64,000 bases of DNA from Streptomyces sp. NBC_01264 (lineage in GTDB: Bacteria; Actinomycetota; Actinomycetes; Streptomycetales; Streptomycetaceae). Below are positions 1 to 64,000 of the stretch, piece by piece. Under the pieces are notes generated by a model, which was given only the letters and a program-made list of their open reading frames with translations, was not told the DNA's origin and did no database searches. The DNA is taken from positions 558,001 through 622,000 of the forward strand of contig NZ_JAPEOX010000002.1 in assembly GCF_026340675.1 (NCBI RefSeq). Direction: 5' to 3'. The position numbers and the translations under genes are program-made. Position 1 is the first letter of the stretch, and every line of letters begins with the position of its first letter.

Positions 1-664
1 GGAGGTGGCCATGGTCGACGAACGGGCACGGATCGCTCGTGAGCTGCACGACGTGGTCACCCATCACGTGACGGCCATGGTGGTGCAGGCCGACGCGGCA
101 CAGTTCCTGCTCACGTCCGCGCCGGAGAAGGCCGGCGAAGGGCTGGCGGCCGTCAGCGACACCGGCCGCCTGGCGCTGACCGACCTGCGGCACCTGCTCG
201 GCGTACTGGAGGCGACGGGCGAGGGCGCCTCCCGCGACCTCGCCGGTGCCGGGCGGGCGCCCGCTCCGGGCCGGTTGGGAGATCTGGTCGAGCAGGCCCG
301 CAGATCCGGTCAGCCGGTCGAGTTCATCGAGCGGGGTGAGCCGGGACCCCGGGGTGGGGACGTGGAGCTGGCCGCGTACCGGGTGGTACAGGAGGCGCTC
401 ACCAACGCGATGAAGTACGCGTCGGGGAAGCCGACGCGGGTCCGGGTCCGGCAGGAGGACGACCGCAAGGAGATCGTGGTGACCACCGATGGCCCCACCG
501 CGGCCCCACTCGCCCGGAAGTCCGGACGCGAACCGGGCGGTCGGGGGCTGGCCGGGTTGCGGACGCGTCTGCGGATGCTCAATGGTCAGCTGGAGGCCGG
601 CCCTCGGCCCGAGGGCGGCTTCGAGGTCCGTGCCACCATCCCGTCCGATCCCCTTCAGGAGTGA
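1..664 (+). CDS. Sensor histidine kinase, DesK/NarL type (5' end outside window)
   Basis: C-terminal part of a two-component sensor kinase. The dimerisation/phosphoacceptor segment is visible (RIARELHDVVTHHVTAMV, His in ELHD), as in HisKA_3 kinases, followed by a HATPase region with an N-box (AYRVVQEALTNAMKYA) and a glycine-rich ATP-lid region (GGRGLAGLRTRLRML). The usual N-terminal membrane sensor is missing because the window starts inside the gene; the in-frame GTG at 5 and ATG at 11 are probably internal. The response regulator starts 4 bases after the stop, so the two form an operon. That partner is broken, so this kinase may be orphaned. The input signal cannot be inferred. Confidence 0.88.
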   Translation, partial: EVAMVDERARIARELHDVVTHHVTAMVVQADAAQFLLTSAPEKAGEGLAAVSDTGRLALTDLRHLLGVLEATGEGASRDLAGAGRAPAPGRLGDLVEQARRSGQPVEFIERGEPGPRGGDVELAAYRVVQEALTNAMKYASGKPTRVRVRQEDDRKEIVVTTDGPTAAPLARKSGREPGGRGLAGLRTRLRMLNGQLEAGPRPEGGFEVRATIPSDPLQE

Positions 665-668
665 TGCC

Positions 669-1207
669 GTGAGCGACGCACCACCGCCGATTCGCGTTCT
701 GGTCTGCGACGACCAGGCACTGGTACGGACCGGCTACGTCACCATCTTCTCCGCGCAGCCCGACATGGAGGTCGTCGGGGAGGCCGAGAACGGGCACCAG
801 GCGGTTCGGGCGGCGAGACTGCTGAGCCCCGACGTGGTTGTGATGGACCCGCGGAGCTGGTGAACGGCATCCGGACGGTGGCCCGCGGCGAGGCCCTGCT
901 GGCGCCCACCGTCACGCGCCAACTCATCGGCCACTACGCCGAACACCTGCGGCCGAACGACACGTCCGCGCCGGCCAGACAAGAGGTGGAGCGCGCCCTG
1001 GCGCCCCGCGAGCTGGAGGTTCTGCGCCTGCTCGCCGAAGGGATGTCGAACGCCGAGATCGCGGCGGAACTGTTCATCACCTCTGAGACCGTCAAGACCT
1101 ACGTATCTCGGATCCTGGCCGAACTCGCCCTCCGCGACCGCGTCCAGGCCGTCGTCCTCGCCTACCGAGTGGGGCTCGTACCCGATGGGCCAGGATCACC
1201 GCATTGA
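669..1207 (+). pseudogene. NarL/FixJ response regulator with internal deletion
   Basis: Starts at GTG 669. The first 60 codons are a normal receiver N-terminus (IRVLVCDDQALVRTGY) reaching the phosphoacceptor in DVVVMD (Asp60). The next expected segment, the rest of the receiver with its Thr/Ser and Lys, is absent. Sequence resumes near 857 in another frame with the receiver-HTH linker (NGIRTVARGEALLAPTVTR) and a complete LuxR-type HTH (LAPRELEVLRLLAEGMSNAEIAAELFITSETVKTYVSRIL). About 50-60 codons are missing and the join is out of frame, giving a stop at 863. A GTG or ATG near 858-860 could in principle yield a DNA-binding-only fragment. The 3' end overlaps the convergent dehydrogenase gene by 12 bases. 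Confidence 0.85.
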
Positions 1208-2368
1208 GATTCCCTCCGTGGCGAGCGAAGGGTCGATGAGGATCTTCGCGTGGACCTCGGGGTCGGCGAGGGCGTCGAAAGCGGATCCGACGCCCGCGAA
1301 CCCGACCCGTCCGGTGAGGAGGGGAGAGGCGTCCAGGGTGCCGTCGGCCAAGGCGTGAAGGGTGTCACGGAACTCCAGGGGCGTGTATCCGACGGCGAAG
1401 CGCAGGTCGAGCTCCTTGTTCACCGCGAGGGAGGGGCGCAGGGTGTCGGGGCCCATGCACACGCCTACGACGACGACACGGGAGTACAGGGGTGCGGAGG
1501 CCAGGATGCCGTCCAGCATGCCGGGTACGCCGACGCATTCGAACACCACGGGACGCTTCGGCCGGGTCGCGCCGATCGTCCGCAGGGCGCGCCAGGAGGT
1601 CCACCACGGCAGGGGGAGCCGGGCCAGGCCTTCGATGGCGTCGATGCCCGCGTTGTACGCGTCGGGCATCGTGGCCATGAAGCCGTGCCGGGCCGCGACA
1701 CCGTCCCAGGGCGATGCGACGGCGGGGTCGACGACCACATCGGCTCCGCACTTCGCCGCCAGCGCCCGGCGGCCCGCCGAGTAGTCGCTCGCCACCACGG
1801 TCGCGGTGCCGCGGGCCTTGAGCACGGAGATCACCGCGAGACCCACCGGGCCGCAGCCCAGGACGATCGCCACGTCCTTGCGCGTCACCTCGCCGCGGTT
1901 CACCGCGTGCCAGGCCACGGCCATCGGTTCGGTGAGCGCCGCGAGATCCGCGGGCAGGCCGTTCGGGACGGGCAGGGTCAGGGCTTCCTGGACGACGACG
2001 AGTTCGGCGAAGCCGCCCGGGGCATGCGCGGACAGGCCGATGCCGTCGACCTGCCGGCCGCGGCGCACCAGCGGGACGGTGACGACCGGTGTGCCGGGCC
2101 TGAGGGTGCCGGCGCACCACGGCCCCCGGTCGGCCACTTCGCCGAAGATCTCGTGTCCGAGCACCACCTGCTGGCCGGAGCGGGCGTAGCGGGGGTAGCC
2201 GCACCGTTCGAGCGAGTCGGCCAGTTCGTCGGCGTGCAGGCGGCTGTGCAGGTCCGAGCCGCAGATCCCGCAGCGCTTGACCTCGACCAGCAGCTGCCCC
2301 GCTCCGGGCCGTGGGGCGGGGAGGTCGACGACTTCCAGCTGCCCCCGGGTGAGGCTCACGGCCCTCAT
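1196..2368 (-). CDS. Zinc-binding alcohol dehydrogenase (medium-chain MDR family)
   Basis: 390-residue MDR dehydrogenase. The catalytic-zinc segment CGICGSDLHSR is near residue 35, the GHEIFGEV motif near 75, and the Rossmann turn (VLGCGPVGLAVI) near 170. It resembles the butanediol/sorbitol dehydrogenase-like branch. The cluster of structural-zinc cysteines is not evident. The start codon overlaps the stop of the upstream monooxygenase gene (ATGA), so translation is probably coupled. Likely reaction: NAD(P)-dependent oxidation of a secondary alcohol to a ketone, the substrate type the adjacent Baeyer-Villiger enzyme uses. Substrate identity is inference. Confidence 0.88.
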   Translation of the reverse strand: MRAVSLTRGQLEVVDLPAPRPGAGQLLVEVKRCGICGSDLHSRLHADELADSLERCGYPRYARSGQQVVLGHEIFGEVADRGPWCAGTLRPGTPVVTVPLVRRGRQVDGIGLSAHAPGGFAELVVVQEALTLPVPNGLPADLAALTEPMAVAWHAVNRGEVTRKDVAIVLGCGPVGLAVISVLKARGTATVVASDYSAGRRALAAKCGADVVVDPAVASPWDGVAARHGFMATMPDAYNAGIDAIEGLARLPLPWWTSWRALRTIGATRPKRPVVFECVGVPGMLDGILASAPLYSRVVVVGVCMGPDTLRPSLAVNKELDLRFAVGYTPLEFRDTLHALADGTLDASPLLTGRVGFAGVGSAFDALADPEVHAKILIDPSLATEGISMR

Positions 2369-3870
2369 GAGGCGTTCACGGTCGTCGCCGGGGCCTGCTG
2401 CGCCGTGCCGGGTCCCGCGGCGAGGTGGTAGGCCTCCGGTTTCCAGCGGACCGCCTGACGGCGGTACCGGAAGGTCCAGTCGGGATAGATGGTGGCATTG
2501 CGTCCGTTGGCGTCCCGGTAGAAGGCCTGACAACCTCCCAGCTCCCACACCGATTTCGCCAGTTTGCGGTCGAGGTCGCCGTTGTAGGCGTCGTGGGTGC
2601 GCCGGTCCACTTCGATGGACGTGGAGCCGGAGACGTCGAGCGCGCGGATCGCGTTCTTCACGTGCTCCGCCTGGGCCTCGATCATGTAGACCATGGAGCT
2701 GTGGCCCAAGCCCGAGTTGGGCCCGAGGAACAGGAAGAAGTTCGGGAAGCCGGGAACGGAGACGCCCAGGTACGCGCGCGGGGATCCCGCCCATGCCGTG
2801 CTCAGCAGATCGCCGTCGCGGCCGCGCACCTTGTCGGCGAAGGGGATGTCGGTGACGTGGAAGCCGGTGCCGAGGATGATGGTGTCGACCTCCCTCTCGA
2901 CCCCGTCCGCGTCGATCACGCTGTGCTCGCGGACCTCGCGCAGGGCCCGGGGAACGAGCTCGACGTTCTCCTTCTGCAGCGCGGGATACCAGGTGTTGGA
3001 CGGTACGACGCGCTTGCAGCCCAGGGTGAAGTCGGGTGTGAGCGTCCGGCGCAGGGAGGGGTCGGCGACCTGGCTCTCCAGGTGCCGGCGCGCCAGGCGT
3101 TCGACCAGGCGCACGAGCCCGGGGCGCTTGGCGAAGCCGAGCACCAGCAGCTCCTTGGCCACGTACGCCTTGGCCCGCTCGGCCCGCTGGCGGCGGGGCC
3201 GGGACCGGAACCGTTCGCGCTCGGCCTCGGGGATCTCCCGGTTGTCGTGCGGGGTGATCCACGGGGCGCTGCGCTGGAACACGTACAGCCGGCCGGCCCG
3301 GTCGGCGATCTGCGGGACGTACTGGATGGCGGAGGCGCCCGTGCCGATCGACGCCACGCGCTCGCCGGTCAGGTCGTGGGCGTGGTCCCACCGTGCCGAG
3401 TGCATGAGCGTGCCGCGGAAGCGGTCGATGCCCGGCACATCGGGGAGCTTCGGTTCGGTCAGCGGGCCGACCGCGCTCACCAGCACCTGGGCCGTCCACC
3501 GGCCGTCGCTGGTCTCCACGTGCCAGAGCTGGTCCGCCTCGTCCCACCGGGCCTCGCGGACCTCCACTCCGGTGCGCAGGTGCGGCCGCAGCCCGAACCG
3601 GTCGAGGCAGCGCCCCAGATAGGCCTGGATCTCCGGCTGGGGGGAGTACGTCGCGGTCCAGTCCGGGTTGGGCGCGAAGGAGAACGAGTAGAGGTGGGAG
3701 GGGACGTCGCACCGGCAGCCGGGGTAGGTGTTGGAGTGCCAGACTCCCCCGGGCTCCGGGGCCCGTTCGAAGATGAGGAAGTCGGAGAACCGTGAGGCGA
3801 GCAGGGTCCTGCCCAGTCCGATTCCGGAGAATCCGCTGCCGACAATGAGGACCCGGACGTGCTGGATCAC
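2365..3870 (-). CDS. Flavin-containing monooxygenase, Baeyer-Villiger type
   Basis: 501 residues from a GTG start preceded by AGAAGGGA. An N-terminal FAD Rossmann motif (VLIVGSGFSGIGLG), a second NADPH-binding motif (GTGASAIQ), and between them the Baeyer-Villiger fingerprint F-x-G-x3-H-x3-W-D (FRGTLMHSARWD) are all visible. Family knowledge: such enzymes convert ketones to esters or lactones using NADPH and O2. It lies between an MFS transporter and an alcohol dehydrogenase on the same strand, which suggests a small catabolic operon (alcohol to ketone to ester). No esterase gene is adjacent, so the pathway would have to be completed elsewhere. Confidence 0.88.
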   Translation of the reverse strand: MIQHVRVLIVGSGFSGIGLGRTLLASRFSDFLIFERAPEPGGVWHSNTYPGCRCDVPSHLYSFSFAPNPDWTATYSPQPEIQAYLGRCLDRFGLRPHLRTGVEVREARWDEADQLWHVETSDGRWTAQVLVSAVGPLTEPKLPDVPGIDRFRGTLMHSARWDHAHDLTGERVASIGTGASAIQYVPQIADRAGRLYVFQRSAPWITPHDNREIPEAERERFRSRPRRQRAERAKAYVAKELLVLGFAKRPGLVRLVERLARRHLESQVADPSLRRTLTPDFTLGCKRVVPSNTWYPALQKENVELVPRALREVREHSVIDADGVEREVDTIILGTGFHVTDIPFADKVRGRDGDLLSTAWAGSPRAYLGVSVPGFPNFFLFLGPNSGLGHSSMVYMIEAQAEHVKNAIRALDVSGSTSIEVDRRTHDAYNGDLDRKLAKSVWELGGCQAFYRDANGRNATIYPDWTFRYRRQAVRWKPEAYHLAAGPGTAQQAPATTVNAS

Positions 3871-3921
3871 GTAGGTCGTCCCTTCTGCGTGAGGTGTCCG
3901 TGCTGCCTGCGGTGGTTGCGT

Positions 3922-3972
3922 GGTGCCGGTGCTCGTGCCCGTGCCCGTGCCCTTGCCCGTGCCCTTGCCCGG
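3922..3972. repeat. Hexanucleotide tandem repeat, GTGCCC/TTGCCC
   Basis: About seven degenerate copies of a 6-base unit (GTGCCC, with TTGCCC variants) in the 146-base gap between the transporter stop (4017) and the monooxygenase start (3870). It sits just upstream of the monooxygenase ribosome-binding region on the minus strand. No promoter was recognised in it. Repeats of this type can vary in copy number. Confidence 0.7.
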
Positions 3973-4016
3973 CACGGCAGGGGTGCTCGGGCGGGTCACC
4001 GGACGGTGTGCGCGCG

Positions 4017-5363
4017 TCAGGGTGTGGTCACCGGGGAGAGCATCGCTTCGCGGTCGCCCCGGACGAAGCGTGAGGCGAGGAGCATGCCGCTCGCCGCGAC
4101 AGCGAAGGCGAGCGGGACGGTGATGACCAGCGCCGTCCGCAGACCGTGGGCCGAGGCCCCGGTCGTGGACTGCGCACCGGCGGCCAAGGCGTCGGACAGG
4201 ACGCCGACGAGCACGGGTCCGCCCGCCCCTCCGAGCAGGTAGCCCACGGCGAACAGCAGGCCCAGCGCACCGGATCGCTGTTCGGGCCGGATGATGTCGG
4301 AGACGACGGGTACGGCCGCCGCGAGGTAGACGATGCCGAGCAGGTAACCCAGGCTCAGGAACACCACGAACTGCCACAGCGCACCCCGGCCCGCGGCGAG
4401 GCCCGCGAGGGACAACGCCGCGGCACCGAAGAGGCTGTAGGCCGCTACCCGGACCCTGGCCTCGGGTGATGTCCTGGCCGCCCGGTCGAGGATCCTGCCG
4501 CCCGCGAACAGGCCGACGAATCCCGTCACTCCGACGACGATCCCGCCCACCGCGCCGGCGCCGACGAGGGAGAGGCCGTGGTAGCGCTGGAGTACGGGGG
4601 TCAGGAAGGTGCCGATCGCGTAGGCCGCGAAGTTGTACCCGGCGAAGGCGAGGAGCATCCCGTACATCGAGTGCACCTTCAGCAGCGAACGCAGGGGAGC
4701 ACCCCGCCGCCCGCGCGGACCGGGAGGCGCGGCCTCGACCGGGTCGGCGGCGCCGCGCTCGGGCTCGCGGATGCGCAGCACGAGGAGGGCGACGACGAAG
4801 CCGGGCACGGCCGCGATGAGGAACGGTGCCCGCCAGCTGTCGAACGCCACGGCGAGCCCGCCTGCCGTGAGGAAGGCGAGCAGGGTGCCGAGCGGGAATC
4901 CGAGCATGAACAGGGAGTGGGCCCGTGAGCGGCGCTCGCTCGGATAGAGGTCCGACAGCAGCGAACCGGTGGCGGGCGCGTAGCTGGCTTCCCCGACGCC
5001 GACGCCGATCCTGGAGGCGAAGAACCCCCAGAGGCTGGTCAGCACTCCGCCGGCCGCGGTGAAGGCACTCCACGCGAACAGGCCCCAGCCCGCGACGGCC
5101 GCGCGGGGGACGCGGTCGGCCAGACGTCCCAGCGGGATCCCGGCGAGGGCGGCCACGAGGACGAACGCCGATGCCAGGATGCCGACTTGGGTGTCGTCCA
5201 GTCCGAACTCGTCCTTGATCGGCTCCAACACGACCGATGGCAGGGCCCGGTCGTAGAAGTTGAGCAGGTTTCCGAGGAACAGCAGCCCGAGTACGTAGCC
5301 CGCCGGGGAGCGCGGCGCGGGCGGACGGTCCGAGGGCTCGGGCTTGGTGAGGGAGCGTGCCAC
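4017..5363 (-). CDS. MFS transporter (spinster/sugar-phosphate-like)
   Basis: 448 residues with about 12 hydrophobic segments. The loop 2-3 motif (GRLADRVPRAAVAGWGL) and RIGVGVGEASYAPATGSLLSDLYP are typical of MFS proteins annotated as spinster-like or hexuronate-like transporters. The GTG start at 5363 follows GAAGGGA. It is first in the leftward group with the Baeyer-Villiger monooxygenase and alcohol dehydrogenase and divergent from a PucR regulator, so it probably imports the compound the operon degrades; export cannot be excluded. The substrate is unknown. Confidence 0.85.
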   Translation of the reverse strand: MARSLTKPEPSDRPPAPRSPAGYVLGLLFLGNLLNFYDRALPSVVLEPIKDEFGLDDTQVGILASAFVLVAALAGIPLGRLADRVPRAAVAGWGLFAWSAFTAAGGVLTSLWGFFASRIGVGVGEASYAPATGSLLSDLYPSERRSRAHSLFMLGFPLGTLLAFLTAGGLAVAFDSWRAPFLIAAVPGFVVALLVLRIREPERGAADPVEAAPPGPRGRRGAPLRSLLKVHSMYGMLLAFAGYNFAAYAIGTFLTPVLQRYHGLSLVGAGAVGGIVVGVTGFVGLFAGGRILDRAARTSPEARVRVAAYSLFGAAALSLAGLAAGRGALWQFVVFLSLGYLLGIVYLAAAVPVVSDIIRPEQRSGALGLLFAVGYLLGGAGGPVLVGVLSDALAAGAQSTTGASAHGLRTALVITVPLAFAVAASGMLLASRFVRGDREAMLSPVTTP

Positions 5364-5406
5364 GGGAGAGTCCCTTCGACGGTGAAGAGCGCTCGGTATG
5401 GCAGCC

Positions 5407-5510
5407 GGAACAAGGTCGCCGCGAGCTCCGCCACAGTGTCGCCGCGCCATGGCGGGCGAGCTACGGAATCCGCACCAGCATCGGCGGGACAACCTTGTTC
5501 CCCGGAACAA
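5407..5510. promoter_or_regulatory. Divergent control region with GGAACAA half-sites
   Basis: The gap between the transporter (start 5363) and pucR-like gene (start 5533) carries a perfect inverted repeat at 5495-5510 (arms TTGTTCC and GGAACAA, 2-base centre). A third copy, GGAACAAGGT, lies at 5407-5416; its reverse complement ACCTTGTTCC overlaps the left arm at 5492-5501 apart from one base. A possible -10 (GATAGT, 5519-5524) is placed 18 bases after TTGTTC. Inference: operator for the divergent PucR-type regulator. Confidence 0.5.
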
Positions 5511-5532
5511 CATCCGTGGATAGTCTGCGGAC

Positions 5533-6735
5533 ATGGAGCCCGATACGCCCACGGCCTGGCCCGTACGCCGGCGGATGCCGGACCTCGCCGGCCTCGACGA
5601 GCCGACGCGCGCCGCGGTGGCCGCGGCCGTCGCACGTCTGCGCACGCTGCACGACGTCTTCGCCGACCGCTTCCTCGCGCTGATCCGCGGCCACGTACCC
5701 GGATACGCGGTGCTCTCGGACGACGACATCCGGGCGTCCGCGCGACGGTTCATGGACATCCTCGTCTCGGAGCTGACCTCGCTGCGCGTACCCGACGCGG
5801 CCCTGCGCGAGATGCTCGGGGTCTACGCCCTCGAGCGAGCCGCCCGGGGAGTTCCGCTCGACGTGCTCGCCATCGGCTACCAGTTGGGTTCGAGGGAGAT
5901 GCTCGCCCTCCTGGACGAGGTGGCGGCTGAGGTGGCGCTGCCCGGCGACCTCCTGCTCGCGGTCCACGACAGCACCTGGGAGTTCTCCAACGAGGCGTCC
6001 GCGGTCTTCGCCCGGGTGCGGCACGAACTTGCCGTGGAGAGGGCCCGGTTCGATGCGGAACGTCGCTCGGCCTTCGCGGCCGGTGTGCTCGGTGGCACCT
6101 TCCCCGCGGAGCGGATCAACCGGGACGCGCACCTCTTCGGGCTGGCCCCTCAGGATCGCCATGTGGCGCTCGCGGCACGTGCGGTCTCCGCGGACGACGC
6201 CGACGTGATCCGTCGGGCCGTCGCCTCGGCGGTACGCGTTCCCGCGGACCGGCTCCTGCTCGCCCAAGTGGGGCCGAACCTCGGCTTCATCGCGCCGAGG
6301 GCGCCGGAGTCCGTCGGCGCCCACACCGTGGCGGTCGGTCCGCCCCTTCCCCTCGATCAGCTCGACACCGGATTCGAGGAAGCGGTACTGGCGTTGGAGA
6401 CCGCTCGGCGGTTCGCCATGTCGGGCGTGGTGCACCTCGCCGACCTCGGACCGCGGCCGCTCGTGCTCTCCGGGGAGCACACCGCCGAAGGACTCGTCGC
6501 ACGCCACCTGACGGCACTCGACGCCGCGGGCCGTTCGAGCGCGGAGATCGAGGACACCGCCTGGGCGTACCTGGATTACGACCAGGACGTACGCGAGGTC
6601 GCCCGCCGCCTCGCGGTGCACCCGAACACCGTCCGGTACCGGGTGAACCGGTTCCAACAGCTCACCGGGTTGGACCTGCGGCGTACGGAGGATCTGGTGA
6701 CGGCGTGGTGGCTGCTCAACCGGAGACGGGGCTGA
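5533..6735 (+). CDS. PucR-family transcriptional regulator
   Basis: 400 residues. The C-terminal HTH_30 domain is clear (YLDYDQDVREVARRLAVHPNTVRYRVNR, roughly residues 345-395); the middle has the GGDEF-like fold common in the family; and the N-terminus is a helical sensor-like domain without a recognised ligand motif. It is transcribed away from the transporter/monooxygenase/dehydrogenase group with a 169-base shared control region, the usual position for the pathway-specific activator. The inducer is not predictable from sequence. Confidence 0.87.
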   Translation: MEPDTPTAWPVRRRMPDLAGLDEPTRAAVAAAVARLRTLHDVFADRFLALIRGHVPGYAVLSDDDIRASARRFMDILVSELTSLRVPDAALREMLGVYALERAARGVPLDVLAIGYQLGSREMLALLDEVAAEVALPGDLLLAVHDSTWEFSNEASAVFARVRHELAVERARFDAERRSAFAAGVLGGTFPAERINRDAHLFGLAPQDRHVALAARAVSADDADVIRRAVASAVRVPADRLLLAQVGPNLGFIAPRAPESVGAHTVAVGPPLPLDQLDTGFEEAVLALETARRFAMSGVVHLADLGPRPLVLSGEHTAEGLVARHLTALDAAGRSSAEIEDTAWAYLDYDQDVREVARRLAVHPNTVRYRVNRFQQLTGLDLRRTEDLVTAWWLLNRRRG

Positions 6736-6849
6736 GGACCGCGGGGCGGGCCGACCACACCTAGGAGCGGTTCGGTCACGCTGTGCGCGCGGCCCGGCCA
6801 TCGAGGGCGTGCGGGGGTTGTCCCCAGCACGCACACTGGCCCCAGCCGC

Positions 6850-7002
6850 AGCATCACCAAGGACGTGACCTTGGTGTCGCACTCCCAGGCCGGCGAGATC
6901 GCGAACCACTTCGCCCAGGACTACCCGAAGATGCCTTCCGGTGCGGTCCTGATCGACGCCAATCTCCCGCAGTTCTTCACCGACCAGGAGATTCCCCGCC
7001 TC
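6850..7002 (+). pseudogene. Alpha/beta-hydrolase remnant fused in frame to MarR gene
   Basis: The translation reads DVTLVSHSQAGEIANHF, which looks like the nucleophile elbow (Ser in SHSQAG) of an alpha/beta hydrolase, followed by about 25 residues of similar character. The rest of the enzyme is absent on both sides. The segment is open and in frame with the MarR gene that follows, so a GTG at 6865 would give a chimeric protein. It is read here as a relic left by a deletion that brought the MarR gene next to it; a translated fusion cannot be ruled out. Confidence 0.5.
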
Positions 7003-7434
7003 GTGGCCGCGCCCCAGCCCGAGGTCGCCGTCGACCTGCTGACCAGCATCGGTGCGCTGCTCAGGCGCGTGCGTCAGGCACCCGTGGAAGGCGGGCTGAC
7101 CATGCCCGAGCGCGCCGCCCTGTCCCAGTTGGAGCGCACCGGTCCGACCACGTCGTCCGCGCTGGCCCGGCTGGAGCAGATCACCGCGCAGGCGATGGGC
7201 GCGACGCTCGGCGGCCTTCAGTCCCGCGGCCTGGTCGAACGCAGTGCCGACCCGAAGGACGGCCGGCGCATCCTGCTGGCACTGACGGACGCGGGGCGGC
7301 AGGCACTGGCGGACAAGCGCGGCGCCCGCAGCGAGCAGATCGCGCGCGTGCTGGCGGACCACTTCACGCCACGGGAACGGGAACAGCTCGCGGCGGCCGC
7401 ACCGCTGCTGGACCGGCTGGCTCAGCGCATCTGA
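7003..7434 (+). CDS. MarR-family transcriptional regulator
   Basis: About 143 residues from a suggested GTG at 7003. Winged-helix MarR features are present: a helical start (DLLTSIGALLRRVRQ), a recognition-helix region (ALARLEQITAQAMGATLGGLQSRGLVERS), and the wing signature DPKDGRRILLALTDAGRQAL. In-frame starts further upstream (GTG 6865) would add the hydrolase-like remnant, so the true start is uncertain. The gene lies 63 bases before an MFS efflux gene on the same strand, the classical arrangement for a drug-responsive repressor controlling its exporter. Confidence 0.8.
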   Translation: MAAPQPEVAVDLLTSIGALLRRVRQAPVEGGLTMPERAALSQLERTGPTTSSALARLEQITAQAMGATLGGLQSRGLVERSADPKDGRRILLALTDAGRQALADKRGARSEQIARVLADHFTPREREQLAAAAPLLDRLAQRI

Positions 7435-7497
7435 TCCCGGCAGACCGCGACCGGAGCGCGGGGGCTCTCCATCCGAACAAGAGAGGCGGAGGCCTCC

Positions 7498-8944
7498 ATG
7501 ACCGAGGCGACCGCAGCAGACCGTATCGATCCGAACGTCATGAGGATCGCCCTCGCGCTGATGGTCGGCGCGCTCGCCGTGGTCTTCGACACGACGATCG
7601 TCAGCGTGGCGCTGGAGACCCTCTCGCAGCAGCTGCACGTACCGATCTCCACGATCCAGTGGGTGAGCACCGGCTACCTGCTGGCGCTCGGCGTGTCCAT
7701 CCCGCTCGCGGGCTGGCCCAGTCCCGGTTCGGCGGCCGACGGGTGTGGCTGTTGCGCTGACGGTGTTCCTGGCCGGTTCGATTCTGTGCAGCGTGGCCTG
7801 GAACGCCCAGAACCTCATCGGCTTCCGGGTCGTCCAGGGGCTGGGCGGGGGGCTGATGCTCCCGCGGTTCTCCACGATGATCATGCAGGCGGCCTCGGGC
7901 AGGGCTCTCGGGCGCACGATGTCGATCGTCACCCTGCCGTTCGTGGTGGGCCCGATCGCAGGTCCGGTGATCGGCGGCCTCCTGCTGAACCGGCTGGACT
8001 GGCGGTGGCTGTTCTGGGTGAACGTTCCGTTCTTCGTGGTCGGCTTCGTCCTCGCCCGGCGCATGCTGGACCCGGACGCCCCCGACGCGCGTCCTCGCGT
8101 CGACACCGCCGGCTGGCTGCTGCTCTCACCCAGCCTCATCGCGATCCTGCTCGGACTCACCAACTCCTCGCAGGCAGGCGGCTTCGGCCGCCCCGACTCC
8201 CTCGCTCCCCTGCTGGCCGGCGTACTGCTGCTTCTGATCTTCACCCTGCACTCCGTACGCCGGCCCACAAACGCCCTGGTCAGCGTCCGACTGCTCACGC
8301 ATCGCCCGCTCGCCTCCGCAGCAGCGTCGATGTTCCTGTCCGGAGCCGCCCTCTACGGCGGCATGACACTCCTGCCGCTGTACTGGCAGCAGGTGCGCGG
8401 AGCCGACGCTCTCCAGGCCGGCCTGCTGGTCGCCCCCTTGGGCATCGGCGCGCTCCTGAGCCGCCCGATGGCCGGCGGACTCAGCGACAAGATCGGGGCC
8501 AGGACGGTCGCCTTCACCGGTTTCGGGATCGTGGGGCTGTCCACCGTGCCCTTCGCGCTGGCCACGACCACGACCGACAAGTGGTTCCTGATGGCCGTAC
8601 TGGTGGTCCGCGGCTTCGGTCTCGCCGCCGTGTCCATTCCCCTGCAGGCCGCCGCGTTCGTGGGCCTGCGCCGCGACCAGATACCGCACGCCGGCATCAT
8701 CACCCGCATCGCACAGCAGGTCGGAGGAGCCTTCGGCGTCGCCGTGCTCGCCGTCATCCTCGACACCGCCCTACGCCGCCACGCTGGCTCCGCCGATCAG
8801 CGCGCGCACGCCTTCGACCAGGCATTTTGGTGGGCCGTCGGCTTCACCGGACTCTCCTTGGTGCTGAGCCTGCTGCTGCCCGGCCGCACCTCGACGGAAC
8901 CCGCCGAGCAGCCGGAGACCGCCACATCACCCGCGACCGTCTGA
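7498..8944 (+). pseudogene. MFS drug exporter (DHA2/EmrB-QacA type), two frameshifts
   Basis: The N-terminal part (IALALMVGALAVVFDTTIVSVALETL ... SIPLAGW) and the rest (VALTVFLAGSILCSVAWNA ... to 8944) form one 14-helix DHA2-type exporter, including the motif-C-like GPIAGPVIGGLL. Reading is broken twice. After 7716 one G appears missing (GGCTGG|CCC where GGCTGGGCC is expected), and after 7754 another (TTG|CGC where TTGGCG is expected). Between the two points the sense AQSRFGGRRVWLL is readable in a third frame. Restoring both bases gives a full-length protein of about 482 residues. Either a recent pseudogene or sequencing error. Confidence 0.82.
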
Positions 8945-9023
8945 CCACCCCAGGGCCGCTCACCGACACGGCGGTCGAGACCGCCGCCCCCGAACCAACC
9001 CTCGACACGCTGGGAGCAACACG

Positions 9024-9596
9024 ATGACCATCCTCGGCCGACTCCTCAAGAACCGCAGGTCAGGCGAGAGCCAGGCCGCCTGGAACCGCCCGAACCTGCA
9101 CGGACCCGAACTCCTGGACCTCAGCAGCCGCAGCTTCGAGCACGGCGCCACGATCCCGACCGAGCACAACGCCAAGAACGCGGGCGGCCGCAACCTCTCC
9201 CCCCACCTGGCCTGGAACCCTCCGCCGGCAGGGACCGCCCAACTGCTGCTCGTCGTCGAGGACACCGACGTCCCCACCCCCAAGCCCGCCGTCCACTGCG
9301 TCGTCCTCATCGACCCGGCGGTCCACGACCTCCCTCCCGGCGCCCTCACCGCACGAGACCCCGCCCCCGGTGTCACGGTGCTGCGCTCCTTCATCGGACG
9401 CGGCTACAAGGGACCCGCGCCCATCAAGGGCCACGGACCGCACCACTACGCCTTCCAGCTCTTCGCCTTCGCGACCCCGCTGGACACCGCCCCCGGCCGA
9501 CCCGCACCGGACGAAGCACGGCCGGCCAAGCTGCTGCCGTCCATCACCGCCACCGTCCTCGCCCGGGGCCGACTCATCGGCACCGTGGAACGATGA
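9024..9596 (+). CDS. YbhB/YbcL-type PEBP (Raf kinase inhibitor-like) protein
   Basis: 190 residues with hallmarks of the phosphatidylethanolamine-binding-protein fold: the DxD-type region VVEDTDVPTPKPAVHCVV and the later GHGPHHYAFQLFAF (usual GxHxY/F motif). The cellular role of bacterial members is not established. The N-terminal 30 residues are rich in Arg/Asn and show no signal peptide. It follows the exporter by 79 bases on the same strand and may share its transcript. Confidence 0.85.
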   Translation: MTILGRLLKNRRSGESQAAWNRPNLHGPELLDLSSRSFEHGATIPTEHNAKNAGGRNLSPHLAWNPPPAGTAQLLLVVEDTDVPTPKPAVHCVVLIDPAVHDLPPGALTARDPAPGVTVLRSFIGRGYKGPAPIKGHGPHHYAFQLFAFATPLDTAPGRPAPDEARPAKLLPSITATVLARGRLIGTVER

Positions 9597-9672
9597 CCCG
9601 TACCGGCAACCCCACCGCAAGCGGCCGCCCATCGAAGGCGGACAGCTCCACGTGACCTGCCCGTGCCCTCGA

Positions 9673-10707
9673 TCACGCGCTTTCGGCCGGCCCCCGGCCC
9701 TGCGGGTGCCGGTTCGGCGAGCGCGAGGCCGCTCCGGTCGAGCGGGCGTACTCGGTGGGAGTCTGGCCGTAGTGCTTCTTGAAGGCTCGGGTGAAGTGAC
9801 TGCCGTCCGAGAACTGCCAGTGTGCGGCCAGTTCCGAAATGCTGAGGCGCCCTGACGGCGACTCAAGGGCGAGCCGTGCCTCATGCAGTCGCCGGTGGCG
9901 GATGTAGGTGCTCACCTGTTCACCCACCGCGGCGAACGCCCGGTGCAGCGTACGCGCGGAGACGTTGAGTTCACGGGCAAGCATCGCCGGGGAAAGGTCG
10001 GGATCAGAGAGCCGGCGGTCCGCGAGGTCCTTGGCCGCCTGGGCGAGCGCGGGAGCCAACCGCGGTTCCACGTCGTCGAACCGGCCCTTCGCCACCGCCT
10101 TGGTCATCTCGATCAAGGTGTTTTGGGCAGCTACCACCCCGGCCGGGCTCAGTTCGGCCACGGTCGCGTGAATCATGTCGGTGAGGGCCGTCAGCAAGCG
10201 CATCTCGGCCGAGTCCGCCGGCCCGGTGACGACCCGGTTTCCGAGGAGGGGTTTGAGCTCGCCGGGGGGCAGGACGAGGAACTTCGCCGTGAGGTGCGCC
10301 GTCGTGTCGAAGGCCGTCAGGCGCCCGAGGTGCCGGACGAGGAACTGCCCGGCCGACACGGTCTGATCGCCGTGACCGTGCGGGCCACCCAGAGTCCATG
10401 CGCCGCTCCGGACGACGTACATGGCAACCAGATCCTGATCGCCGCCCGGGACCTCAGCGGTGCGGGTCGCCGACGCGGCGTGAAGATCGGCGATCGCCGC
10501 ACCGTGCACCTTGGCCACATTGCCCTTGACCCGGAAATCACCGACCGTGTCCGGGCTGAAGGCCGGCAGTTGGAAGACGTCGTCGCCGACCTGCGTCTCC
10601 CATCCGCGCCGGAAGGCATCGAGTCCCCGTGGTGCGGAGTCCGGGGCGGTCGAGTCCACCGCGAACACCCCGCGCACACCGTCGACCTCCGCTCCAGTAG
10701 CGTGCAT
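9673..10707 (-). CDS. AraC-family regulator with AraC-binding-like N-terminal domain
   Basis: 344 residues. The C-terminal part has both HTH units of an AraC/XylS protein: MLARELNVSARTLHRAFAAVGEQVSTYIRHRRLHEARLAL, then ISELAAHWQFSDGSHFTRAFKKHYGQTPTEYAR. The N-terminal ~200 residues fit the AraC-binding-like-2 sensor seen in NphR/FeaR-like regulators. It is convergent with the PEBP gene and transcribed in the same direction as the oxidoreductase upstream, but separated from it by a strong hairpin, so it is probably a separate unit. Target genes are not evident. Confidence 0.88.
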   Translation of the reverse strand: MHATGAEVDGVRGVFAVDSTAPDSAPRGLDAFRRGWETQVGDDVFQLPAFSPDTVGDFRVKGNVAKVHGAAIADLHAASATRTAEVPGGDQDLVAMYVVRSGAWTLGGPHGHGDQTVSAGQFLVRHLGRLTAFDTTAHLTAKFLVLPPGELKPLLGNRVVTGPADSAEMRLLTALTDMIHATVAELSPAGVVAAQNTLIEMTKAVAKGRFDDVEPRLAPALAQAAKDLADRRLSDPDLSPAMLARELNVSARTLHRAFAAVGEQVSTYIRHRRLHEARLALESPSGRLSISELAAHWQFSDGSHFTRAFKKHYGQTPTEYARSTGAASRSPNRHPQGRGPAESA

Positions 10708-10740
10708 GCCTCCGCGACCCTCTCGTTCTCACTGCTTCAA

Positions 10741-10776
10741 CGCCGTCCTGTGGAACTCGTGTTCCGCAGGACGGCG
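10741..10776 (-). terminator. Strong hairpin, 16-bp arms
   Basis: Arms 10741-10756 and 10761-10776 are complementary over 16 positions with one G-T wobble and a 4-base loop (TCGT). It lies after the stop of the leftward oxidoreductase gene (10874) and before the leftward AraC gene (start 10707). No U-tract follows; actinobacterial terminators often lack one. It could instead be an operator for the AraC gene. Confidence 0.55.
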
Positions 10777-10873
10777 CCATGACCCATGTGGGCACCGTGC
10801 CAATCTTCCTATAGACGGATCGCATTGCAGCAGCCGAGAGGCAGAGAGCTGAGTTCGACGTGTGGGCCGGCAG

Positions 10874-11470
10874 TCAGCGGGCGATGGAGATCGCGAAGGG
10901 GGTGAATCCGTTGGCCCGGATGATGTGGGGGACGAAGAGGATGGCGGCTTCGGTGGCGCGGGCGGTCTGGATTCCGCCGAGGTCGGTGATCCATTCCTTC
11001 TGCCAGCCGAGGTCGATGAGGAGGTCACGGACGGTGTGTTTGGCCTGCGGGTCTTCGCCGGAGAGGAAGGCGGTCGGTGTCTGGGTGAGTGTGGCCGGTG
11101 CGGTCATCACGGGGAAGAGCATGGTGTTGAGGGTCTTGACGACGTGGGTTTCGGGGAGTGCTTCCTGGAGTTGTTCGGCGAGGCTGGAGCCGGGGTGGAT
11201 GAGGTCGGCGGGCAGTCCGACCGGTCCGTCGAGGGTGGCGTTGGAGACGTCCACGAGGATGGTGTCGCGCAGTTCCTCGCGCAGGGCGGTGAGGCGTTCG
11301 AGGGATCCGGCGCCGGGGGTGGCGTTGATGACGATCCGGGCGGCGTGGGCGGCGTGGGCGGCGGCGCCCGGTGTGCGGTCCGCGACGGCCACCTGGTGTC
11401 CGGCGCGGGTGAGGGCGGTGGCCAGGTTGCCGCCGACGCGGCCGTTTCCGAGGACTGCGATCGTGGTCAT
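10874..11470 (-). CDS. NADPH-dependent F420 reductase-like oxidoreductase
   Basis: 198 residues. The N-terminus is a Rossmann motif (IAVLGNGRVGGNLATALTRAGH) and the protein continues as in F420-NADP oxidoreductase/NAD-binding family proteins (VKTLNTMLFPVMTAP, DLGGIQTARATEA). Such proteins transfer hydride between NADPH and a flavin or deazaflavin; the actual acceptor is unknown. It is 43 bases downstream of the inositol-monophosphatase-like gene on the same strand, so the two are probably co-transcribed. Confidence 0.8.
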   Translation of the reverse strand: MTTIAVLGNGRVGGNLATALTRAGHQVAVADRTPGAAAHAAHAARIVINATPGAGSLERLTALREELRDTILVDVSNATLDGPVGLPADLIHPGSSLAEQLQEALPETHVVKTLNTMLFPVMTAPATLTQTPTAFLSGEDPQAKHTVRDLLIDLGWQKEWITDLGGIQTARATEAAILFVPHIIRANGFTPFAISIAR

Positions 11471-11513
11471 GGTGATGGGGTCCTTGCCTGTGTGGGGGGT
11501 GGGGTGGTCGGGG

Positions 11514-12332
11514 TCAGTGGGAGAGGGTGGTGACGGCCTGGGTGTGGAGGGCGGGGGCGGTGGCCAGGAAGCTTTCGCTCTGCGGGGTCCAGGGGCGGCC
11601 CTGGGTGTCGGTGATCCGTCCGCCGGCCTCGGTGACGAGGAGTGCGCCGGGCAGGAGGTCGGCCCGGGCGCCGGCGTACTGCCAGAAGGCGTCGATGCGG
11701 CCTGCGGCCACGTTGGCCAGGTGCAGGGTGGCGGGTACGGAGGTGCGGACGACGAGCGCGCCCGAGAGCATCGCGGTGATCGAGGAGCCGACGCGGCGCA
11801 CGACCGTCTCGTCCTCGTCCGGCCGGGCCTGGCTGGTGGCCACGATGCCCAGGCCGAGGTCGGTGGTCGGGGAGACGCGCAGTGGCCGGCCCTCGAGGTG
11901 GGCGCCGGCGCCGGTGAGCGCGGTGTAGGTTTCGCCGGTCAGCGGGAGGCGGACCACGGTGAGCACCGGCTGGTTCTCCCGTACGAGGGTGGCGGTCACC
12001 GCCCAGTCGGGCAGGGCGTGCAGGTGGTTGACGTTGCCTTCGGCGGGGTCCACGACCCACCACTCGCCGGGCGGCAGCGCGCCGCCGTCCAGTTCGTCCT
12101 CCACCCAGCCGGCGTCCGGGCGCAGGCCGGTGAGGCGGGGCCGCAGGATGTCCAGGGCCGCGTCGTCATTGGCGGCGAGCGCACGCATCAGCTCCTCACG
12201 CGTCTCGTAGCGCACCACCCCACCGAAACGCTCACGCAGCACCGAACCGGCCGCACGCACCGCGACCTCGGTCTGCTCGAGCAGGTAGGCGTCGGAGGAG
12301 ACCACGTCGGTGGCCTGAAGCATTTCGGACAT
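11514..12332 (-). CDS. Inositol monophosphatase-family protein, variant active site
   Basis: 272 residues with the overall plan of an inositol monophosphatase/FIG superfamily phosphatase. The second metal motif, normally WVVDPIDGT-N-F, reads WVVDPAEGNVNH here: the second Asp is Glu and the Thr is Asn. The C-terminal metal motif region (YAGARADLLPGALLVTEAGG) keeps an Asp, usually W-D-x-A-A. Substitutions at metal and phosphate ligands suggest an altered or lost phosphatase activity. Same strand as the oxidoreductase downstream and GMC enzyme upstream. Confidence 0.75.
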   Translation of the reverse strand: MSEMLQATDVVSSDAYLLEQTEVAVRAAGSVLRERFGGVVRYETREELMRALAANDDAALDILRPRLTGLRPDAGWVEDELDGGALPPGEWWVVDPAEGNVNHLHALPDWAVTATLVRENQPVLTVVRLPLTGETYTALTGAGAHLEGRPLRVSPTTDLGLGIVATSQARPDEDETVVRRVGSSITAMLSGALVVRTSVPATLHLANVAAGRIDAFWQYAGARADLLPGALLVTEAGGRITDTQGRPWTPQSESFLATAPALHTQAVTTLSH

Positions 12333-12448
12333 GGTGGTGCTCCTGTCTGAGGGGGGAGAGGGGGGGGAGAGGTCCGGTCGGGGCCGCATGCGGGGCACGA
12401 CGGGGGTATGTAGCGCGTTGTGGAGGCGCCGTGGGCGCGGAAGCAGCC

Positions 12449-13954
12449 TCAGCCGAGCAGCTCGGCGGCCCGTTCGGCGAGGGCGTAGACGGTCGCGTTG
12501 GTGTTGGCCGAGGGGATGGACGGCATCACCGAGGCGTCGGCGACCCGCAGCCCGGCGATCCCGTGGACGCGAAGGTTCGCAGGGTCGACGACGGCATCGG
12601 CGTCGGTTCCCATGCGGCAGGTGCCGGTGAAGTGGAAGTAGGGGCCGGTGGCCTTGCGGATGAACTCGTCCACGGCTTCGCCGCTCGTCCCGGAGCCCGG
12701 TACCGCTTCCTGCTTGCGCCATTCGGCGAACGCGTCGGCCTCCCCGATGCGGCGGGCGACAGCCAGGCCCCGGCGCATGACCTCCAGGTCACGGTCGTCG
12801 CTCAGGTAGCCGGGGTCGACGACGGGAGCGCCCGCGGGATGGGCGCCCGCCAGGCGCACGGTGCCGCTGCTGTGGGGCGCCATCGCGGAGAAGGCGATGG
12901 AGTAGCCGTTGGCCGGCGGCCGGCCCCATGCCGACGGCAGCGGTGCGGCGACGACGTAGACCTGAAGGTCCGGCCGGGCCGCGGCGGGATCGCTGTACAG
13001 CAGGCCCATCATTTCGGCCGGCGGGTTGGCAGGAAGGAACGGTACGGGCCGGCCGGCCTCGTACACCACGCCCGCCATCGGATGGTCCTGCAGATGGGAT
13101 CCCACTCCCGGCAGATCGGCGACGACGTCGATGCCGTGTTCGCCGAGGTGTCGTGCCGGGCCGATCCCCGACAGCATCAGGAGGTGCGCGGAACCGATGG
13201 CCCCTGCGGTCAGGATGACCTCGGCGCTCCCGGCGGACAGGTGCTCGCCACCCACGGTGTACTCGACGCCGGTGCACCGGCCGGCGGTGATGCGCAGCCG
13301 CCGCACGGTCGCGTCCGTGACGACGTCCAGGTTCGGCCGGTCGCGGAACGAACGGATGTAGGCGTCGGCTGCGCTCTGGCGGGCGCCGCCGGGCAGATTC
13401 ATGTCACTCCACCCGAACCCGGTCTCCAGCCCACCGCCGATGTCATCGGCGCGTGCGAACCCGGCCTGCACCGCGGCTTCGACACCCGCCGTGGCCAGGG
13501 GATGGGGTTCCGGAACCGGGGCGACCACGACCGGCCCGTCCGTGCCCCGCACGGCGGCATCGTGACGACGAGTGCTCTCGCTGCGGCGGAAATAGGGCAG
13601 CAGATCGTCGAAACCCCAGCCCGGAGCACCGAGTTCGGGCCATTCGTCATAACCGGAGCGGTGTCCCCGCAGGTGGTAGAGGCCGTTGATGCTCGACGAT
13701 CCGCCGAGGGCCTTGCCGCGCAGCACGTCGGCGACCCTGCCCGTACCGGCCTGCACGGTCGAGACGCCCGGCCAGAGGGAGGAAGGGTCGAACCCCAGGA
13801 ATCCCCAAGGAGAAGCCATCGCCTCGGTCGCGTCCCGGGCTCCCGCCTCCAGCAACAGCACCCTCACGTCGGGGCGTTCCGACAGCCGGGAGGCAATCAC
13901 GCACCCCGCTGTCCCCGCTCCCACAACGACATAGTCATAAGGGCTCCGACCCAT
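12449..13954 (-). CDS. GMC-family FAD oxidoreductase (choline dehydrogenase-like)
   Basis: 501 residues from ATG 13954 (an alternative ATG at 13972 adds six). The FAD motif (YVVVGAGTAGCVIASRL) is at the N-terminus, GMC signature 1 (GKALGGSSSINGLYHLRG) near residue 85, signature 2 (GAIGSAHLLMLSGIG) near 260, and the C-terminal HFTGTCRMG segment with the conserved catalytic His/Asn region (PSIPSANTNATVYALAERAA). Acts on an alcohol or polyol donor; substrate unknown. An insertion sequence starts 92 bases upstream of the start codon and may have separated the gene from its promoter. Confidence 0.88.
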   Translation of the reverse strand: MGRSPYDYVVVGAGTAGCVIASRLSERPDVRVLLLEAGARDATEAMASPWGFLGFDPSSLWPGVSTVQAGTGRVADVLRGKALGGSSSINGLYHLRGHRSGYDEWPELGAPGWGFDDLLPYFRRSESTRRHDAAVRGTDGPVVVAPVPEPHPLATAGVEAAVQAGFARADDIGGGLETGFGWSDMNLPGGARQSAADAYIRSFRDRPNLDVVTDATVRRLRITAGRCTGVEYTVGGEHLSAGSAEVILTAGAIGSAHLLMLSGIGPARHLGEHGIDVVADLPGVGSHLQDHPMAGVVYEAGRPVPFLPANPPAEMMGLLYSDPAAARPDLQVYVVAAPLPSAWGRPPANGYSIAFSAMAPHSSGTVRLAGAHPAGAPVVDPGYLSDDRDLEVMRRGLAVARRIGEADAFAEWRKQEAVPGSGTSGEAVDEFIRKATGPYFHFTGTCRMGTDADAVVDPANLRVHGIAGLRVADASVMPSIPSANTNATVYALAERAAELLG

Positions 13955-14041
13955 CGTGTCTCCGCTTCCCACCGCAGCACTGTCCGACCACCGGGTTCAG
14001 GGAAGACCCTCGATGATCAAAGCGCTGATTGCTTGCATGTA

Positions 14042-14058
14042 CTAAACTTGTCGTTTAT
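14042..14058. repeat. Left target duplication (CTAAA) plus left IS inverted repeat
   Basis: CTAAA at 14042-14046 followed directly by CTTGTCGTTTAT at 14047-14058. Confidence 0.85.
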
Positions 14059-15662
14059 GGTCCGATGTCGAACGCGACTCGCACTTGGTCGGCGTTTTCG
14101 CAGTTCAGCGGACGCGAAGGCGGCCTTCGCTTGATCCTGGGCTCCGTCACAGAGCGGATCAGCGCGAAGGCCGTGGTCATGAGTCTGATGGAGCAGGACG
14201 TCCTGCGGGACGCGTTCGCGGAAGTGTCACACTTCCGGTCGGAGTTGTACGCGTGTCTGACCGTGCGGGGCGATGCCTTGTTCGAGTTGTGCGACGCGTT
14301 GCTGTGCACGGACGGACCGGTGCGGACGCTCGTAGATCTCGCGCTCGCGCCTGAACACCGCCGTGGTCACGGTGGTTTGTACGGCGGTCTCAACCAGGGC
14401 CGGATCGATGTCGCCCGGCTGCGCCGGGCCCTGGCCGGGATGCCACTGCCGAGGGCGGCGGACGGCAGGCTGGTCCTGGCGGTGGACGTCTCGCCGTGGC
14501 TGAGGCCGGACGCCAATACCTGCGCTGACCGGGCCTTCTGCCACACTTTCGGCCGTGGCGTGGGCAAACACCAGATGGTGCCCGGCTGGCCGTACTCGGT
14601 AGTGGCCGCGCTGGAGAGCGGCCGCACCTCGTGGACGGCAGTGCTCGATGCGGTCCGTCTCCGGCCCGGCGCTGACGTGGCAGCGGTGACCACGTTCCAG
14701 ATTCGCGAGGTCCTCGAGCGACTCGTTGCAGCGGGCCAGTGGAAGCCAGGCGACCCGAACATCCTGGTCGTGCTGGACGCCGGATACGACGCTCCGCGCA
14801 TCGCTCACCTGCTGGCCGGCCTGCCCGTCGAGATCCTGGGACGGATGCGTTCGGACCGGGTGATGTGCCGGCCGGCTCCCACCCGCGAGGAGTTCCACAG
14901 GCAGCATCCCGCCGGCGGACGCCCACCGAGGCACGGCGGCGAGTTCGTCTTCGGCCAGCCCGAGACCTGGGGCTCTGAGCATGTCGTGACGGCCACGGAC
15001 ACCCGCCTCTACGGGAATGCGACCGCGCGGGCGTGGGACCGGCTGCACCCCAGGCTGACCCGGCGGGCCGCCTGGCTCGCCCACGGGGCTGAACTGCCCG
15101 TGATCGAGGGGACCGTCATCCGCCTGACCGTGGAGAAACTGCCCAGCGGCGGGGTCAACAAGCCGGTCTGGCTGTGGTGGTCGGGCACCGGCGCCACCAC
15201 CGCGGACGTCGACCGCTGCTGGCAGTCCTTCCTCCGACGATTCGACCTCGAGCACACCTTCCGCCTGTTCAAACAGACCCTCGGCTGGACCAAGCCCCGG
15301 CTCCGCAGCTCGGACGCGGCAGACCGCTGGACCTGGATCATCCTGGCCGCACATGCCCGGCTCCGCCTTGCCCGCCCGCTGGCCGCCGACCTCCGCCGGC
15401 CGTGGGAGAAGCCAGCGGAACCGAACAGGCTGACACCGGCCCGCGTCCGCAGAGGGTTCAGGAACCTGCACGCGCGGACCGGCACACCAGCCCGTGCACC
15501 AAAACCGACCCGCCCGGGCCCCGGCCGACCTCCCGGCTCGAAGAACCAGCGTCCCGCCACCCGCTACGACGTCGGACGCGTCCTCGCCACCGGCGAGCCC
15601 TACACCCGACCAGCACACCACAAAATCGGGACCAAACCCCGCCGAACTGGATAAACGACAAG
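14047..15662 (+). mobile_element. Complete insertion sequence, 1,616 bp, IS701/DDE_5-like
   Basis: The ends are defined by 12-bp perfect terminal inverted repeats: CTTGTCGTTTAT at 14047-14058 and its complement ATAAACGACAAG at 15651-15662. The element is flanked by a direct repeat, CTAAA, at 14042-14046 and 15663-15667, read as a 5-bp target duplication. One transposase gene fills the element and its stop codon lies inside the right repeat. Intact ends and an intact transposase suggest a recent, possibly active, insertion between the GMC oxidoreductase promoter region and the downstream AraC locus. Confidence 0.88.
14179..15654 (+). CDS. IS transposase, DDE type (IS701/NF041680-like)
   Basis: 491 residues from ATG 14179, which has GAAGG eight bases upstream; in-frame ATG 14065 would add 38 residues but lacks a Shine-Dalgarno sequence. 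Candidate catalytic acids are Asp103 (LAVDVSPWL), Asp200 (VVLDAGYDA) and Glu358 (RRFDLEHTFRLFKQTLGW), the last with the usual downstream aromatic/basic context of DDE_5 transposases. The C-terminus is Pro/Arg/Lys rich (PGPGRPPGSKNQRP), like an AT-hook. No frameshift was seen, so the enzyme looks intact. Confidence 0.88.
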   Translation: MSLMEQDVLRDAFAEVSHFRSELYACLTVRGDALFELCDALLCTDGPVRTLVDLALAPEHRRGHGGLYGGLNQGRIDVARLRRALAGMPLPRAADGRLVLAVDVSPWLRPDANTCADRAFCHTFGRGVGKHQMVPGWPYSVVAALESGRTSWTAVLDAVRLRPGADVAAVTTFQIREVLERLVAAGQWKPGDPNILVVLDAGYDAPRIAHLLAGLPVEILGRMRSDRVMCRPAPTREEFHRQHPAGGRPPRHGGEFVFGQPETWGSEHVVTATDTRLYGNATARAWDRLHPRLTRRAAWLAHGAELPVIEGTVIRLTVEKLPSGGVNKPVWLWWSGTGATTADVDRCWQSFLRRFDLEHTFRLFKQTLGWTKPRLRSSDAADRWTWIILAAHARLRLARPLAADLRRPWEKPAEPNRLTPARVRRGFRNLHARTGTPARAPKPTRPGPGRPPGSKNQRPATRYDVGRVLATGEPYTRPAHHKIGTKPRRTG

Positions 15663-15667
15663 CTAAA
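15651..15667. repeat. Right IS inverted repeat plus right target duplication (CTAAA)
   Basis: ATAAACGACAAG at 15651-15662 followed directly by CTAAA at 15663-15667. The transposase stop codon TAA (15652-15654) lies within the repeat. Confidence 0.85.
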
Positions 15668-16099
15668 GCCCGGGCTTCCCTTCTGCTGTTGAATCCTAGG
15701 AACGCCGACACGGCACGCACTTGAACCTCCGCGACGTTCGTTCGGAACCTCAGCGCCATACGAGCGGCTGTCGCCACGGCCTCGGCGGTCACAGTCCCGC
15801 AGTATCCGGTTCCGTTGCCCCTCGCCATCGGCGCCGGCCCGGGGACCGGCCCCCTGCGGCCGGCTGGCGGGTCCCCCACCCCCGTGGGGGGACTCCGCTC
15901 CAACCGGCGTTGCCGTGCCGCCCGTTCGGTGCGGGGACGGTTGCCACGCTATCGCCGGGGGATGGCCTCCCCCAGGGCCGTACGCGCCAGCAAGGGGACC
16001 GAGCGCGCCACGGGGGGACCCTGCGCGCCATGTTGGGGACAGCAGGTCGCCAACGCCCCGGGCGACCTGGTATTTCACGCTGGACTACGCTCTGCCACT
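15668..16099. other. Gene-poor interval after the IS, several G/C hairpins
   Basis: No convincing gene. Two foldback sequences are visible: GTCCCCC/GGGGGGAC around 15871-15894 and GGGGGA/TCCCCC around 15961-15976. Short open stretches on the minus strand have a coding-like look but no recognisable family. The interval contains the upstream region of the AraC gene at 16100. Confidence 0.4.
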
Positions 16100-17155
16100 G
16101 TGGTCTCGCACGCACATCAGGGGACAACCTCCTCCGCCCTCGCCCGTCTGAGCGTCAACGTCGCGCGGCTGGTCGGCATAGGTCCGCACGGATACGCCCA
16201 CTTGCCGGGCATGGCGCCCCAACACCTCAACGACGACCTGTGCCGTACGCCCGCGGCGACGGCCATCCGGATCGCGGAGCTGACCACGGTCCAGGCACCC
16301 TGGACCGAGATGTCCGTACTGCTGGCCCGGGAGTCGGGCATCGGCACCCTCGGGGTCTGGGACTACCTGATCACCTCCGCGCCGACTCCCCTGGAGGGGA
16401 TCCGCGACGCCGCGGCCTACTTCGCCACCGTCGCCGACCCCCTGACGGACGGCATGCGGATCACCGAGGACGGCGAGCGCGTCACCATCAGCCACCTCAA
16501 TCGGGCCGACATCGCCCACGAGGCGGCCTGCGGAATCCGCGGCTACGCCCTCGGCCTGTACCAACGCCGGCTCGGCGAGGCCGCGGGGCGGCGCCTCGTC
16601 CCGCTGCACGTCTCCCTCGCCGCCAAGGCGCCCGCGCGGCACGAGGTCCTGGTCGAGCTCTACGGCACCCGGCGCATCGAGTTCGAGGCCCCGGCCAGCT
16701 CGATCACCTTCCGCGCCGCCGACCTCGACTCCCCGACCCCGCACGCCCAGCCCGGGCTGTCGGCCGTACTCCGCCGGCACGCCGAGCAGAGCCTCGCGAG
16801 CGCGGTCCCGCTGCACGACTGGCCGGCCCTCTTCCGTACCGCCCTGGGCTCCGCCCACGACGAGGGGGCGCCGACGCTGTCCTCGGTCGCCCGGCGGATG
16901 AGCATCAGCGCGCGCACCCTCCAGCGCCGCCTCGAGGAGCACGGCACGACCTGGAGCGAGGAGGTCGAAACCGTACGGCGGGACCTCATCGCCCGACTGC
17001 TCCACGACACCGACCTCAGTGTCGACTCGGTCGCCGCCCGGAGCGGTTACGCGGACGCCCGTGCCCTGCGCCGGGCCGTCAGGCGCTGGTACGGCACGAC
17101 GCCCGCCGCCCTGCGCCGCGCCGGGCGCGGCGCCAACACTCAGGCCGGGGTGTAG
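16100..17155 (+). CDS. AraC-family regulator (OruR/ArgR-like, Arabinose_bd domain)
   Basis: About 351 residues from a suggested GTG at 16100; the frame is open further upstream, but composition before 16100 is not protein-like. The N-terminal ~200 residues follow the pattern of the AraC arabinose-binding/OruR-type sensor domain (ARLVGIGPHGYAHL ... WDYLITSAPTPLEGIRDAAAYF). The C-terminal HTH pair is clear (LSSVARRMSISARTLQRRLEEHGTTWSEEVETVRRDLI and VAARSGYADARALRRAVRRWYGTTPAALRR). The 3' end overlaps the convergent LysR gene by 16 bases. Ligand and targets are unknown. Confidence 0.82.
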   Translation: MVSHAHQGTTSSALARLSVNVARLVGIGPHGYAHLPGMAPQHLNDDLCRTPAATAIRIAELTTVQAPWTEMSVLLARESGIGTLGVWDYLITSAPTPLEGIRDAAAYFATVADPLTDGMRITEDGERVTISHLNRADIAHEAACGIRGYALGLYQRRLGEAAGRRLVPLHVSLAAKAPARHEVLVELYGTRRIEFEAPASSITFRAADLDSPTPHAQPGLSAVLRRHAEQSLASAVPLHDWPALFRTALGSAHDEGAPTLSSVARRMSISARTLQRRLEEHGTTWSEEVETVRRDLIARLLHDTDLSVDSVAARSGYADARALRRAVRRWYGTTPAALRRAGRGANTQAGV

Positions 17156-18105
17156 CCGCGGGCCAGGACGTGGTCGTGCGCGAGCCGGATGAAGGCGCGT
17201 CCGGCGGCGCTCCGGTAGGCGTTCTCGCGCCCGAGGAGGGCGACGGTGCGAGTGGGCAGGGGCGGTTCGAGGGGGATCCGGGCGAGGTGGGGGTGGTCCT
17301 CGGTCACCGCGTCGGGCAGGACGGTCGCGAGGTCGGTGCGCCGGACGATCTCGGTGAGGGTCTGGACCGAGTTGGCCTCCACCACGATGCGCGGCCGTAC
17401 CCGGTGGGCGGCCAGGTAGCTGTCGATGTGGCCGCGGGTGGCGAAATCGCCACTGAGCAGCGCCAGCTGGCGTTCCGCCAGATCTTCGACGGAGACGACG
17501 GGCACGACGACCGGCACGACCGGCACGACGACCGGCACGACGGGCAAGGGCCGGGCCGCCCGTGACCCCTCGGGGACGGGGTGGGCGGCCGTAACGAGAC
17601 CGAGGGTCTCGGCGTACAGCGGGGTCGCGGTGATGCCGGGCAGGTGCGGGCCGTCGAAGCCGATCCCCAGGTCGAGTTCGTCGGCGAGCAGGGCGGCTTC
17701 GATGCGGTCCTGGGCCATGTCCTTGACGTCCAGGGTGATGCCGGGGTGGCGGGCGTGGAGCTCCGCCGCCAGCGGCCCGACGAGGTAGGCGGTGAACGTC
17801 GGCGTCACGGCCAGCCGGAGGTGCCCCCGGGAAAGATCGGCGACGTCGTGGACGGCACGTTCGGCGGCGGCGAGGTCGCGCAGGGCCCGGCGGGCGTGGT
17901 GGACGTAGGTTTCGCCGGCGTCGGTGAGGCGGACGCCGCCGCGGCCGGTGCGGTCCAGGAGCTGCACGCCGATGGTGCTTTCGAGCTGCTTGACCTGCTG
18001 GGACAGGGTCGGCTGGGAGATCCGCAGCTCTTCGGCGGCGCGGGTGAAGCTGGCGTGTTCGGCGACGGCGAGCAGGTAGCGCAGATGACGGAGTTCCAGG
18101 GCCAT
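17140..18105 (-). CDS. cynR: LysR-family regulator of the cyanate genes
   Basis: 321 residues from ATG 18105. The N-terminal winged HTH is typical of LysR proteins (LRHLRYLLAVAEHASFTRAAEELRISQPTLSQQVKQLE), followed by an effector domain. It is divergent from a beta-carbonic anhydrase and cyanase pair, as cynR is from cynTS in other bacteria; the role is assigned from this context. A second ATG at 18126 would overlap the palindrome at 18115-18131, which argues for 18105. A run of alternating Val/Pro residues near residue 190, encoded by a DNA microsatellite, interrupts the effector domain and is not typical of the family. Confidence 0.82.
   Translation of the reverse strand: MALELRHLRYLLAVAEHASFTRAAEELRISQPTLSQQVKQLESTIGVQLLDRTGRGGVRLTDAGETYVHHARRALRDLAAAERAVHDVADLSRGHLRLAVTPTFTAYLVGPLAAELHARHPGITLDVKDMAQDRIEAALLADELDLGIGFDGPHLPGITATPLYAETLGLVTAAHPVPEGSRAARPLPVVPVVVPVVPVVVPVVSVEDLAERQLALLSGDFATRGHIDSYLAAHRVRPRIVVEANSVQTLTEIVRRTDLATVLPDAVTEDHPHLARIPLEPPLPTRTVALLGRENAYRSAAGRAFIRLAHDHVLARGYTPA
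17494..17547. repeat. In-frame microsatellite within the LysR effector domain
   Basis: Degenerate tandem copies of CGGCACGAC and GACGACCGGCAC units. On the minus strand they encode PVVPVVVPVVPVVVPVV. Units are multiples of three, so copy-number changes would stay in frame. Confidence 0.75.
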
Positions 18106-18114
18106 GAGATCGAG

Positions 18115-18131
18115 TATAGATCGCATCTATA
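18115..18131. promoter_or_regulatory. Perfect palindrome TATAGAT-CGC-ATCTATA, probable CynR operator
   Basis: Seven-base arms with a 3-base centre, of the T-N11-A class recognised by LysR regulators. It lies 10 bases upstream of the cynR start and about 100 bases before cynT. A related element (CTATAGGTG) recurs near 18160. It is AT-rich against a GC-rich background, consistent with the divergent promoter. Confidence 0.65.
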
Positions 18132-18228
18132 GGAGACATGGGTCATGCGTCTTGGACGCTATAGGTGCAGCTCGTGCATGGTGGATCTCGTCGGCCCCAC
18201 GGGTCGGCAGTCATCGAAGGGAGTGACC

Positions 18229-18828
18229 ATGCACGACCTCATCGAGGGCGTCGCCCAGTTCCGGCGTGAGGTCTACCCGGGCAAGGCGGAGCTCTTCGCC
18301 CGGCTCGCGACGGACCACCGCCCGCGCACCCTGTTCATCAGCTGCTCCGATGCCCGTGTGGTGCCGGAGCTGATCACCCAGAGCGAGCCGGGCGAGCTGT
18401 TCGTCATCCGCACCGCGGGCAACCTCGTCCCCGCCCACGCCCCCGGCACGGACGGGGTGGCGGCCAGCATCGAGTACGCCGTCACGGTCCTGGGCGTGAG
18501 CGACATCGTGGTGTGCGGGCACTCCGCCTGCGGCGCGATGACCGCCCTGGCCGAACGCCACGATCTCAGCGCCGCACCCGCGGTCGCCGGCTGGCTGCGC
18601 CACGCGGACGCCTCGCTCGCCCGTACCGGCGACGGGGAGGACCCGCGAAGGGTCGAGGCCCTGGTACGGGAGAACGTGCGCGCACAGCTGGCGAACCTGG
18701 CCACCCATCCCTCGGTGGCCCGCGCCCTGGCCGCGGGGTCGGTGACCCTGCGCGGCTGGGTCTACGACATCCGGGCCGGAGGGGTCGAGGAACTCGGCTC
18801 CTCCCGGCCGGCCTCCCCCACGGTCTGA
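18229..18828 (+). CDS. cynT: Beta-class carbonic anhydrase
   Basis: 199 residues from ATG 18229, preceded by GAAGGGAG; an in-frame ATG at 18145 has no such signal. Zinc ligands Cys39, His98 and Cys101 are present, with the catalytic dyad Asp41-Arg43 in CSDARVVP. The enzyme interconverts CO2 and bicarbonate; next to cyanase it supplies the bicarbonate that the cyanase reaction consumes and limits loss of CO2. The cyanase gene follows after 97 bases on the same strand. The sequence ends soon after the WVYDIRAGGVEEL segment, as in CynT proteins. Confidence 0.92.
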   Translation: MHDLIEGVAQFRREVYPGKAELFARLATDHRPRTLFISCSDARVVPELITQSEPGELFVIRTAGNLVPAHAPGTDGVAASIEYAVTVLGVSDIVVCGHSACGAMTALAERHDLSAAPAVAGWLRHADASLARTGDGEDPRRVEALVRENVRAQLANLATHPSVARALAAGSVTLRGWVYDIRAGGVEELGSSRPASPTV

Positions 18829-18925
18829 CCGCCGCCACCGCTCGGGTCCCCGACCCTCATCCCCCACCCCATGCGCCGCTCACCCCTCCCCCCGGTGAGC
18901 GGTACACCCGAAAGGAAGCCCTCTC

Positions 18926-19396
18926 ATGGTGCACGCCCAGTTCGACAACACCGCCCGGCAGGCCCTGGCCGTCAAGGCCGTGGACGCCAAGATCCGCGAG
19001 GACCTGACCTGGCAGCGGATCGCCGACGCCGCGGGCCTCTCGGTCGCCTTCGTCACCGCGGCCGTGCTCGGCCAGCACCCGCTGCCCCGGGCCTCGGCCG
19101 AGGCCGTGGCCGCCCTGCTGGGCCTGGACGCCGACGACGCGGTGCTGCTGCAGACCATCCCGACCCGCGGCTCGGTGCCCGGCGGCGCCCCCACCGACCC
19201 GACGATCTACCGCTTCTACGAGATGCTCCAGGTCTACGGCACCACACTGAAGGCCCTGGTCCACGAGCAGCTCGGCGACGGGATCGTCTCCGCGATCAAC
19301 TTCAGGCTCGACGTGAAGAAGGTCGCCGACCCCGACGGCGGCGAGCGCGCGGTCATCACCCTGGACGGCAAGTACCTGCCGACGAAGCCCTTCTGA
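18926..19396 (+). CDS. cynS: Cyanate hydratase (cyanase)
   Basis: 156 residues, the usual cyanase length. Catalytic residues Arg96 and Glu99 (YRFYEM) and Ser122 (GIVSAINF) match the E. coli numbering exactly. The N-terminal half is the expected helical DNA-binding-like domain ([23 protein letters not shown]). The reaction is cyanate plus bicarbonate to ammonia and CO2, a route for cyanate detoxification and nitrogen supply. ATG 18926 follows a GAAAGGAAG-type ribosome site (18909-18917). The stop codon ends one base before the stop of the convergent zinc-finger gene. Confidence 0.96.
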
Positions 19397-19746
19397 TCAG
19401 CGGTGGAGCCGTCGGCTCCAGTCCTCGGGGAGCCGGTCCGCCGGACCCGGGGCCGGCTGGTCGGACGGGTGGCCGGACGGCGGGGTCAGCTCGGGGCCGG
19501 ACTCGTACAGCTCGTTCGCCGCGTAGTCCCAGAACCAGTCCTCACCCGGCTCGTAGCTCTGCACCAGGGGATGGCCGGTGGACTTCCAGTGGGCGGTGGC
19601 GTGCTGGGCCGGCGAGGAGTCGCAGCAGCCGATGTGACCGCACTGGGCGCAGCGCCGCAGGTGGAACCACCAGCCGCCCGCCTCATCGCATTCGACGCAG
19701 CCACTGCCGCTGGGCGGGACGTTCGGGTCGACTCCGTCGATGGCGG

Positions 19747-19750
<4 letters not shown>
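19397..19750 (-). CDS. UBP-type zinc-finger protein
   Basis: 117 residues. Cys/His ligands follow the UBP (zf-UBP) spacing: CVECDEAGGWWFHLRRCAQCGHIGCCDSSPAQHATAHWKSTGHPL, then the acidic and aromatic tail EPGEDWFWDYA. In eukaryotes the fold binds the free C-terminus of ubiquitin; its bacterial partner is not established. The start overlaps the kinase stop (ATGA), and the kinase in turn overlaps the receiver-reductase gene, so all three are one translationally coupled operon. This suggests a third component of the same signalling module rather than an independent protein. Confidence 0.85.
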
Positions 19751-21212
<1,462 letters not shown>

Positions 21213-21216
<4 letters not shown>

Positions 21217-22889
21217 GACTCCTCCAGGTACCGGTGTACGAGCATCACGGCCATGGCTCCCTCTCCGACGGCGGACGCGACCCGCTTCGCCGACCGGGCG
21301 CGCGCGTCGCCCGCCACGAACACGCCGGGCACGCTGGTCTCCAGGTGGTAGGGCGGCCGGTCCAGCTCCCACTCGGCGGGCGGCCTGCCGTCCGGGGTGA
21401 GGTCCGGCCCGGCCAGGATGAAGCCGTGGTCGTCGCGCAGCACCGTACCGCCCAGCCAGTCGGTGAGCGGGGCCGCGCCGATGAAGACGAACATCCACTG
21501 CGTGTCGACGAGTTCGGTCGCTCCGGTGTCCACGTCGCGCAGCGTGAGCTGCTCCAGGTGGCCTTCGCCGTGCGCCGATTCGACGGTGGTGCGGGTGCGC
21601 ACCGTGATGTTGGGCATCTCCTCGATCTGCTGTATCAGGTAGTACGACATGGAGGCGGCGAGAGACGCCCCGCGCACCAGGAGCGTCACCGATTTCGCGC
21701 CGCGGGCGAGGTACATGGCCGCCTGTCCGGCGGAGTTGGCGCCGCCCACGATGTACACGTCCTGTTCCAGGCAGGAGGTGGCCTCGGTGAGCGAGGAGCC
21801 GTAGTACACCCCGCGGCCGGTGAGGCCGTCACAGCCCGGAGCAAGGAGCTGGCGGTAGGAGACGCCGGTCGCCAGGATGATGCTCCGCGCGCCGATCGCC
21901 GAGCCGTCGGAGAAGCGGACGACGCGCGCCGCGCCGTTCACTTCCAGTCCGGTGACCTCGCGTGCGGTGAGGATCTCGGCTCCGAAGCGGCCCGCCTGTC
22001 GGCGGGCCCGTTCGGTGAGCTGTGCGCCGGACACCCCGTCCGGGAAGCCGAGGTAGTTCTCGATGCGCGAGCTCTGCCCGGCCTGTCCGCCGGTCGCCGA
22101 CCGCTCGATCAGTACGGTGCGCAGCCCCTCGGAGGCCCCGTACAGCGCGGAGCCGAGGCCGGCCGGTCCGCCGCCGATCACGACGAGGTCGTAGAAGTCG
22201 GCGGTCGGCGTGGTCGCGAGCCCCACGTGGGCGGCGAGGTCGGGCGCGTCCGGCTCGATCAGTACGGTGCCCCCGGGGGTGATCACCACGGGCAGCCGCT
22301 GTCCGTCGGCCCCGGCCGCCCGCAGGAGGCGCTGCCCCTCGGGCTCCTCGCAGGAGTACCAGCGGTACGGCACCTGGTTGCGGGCCAGGAACTCCCGCAC
22401 GCTCGACGAGGGGGCTGACCAGCGGTGTCCGACCACCTTGGTGGCGGGCACGGGCCGGTGGTCCCCGGTGCGCCAGGCGGTGATGAGGTCGTCGACGACC
22501 GGGTACAGCTTCTCCTCGGGCGGGTCCCAGGGTTTGAGGAGGTAGTGGTCGAGGTCGACGACGTTGATCGCGTCGATCGCCGCGTTGGTGTCGGCGTAGG
22601 CGGTCAGCAGGACGCGGCGCGCGCCCGGATACACGGTGAGGGCCTGTTCGAGGAACTCGATGCCGTTCATCTGCGGCATGCGGTAATCGGCGAGGATCAC
22701 CGCCACCAGGTCGCCCCGGAGCTTCAGCTCGCGCAGCGCCTCCAGGGCGGATCCGCCGGACTCGGCGCGCACGATCCGGTACCCGGAACCGTAGCGCCGC
22801 CGCAGGTCGCGGGCGATGGCACGGGACACTCCCGGATCGTCGTCCACGGTCAGGATGACGGTCCTCGCCGACTCGGCGGCCTCTGTCAT
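21213..22889 (-). CDS. Receiver domain fused to thioredoxin-reductase-like FAD protein, no CxxC
   Basis: 558 residues from ATG 22889. Residues ~8-140 are a receiver (VILTVDDDPGVSRAI, phosphoacceptor Asp68 in ADYRMPQMNG, Lys in LLKPW). A thioredoxin-like spacer follows (~155-235, with RWYSCEEPEGQRLL and LPVVITPGGTVLIEP). The rest is a thioredoxin-reductase-like flavoprotein: FAD motif VVIGGGPAGLGSALYGASEG, NADPH motif IVGGANSAGQAAMYLARG, and C-terminal GVFVAGDARA. The redox-active CxxC of true reductases is replaced by the region GVYYGSSLTEA. The enzyme half probably uses NADPH under control of receiver phosphorylation. First gene of the three-gene operon. Confidence 0.9.
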
Positions 22890-23100
22890 GGCTCTCCCAC
22901 CCCGAGCGGCCTGGACTGGCGGCGTCGCGGCGAGCCGCCCCCACCCGGTTCCCGTCCATCCTAGGGTCGATCGTCCGGGTCCGCGCGGACGGGAGTCCGG
23001 GGCCGTACCGACGGGAGCGGTACCCACGGGAATCCGGGGCCGCCCGGACCCGGGCGGAAATTCCGTACCCCCGCGGCGGGAAGTGGATCAGACTCCTCCC

Positions 23101-23754
23101 ATGGCTGACATGGCGGCGTTCGGGAATACGGTGACCGAGTGGGCGGCCGGTGACGCCGCCGGCACGGGTGGCACGGGGAAGGCGGCGGGCGCGGCGGACG
23201 CGGCGCGCGAGCTCGCCGCGCGGCTGCCCGTACGGACCGTCGTACTGCTCGAAGGAGCGAGCGACGCGGAAGCCGTCGACGCCCTGGCCGCGATGCGGGG
23301 CCGGAACCTGGCCGCCGAAGGGATCTGCGTCCTGCCCATGGGCGGAGCGATGAGCGTCGCCCGGTTCGCGGGGTTCCTCGGACCGCGGGGGCTGGGGCTG
23401 CGCCTCACGGGCCTGTGCGACGAGAGGGAGCGAGACTTCTTCGCGCGCGGCTGGGTACGGGCCGGCGCCGAGCCCCAGGGGTTCTTCGTCTGCGCGGCGG
23501 ACCTGGAGGACGAGCTCATCCGCGCGCTGGGCGTGCCCAGGGTGGAGGAGCTCGTCCGGGAGGAGGGGGACCACCGCGCCCTGCGGACCTTCCTGCGCCA
23601 GCCCGCGCAGCAGGGCCGCACGGCGCAGCAGCAGGTGCGGCGCTTCCTGGGCACGAAGAAGGGGCGCAAGATCCGCTACGGCCGGGTCCTCGTCGAAGCC
23701 CTCGGCACCGGCCGGGTACCGGAGCCGCTCGACGACCTGTTCGCGAGCCTGTGA
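23101..23754 (+). CDS. TOPRIM-domain protein (OLD-family nuclease-like), function unknown
   Basis: 217 residues from ATG 23101. TOPRIM-like elements are visible: the first Glu in VVLLEGASDAEAVDALA (near residue 47), GGAMSVARF, and an acidic segment TGLCDERERDFF where the DxD motif is expected. The domain occurs in OLD nucleases and in small single-domain relatives of unknown role. No ATPase domain is attached, and none is encoded nearby. It is divergent from the kinase operon, with about 210 bases between starts. A perfect 26-base palindrome follows the stop. Confidence 0.7.
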   Translation: MADMAAFGNTVTEWAAGDAAGTGGTGKAAGAADAARELAARLPVRTVVLLEGASDAEAVDALAAMRGRNLAAEGICVLPMGGAMSVARFAGFLGPRGLGLRLTGLCDERERDFFARGWVRAGAEPQGFFVCAADLEDELIRALGVPRVEELVREEGDHRALRTFLRQPAQQGRTAQQQVRRFLGTKKGRKIRYGRVLVEALGTGRVPEPLDDLFASL

Positions 23755-23755
23755 C

Positions 23756-23781
23756 CCCGCGCCGCCCGCGGGCGGCGCGGG
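23756..23781 (+). terminator. 26-base perfect palindrome after the TOPRIM gene
   Basis: Arms CCCGCGCCGCCCG (23756-23768) and CGGGCGGCGCGGG (23769-23781) with no loop spacer, starting 2 bases after the stop codon. Probable intrinsic terminator without a U-tract. Confidence 0.6.
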
Positions 23782-23903
23782 CGGGTCAGCGCAGCTGCTC
23801 CAGGAGGAACGCGGCGGCGTCCTCGCAGGACACGTTTCAGCGGCTCGGGCGTGGAGGCGATCACGGCGGGATCGTACAGAGGCAGGTGCCGCCGAGGCCG
23901 GGG

Positions 23904-25115
23904 TCAGCGCATCTTGAGCACGTGTTCGGGGGCGAGGGCGGCGGAGATGCGTTCGGCTATGGTCTGGGCCGAGTTGCCGGCGGGGCTCTTGGGGCCCTGG
24001 GTCACGGTCACGGAGATGGCGAGCTTCTCCGCCGGCAGGTAGGCCTGGATGGCGGCGTAGCCGGAGAAGGACGGGTTCGTCAGGATCCAGTCGTCGACGA
24101 CGATCACGCCCAGGCCGAAGTGGTGGGCCTGCGTGTTGGTCAGGAGACAGACGGTGTCCGGGCAGGAGGCCGTGGGGTGGCCGAGGCCGATGGTGCCGGG
24201 GTCGAGCTGGGTCTTGAAGGACTGCGCGGACAGCAGCTTCCCGGTGCCGACGCCGCGCGCGGACCGGTCGAGGTCGCAGATGTTCTGGACGAGGACCGCA
24301 CCGGGAGTGGTGGTCCACGAGGGGTTCCAGAAGGTGGACTCCTCGTAGGTGCCGCGCTCGGAGGTGAAGGCGTGCAGGACCGGTTCCGGGATCTGCGGGG
24401 TGGACTGGTTGCTGGTCCCGCTCAGCCCGAGCGGTCCGTAGACACGCTCCTTGAGCAGCTGGTCCAGCGGGAGGCCGCTGATCTTCTCCAGTGCCTCGCC
24501 GAGCAGGTTGAAGTTGGCGTGCGAGTAGCTCCAGTTGGTGCCCGGCTCGTAGAGCAGCGGTTTGTCCGTCGCGATGCCGATGACCTCGGCCGGGGTCCAG
24601 TCGCGGAACGGCTTGGCCTCCAACTCGGCCAGGAACGCGGGGTCGGTGACGTAGTCGTGCAGTCCGGAGGTGGAACTGCCCAGCATGCGCAGGGTGATCT
24701 CCGCACCGTGCGGCACGTGCGACAGCCAGCGTGACACCGGATCGTCGAGGGAGGCCTTGCCCTCGTCGACGAGTTGGAGCAGTACGACGCCCATGTAGAC
24801 GATGGCGACGGAGCCGGTACGGAATTTCATGGACGGCTCTGCCGGTACGCCCGTCATCGACTCCCCGAGGGCGCTGGTGAGCACCTCGCGGCCGTCGGAG
24901 GAGACGCGCAGCACCACGGAGTTCAGGCCGAACTCCCGCTGGGCCTCCTGCGCGATGGTGAGCACCTTCAGCGCGTCGCCCCGGGCGGGGCCCGGAGAGT
25001 TGACGCAGGCCCCGGCGGGCGCGGCGACCGGCTCCAGGCCCGCGGCCGTCCCCGCCGGAAGGGCCGCGCCCATCAGACCGGCGATGCACAGCAAGACCGT
25101 ACGAGTACGCCTCAC
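23904..25115 (-). CDS. Secreted serine-hydrolase (beta-lactamase class C fold), degenerate motifs
   Basis: 403 residues from GTG 25115. A signal peptide is clear (VRRTRTVLLCIAGLMGAALPAGTAAG). The fold follows class C beta-lactamase/DD-peptidase relatives (LQLVDEGKASLDDPVSRWL, SSTSGLHDYV, NLLGEALEKISGLPLDQLLKERVYGPLGL). The catalytic SxxK motif, expected in FRTGSVTK, reads FRTGSVAI here, so the Lys is missing, and the YxN motif reads YSHANF. Activity as a serine hydrolase is therefore doubtful; it may be a binding protein. A longer start at 25190 would place extra sequence before the signal peptide and is less likely. Confidence 0.8.
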   Translation of the reverse strand: MRRTRTVLLCIAGLMGAALPAGTAAGLEPVAAPAGACVNSPGPARGDALKVLTIAQEAQREFGLNSVVLRVSSDGREVLTSALGESMTGVPAEPSMKFRTGSVAIVYMGVVLLQLVDEGKASLDDPVSRWLSHVPHGAEITLRMLGSSTSGLHDYVTDPAFLAELEAKPFRDWTPAEVIGIATDKPLLYEPGTNWSYSHANFNLLGEALEKISGLPLDQLLKERVYGPLGLSGTSNQSTPQIPEPVLHAFTSERGTYEESTFWNPSWTTTPGAVLVQNICDLDRSARGVGTGKLLSAQSFKTQLDPGTIGLGHPTASCPDTVCLLTNTQAHHFGLGVIVVDDWILTNPSFSGYAAIQAYLPAEKLAISVTVTQGPKSPAGNSAQTIAERISAALAPEHVLKMR

Positions 25116-25237
25116 GCTGCCCAGTATGGCGGCGGCCGGAGTGCGCCGCACGCGGTGCGACGCGGCGTGGCCGGGCGCAGGGGCTTGCACGGGGAGAGGG
25201 TCCGGGGGTGCTCTCCTGATACTCGGAAAACGTCAGA

Positions 25238-25816
25238 ATGTGCCGGAAGGTCGACGTCACCGACCGGGTGGCGATCGAGGCCGCGGTCCGCGACGGCGAG
25301 GAACGGTTCGGCCCCGTGGACGGCCTGGTGAACAACGCCGGCTCCATGCTGCTCGGCCGGATCGCGGACCAGCCCGTGGAGGAGTGGGAGCGCATGATCG
25401 ATCTGAACGTCAAGGGGGTGCTCTACGCCACCCGGGCCGTCCTGCCCGGCATGATCGCCCGGGGCGGGGGCACGATCGTCAACGTCAGCTCGGTGGCCGG
25501 ACGCAAGACCTTTCCGCACCACGTCGCCTACGTGGGCACGAAATTCGCCGTGCACGCCATGTCGGAGAACCTCCGCGAGGAAGTGGCCTCCTCCGGCGTG
25601 CGCGTGGTCACCATCGCCCCGGGGGCCGTGGAGACCGAGCTGCTCTCCCACACCAGCGACGAGCGGATCAAGAGCGACTACGAGGCCTGGAAGAAGTCCG
25701 CGGGCGGGGCCCTGGATCCCCGCGCCGTGGCCGAGGCCGTCGCCTACGCCTACCGGCAGCCGCCGAACGTGACCATCCGCGAGATCGTCCTCGCCTCGAC
25801 GGGCCAGGAGGCCTGA
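25238..25816 (+). pseudogene. Short-chain dehydrogenase, 5' truncated
   Basis: The preserved part starts at the adenine-pocket region (RKVDVTDRVAIEAAV) and contains LVNNAGSM, the catalytic Ser in VNVSSVAG, YVGTK (Tyr-x3-Lys) and PGAVETELL, ending normally. About 55-60 N-terminal residues with the nucleotide-binding TGxxxGIG motif are absent, and no other reading frame upstream of 25230 encodes them. An ATG at 25238 exists, but the product would lack half the cofactor site. Read as the remnant of a deletion or rearrangement with its breakpoint near 25230. Confidence 0.8.
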
Positions 25817-26420
25817 CTCCAGCACGCGACAGCCGCGCGCGTACCGACTCCAGCACGCCCAGCCGGCCCAGCCCCGCCGGCACCACCCCGCCGGCCCCAC
25901 TCGGCCTCCCCACCCGGCCTCCCCACCCGGCCGCCCCGACCGGCCGCCCCTTCCGCTCCCGCGCCCGCCCGCGCTCCGGCTCCGCCTCACGCTCTCTCGC
26001 GGCCGTGGCGGGAGCCGGGACGGCCCCCGCGGTCGGGGCGGCCCCGGCCCGCTCCGGACGCCGCGCAGCAGCGAACTCCCCTTCGCGCGGGTCCGGTTCG
26101 GCCCGGGTCCCGACCCGGCCGACCGCGTCGGGACTCCGCGCGATGAACCCCCGCGCCACCCGCCGGGCAACCTGGACGAGCTCGGACGAAGCGGGCGGAC
26201 GTTCCCCCGCAGCCACGCATGACGGTCATTCAGATCGCGGTAAGTGCCCCCTGGGGACTTCCAGAGCCATGTGATGTGTGCCATGTTACATCGCACACTG
26301 CATAGCCGTGTACACGACAGAGTTGAAATCCCCACCAACTCCCGTCGACGTCACGGTCCGTCCACTCCTATCCGCCGCGTTGCCAGCGCGGCCGCAGACC
26401 GGCTCGGAGGCCCACCCCTC
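25817..26420. other. 604-base interval upstream of the collagenase gene
   Basis: GC-rich first part with direct copies of CTCCCCACCCGGC (around 25907-25935). A coding-like minus-strand frame (ATG near 26216) resembles no family known to me. Composition turns less GC-rich from about 26230 (ATGTGATGTGTGCCATGTTACATCGCACA, shown in parts: left ATGTGATGTG, right ACATCGCACA), a likely promoter area for the collagenase gene with an imperfect dyad. Confidence 0.4.
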
Positions 26421-29327
26421 ATGCGAAGTTCCCCCACCACGAAGGGCCGCGCCCGGCCCCTCATAGCCGCCCTGGCCTGCTGTCTGGGCGTGACGCTGCT
26501 CGCCCCCGCCGGGCAGGCCTTCGCGCGCGACCCGAAGCCCGCCGCGCCCGCTCCGGCCCTCAGGGCCGGCGCCGCCCCGCAGCCCTCGACCCCGGCCGCC
26601 GCGGCCGCCTCGCTCAGGGCCGAGCACGCCGCCCGGCCGGACGCGGACCTGTCCGAGCGCGCCCCGCTCCGGGCCACCAAGGACGCCGCACGCACCGAAC
26701 AGAAGGCGTCCAAGGCCACGTTGGCCCCCGGCGCCGCTGCCGCCGCCGAGGCCGCGGCGGCCTGCAACGTCGCGGACTTCACCTCGAAGACCGGGGCCGC
26801 GCTGGTCCAGCAGATCAAGGCCTCCGAGATGGACTGCGTGAACTCGCTGTTCCTGCTCAAGGGCAACGACGCCCAGGCCGCCTTCCGCGAGGCCCAGATG
26901 GTCTCGGTGGCCGACGCCCTGCGCACCGTCTCCGCCACCTACCCGGGCGACAACAGCACCAAGACCGGTCAGCTCGTCCTCTTCCTGCGCGCCGGGTACT
27001 ACGTGCAGTGGTACAACGAGTCCACCGTCGGCACCTACGGACCCGCTCTCAAGAGCTCGATCCGGGGCGCCCTGGACACCTTCTTCGCCGCCCCGCGCGC
27101 GGCCGACGTGACCGAGGCCAACGGCTCGACGCTGGCCGAGTCGGTCATCCTGATCGACAGCGCGCAGGAGAACGCCCGCTACCTCGGCGTGGCCAAGCGG
27201 ATGCTGACCGGCTACAACTCCTCGTACAACAGCTCCTCTTCGATGGTCGCGGCCGTCAACAACGCCTACACGGTGCTGTTCCGCGGTCACCAGACCCCCG
27301 AGTTCCTGCCCGCCGTACAGGCGGACCCGAGCATCCTCACGGTGCTGCGCGACTTCGCCGTCACCCACGACGCCCTCCTGGGCACGGACAAGAGCTACCT
27401 GACGGCCAACGCCGGCCGGGAGCTGGGCCGTTTCCTCCAGCACTCGGCGCTCCAGGCGACCGTACGGCCGCTCGTCAAGCAGCTGCTGGACCGCACCTCG
27501 ATCACCGGCCGGACCGCTTCCCTCTGGGTGCCGCTCGCCGAGATGACCGCCTCGTACGACGCGGCCAACTGCTCCTCCTACGGGACCTGCGACCTGCCGG
27601 CCCGGGTGCGTGCCGCCGTCCTGACGGTCAACCACACCTGCAGCCCCAGCCTGCGGATCGTCGCGCAGCAGATGACCGCCGCCGAGCTCGGCGCGAGCTG
27701 CACCAGCCTGGCCAACCAGGACGCCTTCTTCCACAACGTGGTCAAGGACGGCGGCCCCGTCGCCAACGACAGGAACACCGCGCTGGAGGTGGTGGCCTTC
27801 GACTCCAGCGCCGACTACCAGGCGTACGCGGGTGTCATCTTCGGGATCAGCACCGACAACGGCGGCATGTACCTGGAGGGTGACCCCTCGGCCACCGGGA
27901 ACCAGCCGCGCTTCATCGCCTACGAGGCGGAGTGGGTCCGGCCGGAGTTCCAGATCTGGAACCTCAACCACGAGTACACCCACTACCTCGACGGCCGCTT
28001 CAACATGTTCGGCGACTTCGACGAGGGGATGACCACCCCCACCGTGATGTGGGTCGAGGGCTTCGCCGAGTACATCTCCTACTCGTACCGGGGCGTCACC
28101 TACGACCGCGCCGTCACCGAGGCGGGCAAGAACACGTACAAGCTCAGCACGCTGGTCGACACCACCTACGACAACTCCGACTCCACCCGCGTGTACCAGT
28201 GGGGCTACCTGGCCGTGCGCTACCTGCTCCAGTCGCATCCGCAGGACGTGGCGACGCTCCTCGGCCACTACCGCGCCGGCAACTGGGCGGCCGCCCGCAC
28301 CCTGCTCACCTCCACCATCGGCACCCGCTACGACGCGGACTTCGCCGCCTGGCTGGTCAAGTGCGCGGCCGGGGACTGCGGCGGCGCCACCACCCCGCCG
28401 GTCAACCAGGCCCCGGTGGCCGGGTTCAGCGCCGCGGTGAACGCCCTGGCTGTCTCCTTCACCGACAGCTCCACGGACGCGGACGGCACCATCGCCTCCC
28501 GCGCCTGGAACTTCGGTGACGGCACCACCTCCACCTCCGCCAACCCGGCCAAGACCTACGCCGCCGCGGGTACGTACACCGTCCGGCTCACCGTCACCGA
28601 CAACAAGGGCGCCACCGCCACCACCACCAAGGCGGTCACGGTCGGCAGCGCCGGGACCGGCGAATGCACCAACCCCGACGTACGGGTGCTGGGTGACAAC
28701 TGCCGCCGCTCCAACGTCTCCGCCACCACCGGCAACTACGGCTACTTCTACCTGGACGTCCCGGCCGGCACCGGCTCCCTCAAGATCTCCGTCTCGGGCG
28801 GCACCGGCAACGCCGACCTCTACTACAGCCCCACCACCTGGGCCACCACCGGCAACCACACCGCCCGCTCGGCCCAGAGCGGCAACAGCGAGTCGCTGAC
28901 CATCAACAACCCCGCGGCCGGCCGCGTCTACATCAGCCTGCACGCCGTCCAGGGCTTCGCGGGCGTCACCGTCTCGACCCAGTTCGGGACGGCCCAGGTC
29001 GAGTGCCCGGGCACCGACGTCCGGGTCCTGGGCGCCGACTGCAGTCGCTCCAACGTCTCCGCCACCGCCGGGAACTACCGCTACTTCTACGTGAACGTCC
29101 CGGCCGGCACCGGCTCCCTCAAGATCTCCGTCTCGGGCGGCACCGGCAACGCCGACCTCTACTACAGCCCCACCACCTGGGCCACCACCGGCAACCACAC
29201 CGCCCGCTCGGCCCAGTCCGGCAACACCGAGACCCTCACCGTCAACAACCCCCCGGCCGGCTACCTCTACGTCAGCCTGCACGCCGCCCAGGACTTCGCC
29301 GGAGCCACCGTCTCCAGCCGCTTCTGA
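26421..29327 (+). CDS. Secreted collagenase (peptidase M9) with PKD and two PPC domains
   Basis: 968 residues from ATG 26421 (CGGAGG about 8 bases upstream). Signal peptide (RPLIAALACCLGVTLLAPAGQAFA), then an Ala/Pro-rich pro-region, an M9 activator domain and a catalytic domain with the zinc motif His517-Glu518-Tyr-Thr-His521 and the third ligand Glu546 in WVEGFAEY. A PKD domain spans about residues 665-745 (ending KTYAAAGTYTVRLTVTDNKG), then two PPC domains (about 755-860 and 868-968), which bind collagen or assist secretion in clostridial enzymes. Expected activity: cleavage of native collagen or gelatin outside the cell. No partner protease is adjacent. Confidence 0.94.
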   Translation: MRSSPTTKGRARPLIAALACCLGVTLLAPAGQAFARDPKPAAPAPALRAGAAPQPSTPAAAAASLRAEHAARPDADLSERAPLRATKDAARTEQKASKATLAPGAAAAAEAAAACNVADFTSKTGAALVQQIKASEMDCVNSLFLLKGNDAQAAFREAQMVSVADALRTVSATYPGDNSTKTGQLVLFLRAGYYVQWYNESTVGTYGPALKSSIRGALDTFFAAPRAADVTEANGSTLAESVILIDSAQENARYLGVAKRMLTGYNSSYNSSSSMVAAVNNAYTVLFRGHQTPEFLPAVQADPSILTVLRDFAVTHDALLGTDKSYLTANAGRELGRFLQHSALQATVRPLVKQLLDRTSITGRTASLWVPLAEMTASYDAANCSSYGTCDLPARVRAAVLTVNHTCSPSLRIVAQQMTAAELGASCTSLANQDAFFHNVVKDGGPVANDRNTALEVVAFDSSADYQAYAGVIFGISTDNGGMYLEGDPSATGNQPRFIAYEAEWVRPEFQIWNLNHEYTHYLDGRFNMFGDFDEGMTTPTVMWVEGFAEYISYSYRGVTYDRAVTEAGKNTYKLSTLVDTTYDNSDSTRVYQWGYLAVRYLLQSHPQDVATLLGHYRAGNWAAARTLLTSTIGTRYDADFAAWLVKCAAGDCGGATTPPVNQAPVAGFSAAVNALAVSFTDSSTDADGTIASRAWNFGDGTTSTSANPAKTYAAAGTYTVRLTVTDNKGATATTTKAVTVGSAGTGECTNPDVRVLGDNCRRSNVSATTGNYGYFYLDVPAGTGSLKISVSGGTGNADLYYSPTTWATTGNHTARSAQSGNSESLTINNPAAGRVYISLHAVQGFAGVTVSTQFGTAQVECPGTDVRVLGADCSRSNVSATAGNYRYFYVNVPAGTGSLKISVSGGTGNADLYYSPTTWATTGNHTARSAQSGNTETLTVNNPPAGYLYVSLHAAQDFAGATVSSRF
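28758..28877 (+). repeat. 120-bp exact duplication, copy 1 (PPC domain 1)
   Basis: Identical to 29097-29216 as read by eye, offset 339 bases. Shows recent duplication or gene conversion between the two PPC domains of the collagenase. Confidence 0.85.
29097..29216 (+). repeat. 120-bp exact duplication, copy 2 (PPC domain 2)
   Basis: Second copy of the 28758-28877 segment; sequence outside the 120 bases has diverged. Confidence 0.85.
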
Positions 29328-29340
29328 GCCCGTTCGGCAC

Positions 29341-29378
29341 ACCGGCCCCCGCCCCTCTCCGGAGGAGTGGGGGCCGGT
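29341..29378. terminator. Bidirectional hairpin between convergent genes
   Basis: ACCGGCCCCC (29341-29350) pairs with GGGGGCCGGT (29369-29378), with an inner CTCC/GGAG pairing. It sits 13 bases after the collagenase stop and 15 bases beyond the stop of the convergent GH101 gene. Confidence 0.8.
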
Positions 29379-29393
29379 TCGCGTGCCCGCCCG

Positions 29394-32300
29394 TCAGGAG
29401 TAGGCCTCGACCTCCCACAGCGAGTAGCCGTACCCCGTCGCCCGCTGGGTGCCGGTCACCCGCAGGTGGCGGCCGCTGCCGTTCAGTCCGGTCAGTTCGT
29501 CCGTACCGCCGTCGCTCGTGGTGGTGGAGTACAGGTCCCGCCAGGTGGTGCCGTCGTCCGACAACTGCACCTTGTACGCCCTGCCGTGGGCGACCTCCCA
29601 GTTCAGGACCACCCGGTTCACGTTCTTCACGGCCCCGAGGTCGATCTGGATCCACTGCGGGTCGGCGAAGGCCGAGGACCAGCGGCTGGTGGCGCTGCCG
29701 TCGGTGGCGGCCGTCGCCGGGTAGTCCGCCGATTGGACCGAGGAGGCCGTGGTCGGCTTGTTCAGGGCCAGGTTGGACGAGGTCTGGGCCCCGAGGTCGT
29801 CGACGGTGAGGTCGTCGAGGACCAGGTCCCGGTCGGCATGGGAGGTCTCCGCCGTGAGCTTGCGCATGCCGATCCAGGCGTCCACCCCGGCCGTGAACGT
29901 CTTGGTGAAGGTGTTCGTGGTCCGGGCCTGCGGCAGCGTGTCGGAGGAGACCTGGGCCGTGCCGGCGCCCAGGGTGAAGGCGTAGTCCCCGGCCACGGAC
30001 TGCTGGTACGTGAAGGTCACCCGGTACTGGTGGCCGGGCTCGAGGCGCAGGGCCTGCGGGATGGTCTGGTAGAGCAGCCCGGGCCGTTCCTCGTGGGATT
30101 TCAGGGAGTTGCCGCCGGCGATCACGTCGTCGATCAGCTTGCCGTTCCACCCCGCCTGTGTGTACGGGGCGTTCAGCTGGGCCAGGTGCGTGCGGGGGTC
30201 TGCCGTACTGCCGCCCGCCGGGCCGACGACGAAGGGGTGCCAGCCGGAGTCGACGTTCTCGAAGTCCTCCGCGAAGGTGTGGCCGCCCTGCGGGCTGCGG
30301 GCCGTGCGCACGACGCGCACGTCGTCGAAGCCGGCCGTTCCCGCCGCCGCGTCGGCGCGCAGGGCCAGGGTGGCCGTGGACTGGCCCGCCGGGACGTCGA
30401 ACAGCACCCGCATCCGCTGCATGGTGCTGCCGTTCTTCTCGTCCGCCCCGACGTTGTTCCGGTACGGGGAACTCGTGGCGTACGCGCTCTGCTCGGCGCC
30501 GCCCGCCGGGGTCACGGCCAGGGTGGCCCGGCGTCCGGTGGCGGTGGAGACGTACACGCTCGCCGCGTAGGTGCCCGGGTTCAGGCCCGTGAGCTGCTGC
30601 GAGACGGAGGTGGCGCCCTGTCCGACGGTCAGCTGCGACTGGCCCACCGCGTTGCGGGTGACGGACGCGGAACCGCTGACCGTCCACTTCGACAGGTCTC
30701 CGGAGGTGAAGCCGGGGTCCCGGACCGGGCCGCCCTCGCCGAATCCGGCGTCCGCCTGGGCGGGCGCGGCCGACGGGTAGACGACGTACGGGGTCTTCGC
30801 GGTGGCGGTGACGGTGACCTTTCCCGCGGTCACCGGGAGGTCGGAGACCAGGACCCGGCCCTGGTCGGTGAGCTTGTACAGCTTGGCCGTGCCGTTCTGG
30901 GCCCAGGAGGCGGGCACGTTCCAGGTGGAGGTGCCGCCCGATCCGCTCCAGTGGTAGAGCTTCGACTCCCCGCTCTGGTTCCAGGGCAGCAGGTAGCTGT
31001 CGCCGATCAGGACGGGGTGGCCGTCCTTGCTGATGGTGCGGGTGCTTCCGCTCAGGGTGGCGCTGACCCCGCCGTCGAAGTCGATGCGGTTCGCCGCCCA
31101 CTTGCGGATGGTGAAGCCCTGGAGGTACTTGGTGGGCAGGTTCGTGGTGAAGGTGGTGGCGATGAAGTCGGCGAAGTCCTTCGTACCCTGCCAGCCCTCG
31201 TAGGCGGTCAGGTGCCGCCGCCGAGGAGCGGGTCTGCGGCGATCCAGTCGTCGCGCTGCTGGTTGCGGATGAAGCGCGCCACCTGGGAGTTGACCCCCTT
31301 GTAGTCGCTGCCCCCGTAGTTGAGGTCGTTGGCCCAGTGGGACCAGAGGGACTGGTCCTCGAACTTGTCGGGGAACTCGGTGGTGAGCTGGTAGCCGAGG
31401 CCGTTGATCTCGCGGGCCAGCGCCTGGGAGGTGTAGCCGTCTCCGTACCAGGTGTCCACGTAGAGGAACTTGAGGTCGGGGGTCACCGCCTTGAGCTGTT
31501 GCAGTCGGGCCAGGCGCTTGCCGCTGGTCCCGTCCAGGCGGTAGTTCAGGTGGTAGGACTGGTCGAGGTAGTCCCAGCCCTTGTCCGCGCCACCGTTGTT
31601 GAGGAGCGCCGGGTCGAAGGTGCGGGCGACCGGGTAGGCCTCGGTGTCGTTGATGTGCACGCCGATGTCGGCGTTGTAGCCGGCGCCGGCCGCGATGAGC
31701 GTGTTCAGGTCGGCGGCGCCGCCCTGCCGGGTGCCGACCAGGCCGTAGTCCGGGTGGGCCGAGTCGTGGCCCTCCGAGCCGTACCCCTTGAGCAGGACGA
31801 ACTGGCCGAGCCCGTCCGTGGCCCGGGCCACGCGCTTGGTCTCGTCCAGGGTCTGGAGGAAGGGGTGCGTGGCCTGGGAGGCGAAGTTGTACGGGATGCG
31901 CTGAACGACCCGGCGGGCGGTGTCCTGCCAGCCCTCGGGGCTCGTCATGATCGAGCGGAACGCGATGGCCCCGTCCTGCCAGTCGACGGTGGAATCGGCG
32001 TTGCGGTCGCCGGTCACCACCACCTTGGCGTACGGCAGCGGTTCGGTGCCCGGTGCTCCGGCGGCCCGGTGCAGCCAGTCGCCGCTCCACAGACCGGCCC
32101 GCCGGTAGCCGGACTTGGCCACCGTCTGCTTCTGGATCCGGCCGCTGTCGGCCGCGTTCTGGCCGGACGGGCTGTCGTAGTACGAGTTGGTGGCGATCGA
32201 CGCCGCGAGGGAACCGGTGTTGAGGATCGCGTACATGGCGCCCTGCGGGGCGGCGTCCGCCGTCGTACCGGAGGTGAGCGCGGTGAAGGTGTCCCCGGTG

Positions 32301-32791
32301 CCGGTGGTGCTGGTGTTCATGCGGGTGGTCTCGACGGCGGCGCCCGTCTGGGAGCTGCGCACCGAGACCAGGTTGTGCTGCGGGATCGAGAGCGAGGTCA
32401 CGGGTACGGCGCTGTCGGCGATCGAGGTGACGGCGAAGGTGAGGGCGCTGCCGCTGACGGACAGGGTGGCCTTGACCGTGTCCCCGTTGGCGAAGGCCAT
32501 CGTGTAGTCGACGTGGTCGGCGGCGACGCTGCTGGTCACGGTCGGGGTCTGCGCGGAGCCGTTGAGGTTGACCTGGGTGAGGGTGTCCTCGTTGCCGTGG
32601 AGGACGGCGCCGGTGGCCTGGTCGGTGTACTGGACGACCCGGGGGAAGGCGGTGTCGACCTGGACCGCGAGGGCGGGTGAGGCGATGGTGACGGTCCCGG
32701 CGGCGGTGGCCGGCGCGGCGCCGGCCACCAGCGTGGTGCCGAGGCCCAGGACTGCGGCGCAGAGCAGGGACGTGGGGCGGAGCGGTCTCAT
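29394..32791 (-). pseudogene. GH101 endo-alpha-N-acetylgalactosaminidase, single frameshift
   Basis: From ATG 32791 the reading has a signal peptide (MRPLRPTSLLCAAVLGLGTTLVAG), the GH101 beta-sandwich and TIM barrel, with probable nucleophile Asp446 (YVDTWYGDG) and acid/base Glu472 (TTEFPDKF). The frame stops at 31208 just after DPLLGGGT; sense continues without loss from LTAYEGWQGTKDFADF in another frame to 29394. That part holds carbohydrate-binding-like beta domains and a C-terminal F5/8 type C (CBM32) domain (NLALNKPTTASS ... WEVEAYS). One base is missing near 31212-31222 in GGCGGCGGC-ACC; restoring it gives about 1,132 residues. Expected activity: release of Gal-GalNAc from mucin-type O-glycans. 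Confidence 0.85.
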
Positions 32792-32932
32792 GGGGCTCCC
32801 TGGTGGTGGGTCCGGTACGGGGTCCTTGCGGGGAGAGGCGGTACGGGGCCTTGCGCGGGCGGGGTACGGGGCCTTGCACGGGGGTGACGCTGACCCCGGC
32901 CCCGTCCGGGTCCGGAGGGGCCACCCGATGGG

Positions 32933-34960
32933 TCACCAGCGCAGGACGGCCCAGCCTCGGTGCGGCAGTTCGGGGTCCAGACGCAGGGTGTCCCCCTGCC
33001 GGACGGTGTCCGCGGAGCGGGGCTCGGCGAGGGGTGTCAGGACCGTCGCCGCGACCGCGGCCGTGGCTGCGCCCGAGGCCTGGAGCCCGGGCAGGTCTGC
33101 CACGGGCCGGGCGGGGTCCTGGCAGCCGTTGGCCACGGTCAGCGTGGTGACGCCGGCGGCGTGCGAGAGGTGCGGGATCAGGTGGGGGCCACCGCTGACC
33201 AGCGGGAGGCGGGCGTCCGCCCCCTCCAGGAAGCGGACCGTGCGGTGCAGCAGCCGCTGCGCGTGGTCGTCGGCCGGAAGCGTGTGGGGCTCGGTCGCGG
33301 CGAGTACGGCGACGCGTCCGCCGAGGGTGTTGGTGAAGGCGGTGCGGCCCGCTCCCCAGGCGCGGCCGTCCGGGGTCCGGACCTCGCTCCACCGCTGCGC
33401 CCCGGGGGCCTCCCGGAGCCGGACCAGGGCGGGTTGGGTGTTGACGCTGAGGAGCAGGCCCGCCAGGTCCCCGCCCGCCGCGGCGCACACCTGCTCGGTG
33501 GCGTACGGGCCGGGCCCACCGGGGGTGGCCGGAGCCTCGCGGTCCACCGGGTCGGCCGCGGTCAGCCCGATGAGGGGCCGAAGCCGCGCCGGTGCAGGAT
33601 CGCCGCGGCGGTCCCGTCGAGCAGCAGGCCCCCGGCCAGCAGGGCCCGTACGGCCGGATCGCCGAAGGCCCAGGCGGCCTGGCCGAACAGCGCCTGCACC
33701 GGGGCGGGTTCGGCCGTGACGGGCACTCCGAGGCGCAGCAGGAACTCGGCCGCCGGGCCCGGGTCGACCGCCAGCTCGGTCAGGTCTCCGCCGCGCGCCC
33801 TGACGTGGACCGCGGCGTCCTGCGCGAAGGGCAGGCCGACACCGAGGGTGCGCTGCCCGCGCGGATGCTGCCGGCTGACGAGGTCCAGGGCGGGGCGGGA
33901 GCGGCGCAGGAGTTCGGCGGTCCGGGGGTGACGGCCGGGGCGGGCGCCGTGCATGGGGTAGAGGTTGAGCAGGAGGGCGTCCGCGCCGGAGAGCTGGGCC
34001 GCGACCATCTCCGACCAGGTCTGCACATCGGATTTGGACCAGGCGGTGTGCGGCCAGTTCTCGATCTCGGGCTCGCTGTCCACGAACTCCGGCCGCAGGG
34101 AGCGCTGCAGTTCCGGCATCCACACCTGCCGGGCGAGCTCGCGTCCGGGGGCGTCCGCGTACGGGGCGAAGTGCGGGCGGTGCGCGGCGCCGCCCCCGGG
34201 GGCCAGGGCCTCGAAGAGCGCGCTCCAGTCCCGGCCCTCCACGGAGGCGGCGTCCAGGCCGGAGCTCATCAGCCCGGTGCGGGAGCGTCCGGCCGAGCGC
34301 CGGTGCACCTCGGCGGCCACCTGAGCGGCGACCTCCTGCTGCGCGGTCCGCCAGACTTGCTGCCACTGGGCGCGCAGCGGGTGCGGGGGGGCCGGGGGCG
34401 GTGAGTGCAGCTACCAGTTCGGGACGCGGGACCGGGCGTCCGGCGAGGGCGGCCAGCCGGTCCAGCATGAGGGGTTCGAAGCCGCCGCCCCAGTCCAGCG
34501 GGGCGTGGTTGTGGAAGCGGAAGTCGTCCTCCAGCCACAGCACCCGGAAGCCGAGCTCGGCGAAGCGCCCGTAGTGCCCGGTCAGCCACGCGCGCCAGCG
34601 CGGGCAGGCGAAGGAGGCCTGCGCCGCCGCGACGTGGCCGGTCGGGGACACCATGGGTGCGAAGCCGTGGGTGTCGGTGCGGCCCCGGTCGGCGTGGCCG
34701 GTGGTCACCCAGGGGTTGAGGCTCACGTCGAGGCCGGCGCCGAGGAGGACCTCCTGGGCGATGGCCGCGGCTTCGTACCAGAGGTCCTCGTGGGGTCCGG
34801 AGAGGTGGCCGGTGAAATGCTCCTCGGCCCCGAGGAGCAGCACCACTTCCGCGACGCCCGCGTCGGTGCAGGTCTTGGCCAGTTCGGCCGCCGTGGACGC
34901 GACCGCGTCCGGGCCTTCGTACGGATGGATCTGGAACCGCAGGTGGTACCGGGCACTCAC
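32933..34960 (-). pseudogene. TIM-barrel glycoside-hydrolase-like protein, two compensating frameshifts
   Basis: One protein of about 675 residues, read in frame 1 from ATG 34960, in frame 2 in the middle, and again in frame 1 at the end (stop 32933). The first shift is in a seven-base G run at 34385-34391 (one base too many); the second near 33572 (one C too few in CGGCCCCTC). TIM-barrel-like segments include RVLWLEDDFRFHNHAPLDWGGGFE and WSKSDVQTWSEMVAAQLSGADALLLNLYPMHG; the C-terminus looks like a glutamine-amidotransferase-like plus beta-sandwich tail of a beta-galactosidase-type enzyme. Family not recognised. No signal peptide. Its position between GH101 and a ROK regulator suggests processing of imported O-glycan sugars. 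Confidence 0.65.
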
Positions 34961-35008
34961 GCCGTCGGCCTCCTCGCCGTCAGCTCGCGGGCGAACGCAC
35001 CGTCGAGC

Positions 35009-35036
35009 AATTAGTTTGGTTAGGGTCTAAATTAAT
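35009..35036. promoter_or_regulatory. AT-rich divergent control site, possible ROK operator
   Basis: AATTAGTTTGGTTAG then GGTCTAAATTAAT: an AT-rich island with imperfect dyad (AATTAG / CTAAATT) in the 217-base gap between the leftward hydrolase-like gene (34960) and rightward ROK gene (35178). ROK repressors often bind such A/T-flanked dyads. Placement supports control of both genes; the exact site is inference. Confidence 0.4.
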
Positions 35037-35177
35037 GAGGGCTCCGTCAACCCCGCGCACCGCGTCCGCTCCGGAACGTCCACTCCGAACGCTCCGGAAA
35101 CGGGGAGGCGGGACGGGGCGGGCAGGTCCCGGACCCACGGGTGGCAGACTCTCGGGGGACGGCAGTGAGGAGTACCG

Positions 35178-36512
35178 GTGAGGACAGATCCGCGAAGCGT
35201 GCGGCGCAGCGGCGACGAGGACGGGCGGGGCGACGGGAGCGGCCGAGGCGATGCGGGCATCCGCCCCGTCGTGATCAACGGCCCGGCCAGACCCGCCGGC
35301 AGGGCCTCCATCCGCCGGGCCAACCTCGGTCTCCTGCTGCGCCTCCTGCGCGACGCCGGACCGCGTTCCCGCGCGCGGATCGCCGATGACGCGGGGCTGC
35401 CGAGGCCCACGGTCACCGGACTGGTCACCGAGCTCATCGAACTCGGCCTGGTCCGCGAGGGGGACGCCGAGCGGGACGGCTCGGTGGGCCGCCCCGGCCA
35501 GAACGTCCGGATCGACGGCCGCGCGCTGTGCGGGATCGGCCTGGAGATCAACGTCGACTACCTGGCCGTCGTGGCCCTGACCCTGGGCGGGGACACCGTC
35601 TTCGAGCGGCGGGTCGCCATGGACGTCCGCGCCGCAGGGCCCGAAGCGGTCCTGGACTGCGCCGCCGGGCTGGTCCGCGAAGCCCTCGCCACCCTGGACG
35701 CCGCCGCGATCGCCACGGCCGGGGTCACCGTCGCCGCCCCCGGGGTCGTCGACATCGCGGCGGGCACCGTCGTCTACGCCGCGAACATCGACTGGCGCGG
35801 CGTCCATGCGGTCAGCGGGATCCGCGCCCGCCTCGGGCGCGGAGCCCCCCCGCTACGCCTGGAGAACGACGCCAAACTCGGCGCGGTGGCCGAGTACTTG
35901 GAGGCCTCCGCGGCCGGCATCCACGACCTCATCTACGTCACCGGAGAGACCGGCGTGGGCGGCGGCATCATCAGCGGCGGCCGGCTCCACCGCGGAGCCG
36001 CCGGGTTCGCCGGGGAGATCGGCCACATGCCGCTCGACCCGGGCGGCGCGCTCTGCGCCTGCGGGCGCCGGGGCTGCTGGGAGACCATGGTCGGGCTCAC
36101 GGCCCTGTTGCGGCACGCCGCCGCCCCGGAGGATCCCGTGCACGACCCCTCCCTGGACCTGGAGACCCGGCTGACGGACCTTCAGTCGCGGGCGGCCGCC
36201 GGGGACTCCCGCACGCTGGAGGCCCTGGACCGGATCGCCGACGGTCTCGGCCTGGGGCTGGCACTGCTGGCGGACGTGCTGAACCCGCGCGCCGTGGTGC
36301 TCGGCGGGTACTTCACCTACTTCGGCGACCGGCTGGCCCCACGGGTGGAGCAGCTGATGGCCGAACGCGTCATGGCACCGGACACGGGCGGCTGCCGCCT
36401 CCTGCTGTCCACGCTCGGCTTCACCGCTCCGGCGCGAGGCGGCGCGCTGCTCGCCCTCGACCCGGTGTACGAGGACCCGGCGCGGACGGTGGCGGCGGCT
36501 ACGGGTTCCTGA
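35178..36512 (+). CDS. ROK-family transcriptional regulator (NagC/XylR type)
   Basis: 444 residues from GTG 35178. An N-terminal winged HTH (NLGLLLRLLRDAGPRSRARIADDAGLPRPTVTGLVTELIELGLV) is followed by the ROK kinase-like domain with the zinc-binding CxCGxxGCxE pattern (CACGRRGCWE), GETGVGGGII and GFAGEIGHM. The first ~45 residues are a charged extension, so a later start is possible. Divergent from the hydrolase-like gene and near GH101, so it probably senses a sugar (such as N-acetylgalactosamine or galactose) from the glycan. That ligand assignment is inference from context. Confidence 0.88.
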   Translation: MRTDPRSVRRSGDEDGRGDGSGRGDAGIRPVVINGPARPAGRASIRRANLGLLLRLLRDAGPRSRARIADDAGLPRPTVTGLVTELIELGLVREGDAERDGSVGRPGQNVRIDGRALCGIGLEINVDYLAVVALTLGGDTVFERRVAMDVRAAGPEAVLDCAAGLVREALATLDAAAIATAGVTVAAPGVVDIAAGTVVYAANIDWRGVHAVSGIRARLGRGAPPLRLENDAKLGAVAEYLEASAAGIHDLIYVTGETGVGGGIISGGRLHRGAAGFAGEIGHMPLDPGGALCACGRRGCWETMVGLTALLRHAAAPEDPVHDPSLDLETRLTDLQSRAAAGDSRTLEALDRIADGLGLGLALLADVLNPRAVVLGGYFTYFGDRLAPRVEQLMAERVMAPDTGGCRLLLSTLGFTAPARGGALLALDPVYEDPARTVAAATGS

Positions 36513-36635
36513 GAACCCGGCACGCGGACGTCACGGCCATCACGGGCGACTCCTCAGGCCCCGCCGGTCCAAAACCGCCGGGGCCGGCGGCCCTCCTCGC
36601 CCCACCGGCCCCGAACGGCCGGGGCGGGCGAAGCC

Positions 36636-37214
36636 TCAGGCCCCGCCCGCCCCGCCGGCCCAGAACGGCCGGGCCAGGAGGGCCGCGGCACGCACCGCCG
36701 CCCCGTCCAGGACCAGGGCCGCGTCCCGCAGCCCCCGTTCCGGCCAGGCGCACGACACCGTGAGCGGGCCGGGCGGCGGCAGCGGCCAGGTCCACAGCGT
36801 CATGCGTACGTCCCCGCCGCCCTCCGGGCCGCCCCAGGAGCCCTCGTACCCGCTGACGACCATCGTCGGTCCCCGCCCGTCCCGCAGCCCGGTGTCGTCG
36901 TCCTGCACCACGACACCGCCGTCGCCGAGCCGGAGGCGGAAGGCCGGCCACGCGGGCCCGGCGGGTTCCGTGAGGTCGGGAGCCGGCCCGTCCGGGGCCG
37001 GGGGCCCGCCGGGGGGTGAGGACGCGCCGCGCGCGTGGGCCTCCACCTCGATCTCCAGCCCGGCCGGGTAGGCCAGGACGTGCCGGGCCACCACCACGAC
37101 CCCGTCCGTCCGGCCGATCACCGCCGGCCCCGCGACGTGTCCACCCATCATCCGCGGCGGCGCGTGCCACTCGGGCGGATCGTACGCACTTCCCCTGTCC
37201 GGATCCTCAAGCAC
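36636..37214 (-). CDS. Conserved hypothetical protein, Streptomyces-type
   Basis: 192 residues from GTG 37214 (an open frame continues upstream to 37451, but that part is basic and unlike protein). The sequence begins LEDPDRGSAYDPPEWHAPPRMMGGHVAGPAVIGRTDGVVVVARHVLAYP, then alternates strand-like segments with Pro/Gly-rich linkers. No signal peptide, membrane segment or catalytic motif was recognised. It is convergent with the ROK gene across about 120 bases that hold several GC-rich foldbacks. Function unknown. Confidence 0.6.
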   Translation of the reverse strand: MLEDPDRGSAYDPPEWHAPPRMMGGHVAGPAVIGRTDGVVVVARHVLAYPAGLEIEVEAHARGASSPPGGPPAPDGPAPDLTEPAGPAWPAFRLRLGDGGVVVQDDDTGLRDGRGPTMVVSGYEGSWGGPEGGGDVRMTLWTWPLPPPGPLTVSCAWPERGLRDAALVLDGAAVRAAALLARPFWAGGAGGA

Positions 37215-37383
37215 GGGCAGAGCGTAGCCGGTTGGGGGCCGCGCGGGTGGGGCGAAGGAGAAGGCGACCTCGGACCCTGCCCAGTCGGCCCGACCGGCCA
37301 CGCAAGTCTTCGGTGTCTGTTCACTCCCCCGTGACCTGCATCTTCCCGGCGGGAGGCGGAGCGCCCGGTCGAATGATCGAAGC

Positions 37384-37399
37384 AAAGGTCTGGACCACT
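37384..37399. promoter_or_regulatory. DasR-box-like (dre) site 1
   Basis: AAAGGTCTGGACCACT agrees at 13 of 16 positions with the dre consensus recalled as ACTGGTCTAGACCACT, the operator of the GlcNAc-responsive GntR regulator DasR. Located 126 bases upstream of the synthase start. Confidence 0.5.
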
Positions 37400-37450
37400 T
37401 GAGATGCGCCAATCCCGTGGCCGATTGAACGTGTTGGCCGCGCGGAAACA

Positions 37451-37466
37451 ATTGGTCTATACCTCT
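37451..37466. promoter_or_regulatory. DasR-box-like (dre) site 2
   Basis: ATTGGTCTATACCTCT agrees at 13 of 16 positions with the same recalled consensus. It ends 58 bases before the synthase start codon, so binding could block the promoter. Spacing to site 1 is 67 bases centre to centre. Confidence 0.5.
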
Positions 37467-37524
37467 GACGCTATGGTGGCCATGGCCATCTGAAACGGTC
37501 GCATAAACAGCCGTGGGGTGCTTT

Positions 37525-39249
37525 ATGACCTTGTTTCATCTTCCGCAACCTCCTTCCGACGAAGAGCTCTACTGGTACTTCGGCCCGCAACGACGCTGGG
37601 TCCTGATCAGCACGAGCCTCGCCTTCGTCTTCACCGCGGCGACCATGTTCACCTTCGCGCTGCGCACTCCGGCCCTGTGGGCCTTCCTCGCCGTGCTCGG
37701 GCTCAACCTCGTCGCCCTCGTCCTGTCCTCGGTGAACAGCCTGCGCCAGCGCAGGCTGACCCGGCCCTCGCACGAGGTGCTCGTCCGCGCCTGGCAGCCC
37801 GCCCGACTGCCCGGCGTGGACCTCTACTTGCCGACCTGCGGCGAGCCGCTCCCCGTCCTGGACAACGCCTACCGCGCGGTCTCGGCCGTCGACTGGCCCG
37901 GGGCGCTGACCACTTGGGTCCTCGACGACGCCGACCGTCCCGAAGTCGCCTCGCTGGCGGCCTCGTACGGGTACGAATACGTCGTACGGCCCGACCGGGG
38001 GTACCTGAAGAAGGCCGGCAACCTCAATCACGCACTGACCCTGAGCGGCGCCGAGTTCATCGCCATCCTCGACGCCGACTTCGCGCCCCGGCCGGACTTC
38101 CTGCGCCACCTCGTGCCCTATCTGGCCGACCCGGCGGTCGGGATCGTCCAGAGCCCGCAGTGCTTCGACACCGACGGGTCCATGGGGTGGATCCAGCGGG
38201 CCGCGGGCTCCGCCCAGGAGTGGTTCTTCCGCTGGATCCAGCCGTCCCGGGACGCGAGCGACGCCGCCATCTGCTGCGGCAGCAACGCCGTCTACCGGCG
38301 CGCCGCCATCGACCTGGCCGGCGGCTTCGCCCGCCTCGACCACAGCGAGGACCTGTACACCGGCCTCGCCCTGCACGCCCAGGGGTTCCGCACCCTGTAC
38401 GTGCCGGTTCTGGTCGCCAAGGGCACCTCCCCCGACGAGGTCACCTCCTTCGTCAACCAGCAGTACCGGTGGGCGATGGGCAACCTCCACCTCCTCACCA
38501 CGCCCGTCTTGCGGGGCATGGGCGCGCCCTGGCGGATGCGGCTGTGCTTCTACGAGGGCGTCGTCGGCTACCTGGCCGCCGCCGTCAACACCTTCGCGGC
38601 GCCGCTGCCGCCCCTGGTGATGATGTTCTGGTACCCGGACGACATCCGGCCCTGGCACGTCCTGCCGCTGCTCGCCCCGCTCTGGCTCTGGCACGTGCTG
38701 CTCCCGCGGATCAGCAGGACCCGCTGGCGGGTGGAGGTGATCCGGGCGAACGTCCTGACGAGCGTCGCGGCCGCCACCGCCTTCCTGCACACGCTGCGCG
38801 GCCGCAGCGCCGACTGGGTGCCCACCGGCACCAGGGGCCCGGCCCGTTCCGGCGGGATGGCCCGCCGGGTGGTGGGCGTCTCGCTGCTCTGGCTGGTCCT
38901 GTCCAACGGCGCCGCCGCCGCGGGTCTGGCGCTGGCCGTGGCCCGCAACGGCTGGGAGCCCAACTGGGGGCTGCTTCTCTACTTCCTGGTGCAGTGCCAG
39001 ATCAACGGGCCGCTGGTCCGGGACCTGTTCACCGAGCTTCGGCCGGCGGCGCTCGCCGGGAAGCCCGCCACGGCCGCCACTCCGGCCGGCGGCCGTCGCC
39101 CCGGTCTCGGACGGGCCCCCGCCAGCCGCTCCCGCACGGGCGTCCTGCCGCGCCGCTGGCCCGAGACCCTCGCCGCCTCGGCGGTGCTCCTGCTCACCGG
39201 CCTGCTGGCATCCGGGTGGGTCAACCCCATGCTTCCCTGGCTGAGTTGA
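37525..39249 (+). CDS. Membrane GT2 polysaccharide synthase (cellulose-synthase-like)
   Basis: 574 residues from ATG 37525 (GTG 37513 would add four). Two membrane segments precede a GT-A domain with the processive GT2 motifs: D-D-A-D at 134-137, Asp183-Ala-Asp185, Glu275-Asp276 (HSEDLYTG), and Gln312-x-x-Arg315-Trp316 (QQYRW). Several membrane segments follow. No PilZ domain was seen, so c-di-GMP control as in BcsA is not indicated. It should polymerise a beta-glycan from a UDP- or GDP-sugar and extrude it. The acyltransferase-SGNH-GH16 gene begins 17 bases after its stop. No GlxA-type copper oxidase is adjacent, unlike the known cslA locus. Confidence 0.9.
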   Translation: MTLFHLPQPPSDEELYWYFGPQRRWVLISTSLAFVFTAATMFTFALRTPALWAFLAVLGLNLVALVLSSVNSLRQRRLTRPSHEVLVRAWQPARLPGVDLYLPTCGEPLPVLDNAYRAVSAVDWPGALTTWVLDDADRPEVASLAASYGYEYVVRPDRGYLKKAGNLNHALTLSGAEFIAILDADFAPRPDFLRHLVPYLADPAVGIVQSPQCFDTDGSMGWIQRAAGSAQEWFFRWIQPSRDASDAAICCGSNAVYRRAAIDLAGGFARLDHSEDLYTGLALHAQGFRTLYVPVLVAKGTSPDEVTSFVNQQYRWAMGNLHLLTTPVLRGMGAPWRMRLCFYEGVVGYLAAAVNTFAAPLPPLVMMFWYPDDIRPWHVLPLLAPLWLWHVLLPRISRTRWRVEVIRANVLTSVAAATAFLHTLRGRSADWVPTGTRGPARSGGMARRVVGVSLLWLVLSNGAAAAGLALAVARNGWEPNWGLLLYFLVQCQINGPLVRDLFTELRPAALAGKPATAATPAGGRRPGLGRAPASRSRTGVLPRRWPETLAASAVLLLTGLLASGWVNPMLPWLS

Positions 39250-39266
39250 AAGGCTTCACGACCACC

Positions 39267-42200
39267 ATGCACTCCCCCGTCCCCGTCCCCTCTCCCCCGG
39301 CCTCCCCCGCACCACCTCCCGAACCGCCCGCCCCGGCCCGCTCCGGCGGGGAGTCCGGGCCCAGCCCGCACCGCTCCGCCTTCCGGCCCGACATCGAGGG
39401 GCTGCGCGCCGTCGCCGTCCTCGCGGTCCTCGCCTTCCACGCCGGGGTTCCGGGGCTCGCGGGCGGATTCGTCGGCGTGGACGTCTTCTTCGTCGTGTCC
39501 GGCTACCTCATCACCGGCCTGCTCGTCCGCGAGGCGATCACCACCGGCCGGATCCGGCTCCTGGACTTCTTCTCCCGGCGGGCCCGCCGGCTCCTGCCCT
39601 CCGCGGCCGTCGTGCTCGGTACGGTGGCGCTGGCCGGGGCCTGGCTGACCGTACCGCTGCGCCGCGCCGACCTGGAGCACGACGTGGTCGCGGCGGCGCT
39701 CTCCGTCGCCAACTGGCGGTTCGTCGCCCAGCGGACCGACTACCTCGCCGCCGGGCACGAGCAGAGCCCGCTGCTGCACTTCTGGTCCCTCGCCGTCGAG
39801 GAGCAGTTCTACCTCGTCTGGGCGCCGCTGCTCGCCCTGATCGTGCTCGGCGCGGCCCGGGCCGTACGCCGGGGCCGCGCCGTGCGCGCCGCCGTGGCGC
39901 TGGCCGCCGTACCGCTGGTGCTCGCGTCGTTCGCGCTGTCCCTTCGCTGGACGGACCACTCCGCCTCCCTCGCGTACCTCGCCACGCCCTCGCGGGTCTG
40001 GCAGTTCGGGGTCGGGGCGCTGGTGGCCCTGCTGCCCTGGCACCTGATGCGCGGGCCGCGCCCGCTGCGGCTGCTCTGCGGCTGGGCCGGGGGCGCGGCG
40101 ATCGTCTGGAGCGCCGTCGCGTACGACGCGGCCACGCCCTATCCCGGCTACGCGGCCCTGGTGCCGACCCTCGGGGCGGCCGCCGTGATCCTCGCCGCGA
40201 TACCCGGCCGGGGCGAGCGCAGCTCGCCGGGCGGCTACGGGATCGGCCTGCTCCTCGCGGGGCGGGCTCCCCGGGCGGTGGGTCGGCTCTCCTACACCCT
40301 GTACCTGTGGCACTGGCCGGTGCTCGTCCTCGCCGAGGCCCGCTTCGGGCCCCAGGACTGGCCGGTGAAGGCGGCGCTCACGCTGGCCGCCGCACTGCCC
40401 GCCTACGCCACCATGCGCTGGGTCGAGCAGCCGCTGCGCCGCAGCCGTACCGTCTCCGAACTCCCGCGCCGGGGGCTGTCGGTGGGCGTCACGGCGGTGG
40501 TCCTGCCGGTGGTCCTCGCGCTCGTGGTGGGGACCACCACGCTGAACCTGCTGGGTCCCGCCACGCCCGTCCAGCTGAGCGGCCTGCCCCCGGGCGCCGT
40601 CTCCGGCCCGAACCTGCTCGCCCGTACGGGTTCCGCACCGCTGGGGCCGGGCCCCGTGGTGCCCGGCCCCGCCCAGGCCCGGGCGGACTTCCCGCCGGAC
40701 GGGGCCTGCGAGGTGGCGCCGGCCGTGACCCGCAGCCCGGACTGCCTGTTCGGGGCGGTGGACAGCCCGGACCGGATCGTGCTGCTCGGCGATTCGCACG
40801 CGGGCCAGTGGTTCTCCGCGATGCTCGCCGTGGCCGCTCAACGCGGCTGGTCGCTGCAGGAGTTGGTGAAGCAGGGCTGCCCCCTGCCGCAGCTCGCGGT
40901 GGACAGCCCCCAGCTCGGCCGCGCCTACCGGGAGTGCGACACCTGGCGCGCCGACACCCTGGACCGGCTGCGGCGGCAGCCGAAGCCGCGGCTCATCGTG
41001 ATCTCCTCACTCAACCGCTACACCGCCGATTCCGAACTCCTCTCCCAAGCCTGGGAGAAGACCCTCGAACCCCTGCGGGCGATCGGTGCGCCGATCGTCT
41101 ACATCGAGGACACGCCCGTACCGGGTACGGACGTCCCCGCGTGCGTGTCCGGCAGCCCCGGGGATCCCGCCGCCTGCGCGTTCAGCCGTACGGACTCCCG
41201 GCAGCCCGATCCGCTGGCCCGGCGGATCGCCTCCGGCGCCCTGCCCGGCGTACGCGCCGTGAGCGTGAACCCGGTGCTGTGCCCGGGCGACGGGCCGACC
41301 TGCCCGGCCGTGCTGGACCGCATCATGCTCTACCGGGACGACGCCCACCTGACCAACGTGGCGGTCGTCGTCCTGACCCCGCGGCTCGAGCGGCTGCTCA
41401 CGGACTCCGGGGCGCTGCCCGCCGTGGGCGCATCCGCCACCTCACCCGGGGAGGCCCGGCCTGCGGGGTGGGCCGAGCTGTTCCGGGACGAGTTCGACGG
41501 TCCCGCCGGCAGCCCGCCGTCCTCCACGAACTGGCTGCACGACACGGGCACGTGCTATCCGGGATGCCCCGCGGCCCAGTGGGGCACGGGTGAGATCGAG
41601 ACGATGACCGACTCGACCGACAACGTGCGTCTCGACGGCAAGGGCGCGCTGGAGATCGTCCCCACCCGTACGGACGGCGCGTGGAAGTCGGGCCGCATCG
41701 AGACCCGGCGCTCTGACTTCGCTCCCCCGGCCGGCGGGACCCTGCGGATCGAGGCCTCGATCGCGCTGCCCGAGGTGACCGGCGCGAAGGCCGCGGGCTA
41801 CTGGCCGGCGTTCTGGACCCTCGGGGCGCCGCTGCGCGACGGGTACACGGGCTGGCCGGGCGTCGGGGAGCTCGACATCATGGAATCGGTCAACGGCCGG
41901 GACAGCGTCTTCGCGACCATGCACTGCGGAACCCTCGAAGGCGGCCCCTGCCGGGAGCCGGCGGGCCTGAGCTCGGGCCCGCGGCCGTGCGGGGACTGCC
42001 GTACGGGCTTCCACGCGTACGCCGTCGAGGTCGATCTCTCCCCGGGCGCCGAGGAGGTGCGCTGGTACCTGGACGGCCGCGTGCACCACCGGGTGGCCGC
42101 CTCCGGGATGGACCCGGACACCTGGAAGCGGGCGGTGGACCACGGCCTCTTCCTGATCCTCAACGTGGCCGTCGGCGGCAGCCTCCCCCTGGCCGACGGC

Positions 42201-42275
42201 GCGACCCCGGGCCCGGCCACCGAACCGGGCCACCCGATGCGGGTCGACCGGGTGACGGTGTCCACGCGGGGGTGA
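39267..42275 (+). CDS. Acyltransferase-3 / SGNH / GH16 three-domain fusion
   Basis: 1,002 residues from ATG 39267 (GAAAGG upstream). After a Pro-rich N-terminus, residues ~37-400 are an OafA-type membrane acyltransferase (FRPDIEGLRAVAVLAVLAFHAGVPG, FFVVSGYLIT, FWSLAVEEQFYLVW, YTLYLWHWPVLV). A C-terminal membrane segment (~412-432) precedes an SGNH domain (~490-715) with GDSHAGQWF (Asp509-Ser510-His511) and DDAHLTN (Asp692, His694). Residues ~735-1000 are a GH16 glucanase-like domain with the catalytic E-L-D-I-M-E (Glu868, Asp870, Glu873). Predicted topology places SGNH and GH16 outside the membrane. Inference: acylates and trims the polymer made by the preceding synthase. Confidence 0.9.
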   Translation: MHSPVPVPSPPASPAPPPEPPAPARSGGESGPSPHRSAFRPDIEGLRAVAVLAVLAFHAGVPGLAGGFVGVDVFFVVSGYLITGLLVREAITTGRIRLLDFFSRRARRLLPSAAVVLGTVALAGAWLTVPLRRADLEHDVVAAALSVANWRFVAQRTDYLAAGHEQSPLLHFWSLAVEEQFYLVWAPLLALIVLGAARAVRRGRAVRAAVALAAVPLVLASFALSLRWTDHSASLAYLATPSRVWQFGVGALVALLPWHLMRGPRPLRLLCGWAGGAAIVWSAVAYDAATPYPGYAALVPTLGAAAVILAAIPGRGERSSPGGYGIGLLLAGRAPRAVGRLSYTLYLWHWPVLVLAEARFGPQDWPVKAALTLAAALPAYATMRWVEQPLRRSRTVSELPRRGLSVGVTAVVLPVVLALVVGTTTLNLLGPATPVQLSGLPPGAVSGPNLLARTGSAPLGPGPVVPGPAQARADFPPDGACEVAPAVTRSPDCLFGAVDSPDRIVLLGDSHAGQWFSAMLAVAAQRGWSLQELVKQGCPLPQLAVDSPQLGRAYRECDTWRADTLDRLRRQPKPRLIVISSLNRYTADSELLSQAWEKTLEPLRAIGAPIVYIEDTPVPGTDVPACVSGSPGDPAACAFSRTDSRQPDPLARRIASGALPGVRAVSVNPVLCPGDGPTCPAVLDRIMLYRDDAHLTNVAVVVLTPRLERLLTDSGALPAVGASATSPGEARPAGWAELFRDEFDGPAGSPPSSTNWLHDTGTCYPGCPAAQWGTGEIETMTDSTDNVRLDGKGALEIVPTRTDGAWKSGRIETRRSDFAPPAGGTLRIEASIALPEVTGAKAAGYWPAFWTLGAPLRDGYTGWPGVGELDIMESVNGRDSVFATMHCGTLEGGPCREPAGLSSGPRPCGDCRTGFHAYAVEVDLSPGAEEVRWYLDGRVHHRVAASGMDPDTWKRAVDHGLFLILNVAVGGSLPLADGATPGPATEPGHPMRVDRVTVSTRG

Positions 42276-42583
42276 GGTGTCAGTCCGATCCGAAGCCCCG
42301 GAAGGTTCCTGACGCGTCAGCCGCCTCTGCGTGCTCCGCGAAGTACATGCTTCGCGAGGCCGAGGTTGGCCGAGGCGTCGGGAAACCAGCGGGCCGGGGC
42401 CCTGAACGTCCGCCCGGGTTCGATCCAGAGGTTCACGGCCAGGAGCGGGTGGGCGGGGTCGGCCGTCGCACGCCGCCCCGGAGCCGCCGGCGGGGTCTGC
42501 GCGCCGGCGGGGCTGGCCGCCGGGCGTGCCCCGTCCGGCGAGGTCTGGCCCACCCCGGCCGGGAAGGGTGGGACAGTGGAGGC
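42276..42583. other. Interval with a possible short gene remnant
   Basis: Between the fusion gene stop and the YedK-like gene. On the minus strand, a stop at 42317 ends a frame reading HPLLAVNLWIEPGRTFRAP and ARWFPDASANLGLAKHVLRG, which looks protein-like for about 45 codons but has no start or family I can name. GGAG (42578-42581) and ATG 42584 of the next gene lie at the right edge. Confidence 0.3.
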
Positions 42584-43312
42584 ATGTGTGGTCGATACGC
42601 CTCCTCCCGTGCGCCGGAAGACCTCGCCGGGCTCTTCGATGCCCGGCTCGATCCGGGCCTGGCTCTGGGGCCTTCCTGGAACGTCGCGCCCACCGACGAC
42701 GTGTGGGCGGTCCTGGAGCGCGCCGACCGGGACACCGGGGAGCTCGGGCGGCAGCTGCGTCCGGTGCGGTGGGGGCTGGTGCCGTCCTGGGCCAAGGACC
42801 CGGCCGTGGGATCGCGGATGATCAACGCGCGGGTGGAGACCGTCCACGAGAAGCCCGCCTACCGGCGGGCCCTGGCCAAACGCCGCTGCCTGCTGCCCGC
42901 GGACGGCTTCTTCGAGTGGGTCGCCGTACCCGCCACCGGATCGGCCAAGGCCTACAAGCAGCCCTACTTCATCCGCCCCGAAACCGGCTCCGTCATGGCC
43001 ATGGCCGGTCTGTACGAGTTCTGGCGCGACCCCTCCGCCGCCGACCGGGACGATCCGGACGCCTGGCTCACCACGGCCACGATCATCACCACCGAGGCCA
43101 CCGACGCGGCCGGCCGCATCCATCCCCGGATGCCGCTCGCCCTCGACCCCGGCGACTACGAGGCCTGGCTCGACCCCTCGCACGAGGACACGTCGGATCT
43201 CCGTGCCCTGCTCCACACCCCCGCCGACGGGCGGCTCGCGGTGACCGCGGTCTCCACCGCCGTCAACAGCGTCCGCAACAACGGCCCCCACCTCATCGAT
43301 CCCACCGGCTGA
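42584..43312 (+). CDS. SOS-response-associated peptidase, YedK/HMCES family
   Basis: 242 residues. Met1 is followed by the nucleophile Cys2 (MCGRYASS), and the other SRAP-site residues are visible: Asn in INARVETV, Glu in GFFEW, and His in RIHPRMPLAL. Family knowledge: the exposed Cys2 forms a thiazolidine crosslink to abasic sites in single-stranded DNA and protects them. ATG 42584 is fixed by the need for Cys at position 2. It appears monocistronic; no LexA-type box was recognised upstream. Confidence 0.93.
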   Translation: MCGRYASSRAPEDLAGLFDARLDPGLALGPSWNVAPTDDVWAVLERADRDTGELGRQLRPVRWGLVPSWAKDPAVGSRMINARVETVHEKPAYRRALAKRRCLLPADGFFEWVAVPATGSAKAYKQPYFIRPETGSVMAMAGLYEFWRDPSAADRDDPDAWLTTATIITTEATDAAGRIHPRMPLALDPGDYEAWLDPSHEDTSDLRALLHTPADGRLAVTAVSTAVNSVRNNGPHLIDPTG

Positions 43313-43638
43313 CGGCGACGTCCGACCGCACCGGCCGACCTCACCAGAACCCCGCATTGTCTCGGAAATTCGTACGACTCCGGGGGCTGATTTCGGGGTT
43401 TCCAACGGTTTGGCGGGACGATCCGGCATTTGGTGCCCGCCGCGCCCCGGCCGCTGCGATGCTTCCGCCGGTATCACTGGGCCGTCGTCCTTCCAACGGG
43501 CCCTGGAATACCGGCGAACGGGCGGCATCGCCGGGCGAAGCCGCGTTCCGGTTCGTCGTGCGGCAGCGTCCGGCCGCGGCTTCCCAGGAGTATGCGACTC
43601 CGGCCGCTGCCGGGCGGAGGCGAGAGGGGGAGACTTCG
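43313..43638. other. 326-base interval, no gene seen
   Basis: Separates the YedK-like gene from the secreted IPT/TIG protein gene. The last 20 bases carry a purine-rich ribosome site (GAGAGGGGGAGA) for ATG 43639. No repeat or clear promoter hexamer was recognised. Confidence 0.4.
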
Positions 43639-45468
43639 ATGTCTTCGACTGCTCTGTTACATGCTCCGCGTGCCCAGTGGCGGCGCCGCCTGCTGGCGGT
43701 GGCCGCGTCCTCGGCGCTGGCCGCGGGCGGCCTGACGGTTCTGGCGCCCCCGGCTGCGGCGGAGGGGGTGTGCGCCGCCCCGGTCCTGGTGGGTGCCACG
43801 ACCACGATCACCTGCTCCGCGGGGGGTTCCGGAAGCGTCACCGTACCCGAGGGCGTCGTGAGCGGTGTGGTGACCCTGGACGGCGCCGGGGGCGGGAACG
43901 CCGCCGACGGGACCGCCGGAGGCAAGGGCGCGCACCTCGTCGCGACCGTCCCCGCCACTCCCGGGCAGGTCTTCAACGTGACCGTCGGCCGGCGCGGTGC
44001 CACCGGCACGCCGAGCGTGCAGTTCGGCGTACCGGGATCCGGAGGCGCCCTCGTCGCGGTGACCACGGACACCAACGCACCGCTGCTGACGGCCGGTTCG
44101 GGCGGTGGGGCGGGCGGAGCGGGCATCGGCTCGCCCGCCTTCCGGGGAGCCGCCGGAGGTGACAGCGGCAGGGCGGGAGCCCATGGCAACGGCCTGGCCT
44201 CCGACGCCGAGGGCGGTACGGGCGGTGGCCCGGGCACCGACACGGCCGGCGGGGCGGCGGGGATCGGCGGCCCCGGCGCGGACAACGAGGGCCCGAACGG
44301 CTCCCCGGGCGCCTTCCCGAACGGCTCCGGCGGGGCCGCCGCCCAGGGCGTGTTCAGCCCGACGGGCGCCGGCGGCCGCGGCGGCGCCGGGTACGGCGGC
44401 GGAGGCCGGGGCGGGGCCGGCGGCAGATACGGCTCCACCGGTGGTGGCGGAGGGGGCGGTGGCGGAGGGTCCAGCCTGGTCTCCGGGACGGTTCCCGGCT
44501 CCGCGGTCACCCTGACCGACGGCACCAACGCCGGTGACGGGCGGATCGTATTCGCCTTCACCCTCCCGCCCACGGTCACCTCCGTCGGCCCGGCCGCCGG
44601 GCCCACGGCCGGCGGCACAGCCGTGACGGTCACCGGCACCAACCTGACCGGCGCCGCCCTCACCTTCGGTGCGGGCAACCCGGCCACCGACGTCACGTGC
44701 ACGGCGACCTCCTGCACCGCCACCGCGCCGTCCGGAACCGGCGCCGTGGACGTCCAGGCGACCACCGCCGGCGGCACCAGCGCCCCCTCCCCCGGCGGCA
44801 GGTACACCTACGTCCCCGTCCCCGTGGTGACCTCCCTCAGCCCGTCCACCGGCACGACGGCCGGCGGTACGGTCGTCACCGTCACCGGCACCGGCCTGGA
44901 CGGCGCCACCGCGATCACCTTCGGCCCCGGCAGCCCGGGCACCGGCCTCTCCTGCACCTCCACGGCCTGCACCGCCGCCGCGCCCGCCCACGGCGCGGGC
45001 CCCGTTGACGTCCAGGTCACCACGCCCGGCGGCACCAGCGCCGTGACCGGCGCGGGCCGGTACACGTACCAGCTCCCGCCCGCCGACATCGACGTGGACC
45101 TGACGGCGCAGCCCGGCCTCGGGCTGCTGGTCCCCTACCTCACCTACACCCTGACGGCCCGCAACACCGGTCCCGGTACGGTCACTTCGGCCACGGTCAC
45201 CGCGACCCTGCCGCCGGGCGCGTCCGCCAACACCCTGTCCCCGGGCTGCACGGCCGCCGGGTCCAGCGTGACCTGCTCCTACGGGACCATCGCCAACGGC
45301 GCCGCCGTCACCAGGACGTTCCGGGTACCGCTGGGGCTGCTCTCCCTGGGCCGCGTCTCGGTCTCCGCCACCCGTACGGCGTCCGCGCCGACCGACCCCA
45401 ACCCGCTCAACGACAGCGCGACCGCGAGCTGCACGGTCGTCTCCGTCCTCCTGGCCACCTGCCCCTGA
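43639..45468 (+). CDS. Secreted glycine-rich protein with IPT/TIG and DUF11-like domains
   Basis: 609 residues. A signal peptide (RRRLLAVAASSALAAGGLTVLAPPAAAEG) is followed by a beta domain (~42-115), a Gly-rich stretch (~115-300, with a run of ten Gly after GSTGG), two IPT/TIG domains (PPTVTSVGPAAGPTAGGTAVTVTG and PVVTSLSPSTGTTAGGTVVTVTG) and a DUF11-like repeat at the end (DIDVDLTAQPG ... LNDSATASC). No LPXTG or membrane anchor, so it is probably released or held non-covalently. Role unknown; adhesion or matrix assembly is possible given the polysaccharide genes upstream, but this is inference. Confidence 0.82.
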   Translation: MSSTALLHAPRAQWRRRLLAVAASSALAAGGLTVLAPPAAAEGVCAAPVLVGATTTITCSAGGSGSVTVPEGVVSGVVTLDGAGGGNAADGTAGGKGAHLVATVPATPGQVFNVTVGRRGATGTPSVQFGVPGSGGALVAVTTDTNAPLLTAGSGGGAGGAGIGSPAFRGAAGGDSGRAGAHGNGLASDAEGGTGGGPGTDTAGGAAGIGGPGADNEGPNGSPGAFPNGSGGAAAQGVFSPTGAGGRGGAGYGGGGRGGAGGRYGSTGGGGGGGGGGSSLVSGTVPGSAVTLTDGTNAGDGRIVFAFTLPPTVTSVGPAAGPTAGGTAVTVTGTNLTGAALTFGAGNPATDVTCTATSCTATAPSGTGAVDVQATTAGGTSAPSPGGRYTYVPVPVVTSLSPSTGTTAGGTVVTVTGTGLDGATAITFGPGSPGTGLSCTSTACTAAAPAHGAGPVDVQVTTPGGTSAVTGAGRYTYQLPPADIDVDLTAQPGLGLLVPYLTYTLTARNTGPGTVTSATVTATLPPGASANTLSPGCTAAGSSVTCSYGTIANGAAVTRTFRVPLGLLSLGRVSVSATRTASAPTDPNPLNDSATASCTVVSVLLATCP

Positions 45469-45533
45469 CCCCACACCTACCTCTGACCCCGCACCTGCGT
45501 CGCCCCCGACGGGACGCCCCGCACCCATGAAGG

Positions 45534-45568
45534 CCGCCGGCCCGCCTCGTCCCGAGGCGGGCCGGCGG
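45534..45568 (+). terminator. 16-bp perfect stem, 3-base loop
   Basis: Arms 45534-45549 (CCGCCGGCCCGCCTCG) and 45553-45568 with loop TCC, 65 bases after the IPT/TIG gene stop. Strong intrinsic-terminator-like hairpin. Confidence 0.75.
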
Positions 45569-45759
45569 TGTGTCCGGGCCGAGGTCAGGCGGGGTCGGCC
45601 GCGGCGAGCAGCCGGGGCGGGTCCTGCGGGCGGAGGAGGCGGACGGCCCGGCCGCGTAGCCGTCGAGGGGCCGGAAACCCGGTCGACAGCCCGGCCCCGG
45701 CACGGTGGGATGGCTGCGAACGTCCGCCGTCCGGAGCGGGCCGGGCACGGGAGCCGTTC

Positions 45760-46737
45760 TTGACGAGCGAGACGACGGAGGCGGCGGACACGGCGGCGGC
45801 GAGGAGGCCGGCGGACACGGCGGCCACAGCGGCGGTCCAGTCGGCGGCGCCGGACCAGGAGGCCCGCCCTGTCATCGACGCGGCGCTGGTCAGGCGCCTG
45901 GTCGACGCCCAGTTCCCGCGCTGGGCGGGGCTCCCCCTCCGTCTCCTCGACCCGGCCGGGTCCGACCACGTGATCTACCGGCTGGGCCGGGAGCTGTCCG
46001 TCCGGCTGCCCCGCGGGCCCGGGGTCGCCGGGCAGGCCGCGAAGGAGGCCGAGTGGCTGCCCCGGCTCGCCCCGCACCTGCCGCTGGCCGTCCCCGTACC
46101 GGTGGCCGTGGGAAGGCCCGGCTTCAGCTATCCGTGGCCGTGGTCGGTGTCCCGCTGGCTGGACGGAGAGGTGGCGACCGCCGCGGCACTGGCCGACTCC
46201 CCCGCGGCCGCGGTGGCACTGGCCCGGTTCCTGACCGACCTGCAGCGGTTCGCGTCCCCGGACCTCCCGGCCGGGACCGTCCCCGCGGACCTGACCGGAA
46301 CTCCGCTGGCCGACCGGGACCGCGCGACGCGGGCCGCCATCGCGGAGGTCTCCGGCGTCTTCGACGCGGCGGCCATGACCGCCCTGTGGGAAGCGGCTCT
46401 CGCCGCCCCCGGCTGGGGCCGGCCGCCGGTCTGGTTCCACGGGGACTTCCACACCGGCAACCTGCTGACCTCCGGCGGGAGCCTCAGCGCGGTCATCGAC
46501 TTCGGCGGGCTCGGCATCGGGGACCCCGCCTGCGATCTGACCATCGCCTTCACCCTGTTGTCCGCCGCCGGCCGGGCCGTCTTCCGCGCCGCTCTGGACG
46601 TGGACGAGGCCACGTGGACGCGCGGCCGGGGCTGCGCCCTGGCCACCGGCCTGGGCGCCTACACCTTCCACGCCGCGACCGACCCCCGCGTCGCGGCGCA
46701 GACCACCCGGCAGATCACCGAGGCGCTCATCGGCTGA
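45760..46737 (+). CDS. Aminoglycoside-phosphotransferase-family kinase
   Basis: 325 residues from a suggested TTG 45760 with GGGAG six bases upstream; the frame is open further, to GTG 45568, but that part overlaps a terminator hairpin and has Arg-rich composition. Kinase-like features: the nucleotide-binding N-lobe (SDHVIYRLGRELSVRLPR), the catalytic-loop Brenner motif HGDFHTGNLL and the metal-binding IDFGGLGIGDPACDL. Many members phosphorylate small molecules other than drugs, so aminoglycoside resistance should not be assumed. It is convergent with the ABC transporter operon, with 4 bases between stops. Confidence 0.85.
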   Translation: MTSETTEAADTAAARRPADTAATAAVQSAAPDQEARPVIDAALVRRLVDAQFPRWAGLPLRLLDPAGSDHVIYRLGRELSVRLPRGPGVAGQAAKEAEWLPRLAPHLPLAVPVPVAVGRPGFSYPWPWSVSRWLDGEVATAAALADSPAAAVALARFLTDLQRFASPDLPAGTVPADLTGTPLADRDRATRAAIAEVSGVFDAAAMTALWEAALAAPGWGRPPVWFHGDFHTGNLLTSGGSLSAVIDFGGLGIGDPACDLTIAFTLLSAAGRAVFRAALDVDEATWTRGRGCALATGLGAYTFHAATDPRVAAQTTRQITEALIG

Positions 46738-46741
46738 TCCC

Positions 46742-47521
46742 TCACCACACCTTGGCGAGGAAGGCGCGGGTGCGGGGGTGCCGGGGGTCGTCCAGGACGG
46801 CCCCGGGCGCTCCCTGCTCCACGACGACCCCGCCGTCCATGAACACGACGGTGTCCGCCACCTCCCGGGCGAAGCCGAGCTCGTGGGTCACGACGAGCAT
46901 GGTGGTTCCGGTGCGGGCCAGGTCCTTGATGACGTCCAGGACCTCACCGACCAGTTCCGGGTCGAGCGCCGAGGTCGGCTCGTCGAAGAGCAGTACCTTC
47001 GGCTCGAGCGCGAGCGCCCGGGCGATCGCCACCCGCTGCTGCTGTCCTCCGGACAGCTGGCGCGGGTAGGCGGCGGCCTTGTCGCTCAGCCCGACCCGCT
47101 CCAGCAGCCGGCGGGCCGTCGCCTCGGCCTCCTCCCGCGGCCTGCGCAGCGCGGAGACCGGGGCCTCGACGAGGTTCTCCAGGACGGTGAGGTGCGTGAA
47201 GAGGTTCAAGTCCTGGAAGACGAACCCGATGTGCGTGCGCTGTTTCAACACCTTCTTCTCCTTGAGTTCGTGCAGTTTGCCGCGGTGGCCCCGGTAGCCG
47301 ATGAGTTCTCCGTCGACGCTGATCCAGCCGCGGTCCACCTTCTCCAGGTGGTTGATGGTGCGCAGGAGCGTGGACTTCCCCGAGCCCGAGGGGCCCAGGA
47401 TCACGGTGACCTCCCCGGCGCGGACCCTCAGGTCGACCCCGCGCAGCACCTCCAGGGGTCCGAAGCTCTTGTGGACGCCGCGGACCTCCACCATGGCCGG
47501 TCCGGCTGCGGGCCCGCTCAC
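46742..47521 (-). CDS. Polar amino acid ABC transporter, ATP-binding protein
   Basis: 259 residues from GTG 47521, overlapping the binding-protein stop (GTGA). Walker A (GPSGSGKST), Q-loop (VFQDLNLF), signature (LSGGQQQR), Walker B (VLLFDEPTSALDP) and H-loop (TH) are all present. It is most like GlnQ/TcyC/TcyN ATPases for cystine-type or glutamine-type uptake. A short insertion after the Walker A helix (YRGHRGKLHELKEKKVLKQR) is shared with the second ATPase at 52463. No permease is encoded in this leftward operon; it may use the permeases of the divergent operon. Confidence 0.92.
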   Translation of the reverse strand: MSGPAAGPAMVEVRGVHKSFGPLEVLRGVDLRVRAGEVTVILGPSGSGKSTLLRTINHLEKVDRGWISVDGELIGYRGHRGKLHELKEKKVLKQRTHIGFVFQDLNLFTHLTVLENLVEAPVSALRRPREEAEATARRLLERVGLSDKAAAYPRQLSGGQQQRVAIARALALEPKVLLFDEPTSALDPELVGEVLDVIKDLARTGTTMLVVTHELGFAREVADTVVFMDGGVVVEQGAPGAVLDDPRHPRTRAFLAKVW

Positions 47522-48480
47522 GTGTGCTCGGCCGGGTTGATCTGCGAGGTGTCGATCGCGGAGGGCGTGGTGCCCCACTTCTTCAGGATCCGCGCGTAGG
47601 TGCCGTCCTTGATCAGCGCGTTGACGGCGGCCTGGAAGGCGGGGGTCAGCGCGGAGCCCTTCTTGAAGGCGAAGCCGACGTCGAGACGGTGGTACTCGCC
47701 GAGGAAGGTCGTCTGCGCGGCGGGCTGGGCCGCCTGGTGGCGCAGCCCGTTGATCGTCGACATGACGACGTCGATCCGGCCCTGCTGGAGGGCCGTGGTG
47801 ACGGCCCCGCCGTCGGAGAAGACCTTGACCTCGTACGGCTTCTTCCCGGCGGCCGCGCAGACCTCCTTCTTGGCGGTGAGGGTCTTCTCGAACGTCGTGC
47901 CGGCGCCGGTGCCGATGGTCAGTCCGCACAGCTGGGTGAGGTCGGAGACCTGCCCGGTCAGTACGGTGCTGCCCGTCTTGACCGCGAAGCCCTGGCCGTC
48001 GTTGATGTAGGTGACGAAGTCGACGGACTTCAGGCGTTCGGTGGTGACGCCGAAGTTGCCCGTTCCGACGTCGTACTTGCCGCTGCCGAGGGCGGGGAGG
48101 ATCGTCTCGAAGGAGGCGTCCTGCCGCTCCAGCTTCACGCCGAGGACCTTGCCCACCGCGGCTGCGATGTCGATGTCCTGCCCGGCGGGCGGCTTGTCCT
48201 GCCCGTTGGGGTAGTACGCCGACGGCGGCGCTCCGACGGAGCCGCCGATCCGCAGGCTGCCCGCCTTGCGGACCTCGGCGGGAAGCAGGGCCGCGATCGA
48301 CTCCACGGTCCGTACGCCGGCGACCGGATCGTCGGCCGGAGCGGGAGAGGCGAGGGCGCCGGCCACCGGAGGCGAGGCGTCACCGGATCCGCAGGCCGTC
48401 AGGGTCGCCAGCAGGGCGAGGGGCAGGAGGGCGAGTGCGGTGCGCGGACGCACGCGGCGCACGCTCGCGCGCGGGCTCAT
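47518..48480 (-). CDS. ABC transporter substrate-binding lipoprotein (polar amino acid type)
   Basis: 320 residues. Lipoprotein signal peptide with lipobox LTAC (lipid-modified Cys near residue 30), then a SBP_bac_3 domain (KAGSLRIGGSVGAPPSAYYPNGQ, YDVGTGNFGVTTERLKSVDFVTY, RIDVVMSTINGLRHQ). The start overlaps the stop of the LLM monooxygenase gene (ATGA), so monooxygenase, binding protein and ATPase are one coupled operon behind the Cys-Cys leader peptide. Ligand is probably a sulfur-containing amino acid or derivative, by context. Confidence 0.9.
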   Translation of the reverse strand: MSPRASVRRVRPRTALALLPLALLATLTACGSGDASPPVAGALASPAPADDPVAGVRTVESIAALLPAEVRKAGSLRIGGSVGAPPSAYYPNGQDKPPAGQDIDIAAAVGKVLGVKLERQDASFETILPALGSGKYDVGTGNFGVTTERLKSVDFVTYINDGQGFAVKTGSTVLTGQVSDLTQLCGLTIGTGAGTTFEKTLTAKKEVCAAAGKKPYEVKVFSDGGAVTTALQQGRIDVVMSTINGLRHQAAQPAAQTTFLGEYHRLDVGFAFKKGSALTPAFQAAVNALIKDGTYARILKKWGTTPSAIDTSQINPAEHT

Positions 48481-49670
48481 CCGCGCACCGCCGTCAGGGT
48501 CTGGCGGGGAGATGCGGCTTCGGGGCGGGCGCCGCTCTCGGCGTCCCGTGCTGCGTCCCGTTCGACGTCGCGTGCCGCGTCCCGCTTCGCGACCTCCTCA
48601 CGGACCAGCGGGATCACGTACCGGCCGAAGTCGACGGCGTCGCCGAGCAGGTCGTAGCCGCGGGCCGACAGGATGTCCACGCCGAGGTCGTAGTAGTCCA
48701 GCAGCGCCTGGGCCACCGTCTCCGGCGTGCCGACCAGGGCGTTGGAGTTGCCCGCGCCCCCGGTGGCGGCGGCGGTCGGGGTCCACAGGGCCCGGTCGTA
48801 GCGCTCCCCCGCCTCGGCGATGGCGATCAGCCGCTGCGATCCGGTGTTCTGCGGCGCCGCGGCCTCCGACACCCCGTTGCGGTGCCGCTGTACGGTACCC
48901 GCCCGCCTGCGCTGTCTGATGGCGCCCACCGTGCGGTGGGCCTTCTCCCAGGCCAGCTCCTCGGTCGGGGCGATGATCGGGCGGAACGCGACCTGGATGC
49001 GGGGCGCCTCGGTTCGGCCCGCGGCCCGCGCGGCGGCCCGTACGGCCTCGATCTGCTGGGCCGTCTGCTCCAGGGGTTCGCCCCACAGGCAGTAGATGTC
49101 GGCCTCCGCGCCGCCGGCCGCGTAGGCGGCGGGTGAGGAGCCGCCGAACGAGACGTTCGGGCGCGGCTGCTGGACGGGGAAGACGTCGCTGACGAAGTCG
49201 TGGAAGCGGTAGTGCTCGCCCTCGTGGTCGAAGGCCTCGTGGGTGGTCCAGATCTTCTTGACGATGCGGATGTACTCGAGGGTGCGGGCGTAGCGCTCGT
49301 CCTTGCCGAGGACGTCGCCCTCGCGGCCCTGTTCGTGGTCGTTGCCGCCGGTGATGAAGTGCACGGCCAGCCGGCCGCCGCTGATCTGGTCGAGGGTCGC
49401 GAAGGTCTTCGCGGCGAAGGTGGGGTACGAGACGTTGGGCCGGTGGGCCAGCAGGATCTGCAGCCGCTCCAGCTTGCTCGCGATGTACGCGGCGGCCGGT
49501 GCGGGGTCCGGAGTACCGGAGCCGTAGGCGAACAGCACCCGGTCCCAGCCGTGTTCCTCGTGCGCCCTGGCGAGGCGGAGCGTGTACTCCCTGTCGAAGG
49601 CGGAGCCGGATCGTGCGGTGGTTTCGGAGCCGTCGTTGGTGGCGGCTATGCCGAGGAACTCCACGGGCAT
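48477..49670 (-). CDS. LLM-class flavin monooxygenase, SsuD-like
   Basis: 397 residues from ATG 49670. Alkanesulfonate-monooxygenase-type pattern (ERLQILLAHRPNVSYPTFAAKTFATLDQISGGRLAVHFITGG, FGGSSPAAYAAGGAEADIYCLWGEPL, TAAATGGAGNSNALVGTPETVAQALLDYYDLGV). These enzymes use reduced FMN and O2 to split C-S bonds and release sulfite. The last 30 residues hold an Ala/Arg/Asp repeat (KRDAARDVERDAARDAESG) not needed for the fold. First structural gene after the Cys leader peptide; coupled to the binding protein. Substrate: a sulfonate or S-oxidised organosulfur compound, inferred. Confidence 0.9.
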   Translation of the reverse strand: MPVEFLGIAATNDGSETTARSGSAFDREYTLRLARAHEEHGWDRVLFAYGSGTPDPAPAAAYIASKLERLQILLAHRPNVSYPTFAAKTFATLDQISGGRLAVHFITGGNDHEQGREGDVLGKDERYARTLEYIRIVKKIWTTHEAFDHEGEHYRFHDFVSDVFPVQQPRPNVSFGGSSPAAYAAGGAEADIYCLWGEPLEQTAQQIEAVRAAARAAGRTEAPRIQVAFRPIIAPTEELAWEKAHRTVGAIRQRRRAGTVQRHRNGVSEAAAPQNTGSQRLIAIAEAGERYDRALWTPTAAATGGAGNSNALVGTPETVAQALLDYYDLGVDILSARGYDLLGDAVDFGRYVIPLVREEVAKRDAARDVERDAARDAESGARPEAASPRQTLTAVRG

Positions 49671-49986
49671 GGGTGTGGCCTTTCGAAAACGTGCGGCGGA
49701 TCGCCTCAGGGCAGGGTGAACCACCCCCGGAGCAGCAATGCGTGATGATCCGTCAGCCGCTCGGTCGCGGGACGGAACGGGGTGGGGGTGATCAGGAGGG
49801 CGCGACGGTGCGGGCGTGACGACGCCGGGTGTCGCAGACAGGGTGCGGCGGCAGCGCGCGTCCTGGTTCGCAGCAGCCCGGGCCGGCGGCGGTCGTGGCC
49901 CGCGGGACGGTTGCGCGAGGGGAGAACTCGGCCCGCGACGGGGTCACCGAGGGAGGGAAGGGCCGGTCGGACAGCCCGCTGCCGCG
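49671..49986 (-). promoter_or_regulatory. 316-base untranslated leader, possible attenuator
   Basis: Lies between the Cys-rich leader peptide and the SsuD-like gene on the minus strand. No long open frame with coding character and no U-tailed terminator were recognised, so if attenuation occurs it may use Rho or a GC hairpin. A weak stem (GGGTG/CACCC) occurs near 49715. The segment is C-rich on the transcript strand, a feature that favours Rho loading. Confidence 0.4.
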
Positions 49987-50064
49987 TCAGGCGCAACAGG
50001 CCGCGGACCACACCCGACCGAAGTCGATGTAGTCGCGCGAGACCAGGCGCTGATGGGCGTTCAT
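49987..50064 (-). CDS. 25-residue leader peptide ending in Cys-Cys-Ala
   Basis: ATG 50064 to TGA 49987; the peptide starts MNAHQRLVSRDYIDFGRV and ends WSAACCA. It matches the pattern of actinobacterial 'putative leader peptides' found before cysteine and sulfonate genes (R-x2-[VI]-D-x2-R-x2-SA-x-C). Such peptides are thought to sense cysteine supply: ribosomes stalling at the Cys codons when charged tRNA-Cys is scarce would let downstream genes be expressed. Here it precedes an SsuD-like monooxygenase and ABC genes. A TTGACG hexamer (50095-50100, minus strand) may be the -35. Confidence 0.75.
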   Translation of the reverse strand: MNAHQRLVSRDYIDFGRVWSAACCA

Positions 50065-50150
50065 GCGACTACTTGAACAGTACGGAGCGCCCTTCGTCAA
50101 GCAACGGCCCGGATGCCGGACGGTCCCGACCGCCCCTGAACGGCGCACTG

Positions 50151-50181
50151 TTGACACGTTCGTGTGGTGCGCGCATACGAT
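50151..50181 (+). promoter_or_regulatory. Sigma-70-like promoter for the rightward transporter operon
   Basis: TTGACA at 50151-50156 and TACGAT at 50176-50181, spacer 19. Start codon of the first permease is 136 bases downstream, leaving a leader with no recognised peptide. Confidence 0.5.
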
Positions 50182-50316
50182 CGGCGGCGTTCCGGCCCCG
50201 CCTTGCGCGCGGGCCGGTCCGGCCGTGTTGAGGGACACGGCGAGCGTGACGACGCCCGTACCCGCGTCCGGCGGCTTGCCGCGCCCGCGATCCCTCCCAC
50301 TCCCCGGAGCACCTCC

Positions 50317-51303
50317 ATGACCACCGTTTCCGACGTCTCCGACGCGCCCCGCGTGTCCGACGCCTTCCCGCCCTCCGCCCCCGGCGCCGAGCCGCCGCCG
50401 ATCGTGCCGCGCCGGCGTCTCGGCCGTCAGGTGTCGGCTGCCGCCGCCCTGCTGGTCTTCGCGATGGTGCTGGTCTCCGTCGTGCGCAACGAGGCCTTCC
50501 AATGGGGCCTGGTGGGCCGGTACTTCACCACCACCGCCGTGCTCGACGGGCTCCTGCTGACCCTCTGGCTGACCGGCGTGGTGATGGTGCTGGGGTTCCT
50601 GTTCGGCACCGTCCTCGCCGTGATGCGGCTGTCGGGCAACCCGGTGCTGCGCACCCTGAGCTGGGGTTACGTGTGGGTGTTCCGGTCCACGCCGCTGCTG
50701 GTGCAGCTGCTGTTCTGGTTCAACATCGGCGCCCTGTACCCGACGCTCGGCCTGGGCATCCCCTACGGCCCCCAGCTCTTCAGCGTCAGTACGGTCAACC
50801 TGCTCGGCCCGACCCTGACCGCCGTCATCGGCCTGACCCTGCACGAGACAGCGTACGCCGCCGAGGTGGTGCGCGGCGGCATCCTCTCCGTGGACCCGGG
50901 CCAGACCGAGGCCGCTCAGGCGCTCGGGCTGAGCAGGCGCCGGACGCTGTACCGGATCGTGGTGCCCCAGGCCATGCGCTCGATCGTGCCGACCGCCGGG
51001 AACATGCTCATCGGCACGCTCAAGGGCACCAGCATCGTCAGCGTGCTGGCCGTGCACGACCTGCTGTACTCGGTGCAGTTGGTCTACAACCAGAACTACC
51101 AGGTCATCCCGCTGCTGATGGTGGCGACCCTCTGGTACGTCGCGGTCACCACCGTGCTGAGCGCGGGCCAGTACTACGTCGAGCGGCACTACGCGCGCGG
51201 GAGCTCGCGCGGCCTTCCGCCCACCCTGCTGCGGCTGCTGCGCCTCCGGCTCACCGCCCTGCGCGACCGCCCGAACCCGGTGACCGCACCCGGCGATCGC
51301 TGA
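50317..51303 (+). CDS. Polar amino acid ABC transporter permease 1
   Basis: 328 residues from ATG 50317. A Pro/Ser-rich cytoplasmic N-terminus precedes about five membrane segments; the HisM-type permease signature is visible (ETAYAAEVVRGGILSVDPGQTEAAQALGLSRRRTLYRIVVPQAMRSIVP). First gene of the rightward operon. Paired with the second permease at 51504, it may form a heterodimer like TcyL-TcyM of Bacillus. Confidence 0.92.
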   Translation: MTTVSDVSDAPRVSDAFPPSAPGAEPPPIVPRRRLGRQVSAAAALLVFAMVLVSVVRNEAFQWGLVGRYFTTTAVLDGLLLTLWLTGVVMVLGFLFGTVLAVMRLSGNPVLRTLSWGYVWVFRSTPLLVQLLFWFNIGALYPTLGLGIPYGPQLFSVSTVNLLGPTLTAVIGLTLHETAYAAEVVRGGILSVDPGQTEAAQALGLSRRRTLYRIVVPQAMRSIVPTAGNMLIGTLKGTSIVSVLAVHDLLYSVQLVYNQNYQVIPLLMVATLWYVAVTTVLSAGQYYVERHYARGSSRGLPPTLLRLLRLRLTALRDRPNPVTAPGDR

Positions 51304-51340
51304 GTTTCATTTCACGAACAGGCGTTGTGTGTACGGCGGA

Positions 51341-51361
51341 TGAAATCGGAACACGATTTCA
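51341..51361. promoter_or_regulatory. Inverted repeat TGAAATCG-N5-CGATTTCA
   Basis: Perfect 8-base arms around GAACA, 38 bases after permease 1 and 22 bases before a promoter for permease 2. Related half-site TTTCATTTCA occurs just upstream (51305-51314). Could be an operator or a terminator of the first gene. Confidence 0.5.
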
Positions 51362-51382
51362 CGCGTCCGGATATCCAGGCCG

Positions 51383-51412
51383 TTGACACCCCTTCTCCGG
51401 GCTGCCTAGCTT
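51383..51412 (+). promoter_or_regulatory. Sigma-70-like promoter before permease 2
   Basis: TTGACA at 51383-51388 and TAGCTT at 51407-51412, spacer 18. Suggests the second permease, ATPase, binding protein and following genes can be transcribed separately from permease 1. Confidence 0.5.
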
Positions 51413-51503
51413 ACGCCGCAGATAAAGAGATATCGGCGGCCTCTCCTGTTCTGCTTGACGGCTGCTTTTCGATTCTGCGCCTATTCGAAGCCGTGGAGTG
51501 TCC

Positions 51504-52466
51504 TTGACCGAATCACTGCTCCTCTCCGCGCCCGCCGGCCCCACCGGGCCGCCCGGGCCGGCCGAGCGGGTCCTCCCGCTGCGCCGGCCCGGGCGGTGGG
51601 TCGCCGGCATCGTCGTCCTGGTGCTGGTCTCGCAGGCCGCCCACGGGCTCATCACCAACCCCTTCTACCAATGGGACCGGTTCGCGTACTGGTTCGCCCG
51701 CCCGGTGATCCTGGACGGGCTGCTCATCACCCTCCAGGTGGCCGCGTACAGCGCGGTGCTCGGCCTGGCGGGCGGCGTCCTGCTGGCGCTCGGACGGCTC
51801 TCGGGCAGCCCGGTGCTGCGGTCGGTGAGCTGGACCTACATCTGGCTCCTGCGCTCCGTGCCGCTGATCGTCGTCCTGCTCTTCCTGTACAACCTCAGTG
51901 CCCTGTACCCCACCCTCAGCATCGGCGTGCCGTTCGGCCCCGCCTTCGTGACCTTCGACGAGTCGCGGCTCGCCACCGACATGGCGGTCGCGGTGGTCGG
52001 GCTGAGCCTGAGCGAGGCCGCGTACGCCGCCGAGATCGTCCGGGCCGGCGTGCTCTCCGTCGACCAGGGCCAGCACGAGGCGGCCGCGGCACTGGGCCTG
52101 CCCAAGCGCTACCAGTTCGCCAGGATCGTCTTCCCGCAGGCGCTCCGATCGATCGTGCCCTCCTACGTCAACCAGCTGATCGGCCTGCTCAAGGCCACCT
52201 CACTGGTCTTCTACGTGTCCCTGCTGGACCTGTTCGGCTCGGTGCAGAGCCTGGGCAGCACCTATCCCGGCGACGTGGTGCCGCTGCTGCTGGTGGCGAC
52301 GGTCTGGTACGTGGTCCTCACCAGCCTGGTCTCCGTCGTCCAGTACTACGTCGAGCGCCACTACGCCCGCGGGGCGCTGCGCACCCCGGTGCCGACTCCC
52401 CTCCAGCGGGCCCGGGCGGGCCTGCGCGACCTGCGGATCCGCTACCGGAAGGAGACGGCCCGATGA
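51504..52466 (+). CDS. Polar amino acid ABC transporter permease 2
   Basis: 320 residues from TTG 51504, which has GGAG five bases upstream; GTG 51498 overlaps that site and would add two residues. Same HisM-type architecture as permease 1, with signature EAAYAAEIVRAGVLSVDQGQHEAAAALGLPKRYQFARIVFPQALRSIVP. The stop overlaps the ATPase start (ATGA). Similarity to permease 1 over the core suggests an old duplication. Confidence 0.92.
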   Translation: MTESLLLSAPAGPTGPPGPAERVLPLRRPGRWVAGIVVLVLVSQAAHGLITNPFYQWDRFAYWFARPVILDGLLITLQVAAYSAVLGLAGGVLLALGRLSGSPVLRSVSWTYIWLLRSVPLIVVLLFLYNLSALYPTLSIGVPFGPAFVTFDESRLATDMAVAVVGLSLSEAAYAAEIVRAGVLSVDQGQHEAAAALGLPKRYQFARIVFPQALRSIVPSYVNQLIGLLKATSLVFYVSLLDLFGSVQSLGSTYPGDVVPLLLVATVWYVVLTSLVSVVQYYVERHYARGALRTPVPTPLQRARAGLRDLRIRYRKETAR

Positions 52467-53257
52467 GCGAGAACACCGGTACCGCCACGGCCGCGCGGCC
52501 CGCCGCCATCGAGGTGCACGACGTGCACAAGTGGTTCGGCGGCCGGCGGGTCCTCGACGGGGTGAGCCTGACGGTCGCGCCGGGCACGGTCACCGTGATC
52601 CTGGGGCGCTCCGGATCCGGCAAGTCGACGCTGCTGCGGGTGCTCAACCACCTGGAGCGACCCGAGGCCGGGCACGTCAGCATCGGCGGCGAGCTGATCG
52701 GCGTCCAGCGGCACGGGGGCCGGCTCAAGGAGCTGCGGGAGCGGGCGATCCTCGCCCAGCGCGGCCGGATCGGCTTCGTCTTCCAGAACTTCAACCTCTT
52801 CCCGCACCTGACGGTGCTGGACAACGTCGCCGCGGCCCCGGTGGCCACCGGCAGGCTGTCCCGGCCGCAGGCACAGGCCCTGGCGCAGGATCTGCTGCGC
52901 CGCGTAGGACTCGGGAACCGCGGCGGCACCTACCCGCGGCAGCTGTCCGGCGGGCAGCAGCAGCGGGTGGCCATCGCCCGGGCCCTGGCCCTGCGGCCGG
53001 GGGTCATCCTCTTCGACGAACCCACGTCGGCGCTCGACCCCGAGCTGGTCGGGGAGGTGCTCTCGGTGATCAAGGACCTGGCCACCGGGGGCACCACCCT
53101 GGTGATCGTGACCCACGAGATCGGCTTCGCCCGCGAGGTGGCCGACGAGGTCGTCTTCCTGCACGAGGGCCGGATCGTCGAACAGGGCCCGCCCTCGCAG
53201 GTGCTGGACCATCCCGCGCACCCGCGCACCCGGGAGTTCCTCAGCAAGGTGCTCTGA
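52463..53257 (+). CDS. Polar amino acid ABC transporter, ATP-binding protein 2
   Basis: 264 residues. Walker A (GRSGSGKST), Q-loop (VFQNFNLF), signature (LSGGQQQR), Walker B (VILFDEPTSALDP). Close relative of the ATPase at 46742, with the same insertion after Walker A. Coupled to permease 2 by ATGA overlap. Energises uptake by the two permeases with the lipoprotein that follows. Confidence 0.93.
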   Translation: MSENTGTATAARPAAIEVHDVHKWFGGRRVLDGVSLTVAPGTVTVILGRSGSGKSTLLRVLNHLERPEAGHVSIGGELIGVQRHGGRLKELRERAILAQRGRIGFVFQNFNLFPHLTVLDNVAAAPVATGRLSRPQAQALAQDLLRRVGLGNRGGTYPRQLSGGQQQRVAIARALALRPGVILFDEPTSALDPELVGEVLSVIKDLATGGTTLVIVTHEIGFAREVADEVVFLHEGRIVEQGPPSQVLDHPAHPRTREFLSKVL

Positions 53258-53340
53258 GCACCCCGCCCCACCCGTCCCACACCCTCGCCAACTCCCCTTC
53301 TTCGCATCACCGAACCTCCGAACCTCCGAAAGGCAACACC

Positions 53341-54369
53341 ATGCAGCGCCCGTCCCTCCTGCGCAACAGACTCGTCCGCGGCCTCGGCGCCACGACCGCC
53401 GCCGTCGCCCTCGCCGCCGGACTCACCGCGTGCGGCGGTGACGCGAAGGCCTCCGGCACCGCCTCGGGCCCGGGCTCGGACAAGGTGATCGTCGGCGCCG
53501 TCTCCAACGGAGCCGCCCAGCAGGCGAAACTGTCCGTCCCGGTCGTCGAGTCCCTGCGCGCGAAGCTCCCGAAGGAGGTGCGCGACCGCGGTGAGCTGGT
53601 CATCGGCGTCGGCGCCCTGCCCGCCGGCTTCCCGCCGCTCGCCTACGTCGGCACCGACCAGAAGACCCTCACCGGCGCGGAGCCCGACCTCGGCCGCCTC
53701 GTCGCCGCGACCCTGGGTCTGAAGCCCGTGGTGAAGAACTCCACGTGGGAGAACCTCTTCGTCGGCATCGACAGCGGCAAGGTCGACGTGGCCTTCTCCA
53801 ACGTCACGGTCACCGAGGAGCGCAAGAAGAAGTACGACTTCGCCTCCTACCGGCAGGACAACCTGGCCTTCGAAGCGCTGAAGGAGAACACCTGGGAGTT
53901 CGGCGGCGACTACCGCAAGCTGGCGGGCCTGACGGTGTCGGTCAGCAAGGGCACCAACCAGGAGAAGATCCTCCTGGAGTGGCAGAAGAAACTCCAGTCC
54001 GAGGGCAAGGACATCACGGTCAAGTACTTCCCCGACGCCAACAGCGTCTACCTCGCGCTGAGCGGCAAGAAGATCGACCTCAACTTCGGTCCGAACCCGT
54101 CGATCTCCTACCACATCACCCAGACCGCGAGCGGCAACGCCCCGACGCGGAACGCCGGTTCGTTCTCCGGTGCCGGTGAGACCCTCCAGGGGCTGATCGC
54201 CGCGACCGCGAAGAAGGACAGCGGGCTGGCCGCGCCGGTGGCCGAGGCCATCAACCACCTCGCCAAGAGCGGCCAGTACCCGAAGCTCCTGACCGCCTGG
54301 AACCTCTCCAACGAGGCCGTGCCCACCTCCCTGGTGAACCCGCCCGGCCTGCCCACGACCAACTCCTGA
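53341..54369 (+). CDS. ABC transporter substrate-binding lipoprotein 2
   Basis: 342 residues from ATG 53341 (GAAAGG upstream). Lipobox LTAC with lipidated Cys near residue 32. SBP_bac_3 domain (VIGVGALPAGFPPLAYVGTDQKTLTGAEPDLGRLVAATLGL; KVDVAFSNVTVTEERKKKYDFASYRQDN). It has a longer N-terminal linker than the 47518 lipoprotein and differs in the ligand-binding segments, so the two operons probably take up different compounds. A hairpin follows the stop. Confidence 0.92.
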   Translation: MQRPSLLRNRLVRGLGATTAAVALAAGLTACGGDAKASGTASGPGSDKVIVGAVSNGAAQQAKLSVPVVESLRAKLPKEVRDRGELVIGVGALPAGFPPLAYVGTDQKTLTGAEPDLGRLVAATLGLKPVVKNSTWENLFVGIDSGKVDVAFSNVTVTEERKKKYDFASYRQDNLAFEALKENTWEFGGDYRKLAGLTVSVSKGTNQEKILLEWQKKLQSEGKDITVKYFPDANSVYLALSGKKIDLNFGPNPSISYHITQTASGNAPTRNAGSFSGAGETLQGLIAATAKKDSGLAAPVAEAINHLAKSGQYPKLLTAWNLSNEAVPTSLVNPPGLPTTNS

Positions 54370-54374
54370 CCCCG

Positions 54375-54396
54375 CGGGCCGGCCGTCCCCGGCCCG
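54375..54396 (+). terminator. Small GC hairpin after binding protein 2
   Basis: CGGGCCGG (54375-54382) pairs with CCGGCCCG (54389-54396) across a 6-base loop, five bases after the stop. The GNAT gene starts 34 bases later, so read-through or attenuation is likely rather than full termination. Confidence 0.45.
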
Positions 54397-54430
54397 TTCA
54401 GGCATCCCACGGAAGGAGGGTTCCGCTCCC

Positions 54431-55213
54431 ATGCCCACCACCAGCACCACCAGCCCCGGTCCGGCTCCCAGCCACGTGACCCCGGTGGCCCCGGCGATCC
54501 CGACGCCCCCGCACGTGCTCGACAACCCGGCCTGGGCCTCGCTGTCCGGCGCCCACGCGGCCTTCGCCGTGCGGGCCGGCGCCCACGCCGCGCGCTACGA
54601 CCCGGAGGTGGCCGTCTTCTCCGCGATCGCGGATCCGGCCGACGCCCGCTCCTGGGACGGGCTGCGCTCCCTGGCCGGCCCCGGCGGGACCGTATCGCTC
54701 TCCGGGGTGCTGACCCCGCCCCCCGGCTGGGAGACCCTCTGGTCGGGGCGGGGGGTCCAGCTCGTCGACACCTCGCTGCGTGCCGAGCCCGCCCCCGAGG
54801 CCGTGCGGCTCGGGGCGGCGGACGTGCCCGAGGTCCTGGAGCTGATCGAGCTGACGAAGCCGGGGCCCTTCCTGCCCCGCACCATCGAGCTGGGCACGTA
54901 CCTGGGCATCCGCCACCGGGGCCGGCTGGTCGCCATGGCCGGGGAGCGGCTGCGCCCGCCCGGCTGGACGGAGATCAGCGCGGTCTGCACCCATCCCGGC
55001 TTCCGGGGCAGGGGGCTGGCGACGCGTCTGGTCCGCGCCGTCGCCGCGGGCATCCGGGACCGGGGAGACGCGCCGTTCCTGCACACGGCGGCCGAGAACA
55101 CCGATGCGGTCCGCCTTTACGAGTCGATCGGTTTCACCGTGCGCCACAGGCCCTTCTTCCTGGCCTTCCGGGCGCCCGGCGGCGCGGACGACACGGCCGC
55201 CACACGCATTTAA
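54431..55213 (+). CDS. GNAT-family N-acetyltransferase (FR47-like)
   Basis: 260 residues from ATG 54431 (GGAAGGAGG upstream). The acetyl-CoA-binding motif A is in ISAVCTHPGFRGRGLATRLVRAVAAGIRDRG (R-G-x-G-x-[GA] type), with the C-terminal NTDAVRLYESIGFTVRHRPFF. The N-terminal half is a partner domain typical of ~230-260-residue FR47-like proteins. In Bacillus yxe and ytm operons, a GNAT enzyme beside polar-amino-acid ABC genes and a flavin monooxygenase acetylates S-modified cysteines before cleavage; the same role is proposed here by context. Confidence 0.85.
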   Translation: MPTTSTTSPGPAPSHVTPVAPAIPTPPHVLDNPAWASLSGAHAAFAVRAGAHAARYDPEVAVFSAIADPADARSWDGLRSLAGPGGTVSLSGVLTPPPGWETLWSGRGVQLVDTSLRAEPAPEAVRLGAADVPEVLELIELTKPGPFLPRTIELGTYLGIRHRGRLVAMAGERLRPPGWTEISAVCTHPGFRGRGLATRLVRAVAAGIRDRGDAPFLHTAAENTDAVRLYESIGFTVRHRPFFLAFRAPGGADDTAATRI

Positions 55214-55292
55214 CAGTGCCGCATTCTTTTTCATATTCCCGTCATTTCCACGGCCCTGATGTTCGGGCACGCACTTTCCGAGGAGCGCCGGC

Positions 55293-56333
55293 GTGAAATT
55301 CCTGGCCATCACCCTGATCACGGACGGCACGGACCCGGCGACGGGCGCCCCGACTCCCACGCGCGAGCGGTTCCGGCAGGTGGTCGCCGCCGCGCTGCAG
55401 GCCGAGGAGCTCGGCTTCGACGGGTTCGGGGTCGGCGAGCGGCACGAGCGGCCGTTCCTGTCGTCCTCGCCGCCCGTGGTGCTCTCCCACATCGCCGCGC
55501 TGACCCGGCGCATCCGGCTGTACACCGCGGTCACCACCCTGAGCCTGCTCGACCCGGTGCGGGCGTACGAGGACTACGCGACCCTCGACCATCTCAGCGA
55601 CGGCCGACTGGAGCTGATGATCGGCAAGGGGAACGGCACCGCGCAGCGCGAGCTGTTCGACGTCACCCCCGAGGACCAGTGGGAGCGCAACTCCGAGGGC
55701 TACGAGCTGTTCCGCCAGATCTGGAGCGAGGACAAGGTGACGGCCAGTCCGCGCTTCCGGCCGGCCCTGACCGCCGCCGAGGTGCTGCCCCGGCCGTACC
55801 AGAGGACCCTGCGCGTGTGGCACGGCAGCGCCACGAGCAGGGAGTCCGTGGATCTCGCGGCGCGCTACGGCGACCCGCTCTTCTCCGCCAACGTCACCCA
55901 CCCGATCGGCCCGTACGCCGAGCTGATCCGGCACTACCGCGAGCGCTGGGAGCACTACGGACACGATCCGGCCCACGCGGTCGTGGGCGCGGGCACGGCG
56001 GGCTTCCACACGGCGGCCACCTCGCAGGGCGCGGTGGCCGCGTTCCGGCCGGCCTTCGCGCGCTACCTCGCCGCCCATGCCGCTCAGGGCATCGAGCCGG
56101 TCTTTCCCACCCTGGAGGACTTCGTCGAGCGGAGCTCGGCCCTGATCGGCAGCCCCGAGCAGGTGATCGAGAAGGTGCACCGCTACCACGAGGAGTTCGG
56201 CCACACGGTCCTGCACCTCCAGGCCGAGCCGGGCGGGCTGACCGAGACCCAGCACCGGGACTCCCTGGCCCTGTTCCAGTCGCGGATCGCACCGGAGCTG
56301 CGCCGCTCGATTCCGGACCCCACCTTCGGCTGA
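55293..56333 (+). CDS. LLM-class flavin-dependent oxidoreductase
   Basis: 346 residues from GTG 55293 with GAGGAG upstream. LLM pattern: ITLITDGTDPATGAPTPTRERFRQVVAAALQAEELGFDGFGVGERH, DYATLDHLSDGRLELMIGKGNG, LIGSPEQVIEKVHRYHEEFGHTVLHLQ. Less SsuD-like than the enzyme at 48477; nearer to the bacterial-luciferase-like alkanal group. Last gene of the rightward organosulfur-type operon, downstream of the GNAT gene. A separate AT-rich segment (55214-55292) precedes it. Substrate unknown; oxidation of an N-acetylated S-alkylcysteine would fit the gene set. Confidence 0.88.
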   Translation: MKFLAITLITDGTDPATGAPTPTRERFRQVVAAALQAEELGFDGFGVGERHERPFLSSSPPVVLSHIAALTRRIRLYTAVTTLSLLDPVRAYEDYATLDHLSDGRLELMIGKGNGTAQRELFDVTPEDQWERNSEGYELFRQIWSEDKVTASPRFRPALTAAEVLPRPYQRTLRVWHGSATSRESVDLAARYGDPLFSANVTHPIGPYAELIRHYRERWEHYGHDPAHAVVGAGTAGFHTAATSQGAVAAFRPAFARYLAAHAAQGIEPVFPTLEDFVERSSALIGSPEQVIEKVHRYHEEFGHTVLHLQAEPGGLTETQHRDSLALFQSRIAPELRRSIPDPTFG

Positions 56334-56368
56334 GGCCGAGAGGGACAGTTGACAGAAGCACCCCCCTG

Positions 56369-56406
56369 CACCACCCTTTCACTACTTGCCTAGTGAAAGG
56401 GTGGTG
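56369..56406. promoter_or_regulatory. Perfect 16-bp inverted repeat, probable GntR autoregulatory operator
   Basis: Arms CACCACCCTTTCACTA (56369-56384) and TAGTGAAAGGGTGGTG (56391-56406) around CTTGCC. It ends six bases before the GTG of the YtrA-type regulator; a TTGACA at 56349-56354 lies upstream. Position over the transcription/translation start fits autorepression. Confidence 0.75.
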
Positions 56407-56411
56407 TTGTC

Positions 56412-56801
56412 GTGCTGGAGTACCGCATCGATCGGCGCAGCGGCATCGCCACGTACCTGCAGATCGTCCAGCAGACCAAACAGGCCCTTCGCCTGGGGCT
56501 GTTGGAGCCCGGCGACAAGCTGCCGACCGCACGTGAGGTCGTCGAGGCCACTGCCATCAACCCGAACACCGTCCTCAAGGCCTACCGCGAACTGGAACGC
56601 GAGGGCCTCGTGGAGGCGAAGCGGGGACTGGGCACCTTCATCCGCAAGTCCTTGGGCGGCGCCCCGGCGGAATCCCCGCTGCGCGCCGAACTCGCGGACT
56701 GGGCGCGGCGGGCGCGGGAGGCGGGGATGGAGCGGGACGACGCGGCCGCGCTGTTCTCGGCCGTACTGGAAGAGCACTTCAAGGGGGACGAAGACGTATG
56801 A
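56412..56801 (+). CDS. GntR-family regulator, YtrA subfamily
   Basis: 129 residues from GTG 56412. Winged HTH (YLQIVQQTKQALRLGLLEPGDKLPTAREVVEATAINPNTVLKAYRELEREGLVEAKRGLGTFI) followed by a short helical tail of about 50 residues, the hallmark of YtrA-type members that have no ligand domain. It overlaps the ABC ATPase start (ATGA), as usual for these regulators, which control their own ABC operon. Related systems respond to cell-wall-active compounds; the signal here is unknown. Confidence 0.9.
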   Translation: MLEYRIDRRSGIATYLQIVQQTKQALRLGLLEPGDKLPTAREVVEATAINPNTVLKAYRELEREGLVEAKRGLGTFIRKSLGGAPAESPLRAELADWARRAREAGMERDDAAALFSAVLEEHFKGDEDV

Positions 56802-57682
56802 CGCACATGGTGATCGAGGCGGAGGGCCTCGGCCTGCGCTACGGACGCCGGGGAAGGTGGGCGCTGCGCGACTGCGCCTTCCGGCTTCCCGAGGGCCGGG
56901 TCTGTGCACTCGTAGGACCCAACGGGGCGGGTAAGTCAACGCTGTTGACCATCGCGGCCGGGCTCGTGGCTCCGACGGAGGGCCACCTCCGCTCGGTCCC
57001 CCGCGAAGAACTGGCCTACGTGGCCCAGGAGAAGCCGCTCTACCCGCAGCTCACCGTCGGCGAGACGCTGCGCATGGGCAGCGAACTCAACCCCGGCCGC
57101 TGGGACGCGGGCAGGGCCGAGCAGATCGTGGAGGCGGGGGACCTCGACCCGGGCGCGAAGATCCGCACCCTCTCCGGCGGCCAGCGCACCCGGGTCGCCC
57201 TCGCCCTGGCCCTCGGCAAACGCCCGAGCCTGCTCCTGCTCGACGAGCCGATGGCCGATCTCGACCCGCTCGCCCGGCACCGCCTCATGGGCACGCTGAT
57301 GGCCGACGCCGCCGAGAACGGCACCTCCGTGGTGATGTCCTCGCACATCCTCACCGAGCTGGAGGGCGCCTGCGACCACCTGCTCCTCGTCGACGGCGGC
57401 CGGATCCGCCTCGCCGGCCCCCTCGACGAGATCGGCGCGGCGCACCTGCTGCTCACCGGCCCCGCCGCCGCCCGCGAGGAACTCTCCGCGCACACCGTCG
57501 TCGAGGCCCGCACGACGGGCCGGCAGCTCACGGCGCTCGTACGGCCGCGGGGCCCGGTCGACAGCGGCACCTGGCAGACGACCCACCCGTCCCTGGAGGA
57601 ACTCTTGCTCGCCCACCTGCGCGCGCCCGAAGCCCCGGCGTTCGCCGTGGACACCGATGCCACCGAGGGTGTGCCGGCATGA
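56798..57682 (+). CDS. ABC transporter ATP-binding protein (YtrA-linked exporter)
   Basis: 294 residues. Walker A (GPNGAGKST), Q-loop (VAQEKPLY), signature (LSGGQRTR), Walker B (LLLLDEPMADLDP) and H-loop (SSHILTELE) are present. The C-terminal ~90 residues are the DrrA-like extension of exporter ATPases. The stop overlaps the permease start (ATGA). Probably acts with the membrane protein that follows as a half-transporter pair. Confidence 0.92.
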   Translation: MTHMVIEAEGLGLRYGRRGRWALRDCAFRLPEGRVCALVGPNGAGKSTLLTIAAGLVAPTEGHLRSVPREELAYVAQEKPLYPQLTVGETLRMGSELNPGRWDAGRAEQIVEAGDLDPGAKIRTLSGGQRTRVALALALGKRPSLLLLDEPMADLDPLARHRLMGTLMADAAENGTSVVMSSHILTELEGACDHLLLVDGGRIRLAGPLDEIGAAHLLLTGPAAAREELSAHTVVEARTTGRQLTALVRPRGPVDSGTWQTTHPSLEELLLAHLRAPEAPAFAVDTDATEGVPA

Positions 57683-58608
57683 GCGCGCTGACGCTGAAGG
57701 GACCGTACTGGGTGGCGGTCCGGCAGCACCGGACGGTGCTGTGGGCGGTGTTCGCGCTGGTGGGTTTGGGCCTCGTAGCGGTGATCGCGCTGCGCGTGCT
57801 GAGCGGGGATCGAGACGCCGACCGGATGACCTCACCGTCCTCGTACTACGGGTGGGAGGCGCTCCGGCTCCTCATCGAGTACGCGGGCAACACCCTCCTC
57901 TTCCTCCCGCTGCTGGCGGGAGCCTTCGTCGCCGGCCCGATGGTGGCCCGCGAGCTGGAGAGCGGGACCTGGCGGCTCGCCCTCACCCAGTCGACGACGG
58001 CGAAGGCCTGGCTCGGCTCGAAGGTCCTGGTGGCGGCCGTGGTCGCTGTACTCGGCTCGGTCGCCCTGATCGGGGTGTACCGCCTGGGCTGGTCCAACGT
58101 GAGCGGATCCTCGGGGCTCCACTGGGCCGACCGGGGCCCGTACGAGGCCGCCGGCCCGGTGCTCGTCGGCTACTGCCTGCTCGGCGTGGCCCTCGGCGCC
58201 CTGGTCGGCCAGCTGGTCCGGCGGACGCTGCCCGCCATGGCGGTCACGGGTCTCCTCACGGGCCTCGTGCTGCTTGTCCTCGGTGTGCTGCGCTGGTCCC
58301 TCCTCCCCGTGGTGACGACGACCGCGCCCTACCCGGGCCCGGGGCCGCGGTGGTCCGGCTACGCCCTGATGATGGACACCGGATACCTCAGCTCCACGGG
58401 TGAGCGCCTTTCCGAGGACGCCTGCTTCAACCCGACGGACCCGGCGGCCGGCTGCCCGGCCGACCTGAACATCACCGCCCGGTACGCGGACTTCCACCCG
58501 GCCTCGCACCACTGGCCGACCCAGCTCATCGAGACCTCCATCCTCCTCGCCCTGGCCGCCGCCGTCCTCTACGCCGCCTTCCGCCTGGTGCGCGCCCGGC
58601 ATCCCTAG
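57679..58608 (+). CDS. ABC transporter permease (ABC-2 type)
   Basis: 309 residues with about six hydrophobic segments (WAVFALVGLGLVAVIALRVL, LLFLPLLAGAFVAGPMVARELE, VLVAAVVAVLGSVALIGVY, GYCLLGVALGALVGQLV, LLTGLVLLVLGVLRW, SILLALAAAVLYAAFRLV). A long extracytoplasmic loop with Cys residues (DACFNPTDPAAGCPADL) precedes the last segment. Third gene of the GntR-ABC operon. Exported compound unknown. Confidence 0.9.
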   Translation: MSALTLKGPYWVAVRQHRTVLWAVFALVGLGLVAVIALRVLSGDRDADRMTSPSSYYGWEALRLLIEYAGNTLLFLPLLAGAFVAGPMVARELESGTWRLALTQSTTAKAWLGSKVLVAAVVAVLGSVALIGVYRLGWSNVSGSSGLHWADRGPYEAAGPVLVGYCLLGVALGALVGQLVRRTLPAMAVTGLLTGLVLLVLGVLRWSLLPVVTTTAPYPGPGPRWSGYALMMDTGYLSSTGERLSEDACFNPTDPAAGCPADLNITARYADFHPASHHWPTQLIETSILLALAAAVLYAAFRLVRARHP

Positions 58609-58750
58609 TGCCGAACGACCCGGCCGGATCCGGGGCCGAAAGGCCCTGGCCGGCCGGGACATCCGCGTCCCCGGTCAAGACCATCGCCGCTGGTGAGCGC
58701 CCTGCCACGGACTGTCCAATGGAAGGAGGTCAACAAGGCAGGAGACGGCC

Positions 58751-61700
58751 ATGTCCGAAGAGAAGAGGGGTTTCTGCACCCTCTGCAAGTCGCGCTGCGG
58801 CGCGATCTTCACCATCGAGGACGGCCGGCTCACCGGCATGCGACCGGACCCCGACCATCCCACCGGCACGGCGATGTGCCCCAAGGGCCGCTCCGCCCCC
58901 GAGCTCGCGCACAGCACCCGGCGGCTGACCACCCCGCTGCGCCGGACCAACCCCAAGTCCGACCCGGACCCGGGCTGGGTGCCCGTCTCCTGGGACGAGG
59001 CGATGACCGAGATAGCCGAGAAGGTCGGCACGATCGCCGCCGAGACCGGCCCCGAGTCGGTGGCCTTCGCGGTGGCCACGCCCTCCGGAACGATGGTCTC
59101 GGACGCCACCGAGTGGATCGAGCGCTTCGTACGCCTCTTCGGCAGCCCGAACACGGTGTACAGCGCGGAGATCTGCAACTGGCACAAGGACTTCGCGCAC
59201 GCCTTCACCTTCGGCTCGCCGATCCCGCCGCCCGACTACGCGAACGCCGACCTCGCCCTGCTGTGGGGCTTCAACCCGGCCAAGACCTGGCTCGCCCAGT
59301 CCGCCGCCCTCTCCGCCGCCCAGGCGAACGGCACCAAGCTCGCCGTCGTGGACCCGCGCCGCTCCACCAGCGCGCTGCGGGCCGACCACTGGCTCCGGGT
59401 CCGGCCCGGCACCGACGCCGCGCTCGCCCTGGGCCTGGCCCACCTGCTCATCGCCGACGAGGGCTACGACGCGGCCTTCGTCCGCGCCTGGACCAACGGT
59501 CCCCTCCTCGTCCGCGCCGACACCGGCCGCTTCCTGCGCGCGGACGAGCTCCCCGGTACCACCCCGGACCTCCCGGGCTTCGCCGTCTTCGACGAGGAGA
59601 CCGGCCGGGCCGAGGCCTACGACACCGCGCGCGCCGCCGACCGCCCCGAGCGCTTCGCGCTGCGCGGCACCCGCCCGATCGCGCTGCGCGACGGCTCCGT
59701 CGTCGACTGCGCGCCCGCCTTCGAGCGGTACGCCGCCGCCTGCGCGGCCTGGACTCCGGACCGGGTCGCGGCCACCACCTGGATCCCCGAGCGGGAGATC
59801 CGCGCCCTCGCCGCGGAGATCGCCGCCGCGCCCTCGGTCACGTACTACGGGTGGACCGGAGTGGGGCAGAGCGCGAACGCCGCCCAGACCGAGCGGGCCC
59901 TGGCCACCCTGTACGCCCTGACCGGTTCCTACGACGCCCCGGGCGGCAACCACGTGGTCCCCGCCCCTCCCTACAACCCGGCAGCGAACTTCGGGCAGTT
60001 CGCCCCCGAGCAGCGGGCCAAGGCCCTCGGCCTCGACAAGCACCCGCTGGGCCCGCCGGCCTTCGGCTACATCAACTCCGGCGACCTGTGCACCGCCATC
60101 GAGACGGGCCGCCCCTACCCCGTCCGCGCCCTCATCGGCTTCGGGTCGAACCTCGTCGTCGCCCAGCCCGACTCCGACCGCACGGCGCGGGCGCTGGGCA
60201 CGCTCGACTTCCAGGTCCACCTGGACCTCTTCCACAACCCGACCAGCAGCAGCGCCGACATCGTCCTGCCGGTCAACAGCTCCTACGAGCACGAGGCCCT
60301 GCGCTTCGGCTTCGAGGTCAGTCACCGGGCCCAGGAGCAGGTCCAGCTCCGGCCGCGGATGGTCGAGCCGCAGGGCGAGTCCCGCAGCGACACCGAGTTC
60401 GTCTTCGATCTGGCCTGCCGCCTGGGCATGGGCGGGCAGTTCTTCGACGGGGACATCGAGGCCGCCTGGAACTGGCAGCTCGAACCCCTCGGCCTCACCG
60501 TCGAGGAGCTGCGCGGGCGCCCCGGCGGCGTCCGGGTGCCCCGCGAGGAGTCCTACCGCAAGTACGCCGCCCCCGTACCGGGCGACGAGGGCGGCGGCGA
60601 CGCCGTCACCGGCTTCGGCACGCCCACCCGGCGCGTGGAGCTGTACTCCGAGCGGCTGCTGGAGCACGGATACCCGGCGGTGCCCGAGCACCACGACCCC
60701 GCGCCCACGGACGCCGCGTATCCGCTCGTACTGACCTGCGCCAAGCACGGGTACTTCGTGCACAGCCAGCAGCGGTCCCTGACCTCGCTGCGCCGCCGGG
60801 CCACCGACCCCTCGGTCGACCTGCACCCGCGGACGGCCGCCGCCCACGGCATCGGCGAGGGCCAGTGGCTGGAACTCGGCACGCGTCTGGGCTCCATCCG
60901 GCTGCGCGCCCGCTTCGACGACTCGCTGCATCCCTCCGTCGTCGTCGGCGAGTACGGCTGGTGGCAGGACGCCCCCGACCTCGCCCTCCCGGGCGCCGAC
61001 CCCACCGCCGCCACGGGCAGCAACTTCAACCGGCTCATCGACCACACCGACACCGACCCGCTCAGCGGCTCGGCACCGATGCGCGCGGCCGCCTGCCGGA
61101 TCAGCCCCGTGCGGAGCGACGGCACCTGGACGGGGACCCGCCCCTTCACGGTCACGGCCCTCACCGAGGTGAGCACCGGTATCCGCGCCCTGCGCCTGGC
61201 CCCCGAGGACGGCGGGGCCCTCCCCGACTACCGGCCCGGCCAGCACCTGACCGTGCGCGCCGAGAACCCGGACGGCACCCTCCAGGACCCGGGCGACGGC
61301 CGCAGCTACTCCCTCACCGGCCCCGCCCTCGCGAGCGGGCGCACCGATTACGGGCTCGCCGTACGCCACATCCCCGGCGGAGCCTTCTCCACGCGGGTCC
61401 ACGAGGAGCTCCGGGTCGGCGAGCGGCTGCACCTGGCGAGCCCGGGCGGCGTCTTCGCCATCCCGACGCACACCGACAACCCGGTCGTGCTGCTCGCGGG
61501 CGGCATCGGCATCACCCCGTTCCTCAGCTACCTCGAAACCCTCGCCGCCACCGGCGGTACGGTCCCCGAGGTCGTCCTGCACTACGGCAACAACAACGCG
61601 GCCGACCACCCCTTCCGGGACCGGCTGCGCGAACTGTCCTCCCGTATACCGGCGTTGACGGTCATCGACCACTACGCGGCGCCCGGTCCGGAGGACGTCC

Positions 61701-62167
61701 CCGGCCGCGACTACGACCGCACCGGGTTCATCACCGCCGACGACATCGACCCCGGGCTCATCGAGCGGCGGGCCCGCTTCTACATGTGCGGACCCCAGCC
61801 CATGCTCGACGCCCTCAGCGGCGCCCTCGTCGCGCGCGGTGTCCCGCGCTTCGAGGTGTTCAGCGAGAAGTTCCGCCCGGCCCGGCGGGAGGTGACCGTG
61901 CCCGACGACGCCGAGTACACCGTCACCTTCGCCCGGTCCGGACGCAGCGCCGTGTGGCGCAAGAACGACGGCCCGCTCCTCGCCCTCGGGGAGGCGGCCG
62001 GGGTCGCGATGCCGAGCGGCTGCCGGGTCGGGCAGTGCGAGAGCTGTGCGTGCGGCGTGCTCAAGGGCACGGCGGCGCACCTGGTGACCCCCTCGGAGGA
62101 CCTGCCCGACACCGACGTCCTGACCTGTCAGTCCCTGCCGACCTCGGACCTGGTGCTCGACGTCTGA
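58751..62167 (+). CDS. Molybdopterin oxidoreductase fused to FNR-type reductase and [2Fe-2S] ferredoxin
   Basis: 1,138 residues from ATG 58751. The N-terminus binds a [4Fe-4S] cluster (Cys9, Cys12, Cys16, Cys43), followed by the Mo-bisMGD catalytic body (~50-780); Cys142 in SAEICNWHKDF is the candidate Mo ligand. Residues ~800-1040 are an FAD/NAD(P)H-binding ferredoxin-reductase module (GRSYSLTGP, LLAGGIGITPFLSYLE, YMCGPQPML). The C-terminal ferredoxin has Cys1091-x4-Cys1096-x2-Cys1099 and Cys1126. The chain would pass electrons from NAD(P)H through FAD, [2Fe-2S] and [4Fe-4S] to Mo, or the reverse. No Tat signal, so cytoplasmic. Assimilatory-nitrate-reductase-like or formate-dehydrogenase-like activity is possible; substrate not determined. 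Confidence 0.9.
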   Translation: MSEEKRGFCTLCKSRCGAIFTIEDGRLTGMRPDPDHPTGTAMCPKGRSAPELAHSTRRLTTPLRRTNPKSDPDPGWVPVSWDEAMTEIAEKVGTIAAETGPESVAFAVATPSGTMVSDATEWIERFVRLFGSPNTVYSAEICNWHKDFAHAFTFGSPIPPPDYANADLALLWGFNPAKTWLAQSAALSAAQANGTKLAVVDPRRSTSALRADHWLRVRPGTDAALALGLAHLLIADEGYDAAFVRAWTNGPLLVRADTGRFLRADELPGTTPDLPGFAVFDEETGRAEAYDTARAADRPERFALRGTRPIALRDGSVVDCAPAFERYAAACAAWTPDRVAATTWIPEREIRALAAEIAAAPSVTYYGWTGVGQSANAAQTERALATLYALTGSYDAPGGNHVVPAPPYNPAANFGQFAPEQRAKALGLDKHPLGPPAFGYINSGDLCTAIETGRPYPVRALIGFGSNLVVAQPDSDRTARALGTLDFQVHLDLFHNPTSSSADIVLPVNSSYEHEALRFGFEVSHRAQEQVQLRPRMVEPQGESRSDTEFVFDLACRLGMGGQFFDGDIEAAWNWQLEPLGLTVEELRGRPGGVRVPREESYRKYAAPVPGDEGGGDAVTGFGTPTRRVELYSERLLEHGYPAVPEHHDPAPTDAAYPLVLTCAKHGYFVHSQQRSLTSLRRRATDPSVDLHPRTAAAHGIGEGQWLELGTRLGSIRLRARFDDSLHPSVVVGEYGWWQDAPDLALPGADPTAATGSNFNRLIDHTDTDPLSGSAPMRAAACRISPVRSDGTWTGTRPFTVTALTEVSTGIRALRLAPEDGGALPDYRPGQHLTVRAENPDGTLQDPGDGRSYSLTGPALASGRTDYGLAVRHIPGGAFSTRVHEELRVGERLHLASPGGVFAIPTHTDNPVVLLAGGIGITPFLSYLETLAATGGTVPEVVLHYGNNNAADHPFRDRLRELSSRIPALTVIDHYAAPGPEDVPGRDYDRTGFITADDIDPGLIERRARFYMCGPQPMLDALSGALVARGVPRFEVFSEKFRPARREVTVPDDAEYTVTFARSGRSAVWRKNDGPLLALGEAAGVAMPSGCRVGQCESCACGVLKGTAAHLVTPSEDLPDTDVLTCQSLPTSDLVLDV

Positions 62168-62189
62168 GCCGGACCGGGAACCGCAGCCG

Positions 62190-63533
62190 TCAGCAGGCGC
62201 TCTCCTCCTTCGCCTCCAGCCCCTCGAGGCTGTCCATGAAGGAGGAGACGGAGAACACCGCGCGCCCGGGGCCGGCCGGACCGTAACCGGGCGGGGAGCT
62301 CAGGCCGAACTCCTCCAGCGTCGCGCGGTAGGTCTCCAGCAGGCGGACGTGGTACTCGAGGGGCGCGCCCAACGGGTTGGCCTTGCCCAGCGGGGTCGTC
62401 GGCTCCGGGCACCAGGTGGTGAAGCGCGGGACGACTCCGTGCGACATGAAGAACCGCAGGCCCTCCTGGGTCGACGCGATCGCCTCGCTCACCTTGGTGA
62501 ACCCGAAGGGCTCGGCCATCTCGATGCCCGCCACGAAGTTCGGGATCACGTTGCGCGGGCCGAACACCTCCGTGGAGTCCAGGATCCTGCGGTGCCATTC
62601 GTCGCGGCCGACGTAGCGCTCCTTGCCCGGGCAGTGGAGCTTGAACAGGTACTCGTCCCACACCTCGAAGTTGGGGTGGTAGATCTTGACGCCGTGGTCG
62701 TGGAAGCGCTGCACGGCGTCGCGGGGCAGGGCCTGCGCGACGACCTTGCCGGTCCAGCGGCCGGGGAAGCGCTCCTCGATGGCCTTGGCGTACTGGCCGT
62801 AGAAGTCGGCCTCGTCACGGCCGCCGACCTGGGAGGTGATCGAGCCGCCCGTGAGGGTGTAGGCCTTGGAGATGCCCGCCGTGTCGTACCGGTCGATGAT
62901 CTCCAGCGCCTCGAGGATCTCCTCGACCGGCTTCACACCCGTGTAGGGGCGGCCGGCCGCCTTGTGCTGGCGCCAGTTGTGGTTGATGTCGCAGAACTGG
63001 CACTCCTCCTTGGCGCCGAAGTACTGGCACACCCGGAAGACCGTCAGGTAGATGAGGTAGCCCCACTGGATGGTCGGCGCGACCTCCATCACGGACTTGC
63101 CGTTCGACAGCTTGTGCCGGTAGTACTCCGGCATCGGCGGCAGGCCGACGTCCGAGATCCGTACGCCGTCCAGGTACAGGCCGAGCGTGCCGTCCTCCCC
63201 GCCGCGCACCACGTACGGGGAGTCCGGGTTGACCCGTACGGAGACCACGGTGCGGCGCAGCTCGTACGGGCCACCGGTGAGGACGATCTCCTCCGGGGGC
63301 CGGTTCAGCGCGGCGGCGCCGAGCTCCGGGAGGGTGCGGTGGTCGAAGGAGAAGATGAAGTACGACTTCGGCTTGACGTCGCCCGAGGCCCCGTCGGCGC
63401 CCCCGCTGAGCGCGGACTCGTCGAAGGCCATGCCGCCCCGCAGGAGGTCTTCCTTGATCACGGCTTCCCGGGGGACGTGCGGGAAGCGCCCCATCAGGTC
63501 CTCGATCAGCGCGGTACGGCTGGGACTCTCCAT
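62190..63533 (-). CDS. Radical SAM protein, CX8CX2C cluster motif
   Basis: 447 residues from ATG 63533. The candidate [4Fe-4S] ligands are Cys169, Cys178 and Cys181 (CQYFGAKEECQFCD), a CX8CX2C spacing instead of the usual CX3CX2C, followed by SAM-binding-type elements (KAYTLTGGSITSQ, KVVAQALP). The N-terminal 150 residues are a separate beta-rich domain (IVLTGGPYELRRTVVSVRVNPDSPYVV). Three further Cys residues occur in the C-terminal half, including the last residue. The product is unknown. It is convergent with the molybdoenzyme, 22 bases between stops, and follows an aldehyde dehydrogenase-like gene on its own strand. Confidence 0.82.
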   Translation of the reverse strand: MESPSRTALIEDLMGRFPHVPREAVIKEDLLRGGMAFDESALSGGADGASGDVKPKSYFIFSFDHRTLPELGAAALNRPPEEIVLTGGPYELRRTVVSVRVNPDSPYVVRGGEDGTLGLYLDGVRISDVGLPPMPEYYRHKLSNGKSVMEVAPTIQWGYLIYLTVFRVCQYFGAKEECQFCDINHNWRQHKAAGRPYTGVKPVEEILEALEIIDRYDTAGISKAYTLTGGSITSQVGGRDEADFYGQYAKAIEERFPGRWTGKVVAQALPRDAVQRFHDHGVKIYHPNFEVWDEYLFKLHCPGKERYVGRDEWHRRILDSTEVFGPRNVIPNFVAGIEMAEPFGFTKVSEAIASTQEGLRFFMSHGVVPRFTTWCPEPTTPLGKANPLGAPLEYHVRLLETYRATLEEFGLSSPPGYGPAGPGRAVFSVSSFMDSLEGLEAKEESAC

Positions 63534-63704
63534 CTGCGGCTCCAATTCCAGGCTCTTGCCGGACCGCGGCGGCCCGCCCCCTTGGCGTTCCGCGCGGCAC
63601 GGCGGTGATCTCACTGTAATCAGAGCGCGCGGGGCCCGGCGCATCGCCTCCTCGGAGCCACCTCGGAGCCTGCGCTGCCACCTCGGTACCCGCTCGGCGC
63701 CGCT

Positions 63705-64000
63705 TCAGGGCATAAGCTGGTACTCCGGGAAGTTGCCCGGGAGCCGTTCGCCGGCGGGTCCGAGGGTGACGGCGCGGACCAGGAGCTCGCCGCCGACGAA
63801 GGCGCCCCGCCAGGAGGCGCCGAACCCGCCGAAGAGCTCCTCCCGGTCCCCGCGCGAGCGGGGCCTGCCGTGGCCGGTCTTGAAGGCGCGGATCTGGGGT
63901 GCGAGGCGGTCGAAGACGGCCGGGTCGTCGGTGGAGAGGGTGGCGACCAGCCCTCCGTTGGAGGCGTTCATCGCCGCCAGCAGCTCGGCCTCGGTGTCGA
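63705..64000 (-). CDS. Aldehyde-dehydrogenase-family protein, C-terminal fragment (runs off window)
   Basis: About 98 codons to the stop at 63705; the frame is open to the window edge. The text [21 protein letters not shown], then [21 protein letters not shown] and the end [12 protein letters not shown] resembles the C-terminal oligomerisation part of an aldehyde dehydrogenase. The catalytic Cys and NAD motifs would lie outside the window. It may be upstream in the same operon as the radical SAM gene, separated by about 170 bases. Confidence 0.65.

Follow-up and report, generated by a model that had tools for sequence, protein, structure and literature searches.

A GT2 polysaccharide synthase paired with an acyltransferase-SGNH-GH16 fusion protein in Streptomyces

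In Streptomyces sp. NBC_01264 (assembly GCF_026340675.1, contig NZ_JAPEOX010000002.1), the gene of a processive GT2 polysaccharide synthase is followed by a gene encoding an AT3 membrane acyltransferase, an SGNH domain and a GH16 beta-glucanase domain in one chain. This fusion of three domains is authentic and conserved. We consider it rather probable that the two genes form a minimal synthase-dependent exopolysaccharide cassette, in which a glucanase became fused to an acylation module in a single event. The window analysed comprises 64,000 nucleotides (positions 558,001 to 622,000 of the contig, forward strand); all coordinates refer to positions within it, and the pair occupies 37525..42275.

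The gene pair and its synthase

Both open reading frames are uninterrupted and lie on the + strand. P0001 (574 residues, 37525..39249) and P0002 (1,002 residues, 39267..42275) are separated by a spacer of 17 bases (39250..39266, +). A scan for sigma-70 promoters found 0, with 0.0 expected, and is thus uninformative. P0001 matches PF13632 with 73.8 bits and carries the GT2 motifs D134-D135 (37924..37929, +), DAD at residues 183-185 (38071..38079, +), ED at 275-276 within SED 274-276 (38347..38352, +) and QQYRW at 312-316 (38458..38472, +), all of which are invariant in 24 of 24 aligned sequences. The assignment as a processive GT2 enzyme with DDAD, DxD, ED and QxxRW motifs, made in the initial annotation, was thereby confirmed. 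We take the ED pair to be the catalytic base. The D,D,D,QxxRW set of the beta-glucan synthases BcsA, CrdS, BgsA and CslA is present in P0001, and the top PDB matches of its AlphaFold2 model (mean pLDDT 79.7) are BcsA, while the score against the NCBIfam model CelA, representing BcsA proper, stays below the cut-off (168.5 versus 699.1 bits). At the C terminus, residues 509-543 are modelled with a pLDDT below 50 and precede two helices, 545-563 and 566-573. Pfam and NCBIfam profile searches yielded no PilZ domain in P0001 or P0002. A GlxA-type (PF09118) gene is absent from the window, which lies on contig C2; the four PF09118 matches of the genome are all on contig C1, one of them 2.2 kb from a cslA-like GT2 gene. 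The lack of PilZ and GlxA beside the synthase, noted at the outset, is therefore borne out.

P0001 departs from the named families in its gating loop. Comparison of P0001-type GT2 sequences placed WVPTG (residues 431-435, 38815..38829, +) at the position where FxVTxK is expected. In the tree, WxxTG is found in 69 of 75 P0001-type GT2s and FxVTxK in none, whereas three of the four outgroups have FxVTxK. The cslA-like GT2 of the same genome (L172, so called from its position near a PF09118 gene) reads FVVTPK and is distant from P0001 (98.6 bits). Two rhizobial synthases, which we presume to be BgsA-type, also carry FxVTxK, unlike P0001; one of them (L176; the other is L175) bears the annotation 'Curdlan synthase' and has upstream of it a gene labelled 'hemolysin D'. 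According to the accessible part of PMC6821405, FxVTxK is fully conserved in BcsA, CrdS and BgsA, and the available text of PMC11022532 reports it for CslA. BgsA, the rhizobial mixed-linkage glucan synthase, is likewise a GT2 beta-glucan synthase without a classical PilZ domain (PMC10374906, PMC6821405). Since P0001 lacks this motif of BcsA, CrdS, BgsA and CslA, its polymer cannot be read from those families, which is why an attempt to deduce the product from GT2 family membership did not succeed. The polymer is probably a beta-glucan.

Three domains in one chain

Profile searches and full-length homologues define P0002. The AT3 domain (residues 42-377, 39390..40397, +) and the SGNH domain (489-708, 40731..41390, +) exceed the Pfam cut-offs, with 102.2 bits for PF01757 (cut-off 31) and 108.3 bits for PF19040 (cut-off 27). 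Between them, Kyte-Doolittle windows revealed a strongly hydrophobic segment (401-433, 40467..40565, +), presumed from the topology model in the available text of PMC9558356 to be transmembrane helix 11, which presumably places SGNH and GH16 outside the membrane. The hallmarks of AT3-SGNH proteins given in the accessible part of PMC7448272 are R-x10-H, GG-F/Y-xGV-D, RxxR and a glutamate after TM10. Corresponding residues in P0002 are R47, H58, GGFVGVD, RxxR and E387, each identical in 51 of 51 sequences save for the variable x, V69 (V in 49, I in 2); E387 would be the glutamate after TM10. In the SGNH domain GDSH spans 508-511 and DDAH 691-694. G508, D509, S510, H511, D691 and H694 are identical in 51/51, as is G537, and N583 is retained in 49/51. 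No polysaccharide deacetylase family is among the Pfam hits of P0002.

The GH16 domain (733-1000, 41463..42266, +) follows a linker at residues 713-732 (41403..41462, +), the fusion joint. Residues 730-999 match PDB entry 3dgt, an endo-1,3-beta-glucanase from Streptomyces sioyaensis, with an E-value of 2e-95 and 55% identity. Together with the PF01757 and PF19040 hits, this match and the reading frames corroborate the partner as first described, a 1,002-residue AT3-SGNH-GH16 protein 17 bases downstream. 3dgt shares with P0002 the GH16 fold and the catalytic ELDIME, which in P0002 lies at 868-873 (41868..41885, +) with E868, D870 and E873 identical in 51/51. The ExDxxE motif and the beta-jelly-roll homology to solved members agree with GH16 membership, and the GDSH, DxxH and ELDIME motifs noted initially are confirmed. 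3dgt, presumably secreted, was crystallised as 280 residues outside any acyltransferase chain. Structure prediction, suggested as a check, gave the P0001 model described above and, for P0002, a poor one whose mean pLDDT of 57.4 is too low to place the domains; the Foldseek match of its GH16 part to 3dgt (TMt 0.85) comes from this low-confidence model. The GH16 fold, whose absence had been named as a possible refutation, is supported by the homology to 3dgt. The general GH16 model PF00722 gave no hit on P0002, also in a search of its own genome. The stand-alone homologue L195 is under the PF00722 cut-off as well (20.2 versus 22), indicating that PF00722 is a weak model for this GH16 branch.

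In the mechanism that we propose, P0001 would build the polymer from a nucleotide sugar, with UDP-glucose as the most likely one, and extrude it by way of its own membrane channel. Acetyl or succinyl groups would be brought across the membrane by the AT3 domain and transferred onto the emerging chain by the SGNH domain. GH16, kept at the membrane site by the fusion, would then cut or re-join the chain at beta-1,3-type linkages, analogous to polymer processing by BcsZ, CslZ or PgaB. We infer polymer export, acylation, the order of these steps and physical contact between P0001 and P0002. As had been pointed out before, the order of synthase, acylator and glycosidase fits extrusion, acylation and processing. 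That synthases can have a hydrolase of their own is established (PMC11022532, available text).

Whether GH16 mainly cuts can be questioned. GH16 is a retaining family in which transglycosylases are known, and a GH16 domain that chiefly couples newly made glucan with itself or with other glycans of the wall is a possible, if clearly less probable, alternative. The membrane-held position would be compatible with it, and so would weak matches to PF03935 (SKN1/KRE6), a family of fungal glucan assembly and the sole Pfam hit on this part of P0002 (18.8 bits, cut-off 30). Such matches were found in P0002, L043, L081, L125 and L134, with only L081 above the cut-off (32.3 versus 30), and PF03935 is a precomputed domain in two relatives (P0064 and P0071) among the best 120 of 3,675. 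The nearest solved relatives are, however, endo-1,3-beta-glucanases, and the sequence does not separate the two reactions.

Turning from linkage to degradation, a GH16 domain serving to attack external fungal or plant beta-glucan is very unlikely. Its nearest synthase-unlinked homologues are indeed Streptomyces GH16 proteins with N termini that, judged by eye, resemble signal peptides. Yet 13 of 20 stand-alone GH16s fetched have at least 147 further in-frame residues past the GH16 match (in L178 a CBM6; in L195, the other of two tested, no further Pfam domain), whereas the fused GH16 has no C-terminal extension of that type and is tethered beside a synthase. In addition, 6 of the 13 fused-gene genomes possess a second, separate GH16 relative (E <= 1e-30).

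Distribution and origin of the fusion

Of 3,675 database relatives, the best 120 are without exception full-length proteins (970-1092 residues, at least 96% coverage of P0002), and they include entries under S. venezuelae and S. griseus. In the genus sample, the GT2 orthologue is present in the same 13 of 121 congeners as the fused GH16, adjacent to it in all 13, and in each of them the fused GH16 lies in an open frame of at least 998 residues. The architecture and neighbourhood comparisons proposed earlier thus came out in favour of the fusion. A sequencing or assembly artefact, for which the split genes of L043 and L125 might speak, is refuted by these full-length homologues and open frames, and we give it practically no weight. 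At 26 of 28 relative loci none of the seven window ORFs flanking the pair was found within the stretch compared, so that the conserved unit is the pair alone.

A class draw of 394 genomes contained fused copies in five, all in Streptomyces; outside these it gave no fusion except an eroded copy (L201/G476) with SGNH and GH16, without AT3 and GT2. No AT3 or SGNH match lies near nine further GH16 genes with long open frames (L202-L210, of which the class draw supplied five and the genus sample four); the remaining unfused GH16 matches were classed by open-frame length only. Depending on the draw, no more than the top 3, 6, 11 or 21 candidates of a genome were scored, and the counts are therefore lower bounds. 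We propose that the fused protein is patchy in Streptomycetaceae through loss or transfer.

Among the relatives examined, a split form occurs only in L043 and L125, outside the genus, where GT2, AT3-SGNH and GH16 are three consecutive genes in the same order and GH16 is a predicted lipoprotein. In the GH16 tree the fused domains form one clade (26 rows, support 100/98) that joins L043 and L125 at 99/97, and in the GT2 tree the synthases from fused and three-gene loci form one clade (30 rows, SH-aLRT 99). The sister position of L043 and L125 suggests that a three-gene operon probably predates one fusion event; the fused protein would then have arisen once, from an operon with GH16 as a membrane-anchored lipoprotein. 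The concern that GH16 might always be separate in related genomes and joined here by a lost stop codon does not hold, as the split form is confined to these two loci and looks ancestral. The GT2 tree omits L037 (same species as L036), L081 (same locus as L135), the short versions L002-L031 and the weak own-genome GT2s L173 and L174; L169 and L171 fell below its threshold, and L045, at a contig end, has no GT2. The GH16 tree omits L037, L040 and L046 and includes 20 stand-alone rows chosen from unfused genus-sample matches, plus L001.

Median dN/dS for near pairs and all pairs was 0.20 and 0.28 for AT3, 0.22 and 0.34 for SGNH, 0.17 and 0.29 for GH16, and 0.20 and 0.24 for GT2, in a set retaining L033 (GT2 cut at 430 residues) and L040 (GH16 incomplete). 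The linker 713-732 reached 0.85 in three near pairs and 0.54 over all pairs, compared with 0.17-0.34 in AT3, SGNH and GH16. All domains are under purifying selection, which is relaxed only in the N-terminal tail and in the linker between SGNH and GH16.

Known systems and the wider synthase family

Several known systems resemble the pair, as far as the accessible parts of the cited papers describe them. CslA-GlxA-CslZ of Streptomyces (PMC11022532) likewise combines a GT2 synthase with a cognate glucanase, but the present pair lacks GlxA and PilZ, and its hydrolase is a GH16 fused to an acyltransferase. PgaB and PelA (PMC5933820, PMC12022489) likewise unite a modifier and a cutter in one chain beside a synthase; these periplasmic Gram-negative proteins deacetylate and belong to other families, whereas P0002 would add acyl groups and spans a Gram-positive membrane, so the resemblance is functional only. 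In the Wss system, WssI likewise represents SGNH-type acetyl transfer to a GT2-made beta-glucan, but acetylation is spread over WssFGHI, and the available text mentions no glycosidase fusion (PMC10302187). OafA, OafB and OatA have the AT3-SGNH architecture and catalytic motifs in common with P0002; the accessible parts of PMC7448272 and PMC9558356 name no GH16 as a third domain, and the main texts contain 'glycoside hydrolase' 0 times. In the literature searched, no paper on the AT3-SGNH-GH16 architecture was found, in keeping with the initial annotation, in which no such third domain was known on OafA-SGNH fusions. By analogy, the pair may work like PgaB/PelA or CslA-CslZ and yet belongs to none of them. 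Because PgaB and PelA, the cognate hydrolases BcsZ, CslZ and CcsZ, and the acetylated cellulose of Wss are known, this kind of system is already known and the variant is new; to call it an undescribed system was too strong.

Related synthases across Actinomycetes adjoin other glycosidases, namely GH26 (mostly predicted lipoproteins) and GH6. Of 25 non-orthologous GT2 relatives in the class sample, 21 lie within 6 kb of a GH16 or GH26 match and 9 within that distance of an AT3-SGNH match. The four without a glycosidase match of 60 bits over this distance are L136, L137, L139 and L140; in L137 Pfam does report one, L136 shows a weak one, L139 is truncated by its contig and L140 has none. In the genus sample, GH26 lies directly downstream of 18 of 19 non-orthologous GT2s, all 18 above the PF02156 cut-off, and GH26 matches are scarce in the genus (0-4 per genome, any in 98 of 121). 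In L126, AT3-SGNH is followed by a GH26 predicted lipoprotein at the position of GH16 elsewhere. The GH16 partners at L134, L135 and L138 fall outside the L043, L125 and fused clades in both trees, and the partner type is thus not tied to one clade only. A UDP-glucose dehydrogenase match near 11 of the 19 non-orthologous genus-sample loci is a hint that some members of the wider family may use glucuronate.

The AT3-SGNH matches near related synthases, and the synthase pairing in 13 of 13 genomes, argue against an AT3-SGNH module that modifies another surface glycan, such as peptidoglycan or teichoic acid, with GH16 as an unrelated passenger. OatA-like AT3-SGNH proteins do acylate peptidoglycan (PMC9558356, available text), and the SucT model NF058601 hits P0002 with 224.4 bits, far under its cut-off of 1275; we regard this explanation as improbable. 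Counting against the cassette that we favour are the restriction of the pair to 13 of 121 congeners and the varying glycosidase partner (GH16, GH26, GH6).

Tentatively, the pair might be a branch of a large, apparently undescribed family of Actinomycete exopolysaccharide machines, in which a WxxTG-type GT2 synthase is combined with a dedicated, often membrane-tethered glycosidase swapped between lineages (GH16, GH26, GH6) to suit the polymer, with or without AT3-SGNH. With acylator and glycosidase fused in Streptomycetaceae, the acyl pattern could directly set the cut sites, mirroring deacetylation-gated cutting by PgaB. Gram-positive synthase-dependent exopolysaccharide systems are less studied than Gram-negative ones. 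The natural fusion is good evidence for coupled acylation and cutting of one polymer, and the pair offers a genetically accessible two-gene system to probe this coupling, while the exchange of glycosidase partners could be used to predict the polymer of each unassigned GT2 synthase.

The synthase and the fusion protein

The processive GT2 synthase P0001 (574 aa; window positions 37525-39249, plus strand) is co-directional with the gene for the fusion protein P0002 (39267-42275, 1002 aa), whose start lies 17 bases beyond the synthase stop codon. P0002 joins an AT3 acyltransferase (residues 42-377), an SGNH domain (489-708) and a GH16 domain (about 733-1000) in one chain. Although the general Pfam GH16 model, run on P0002 and on its own genome, missed the last of these, the domain has a sequence match at E 2e-95 to 3dgt, an endo-1,3-beta-glucanase of solved structure, and 55% identity to it in the Foldseek alignment.

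Judged by their residues, all three active sites look intact. An alignment of 51 full-length proteins, comprising P0002 and 50 chosen from 120 listed relatives, is identical throughout at R47, H58, the GG-F-x-GVD motif, the RxxR run and E387 of AT3, at GDSH and D691/H694 of SGNH, and at E868/D870/E873 of GH16; N583 of SGNH is an asparagine in 49 of the 51. According to excerpts of a study of OafA, the same AT3 features are conserved or essential in that protein (PMC7448272). Excerpts on OafA-type topology describe an eleventh helix that brings SGNH outside (PMC7448272, PMC9558356), and the strongly hydrophobic segment 401-433 of P0002 fits such a helix. Hydrophobicity past residue 433 gave no convincing further helix ahead of GH16, and a borderline hydrophobic run (961-979) falls within the GH16 domain.

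Pfam GT2 models score up to 73.8 bits on P0001, and the nearest NCBIfam model, CelA, reaches 168.5 bits, far under its family cut-off of 699.1. The AlphaFold2 model (mean pLDDT 79.7) has BcsA as its top Foldseek match (E 8.8e-23). D134D135, DAD, ED and QQYRW do not vary across all 24 sequences of an alignment, five of which are distant relatives with 38-53% identity. At the position of the FxVTxK gating motif of BcsA, CrdS, BgsA and CslA, P0001 carries WVPTG (431-435). The tree set includes 75 P0001-type synthases, for a few of which no partner was detected; WxxTG occurs in 69 of them and FxVTxK in none. Three of the four outgroups (the cslA-like protein of the same genome, S. meliloti and R. 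leguminosarum) do have FxVTxK. P0001 is thus placed outside these four families by its gating motif, which limits prediction of its product. WVPTG is shared with a cyanobacterial 'cellulose synthase' (L177) on plasmid pLBA of Leptolyngbya boryana, the top-scoring plasmid match of P0001 (35.3% over 76% of the query, 259 bits; rhizobial matches about 165 bits).

Conservation of the pair

A homologue search with P0002 scored 7,994 candidates and retained 3,675 proteins at E <= 0.001; PF01757 and PF19040 are present in every one of the best 120 of these, which have lengths of 970-1092 aa, align over at least 96% of P0002 and share 71-94% identity with it. By named records, the fused protein occurs in Streptomyces and Kitasatospora, with one broken-frame copy in Streptacidiphilus (L046). 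Public databases list such proteins by generic names ('acyltransferase family protein', for example), and no paper joining acyltransferase, SGNH and GH16 or covering this architecture was found in the open PubMed Central literature.

In an even draw of 121 Streptomyces genomes, 13 carried a GT2 orthologue (85-100% identity); these 13 genomes, and no others, also had the fused GH16 (76-100%), always in the order GT2, AT3, SGNH, GH16. This patchy spread indicates loss or transfer. Seven reading frames flanking the pair in the window were sought at 28 relative loci, including L043 and L125, and 26 of the loci had none of the seven; the conserved unit is thus the pair itself.

Selection was estimated from 28 sequences, giving up to 378 pairs. 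The median dN/dS over all pairs was 0.24-0.34 for AT3, SGNH, GH16 and GT2, 0.38 for the TM11 region, 0.54 for the SGNH-GH16 linker and 0.77 for the N-terminal tail; against the three nearest relatives it was 0.17-0.22 for the four domains, 0.85 for the linker and 0.71 for the tail. Damaged copies were also encountered: L046 is partly out of frame, the GH16 match of L040 is interrupted by a gap, and L033 has a frame break in GT2. At L201 (genome G476) SGNH and GH16 are left (79% and 76%), with no AT3 or GT2 match in the 16.8 kb examined; it is an eroded copy. Elsewhere in the window, a gene for a GH101 enzyme (endo-alpha-N-acetylgalactosaminidase) lies at 29394-32791 of the minus strand. Its frame stops near 31208, and protein-like sequence seemingly goes on downstream in another frame when read by eye, so that this gene may be interrupted.

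Origin of the fusion

Three consecutive genes for GT2, AT3-SGNH (PF01757 and PF19040) and GH16 occur in the same order in Nonomuraea antri (L043) and in L125, whose genome (G264) belongs to a different family of the class. In L043 the frame of AT3-SGNH shares four bases with that of GH16, and both GH16 proteins begin with a lipoprotein-type signal, read by eye as LALAGC and LLLAGC, respectively. In a GT2 tree of 79 rows made by a quick method, these two and 28 fused-type loci form one 30-row clade (SH-aLRT 99). In a GH16 tree of 52 rows made by a careful method, 26 fused domains form a single clade (100/98), which L043 and L125 join at 99/97; next outward are L197, whose long branch is weakly placed, and stand-alone GH16s of Streptomyces, one of which (L178) has a CBM6. 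The synthase-linked GH16s of L134, L135 and L138 are placed elsewhere in both trees, so GH16 joined such synthases more than once; by eye, a lipobox is present in that of L135 and absent from the other two. The simplest history derives the fused form from a lipoprotein glucanase next to the synthase, later fused a single time to the acyltransferase. The trees being unrooted, this direction is based on parsimony.

Glycosidase partners and proposed mechanism

The surroundings of 25 non-orthologous GT2 matches (36-52% identity to P0001) were inspected in a draw of 394 Actinomycetes genomes. A GH16 or GH26 match of at least 60 bits lay within 6 kb, on either strand, in 21; of the remaining four, L137 shows a GH26 that only Pfam detects, L136 a weak match, and L139 (cut by the contig) and L140 no GH16 or GH26 match within 6 kb. 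AT3-SGNH matches accompany nine of the 25. In the genus draw, GH26 directly follows GT2 in 18 of 19 non-orthologous loci (exception L122), every one of the 18 above the PF02156 cut-off. PF02156 has one to four matches in 98 of the 121 congeners and none in 23, which makes chance adjacency negligible within the genus, the scope of this control.

Other arrangements were seen in Galbitalea (L047) and Kineosporia (L048), with GT2, AT3-SGNH and an adjoining GH6 gene on the other strand, and at L126 (G204), where a GH26 predicted to be a lipoprotein follows AT3-SGNH in the position of GH16 in L043 and L125. By a simple lipobox rule, which misses variants, 25 of 37 GH26 neighbours and neither of two GH6 neighbours are lipoproteins. 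From these counts and neighbourhoods, a tethered glycosidase next to the synthase is common but not universal. A second, distinct Streptomyces cassette (L112, L113, L124 and others) has a GT2 38-41% identical to P0001 and then, at 18 of 19 loci, a GH26, mostly with a lipobox; 11 of the 19 have a UDP-glucose dehydrogenase match nearby, and L112 has a PMT-like membrane protein between GT2 and GH26. L138 (G201) holds GT2, an AT3 with two SGNH matches, GH16 and GH26 inside about 8 kb.

For the pair itself, the GH16 branch points to a beta-1,3 or mixed-linkage beta-glucan as the putative polymer. The most likely mechanism is extrusion, acylation and GH16 processing: P0001 would synthesise and extrude the polymer, as its family suggests, AT3 and then SGNH would transfer acyl groups as in OafA-type proteins, and GH16 would cut or re-join the chain at the exit, by analogy with BcsZ, CslZ and PgaB-type roles. 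That acyltransferase and GH16 are fused is Rosetta-stone evidence for a shared chain on which both act. A close precedent in function is PgaB, in which the hydrolase needs an active deacetylase domain in order to act on in situ-made polymer (PMC5933820); P0002, by contrast, would attach groups in its modifying step rather than remove them. The glycosidase is tethered in a different way when it is fused to the acyltransferase.
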